Source: Gammaproteobacteria bacterium
GTDB lineage: Bacteria > Pseudomonadota > Gammaproteobacteria > Pseudomonadales > Halomonadaceae
Reading direction: 5' to 3'
Length of the DNA stretch: 9,898 nt
Assembly: GCA_023485185.1 (NCBI GenBank)
Contig: JAMCZP010000033.1
Location: 1 to 9,898, forward strand
Numbering within the stretch: position 1 is the stretch's first letter; every line of letters starts with the position of its first letter. A program made the position numbers and the translations under genes. The notes under the pieces are model-generated. The model did no database searches. It was given only the letters and a program-made list of their open reading frames with translations, and had not been told where the DNA came from. Of the stretch, positions 1 through 9,898 are shown piece after piece.

Positions 1-650
1 GCTTCTACCTTGGCAACGGCAGGCAGTGATGGCATTTGCACACAGGCTGACAGCACAATCGCATCGATATTGGTTAAGTCGAGACTAGCGACAATCTCGG
101 GTAGATTGGCGGGGTCGTGGCGGGCAACGTCTAGGTTGTTGGGGATCTCAAGCGCCCGGTAGTCGAGCACCTCAATACCTTCCTGGCGGATATAGTCCAC
201 CACCATCTCGGTCAGCGGCTTCATATAGGGCGCCACTACCACCACACGCTTGGCTTTCATCACACCCAGGGCATCCACCAGCGCACCTGCACTGGTGACC
301 ACTGGCGTATCGCAGCCATTCTCTTGGGTGCGGCTGCGTAGCCGCTGCTGGGATTCACGATGGTAGCCGGGGCCCATGGCCATGATGGCGACCAGGCATG
401 CGTAGCCCATAACATCCACTGCCGCATCAGACAGCTCCAGGGCGCAGCGGTCTGACTCTGCATCCATGGCGGCCAGCTCATCCTTACTGACGGTTTTCAT
501 ACGCATACGGCTGGAGTGGAAGGTAAAGCGTTCTGGTCGAATCAACTGCCGCGCCGCCAGCATCGCTGGGATCTCAGTCTCCATGGTGATGTTGGAGCTG
601 GGGACAATCTGGCCGATACGGTATGTTTTAGTGGTAGCGCTGGAGGTCAT
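1..650 (-). CDS. nicE: Maleate cis-trans isomerase NicE, 3' end cut by window
   Basis: Converts maleate to fumarate, the last step of nicotinate breakdown, feeding the TCA cycle. It belongs to the Asp/Glu racemase-like maleate isomerases, which are cofactor-free and use two cysteines. About 216 residues are visible, starting MTSSATTKTYRIGQIVPSSN. The family is near 250 residues, so about 35 C-terminal residues lie left of the window. The two expected cysteines are present: Cys85 in GYACLVAIM and Cys203 in LSACVQMPS. The N-terminal PSSNITME stretch is typical of the substrate loop. The start at 650 is preferred because an AAAGG lies 9 bases upstream; an in-frame ATG at 656 leaves only 3 bases. 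It follows nicD by 15 bases, and its ribosome site lies right after the nicD stop, so the two are probably translated from one message. The family call is certain; the symbol rests on context and the paired cysteines. Confidence 0.93.
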   Translation of the reverse strand, partial: MTSSATTKTYRIGQIVPSSNITMETEIPAMLAARQLIRPERFTFHSSRMRMKTVSKDELAAMDAESDRCALELSDAAVDVMGYACLVAIMAMGPGYHRESQQRLRSRTQENGCDTPVVTSAGALVDALGVMKAKRVVVVAPYMKPLTEMVVDYIRQEGIEVLDYRALEIPNNLDVARHDPANLPEIVASLDLTNIDAIVLSACVQMPSLPAVAKVE

Positions 651-665
651 GATCATTGGCCTTTG

Positions 666-2758
<2,093 letters not shown>

Positions 2759-2809
2759 GAATTAATTTCTGAAAATATTTTTGTAGGATTAAATGCTGAT
2801 TGATCGTGA

Positions 2810-2822
2810 TAATCGATTGATT
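2810..2822 (-). promoter_or_regulatory. Candidate IHF binding site
   Basis: The minus strand reads AATCAATCGATTA, which matches the IHF consensus WATCAANNNNTTR at every specified position. The minus-strand bases just upstream (plus positions about 2823-2845) are A/T-rich, as in strong IHF sites. It lies between the two promoter candidates, about 40 bases from the nicA -35 and 52 from the nicC -35. A bend here could bring the two operator regions together. AT-rich DNA yields chance matches, so this is a candidate only. Confidence 0.45.
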
Positions 2823-2862
2823 TTAATGTATTTTTTATTATATTTTCAGTATTTTTAAAAAC

Positions 2863-2892
2863 TTGAAAAAAGTATCCATTGAGTGCTATACG
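2863..2892 (+). promoter_or_regulatory. Candidate promoter for nicAB and downstream genes
   Basis: TTGAAA (2863-2868) is followed after 18 bases by TATACG (2887-2892). A TG one base upstream of the -10 (2884-2885) makes it an extended -10. The predicted start near 2899 falls inside the GTTTAATAG repeat copy at 2892-2900, which is well placed for a repressor. The leader to the nicA ATG would be about 150 nucleotides. Confidence 0.5.
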
Positions 2893-2958
2893 TTTAATAG
2901 AGCATTTTTTATGGTGTACGCACCTTTAATGGTCGTGGTTATTTTGCTTCGCACTCAT

Positions 2959-2970
2959 CTGGTGCATCAG
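2959..2970. promoter_or_regulatory. Imperfect dyad CTGGTGCATCAG in the nicA leader
   Basis: A 12-base inverted repeat with a single mismatched base pair (CTGrTGCAyCAG). It lies about 60 bases downstream of the predicted nicA transcription start. It could be an operator half-pair or chance; nothing else marks it. Confidence 0.25.
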
Positions 2971-3047
2971 GCAGGGTTTAATAGCTAGGCTTTATTAGTA
3001 ATATCTAAGTAAGAAGGCCGCTTTAACAATAACGATGATGATCCCCT

Positions 3048-3536
3048 ATGACGCTAAAGCTGACAGTTAATGGACAGGTGAGGGAAGTGGCGGTGCCATT
3101 GAATACGCCGCTGCTTAATGTCTTGCGTAATGATCTAGCGCTCAATGGCCCTAAATATGGCTGTGGTTTGGGCGAATGCGGCGCGTGCAGTGTACTGATT
3201 GATGGCATGGCGGCGCGTGCTTGCGTGCTGCCCGTATCGGCTGCCGCTGGCCATGACATTACGACGCTTGATGGCCTTTCCCAGAATGGTCAGCTTGATC
3301 CCGTGCAACAAGCATTTATCGACGCGCAAGCGGCTCAGTGTGGTTACTGCTTGAACGGTATGATTATAACGATTCGTGCGCTGCTCAATCATAACGCCCA
3401 GCCCTCTCCTCAACAGATACGTGCCGCCCTTGAACATAACCTCTGCCGGTGTGGTACCCATGTTGAAATTCTCCAAGCCGCACAACGTGCCGTGGTGATC
3501 AATGCCGCCGCGCAGCAGGAGTCGCCTCATGGGTAA
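3048..3536 (+). CDS. nicA: Nicotinate dehydrogenase small subunit NicA (2x 2Fe-2S)
   Basis: Iron-sulfur subunit of the membrane-linked nicotinate hydroxylase, carrying electrons from the molybdenum site toward the haem c domains of NicB. The protein has 162 residues, close to the family size of about 157. The plant-ferredoxin-like N-terminal domain has Cys39, Cys44, Cys47 (GCGLGECGAC) and Cys59. The C-terminal helical domain has Cys98, Cys101 (CGYC) and Cys133, Cys135 (CRC). All eight cluster ligands of the xanthine-oxidase type small subunit are present. The ATG at 3048 is the only plausible start: the frame is closed by a TGA at 3039-3041. It has no good Shine-Dalgarno sequence (the upstream bases read GATGATGATCCCCT), so initiation may be weak or helped by another signal. 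Its 3' end overlaps nicB by 8 bases, implying coupled synthesis of the two subunits. Confidence 0.95.
   Translation: MTLKLTVNGQVREVAVPLNTPLLNVLRNDLALNGPKYGCGLGECGACSVLIDGMAARACVLPVSAAAGHDITTLDGLSQNGQLDPVQQAFIDAQAAQCGYCLNGMIITIRALLNHNAQPSPQQIRAALEHNLCRCGTHVEILQAAQRAVVINAAAQQESPHG
3517..3521 (+). promoter_or_regulatory. Ribosome binding site that fixes the nicB start
   Basis: AGGAG lies 7 bases before the ATG at 3529, inside the end of nicA. The in-frame ATG at 3502 has no comparable signal. This site matters because it shows that the short N-terminus of NicB is a real, well-initiated start and not an annotation slip. Confidence 0.8.
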
Positions 3537-6500
3537 GCGTACGCTGCCATCCCAAGACGATAATGGGGAGGGTTTACCTTCGCAGCTTACCCATGTGCGC
3601 TATGGTGTTGTCGTCCGCCCACCTTACTACCACTGGAACGGTGAACGCTTTGAGAGCGCTCACTTAGTGAGTGTCGATAGGGCCAGCGTGGCGTCATTGC
3701 CAGGTCAGGTTGATGTGGTGGTGGAAGGCAATTTCGTGGGCGTGGTGGCGGAGAGTTTAGCGGTAGCGAGAGACGCCGCTAAACAGCTGCAGCTTGAGTG
3801 GCAAGCGGTTCCCCGCGAGCCCAATGAAAGGCTAAAGCAAACGCTAAGGCATAGTGAGAAAGCGGGCAGTGAGCACCGTTCACTGCGCCATCAAGAGCCT
3901 CAAACCGGCCTCTCAGCGCAACGTGTATATGGCTGGCCTAGTCGTATGCGCTGGGGCAATTACCCCGGCTGGGTAGTCGCCGAGGTTAGCGATCATCAGT
4001 TGAAGATATGGGGGCAAACCACGACCCCCGTGGCACTTCAGCAGGATTTGGTTAGCTTAACCGCCCTGGAGGCTAGCCAAATTGAGCTTTACAGCCTTGA
4101 TCAGCAGCCGATGTCTAGCCAAGCGACAGGCCTTGGACGCCACTGCGGCGATGATGCCGCCGTGGATGCTGCGCTTATGTCCCAAACGCTGGGTTGCCCG
4201 GTAGCGGTCTGGCTAGATGCACGCTATACACAAGACGTAGAGGCGCTAGGCCAAGCCCAGCGAATGTCGTTAAAGGCTGAGCTTACCGATAGTGGCGAAA
4301 TAGCCCGCTATCACTACCAGCAGGCTAACAGCAGCGGTGAAGTAGCTGCGGTTGGGCTCTGGTTAAGCGGCAGGGCAACTGAGCCAGCCGCTATACCAGA
4401 AACTATTCCAGAAACTATACCGCAAGTGCCAGCAGACGATAGCGATCCAACTGCGTTGTCTGCCTCTGTCTTGTCGCCTTATGTCTTTCGAGACCAACAT
4501 CTTTCAGCGCGACTCCAGCAGCCTGGCCAGACGCCTAGCAGCGCCACATTAGTAGACATGCAGCAGGCCTTTGCGCGTGAATCATTTTTAGATGAGGTGG
4601 CTCGCGATAGCGGGCAAGACCCCGTTTCGCTGCGCCTTCGTCACCTTGAGGATGCCCGGTCTATCGAGCTGATTGAGTCGGTAGCCAAGCGTGCTGGGTG
4701 GCAAGTGCCATTCAAGAAACCCACCGACTCAGCGCCGCAAGACCTGCTGCAGGGGCGCGGATTTGCGTTCGCTCAGTTGCCTGATCGGCATCAGCGGATG
4801 GAAGCCGGGGTGCGCTCAGCTTGGATTGCCGATGTTGCGGTTAACCGGGTAACGGGGGATGTCCAGCTAACGCGATTAATCGTTGGTCAAGATGATGGCC
4901 CTGAGGTGGATACGGCGGGCCTGCAGCAAACGCTGCAAGAGCGAATACTGGGTGAAGCCCGCCCCCTTTTGGGGCAAGCACCTGGGTTTGATGAGTGGGG
5001 CGATGGGAGTGATGCGCCAGAACGAGGCGTTGAAGTGGTGCCAAGTGCGTTAGTTAAACGCGAAAGTCCAGCCGTTACCCAAACAAAAACAGCGTCGTTG
5101 CGTCCGGCCCCTAGTGACTTATTAACGGGTGCAGAGCTTTCACCTGGTGTTGCGGTTATCGCCAATGCACTCTTTGATGCGACCGGCATCCGTTTTCGCC
5201 AACCACCCTTTACAGCTAAGCGCGTGCGCGATGCGTTAAAAGCGTCGGCGACGGAGGGTGCAGCACAGCAGCGTTTACCTAAGCGAGCCGCTAGCCGCAG
5301 GTGGTTAGCCGCCGCTGCGCTGACCACGGTCGCAGGTACCGCGGTAATGGCCTGGCCCTGGAAAAGCACTCTTGCGCCGGTCGCTCGCCCTGCCGCCAAT
5401 CTTTATTCTGCTGAAACCATTGAGCGTGGGCGATTGGTCGCCGCCGCGGGTGACTGCGCGGCATGCCACACTTCTGAGGGGGGAAGTACCAATGTGGGAG
5501 GGCGGGCGTTTGAAACACCCTTTGGTACGCTTTACAGCACTAATATTACCCCGGATGAAGCCACCGGGATTGGCCAGTGGTCTTACGCGGCGTTTGAGCG
5601 GGCAATGCGCCACGGTATCAGCCGTGATGGTAGCCACCTGTATCCTGCTTTTCCCTACACAGCGTTTGCCAAAACAAGCGATACCGATTTGCAGGCGCTC
5701 TATGCCTACTTAATGGCCCAGCCGGCCGTTGCCGCTGAAAAGCCGACCAATGAACTCACTTTCCCCTTCAGCGTGCGCGCCTTAATGGCGGGCTGGAACG
5801 CGCTTTATCATGACCCCACCCCCTTCCAGCCTGACCCTATGCAGAGTGAATTGTATAATCGCGGGGCTTACCTGGCCGAAGGCTTAGGCCACTGCAGCGC
5901 CTGCCATAGCCCACGCAATGTCATGGGTGCAGAGAAAAGCGGTAACGCTTACTTGGCAGGTACCTTTGTGGATGGCTGGGAAGCACCGCCGCTCAATACG
6001 CTGTCGCAAGCACCCATTGCTTGGAGTGAAGCATCGCTTTTCGACTATCTGCGCTATGGCGAGTCGGCGCTGCACGGTGTTGCCTCAGGCCCTATGGCAC
6101 CGGTCGTGGCGGGCTTGGCAGAACTACCTGAATACGATGTGCGGGCGATTGCCCACTATGTGGCTGCGCAGATGCAGGCTCCCTCCGGCAATAGTGAGGC
6201 AACCATGGCGGCGGCTGAACAACGCGTGGCCAGTGCAGCGGTTAGCTCGCCAGGCATGGAGGCGGGGGAACGCCTGTTCGAGGGTGCCTGTGCGGCCTGC
6301 CATGTGGAGACCGGGATCCCTAGTTTTTCACGCGCAAGTACTCATCTTGCGCTGAATACCAACGTGCATAGCGATCACCCCGATAATGTTATTCAGTCAA
6401 TTCTTGGCGGTGTCCACGCGGATCATGTGCCTGGCATCGGTAGTATGCCGGGCTTTGCCGAGAGTTTTAGCAATACCCAAGTCGCTGATTTAGCGACCTA

Positions 6501-6606
6501 TCTCCGAGCGCGTTTTGCACCTGACAAAGCGCCTTGGCAACAACTAGAAAAACGTATCACTGATTTACGCCAGCCTCACCACAACAACACTCACTCTACT
6601 CCCTGA
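3529..6606 (+). CDS. nicB: Nicotinate dehydrogenase large subunit NicB, short molybdopterin domain plus three cytochrome c domains
   Basis: Partner of NicA; hydroxylates nicotinate to 6-hydroxynicotinate and passes electrons through haem c. It has 1025 residues against about 1187 recalled for P. putida NicB. Residues about 1-90 align with the a/b-hammerhead (VVRPP at 28-32, then VDVVVEGNFVGVVAE). Later molybdopterin-family landmarks are GRHCGDDAAVDAAL from 203, ESFLDEVA at 351-358, and ANALFDATGIRFR at 545-557. After KRAASRR comes one hydrophobic helix (about 592-609); basic residues on its N side suggest the haem part is periplasmic. Three CxxCH haem sites follow: Cys643-His647, Cys789-His793 and Cys921-His925. 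The segment that normally precedes the hammerhead, with a Gly-Gln-Gly molybdopterin contact, is absent, and the usual GxGE motif near the end of the domain reads TGAEL (Glu536). A 12-base tandem repeat (4393-4422) encodes IPET-IPET in a Pro/Asp-rich linker at 289-305. The identity is secure; full molybdenum activity is uncertain. Confidence 0.9.
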   Translation: MGKRTLPSQDDNGEGLPSQLTHVRYGVVVRPPYYHWNGERFESAHLVSVDRASVASLPGQVDVVVEGNFVGVVAESLAVARDAAKQLQLEWQAVPREPNERLKQTLRHSEKAGSEHRSLRHQEPQTGLSAQRVYGWPSRMRWGNYPGWVVAEVSDHQLKIWGQTTTPVALQQDLVSLTALEASQIELYSLDQQPMSSQATGLGRHCGDDAAVDAALMSQTLGCPVAVWLDARYTQDVEALGQAQRMSLKAELTDSGEIARYHYQQANSSGEVAAVGLWLSGRATEPAAIPETIPETIPQVPADDSDPTALSASVLSPYVFRDQHLSARLQQPGQTPSSATLVDMQQAFARESFLDEVARDSGQDPVSLRLRHLEDARSIELIESVAKRAGWQVPFKKPTDSAPQDLLQGRGFAFAQLPDRHQRMEAGVRSAWIADVAVNRVTGDVQLTRLIVGQDDGPEVDTAGLQQTLQERILGEARPLLGQAPGFDEWGDGSDAPERGVEVVPSALVKRESPAVTQTKTASLRPAPSDLLTGAELSPGVAVIANALFDATGIRFRQPPFTAKRVRDALKASATEGAAQQRLPKRAASRRWLAAAALTTVAGTAVMAWPWKSTLAPVARPAANLYSAETIERGRLVAAAGDCAACHTSEGGSTNVGGRAFETPFGTLYSTNITPDEATGIGQWSYAAFERAMRHGISRDGSHLYPAFPYTAFAKTSDTDLQALYAYLMAQPAVAAEKPTNELTFPFSVRALMAGWNALYHDPTPFQPDPMQSELYNRGAYLAEGLGHCSACHSPRNVMGAEKSGNAYLAGTFVDGWEAPPLNTLSQAPIAWSEASLFDYLRYGESALHGVASGPMAPVVAGLAELPEYDVRAIAHYVAAQMQAPSGNSEATMAAAEQRVASAAVSSPGMEAGERLFEGACAACHVETGIPSFSRASTHLALNTNVHSDHPDNVIQSILGGVHADHVPGIGSMPGFAESFSNTQVADLATYLRARFAPDKAPWQQLEKRITDLRQPHHNNTHSTP
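4393..4422 (+). repeat. 12-base tandem repeat inside nicB
   Basis: Two and a half copies of ATWCCAGAAACT encode IPETIPETIP, in frame, within a low-complexity linker of the molybdopterin-like domain. Copy number could vary between strains without breaking the frame. Confidence 0.75.
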
Positions 6607-6627
6607 CGTCATAAAACGAGGTGGATT

Positions 6628-6816
6628 ATGAAACGCAGTAAATGGATATGGCTAGTATGGGCGGTCGTCCTGCTGAGCTATTTAGTGCCTTACACCCTAT
6701 TGAGCGGCGTGGCGCTCTGGTATGGCAGCTTTTTGTTTTGGGCCCTTGCAGGGCTAGTCGTCATTGCACTGAATGTGTTTATCACGAAAGATTTTGAGGA
6801 GCACAGCAATGACTGA
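6628..6816 (+). CDS. Small two-helix membrane protein paired with the symporter
   Basis: A 62-residue protein with two hydrophobic segments, about 6-26 and 33-53. The N-terminus is basic (MKRSK) and the tail is charged (KDFEEHSND), so both ends are predicted to be cytoplasmic. The ATG has a GAGGTGG just upstream, and the gene starts 21 bases after nicB. Its last 8 bases overlap the start of the symporter gene. Small two-helix proteins are often encoded directly before sodium:solute symporters (the DUF3311, DUF485, DUF4212 and YhdT types). Topology, size and the TM2-KDF ending fit that role best; the closest style may be DUF3311 or YhdT, but I cannot assign the family firmly. The overlap suggests equimolar production and a subunit or assembly role in pyridine-acid uptake. 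That role is inference. Confidence 0.8.
   Translation: MKRSKWIWLVWAVVLLSYLVPYTLLSGVALWYGSFLFWALAGLVVIALNVFITKDFEEHSND
6796..6801 (+). promoter_or_regulatory. Ribosome binding site that fixes the symporter start
   Basis: GAGGAG ends 7 bases before the ATG at 6809 and lies within the upstream small gene, supporting a coupled start and ruling out the longer frame from 6773. Confidence 0.75.
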
Positions 6817-8317
6817 GTCACTCATCTGGTGGTCCATTGCCATCTACTTAGTGATCGCGATAGGCATTGCGATTCTGTCCCGCCAAGGCCCTTCAGAAAG
6901 TATGTCTGGATACTTCTTGGGCAATCGACAAATGAACGGCTTTGTCTCAGCGCTAAGTTACAGTGCCACCACCTATAGCGCCTTTATGATGGTGGGCTTG
7001 GCAGGGCTGACGTATGCCGGCGGCGTGGGCGCGCTGGGCTTTGAAATTATCTATTTTGCCGGTGTTTCGCTGGTGGCTATCTTTGGGCCCAAGTTCTGGG
7101 CTGTTGGCAAGAAGTTTGGTTTTGTGACGCCAAGCGAGATGTTGGGCCACCGTTACAACAGTAAGCACGTGGCGATGGCTGTCTCGATTGCCAGCTGTAT
7201 TTTCCTCATTCCTTATTCAGCCGTGCAGCTCGCGGGTGTTGGTTATCTGTTGCAAGGCATTACCGATGGGGCGATCACCTTTAGCACCGGCGTGATGCTG
7301 GCAACTGTGATTGCTATCTTCTTCTCCTATATTGCGGGCATTCGTTCGGTAATGTGGACCGACTCGCTCCAGGCCATCATGATGATTGTCGCTTCAACGC
7401 TGGTAGCCTTCCTGGTTATTCAAGGCTTGGGTGGTTTCAGTGCGCTATTCAATACTCTGGCGACGGAGCACCCGCAGTCGTTAACCGTGCCGGGTTCAGG
7501 TCTATTTAGCTTCGTTACTTTCTTGGGGCTTACCATCCCCTGGTTCTTCTTTAGCCTGTCTAATCCTCAAGTTAGTCAGCGTCTGTTTATGCCTTCTTCG
7601 CTGCGCTCCATGCGTCACATGCTGATTGGCTTTCTGGTATTTGGCTTTATCTACACCATGGTTTCCGTGCTGTGGGGCTTCTCGGCCTTAGCCGCCTTCC
7701 CGAGCCTTGAGCGCGCTGATTTAGCCACGCCCACGTTGTTGGCATCGGAGTTTGTTCCGCCAGTACTCGGGGTGATTGTGATGATCGGCATTATGGCCGC
7801 TGCTGTGTCTACCATTGATTCGATCATGCTGACCCTGGCCTCTATGGTTTCTCGTGATGTCTATGCCAACGTTAAACCTAACGTTAGTGAAAAGCGCCAA
7901 CTGCTGGTGGGTAAATTTGTCGTACCGGTGATTGCGTTAATGGCGCTGGCCTTTGCCGAACTGCAGCTTGATCTTATTGCGGTGCTGTCAGTGGCTGCCT
8001 CATCAGGCTTAGTGGCGATGGTACCTGCCATTATCGGTGCCTTTTACTGGAAACGCGGTACCTCTGCCGGTGCCTTAGCGAGTGTGGTCGGCACCAGTGT
8101 CTTCGTACTGCTGATGTATGCCACCGGTAACTCTTTGTTGGGCTTACCCTCCGGCGTATGGGGCATTGTGGTCGCTAGTGCGCTGTTTATTGGCGTTAGT
8201 TTAGCCACTAAACCTCATCAAGCCTCTACGGATGCTTTCTTTACGGCCATCACTGAAGAGTTGAGTAAAAAGCGTCACCCCACCACCGCACAGCCGACCA
8301 AAGGAGCGGCCGTCTAG
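6809..8317 (+). CDS. Sodium:solute symporter family permease, likely nicotinate uptake
   Basis: Inner-membrane transporter of the SSS family, which couples uptake to sodium. It has 502 residues and about 13 hydrophobic segments. Family signatures are visible: the broken first core helix SYSATTYSAFMMVGLAG (50-66), GIRSVMWTDSLQ at 177-188, and AAVSTIDSIMLTLASMVSRD at 331-350, whose Ser/Thr residues form the sodium-2 site in characterised relatives. The ATG at 6809 is chosen because GAGGAG lies 7 bases upstream and the protein then begins directly with the first membrane helix. The frame is open further back to 6773, but that stretch encodes the end of the small upstream protein in another frame. 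Its place between nicB and nicX points to nicotinate, 6-hydroxynicotinate or a similar carboxylate as substrate. The substrate is inferred from context only; by sequence it could carry other carboxylates. Confidence 0.88.
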   Translation: MTESLIWWSIAIYLVIAIGIAILSRQGPSESMSGYFLGNRQMNGFVSALSYSATTYSAFMMVGLAGLTYAGGVGALGFEIIYFAGVSLVAIFGPKFWAVGKKFGFVTPSEMLGHRYNSKHVAMAVSIASCIFLIPYSAVQLAGVGYLLQGITDGAITFSTGVMLATVIAIFFSYIAGIRSVMWTDSLQAIMMIVASTLVAFLVIQGLGGFSALFNTLATEHPQSLTVPGSGLFSFVTFLGLTIPWFFFSLSNPQVSQRLFMPSSLRSMRHMLIGFLVFGFIYTMVSVLWGFSALAAFPSLERADLATPTLLASEFVPPVLGVIVMIGIMAAAVSTIDSIMLTLASMVSRDVYANVKPNVSEKRQLLVGKFVVPVIALMALAFAELQLDLIAVLSVAASSGLVAMVPAIIGAFYWKRGTSAGALASVVGTSVFVLLMYATGNSLLGLPSGVWGIVVASALFIGVSLATKPHQASTDAFFTAITEELSKKRHPTTAQPTKGAAV

Positions 8318-8350
8318 GCTTTTAAAGTCCTGTTTATACCTAACAACATA

Positions 8351-8387
8351 GAGCGCTTGGTGTGCCTAAAAGCGAGCACGAGCGCTC
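8351..8387 (+). promoter_or_regulatory. Intercistronic hairpin between the symporter gene and nicX
   Basis: A perfect 7-base stem, GAGCGCT (8351-8357) with AGCGCTC (8381-8387), encloses a second 4-base pairing, GTGC (8362-8365) with GCAC (8376-8379). No run of T follows, so it does not look like an intrinsic terminator. It sits in a 132-base gap, the only sizeable one in the rightward set. It may be an RNA-processing or stability element, or a boundary before a separate nicX message. I found no clear promoter in the gap. Confidence 0.5.
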
Positions 8388-8449
8388 TCAGCTAATACTT
8401 ACCCGGTCACAAGATAGCTGAGTTTTCGGCTGGGAAGTTAGGAGTCTTT

Positions 8450-9481
8450 ATGGATCATGCAAGCTTTACGGAAATCTGCCTTCAGCAGTTAAAAATGTCT
8501 GGTGTACATGAAGGTGAGAAGCTGGTGGTGCTGACCCAGGGCAGCGAACGCCTTGATTATGCTGACGCCTTTCTGGCGGCGGGGCAGCGTTTAGGCGCCA
8601 ATATGTATCATATGCGCTTGCCCGCGCCGCTACCCACAGGTGGTTGGAACGTGGGAACAACGGGGCTTGCCAGCATGCCCGATGTGGTGGAAGCGCTCAA
8701 AAACTGCGATATGTTGATCGACTGTATTTTCCTGCTTTTCTCCCCGGAGCAAATGGCGATTCAAGCAGCCGGTACGCGCATTCTAACGGCGGTTGAGCCC
8801 CCAGAACTGCTAGCCAGAATGATGCCGACCAAGGAGTTAAGGGAGAAGGTCGAACTAGCCGCCGCGCTGTTGGAAAAAGCCAAAGTGATGCGCATCACAT
8901 CGCCCCATGGTACCGATGTCACCTATCAGCTTAATACTTACGCTACCGTCGCCGAATATGCTTGTACTGATGAGCCTGGTCGCTGGGACCACTGGCCGTC
9001 GGGCTTTGTCTTCACCGGCGGCGATGACGATGGCGTGGATGGCACCATTGTGGTGGCGCCCGGTGATATCCTGCTTCCCCAAAATATGTATGTCAGAGAG
9101 CCCATTACGTACACCATTGAGAAGGGCTGGATTACCGATATACGTGGCGGCCTGGATGCCGAATTAGTGAAATCCTATATGGATAGCTTTAACGACCCGC
9201 GCGGGATGGGCATGAGTCATGTCGGATGGGGCATGAATCCTAATGCCAAATGGCACCGCATGGTGCCGGGTGAGTTTCCCGGTGGCATGGGTATGGAACC
9301 CCGCAGTTTCTACGGCAACGTGATGTTCTCAACCGGCCCGAATAGCGAGCTGGGCGGGTCTAACGATACCGCCTGCCATCTGGATATTCCGATGCGCAAC
9401 TGTTCACTGTTTCTCGATGATGAACCCGTCGTGATTGATGGTGATATCGTCGTTAAAGAGCTGCAGATGGCTAGAAGCTGA
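8450..9481 (+). CDS. nicX: 2,5-dihydroxypyridine 5,6-dioxygenase NicX
   Basis: Fe(II)-dependent ring-cleaving dioxygenase that opens 2,5-dihydroxypyridine to N-formylmaleamate in the cytoplasm. The protein has 343 residues, near the family length of 350, in the leucyl-aminopeptidase-like M29 fold. The iron ligands are visible as His257 (MSHVGWGMNP) and the pair His310/Asp312 (ACHLDIPM). In P. putida NicX they are His265, His318 and Asp320 as I recall, so the spacing of 53 and 2 is preserved. The ATG has AGGAG 5 bases upstream. It follows the symporter gene after 132 bases and ends just before a strong terminator, so it closes the rightward set. In P. putida nicX sits with nicC instead, so its place here is a rearranged layout. 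No truncation or odd residues were seen. Confidence 0.96.
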   Translation: MDHASFTEICLQQLKMSGVHEGEKLVVLTQGSERLDYADAFLAAGQRLGANMYHMRLPAPLPTGGWNVGTTGLASMPDVVEALKNCDMLIDCIFLLFSPEQMAIQAAGTRILTAVEPPELLARMMPTKELREKVELAAALLEKAKVMRITSPHGTDVTYQLNTYATVAEYACTDEPGRWDHWPSGFVFTGGDDDGVDGTIVVAPGDILLPQNMYVREPITYTIEKGWITDIRGGLDAELVKSYMDSFNDPRGMGMSHVGWGMNPNAKWHRMVPGEFPGGMGMEPRSFYGNVMFSTGPNSELGGSNDTACHLDIPMRNCSLFLDDEPVVIDGDIVVKELQMARS

Positions 9482-9504
9482 TCGCTACGAACCATTACTG
9501 ACAT

Positions 9505-9525
9505 AAGCCCCCATTGGGGGCTTTT
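9505..9525 (+). terminator. Intrinsic terminator after nicX
   Basis: AAGCCCCC (9505-9512), a three-base ATT loop, and GGGGGCTT (9516-9523) form an 8-base stem. The T run at 9522-9525 follows it and is partly inside the stem. It starts 24 bases after the nicX stop, between two convergent genes. On the minus strand the trailing T run is weak (CTTATG), so it serves nicX best but may also slow transcription from the right. Confidence 0.85.
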
Positions 9526-9530
9526 CAGCG

Positions 9531-9898
9531 TCAACTCCACACTTTTAGCTGATCTCGATAATCATCTTGCGCTTGGCTGGCGCTTACCGGCGTTAGCCAC
9601 ACTTCGGTGCCGGGAAGACACTGGGAGAGGGTCGCGCAGGCAATCGGCGTGAGGGCGCCTAAGCGTGGGTAGCCACCTATTGTCTGACGGTCGTTCATCA
9701 GCACGATGGGTTGGCCGTCCGGGGGTATCTGTACGGCACCTAGCGGAATACCTTCCGAAATAATGCCCGTGAGCGAGCCATGCAGGCTGGGGCCAGTGAG
9801 CCGAACGCCCATGCGGTCAGCGCGGTTATCCACTGTCCATGGTTGGTTAAACGCCTGAAAAAGGGAGCGCCCGCTAAACGAGGCGATTTGCGAACCCA
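9531..9898 (-). CDS. PxpC/KipA-family carboxyltransferase, C-terminal part, 5' end cut by window
   Basis: The 3' end of a gene for the biotin-dependent carboxyltransferase-like family, which includes the 5-oxoprolinase subunit C (PxpC, earlier KipA/YbgK). About 121 residues are visible, ending KVWS. Family landmarks are FSGRSLFQ, then DNRADRMGVRLTGP, then GIPLGAVQIPPDGQPIVLMNDRQTIGGYPRLG, a very characteristic block. The frame continues without interruption to the window edge, so the true start lies beyond it and the GTG at 9833 is internal. Such genes normally follow a PxpB/KipI gene and act in 5-oxoproline (pyroglutamate) hydrolysis. A role in nicotinate breakdown is not supported: it is on the opposite strand, convergent to nicX and beyond its terminator. 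Homologues also exist as urea or allophanate carboxylase modules, so only the family is firm. Confidence 0.88.
   Translation of the reverse strand, partial: GSQIASFSGRSLFQAFNQPWTVDNRADRMGVRLTGPSLHGSLTGIISEGIPLGAVQIPPDGQPIVLMNDRQTIGGYPRLGALTPIACATLSQCLPGTEVWLTPVSASQAQDDYRDQLKVWS

Follow-up and report, generated by a model that had tools for sequence, protein, structure and literature searches.

A degenerate molybdopterin-type domain on the probable cytochrome subunit of a three-part nicotinate hydroxylase in a halomonad

In the halomonad locus studied here, the protein encoded by nicB begins at the a/b-hammerhead of its molybdopterin-type domain, so that the front segment of the domain is missing, which raises the question of which protein hydroxylates nicotinate in this system. 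The window, that is, the whole stretch of DNA analysed (9,898 nucleotides), carries nicA directly adjoining nicB inside a nic pathway cluster, as expected for a NicB2 of the tripartite type. The names nicC, nicD, nicE and nicX are those that we take to apply to the neighbouring genes from knowledge of the pathway. The features of the window are the following:

3..656, minus strand: nicE-like maleate isomerase, running off the window (Pfam Amdase)
666..1484, minus strand: nicD-like alpha/beta hydrolase (Pfam Abhydrolase_6)
1481..2743, minus strand: nicC-like FAD monooxygenase (Pfam FAD_binding_3)
3048..3536, plus strand: nicA, 2Fe-2S subunit, 162 aa, eight Cys (ORF; Pfam Fer2 and Fer2_2)
3517..3521, plus strand: AGGAG, nicB ribosome-binding site (read from the sequence)
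3529..6606, plus strand: nicB (NicB2-type), 1025 aa, with Mo-like putatively dead domain, membrane helix and triheme cytochrome c
3586..5253, plus strand: degenerate molybdopterin-type domain, residues ~20-575, from the hammerhead on
4009..4029, plus strand: WGQTTTP, catalytic-type counterpart WSGTQNP (Gln lost; alignment)
4129..4155, plus strand: GLGRHCGDD, catalytic-type counterpart CYGRNCADD (partly kept; alignment)
4393..4422, plus strand: IPETIPETIP low-complexity linker, lineage-specific, pLDDT mostly <50 (alignment, model)
5125..5139, plus strand: TGAEL, catalytic-type counterpart GxGES (catalytic Glu lost; alignment)
5302..5361, plus strand: hydrophobic segment taken as membrane helix, residues ~592-611, after an R-rich stretch (by eye)
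5455..5469, plus strand: haem site 1, CAACH (invariant in alignment)
5893..5907, plus strand: haem site 2, CSACH (invariant in alignment)
6289..6303, plus strand: haem site 3, CAACH (invariant in alignment)
6773..8317, plus strand: sodium:solute symporter (Pfam SSF)
8450..9481, plus strand: nicX-like 2,5-dihydroxypyridine dioxygenase (equivalent position in relatives)

The nicX-like protein had no Pfam or NCBIfam family match at 1e-5. Beyond it, positions 9531-9896 hold the end of a carboxyltransferase-domain gene that is PxpC-like (CT_A_B), and apparent pxpCBA genes adjoining nicX were seen by eye in three further loci (L001, L003 and L160).

The start of nicB is well supported, as the initial annotation had held: the ATG at 3529 follows the AGGAG at 3517-3521 and overlaps the intact nicA by 8 nt, and an in-frame stop lies 10 codons 5' of it, so that no longer nicB start is possible and a start-site error is ruled out. 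It was verified by alignment that the protein begins at the hammerhead and that about 200 residues, corresponding approximately to residues 1-222 of the separate Mo subunit described below, are absent from its front, in line with the 150-200 estimated earlier. This segment had been said to be encoded nowhere in the window, and indeed neither the ORFs nor the three forward frames of positions 2760-3530 gave a match to it. The segment as a small separate gene was likewise rejected, none being present in the window and the relatives encoding a whole Mo subunit instead. A deletion in the read, which had been named as a possible source of the gap, is ruled out by 64 short homologues, the trait being common to homologues from 97% down to ~30% identity.

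The rest of the domain has diverged as well. The motif alignment set 66 short rows against 48 catalytic-type rows (43 fused NicBs and five separate Mo subunits), and the aligned residues that touch Mo or pterin were assumed to be those known from structures of the xanthine oxidase family. Among the 254 columns conserved in at least 95% of the 48 catalytic rows, 77 are kept by at least 90% of the 66 short rows and 136 are kept by fewer than 10%, 45 of the latter being gaps in the window. The GTG loop and the TIAS..IQ stretch, present in 48/48 catalytic rows, are absent from the window and from 66/66 short rows; the predicted loss of an N-terminal molybdopterin contact was therefore correct, although in NicBs this contact reads GTG and not Gly-Gln-Gly. 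The catalytic Glu, which aligns with the GVGE of PaoC (5g5g/5g5h), is found in 48/48 catalytic rows, and its column in the short rows holds D (26), G (19), E (8), S (4), A (3) and others. In the window this column is Gly534 and the Glu of TGAEL lies two places off, which bears out the earlier reading of GxGE as TGAEL. The divergence, rightly recognized, goes further than had been described: the Gln of GTQNP (48/48 catalytic rows) is replaced by T, V, A and others in the short rows, LRG has mostly lost its R and G and the REQE motif is gone too, the CYGRN loop being partly kept (G, R).

In agreement with this alignment, the MoCoBD_1 match of the window falls below the Pfam cut-off (24.8 vs 27 bits), MoCoBD_2 was not found in the window NicB by Pfam at E <= 1, and cytochrome c stretches were detected. 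The predicted structure of the domain keeps the xanthine oxidase family fold, with 8gy3_C as its best structural match, and lacks the Mo/pterin-binding and catalytic motifs of that family; the best PDB sequence match of the window cytochrome is 8gy3_A. The repeat-bearing linker noticed in the middle of the domain is real and disordered in the model, and within the 29 rows displayed its IPETIPETIP is confined to the window and P0008. The C-terminal half of NicB holds three CxxCH haem sites that are invariant in 26 rows; like the membrane helix and the eight Cys in the translation of NicA, both Fe-S domains of which match Pfam, they are intact as stated. The view that the chain is not decaying consequently stands for the haems, the helix and NicA, but not for the Mo-like domain, which is under weaker constraint and shortened in some Burkholderiaceae.

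Judging from sequence comparison, the short form constitutes a class rather than a chance occurrence. When NicB residues 1-580 were used as query in a homology search, the best 120 of 144 matches included at least 64 short homologues of 906-1037 aa whose start, as in the window, falls at the hammerhead or close to it (P0001-P0061 except P0002, of 661 aa, plus P0112, P0113, P0115 and P0116), with identities to the window domain of 97% down to ~30%. Among the matches listed from P0062 to P0110, 43 are of fused length (1152-1270 aa), and the fused-length rows aligned carry sequence of the type GHVDLGTGIRTALAQ at the front. The best 80 loci from a scan of named genomes, 75 of them fused (58 covered at full length) and five short, served as a control. 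GxGES was found in 75/75 fused loci and GTG in 73/75, the exceptions (L051 and L070) ending at contig ends, and a separate Mo ORF, sought by its N-terminal motif, was found in 0/75 fused loci and in 5/5 short ones (L001-L004 and the Cupriavidus locus L053). When aligned over 695-748 aa with the Mo part of three fused NicBs, the separate Mo subunit (NicB1) showed 57-59% identity; its identity to the degenerate domain is 32%. An unrooted, long-branched tree was built from 49 rows selected by hand; all 20 of its short rows lie on one side of a branch (100/100), and the halomonad and Cupriavidus separate Mo subunits group among the fused NicBs (99/97, with P0073, P0095 and P0109). One old duplication of a fused NicB, after which one copy lost the cytochrome and the other the active site, would explain this tree.

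The distribution of the separate Mo subunit was surveyed in 275 genomes of Halomonadaceae, calling it at no less than 60% identity to that of L001. The window domain was matched in 53/275 genomes, and in 45 of these 53 the match is a short NicB (39-91% identity, some in pieces). The separate Mo subunit lies on the same contig in 45/45 short-NicB genomes, at 5.1-14.7 kb from the short NicB (median 5.3 kb; 41/45 within 8.6 kb), and at this threshold it was found without a short NicB in 0/275 genomes. Among the 30 of the 45 short NicBs covered by the motif check, GTG is lacking in all, and the single GxGE string encountered (L119) falls within a linker, far from the motif. The short NicB is apparently broken or cut in three of the 45 (G021, G225 and G256), and a stop falls inside the NicB1 match in two genomes (G115 and G225).

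In L001, L003 and L004 (Vreelandella venusta) the Mo subunit is a separate ORF of 756-759 aa that starts with the missing segment and lies past nicF-like and MarR-like genes; the ORF that comes next corresponds to XdhC in L159. In L002 the locus ends inside the separate Mo ORF. Two close relatives, G249 (L159) and G223 (L160), hold the whole cluster in identical order, with NicB1 and the XdhC-type gene, and MocA-like genes stand beside NicB1 in L004 and L166, with matches below the NCBIfam curated cut-off. The window reaches only 3.5 kb to the left of nicB and, going by these relatives, its own NicB1 would sit just beyond the left end. An apparent tctAC transporter pair was seen by eye between nicF and the MarR/Mo genes in L159 (10642-13723) and L002 (2304-5396), both of which show 8.3-8.4 kb spacing.

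A different Mo subunit encoded elsewhere was also considered: other MoCoBD_2 proteins exist (four genomes), but it is the one with at least 60% identity to L001 that tracks the short NicB. Eight of the 53 matching halomonad genomes are without a short NicB, and seven of the eight have a Mo homologue at ~40%. In all four of these that were inspected (L161-L164) the Mo and cytochrome genes are, by eye, separate and no dead domain is present; the separate Mo and triheme cytochrome genes of L161, L162 and L164 probably represent a different hydroxylase. The Mo protein of L161 and L162 has a Tat-like start, and the triheme cytochrome frame of L163 appears broken by eye.

These findings suggest that the window NicB is probably the NicB2 cytochrome subunit of a three-part nicotinate hydroxylase, in which the Mo domain carried by NicB2 is dead and hydroxylation is performed by a separate NicB1. 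This explanation draws on the observed motif loss, predicted fold, co-occurrence and linkage in relatives and purifying selection, from which we infer a loss of cofactor binding, an electron path and a docking role. Among the alternatives offered by the initial annotation, it is the scaffold for electron transfer, with another protein doing the hydroxylation, that gains support, by the complete Mo gene in 45/45 halomonad genomes with a short NicB. The N-terminal ~575 residues of NicB2 would descend from a Mo subunit and would no longer bind or use the cofactor, whereas full-length NicB1, whose gene is accompanied by an XdhC-type gene and, in part of the genomes, by a MocA-like one, would hydroxylate at Mo. 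Electrons would then pass from Mo (NicB1) through the two 2Fe-2S clusters of NicA and the three haems of NicB2 to the respiratory chain, and the dead domain would most likely be kept as a docking platform by which NicA, NicB1 or both are held at the membrane-anchored cytochrome. In the window NicB the hydrophobic segment comes after about 590 residues; since no export signal was seen before the Mo-like domain and an R-rich stretch precedes the segment, the domain would be cytoplasmic and the haems periplasmic. Electrons would then have to cross the membrane to reach the haems, as in the fused NicBs.

Selection on the domain was assessed in 26 halomonad genomes plus the window, using pairs with dS of 0.05-1.5, which share branches and are not independent. 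The median dN/dS was 0.198 for the dead domain (109/351 pairs), never exceeding 0.34, against 0.071 for the cytochrome (180/351 pairs), 0.075 for nicA (153/351 pairs) and 0.082 for the Mo subunit (131/300 pairs). In paired comparisons the dead domain was above the Mo subunit in 96/96 and above the cytochrome in 94/96, and below 0.5 in 96/96. A ratio of ~0.2, higher than that of its partners, thus indicates that the domain is constrained, but less. Such relaxed constraint, with the excess over NicB1 in every pair, also fits a decaying remnant, that is, a NicB2 Mo domain that has had no function beyond correct folding since NicB1 took over and is being lost at varying speeds. This alternative is unlikely, though not negligible: the dN/dS of the domain still stays near 0.2, the halomonad copies examined have it at almost its full length, and 24 positions show new conservation that is specific to the short class and absent from the catalytic rows.

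The Burkholderiaceae bear on both explanations. A Cupriavidus-like dead domain was found, under a strict threshold (E <= 1e-70), in 2/399 Burkholderiales genomes, one being the query's own and the other, G592, also having a separate Mo ORF. With the Cupriavidus Mo subunit as query, 136/398 Burkholderiaceae genomes matched (E <= 1e-200), and among those matches listed 21 frames have at least 1200 aa (fused length), the rest having 728-1012. Twenty-seven Mo loci of non-fused length were examined. In the group with 74-98% identity, a dead domain matching at least 505 aa lies near NicA in 11/12, the exception (G1024) being at a contig end, and in the group with 62-66% identity a shorter dead domain occurs in 12/13, with a broken frame in G1046. 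No dead domain was seen with the Mo subunit in four of the 27 loci, namely G1024, G868 (neither dead domain nor triheme protein in the regions examined), G1017 (NicA and Mo, no triheme protein in the region examined) and G749 (L218), which has a plain NicA-Mo-cytochrome operon. The shortened forms mainly keep the part matching window residues ~343-575: in 11 aligned proteins the parts matching residues ~351-475 and 501-575 are present at 90% or more on average, and the front shows a filling of 0.32-0.86 per 25 residues, partly non-homologous upstream reading. Both this shortening and the plain operon of G749, which indicates that the domain is not essential in principle, would suit a functionless remnant, but the retention of the same C-terminal core in 11/11 aligned shortened proteins argues against it.

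It is very improbable that the shortened domain remains catalytic through a changed mode of binding molybdopterin cytosine dinucleotide, the different cofactor binding that the initial annotation had considered: among the motifs examined only the partly kept CYGRN loop speaks for this, against the replacement of a catalytic Glu whose position drifts, the loss of the GTQN Gln and the LRG loop, the absence of GTG/TIAS in all 66 short rows and the complete Mo subunit accompanying every halomonad short NicB. Scarcely credible is a split enzyme receiving the missing segment in trans, like the Eubacterium barkeri NdhL/NdhM pair, although the initial annotation had also offered a missing part on another polypeptide. 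The match of 3hrd_B, the nicotinate dehydrogenase medium Mo subunit, to that segment shows that the fold allows a split, but the partner gene codes for a complete Mo subunit, down to the parts that NicB2 retains, and the retained half has lost its motifs as well.

If the window NicB is a NicB2 with a dead domain, live NicB1 and dead NicB2 could tentatively be pictured as a lopsided pair resembling the Mo protomers of the xanthine oxidase dimer, the pseudoenzyme having turned into a membrane tether and electron-path scaffold and the halomonad-to-Burkholderiaceae series recording its trimming to a minimal core (window residues ~343-575); this extension is possible rather than likely. The source annotations of the short proteins read 'c-type cytochrome', 'aldehyde oxidase' and 'nicotinate dehydrogenase subunit B', so that the hydroxylase may be sought in the wrong gene. 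Among molybdenum hydroxylases the system would provide a naturally occurring pseudoenzyme domain whose live counterpart is encoded within the same cluster, and its occurrence in more than one bacterial class with graded shortening means that the minimal scaffold can be mapped. Additionally, expressing the enzyme is suggested to need three genes plus XdhC, perhaps also MocA.

Among known systems, the fused NicBs of Pseudomonas, Bradyrhizobium and others (L005-L080 except L053) share the Mo-type domain, the hydrophobic segment and the triheme cytochrome, but they are ~200 aa longer and, unlike the window NicB, keep GTG, TIAS, GTQN, LRG and GxGES. A review describes a three-gene NdhS/NdhL/NdhM system of 21, 82 and 46 kDa, the third subunit being called a flavoprotein (PMC10331938). 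Going by that description, NdhSLM has a separate Mo subunit of ~82 kDa, as is probably the case here, and its third subunit of 46 kDa would leave no room for a Mo-like domain (compare L218). The window differs from this plain three-subunit type, represented by L218, in that a Mo-like domain precedes the cytochrome. The 21/82/46-kDa enzyme is presumably that of Comamonas testosteroni JA1, judging from a shared reference, and its 46-kDa subunit is presumably a cytochrome c, as opposed to the flavoprotein of the review. Tripartite nicotinic acid hydroxylases (NicA, NicB1, NicB2) are reported for Burkholderia gladioli and Bordetella (PMC10269826), and the gene list of Delftia acidovorans Cs1-4 places nicA next to nicB2, named 'nicotinate dehydrogenase subunit B', with nicB1, named 'aldehyde dehydrogenase', at the far end of the nic cluster (PMC4572682). 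The likeness to Delftia lies in nicA beside nicB2 and, in the halomonad relatives of the window, in nicB1 elsewhere in the nic cluster; a dead Mo domain on NicB2 is not mentioned in the accessible text of these reports, and here the host is a halomonad and the domain nearly full length. The comparison with Burkholderiaceae used the genomes of the survey, and no mention of a degenerate Mo domain in NicB2 was found in the accessible portions of the open-licence PubMed Central literature. Finally, in the membrane aldehyde dehydrogenase of Gluconobacter oxydans (8gy3), which supplies the best matches here, the large (Mo) subunit is a chain of its own, apart from the cytochrome.
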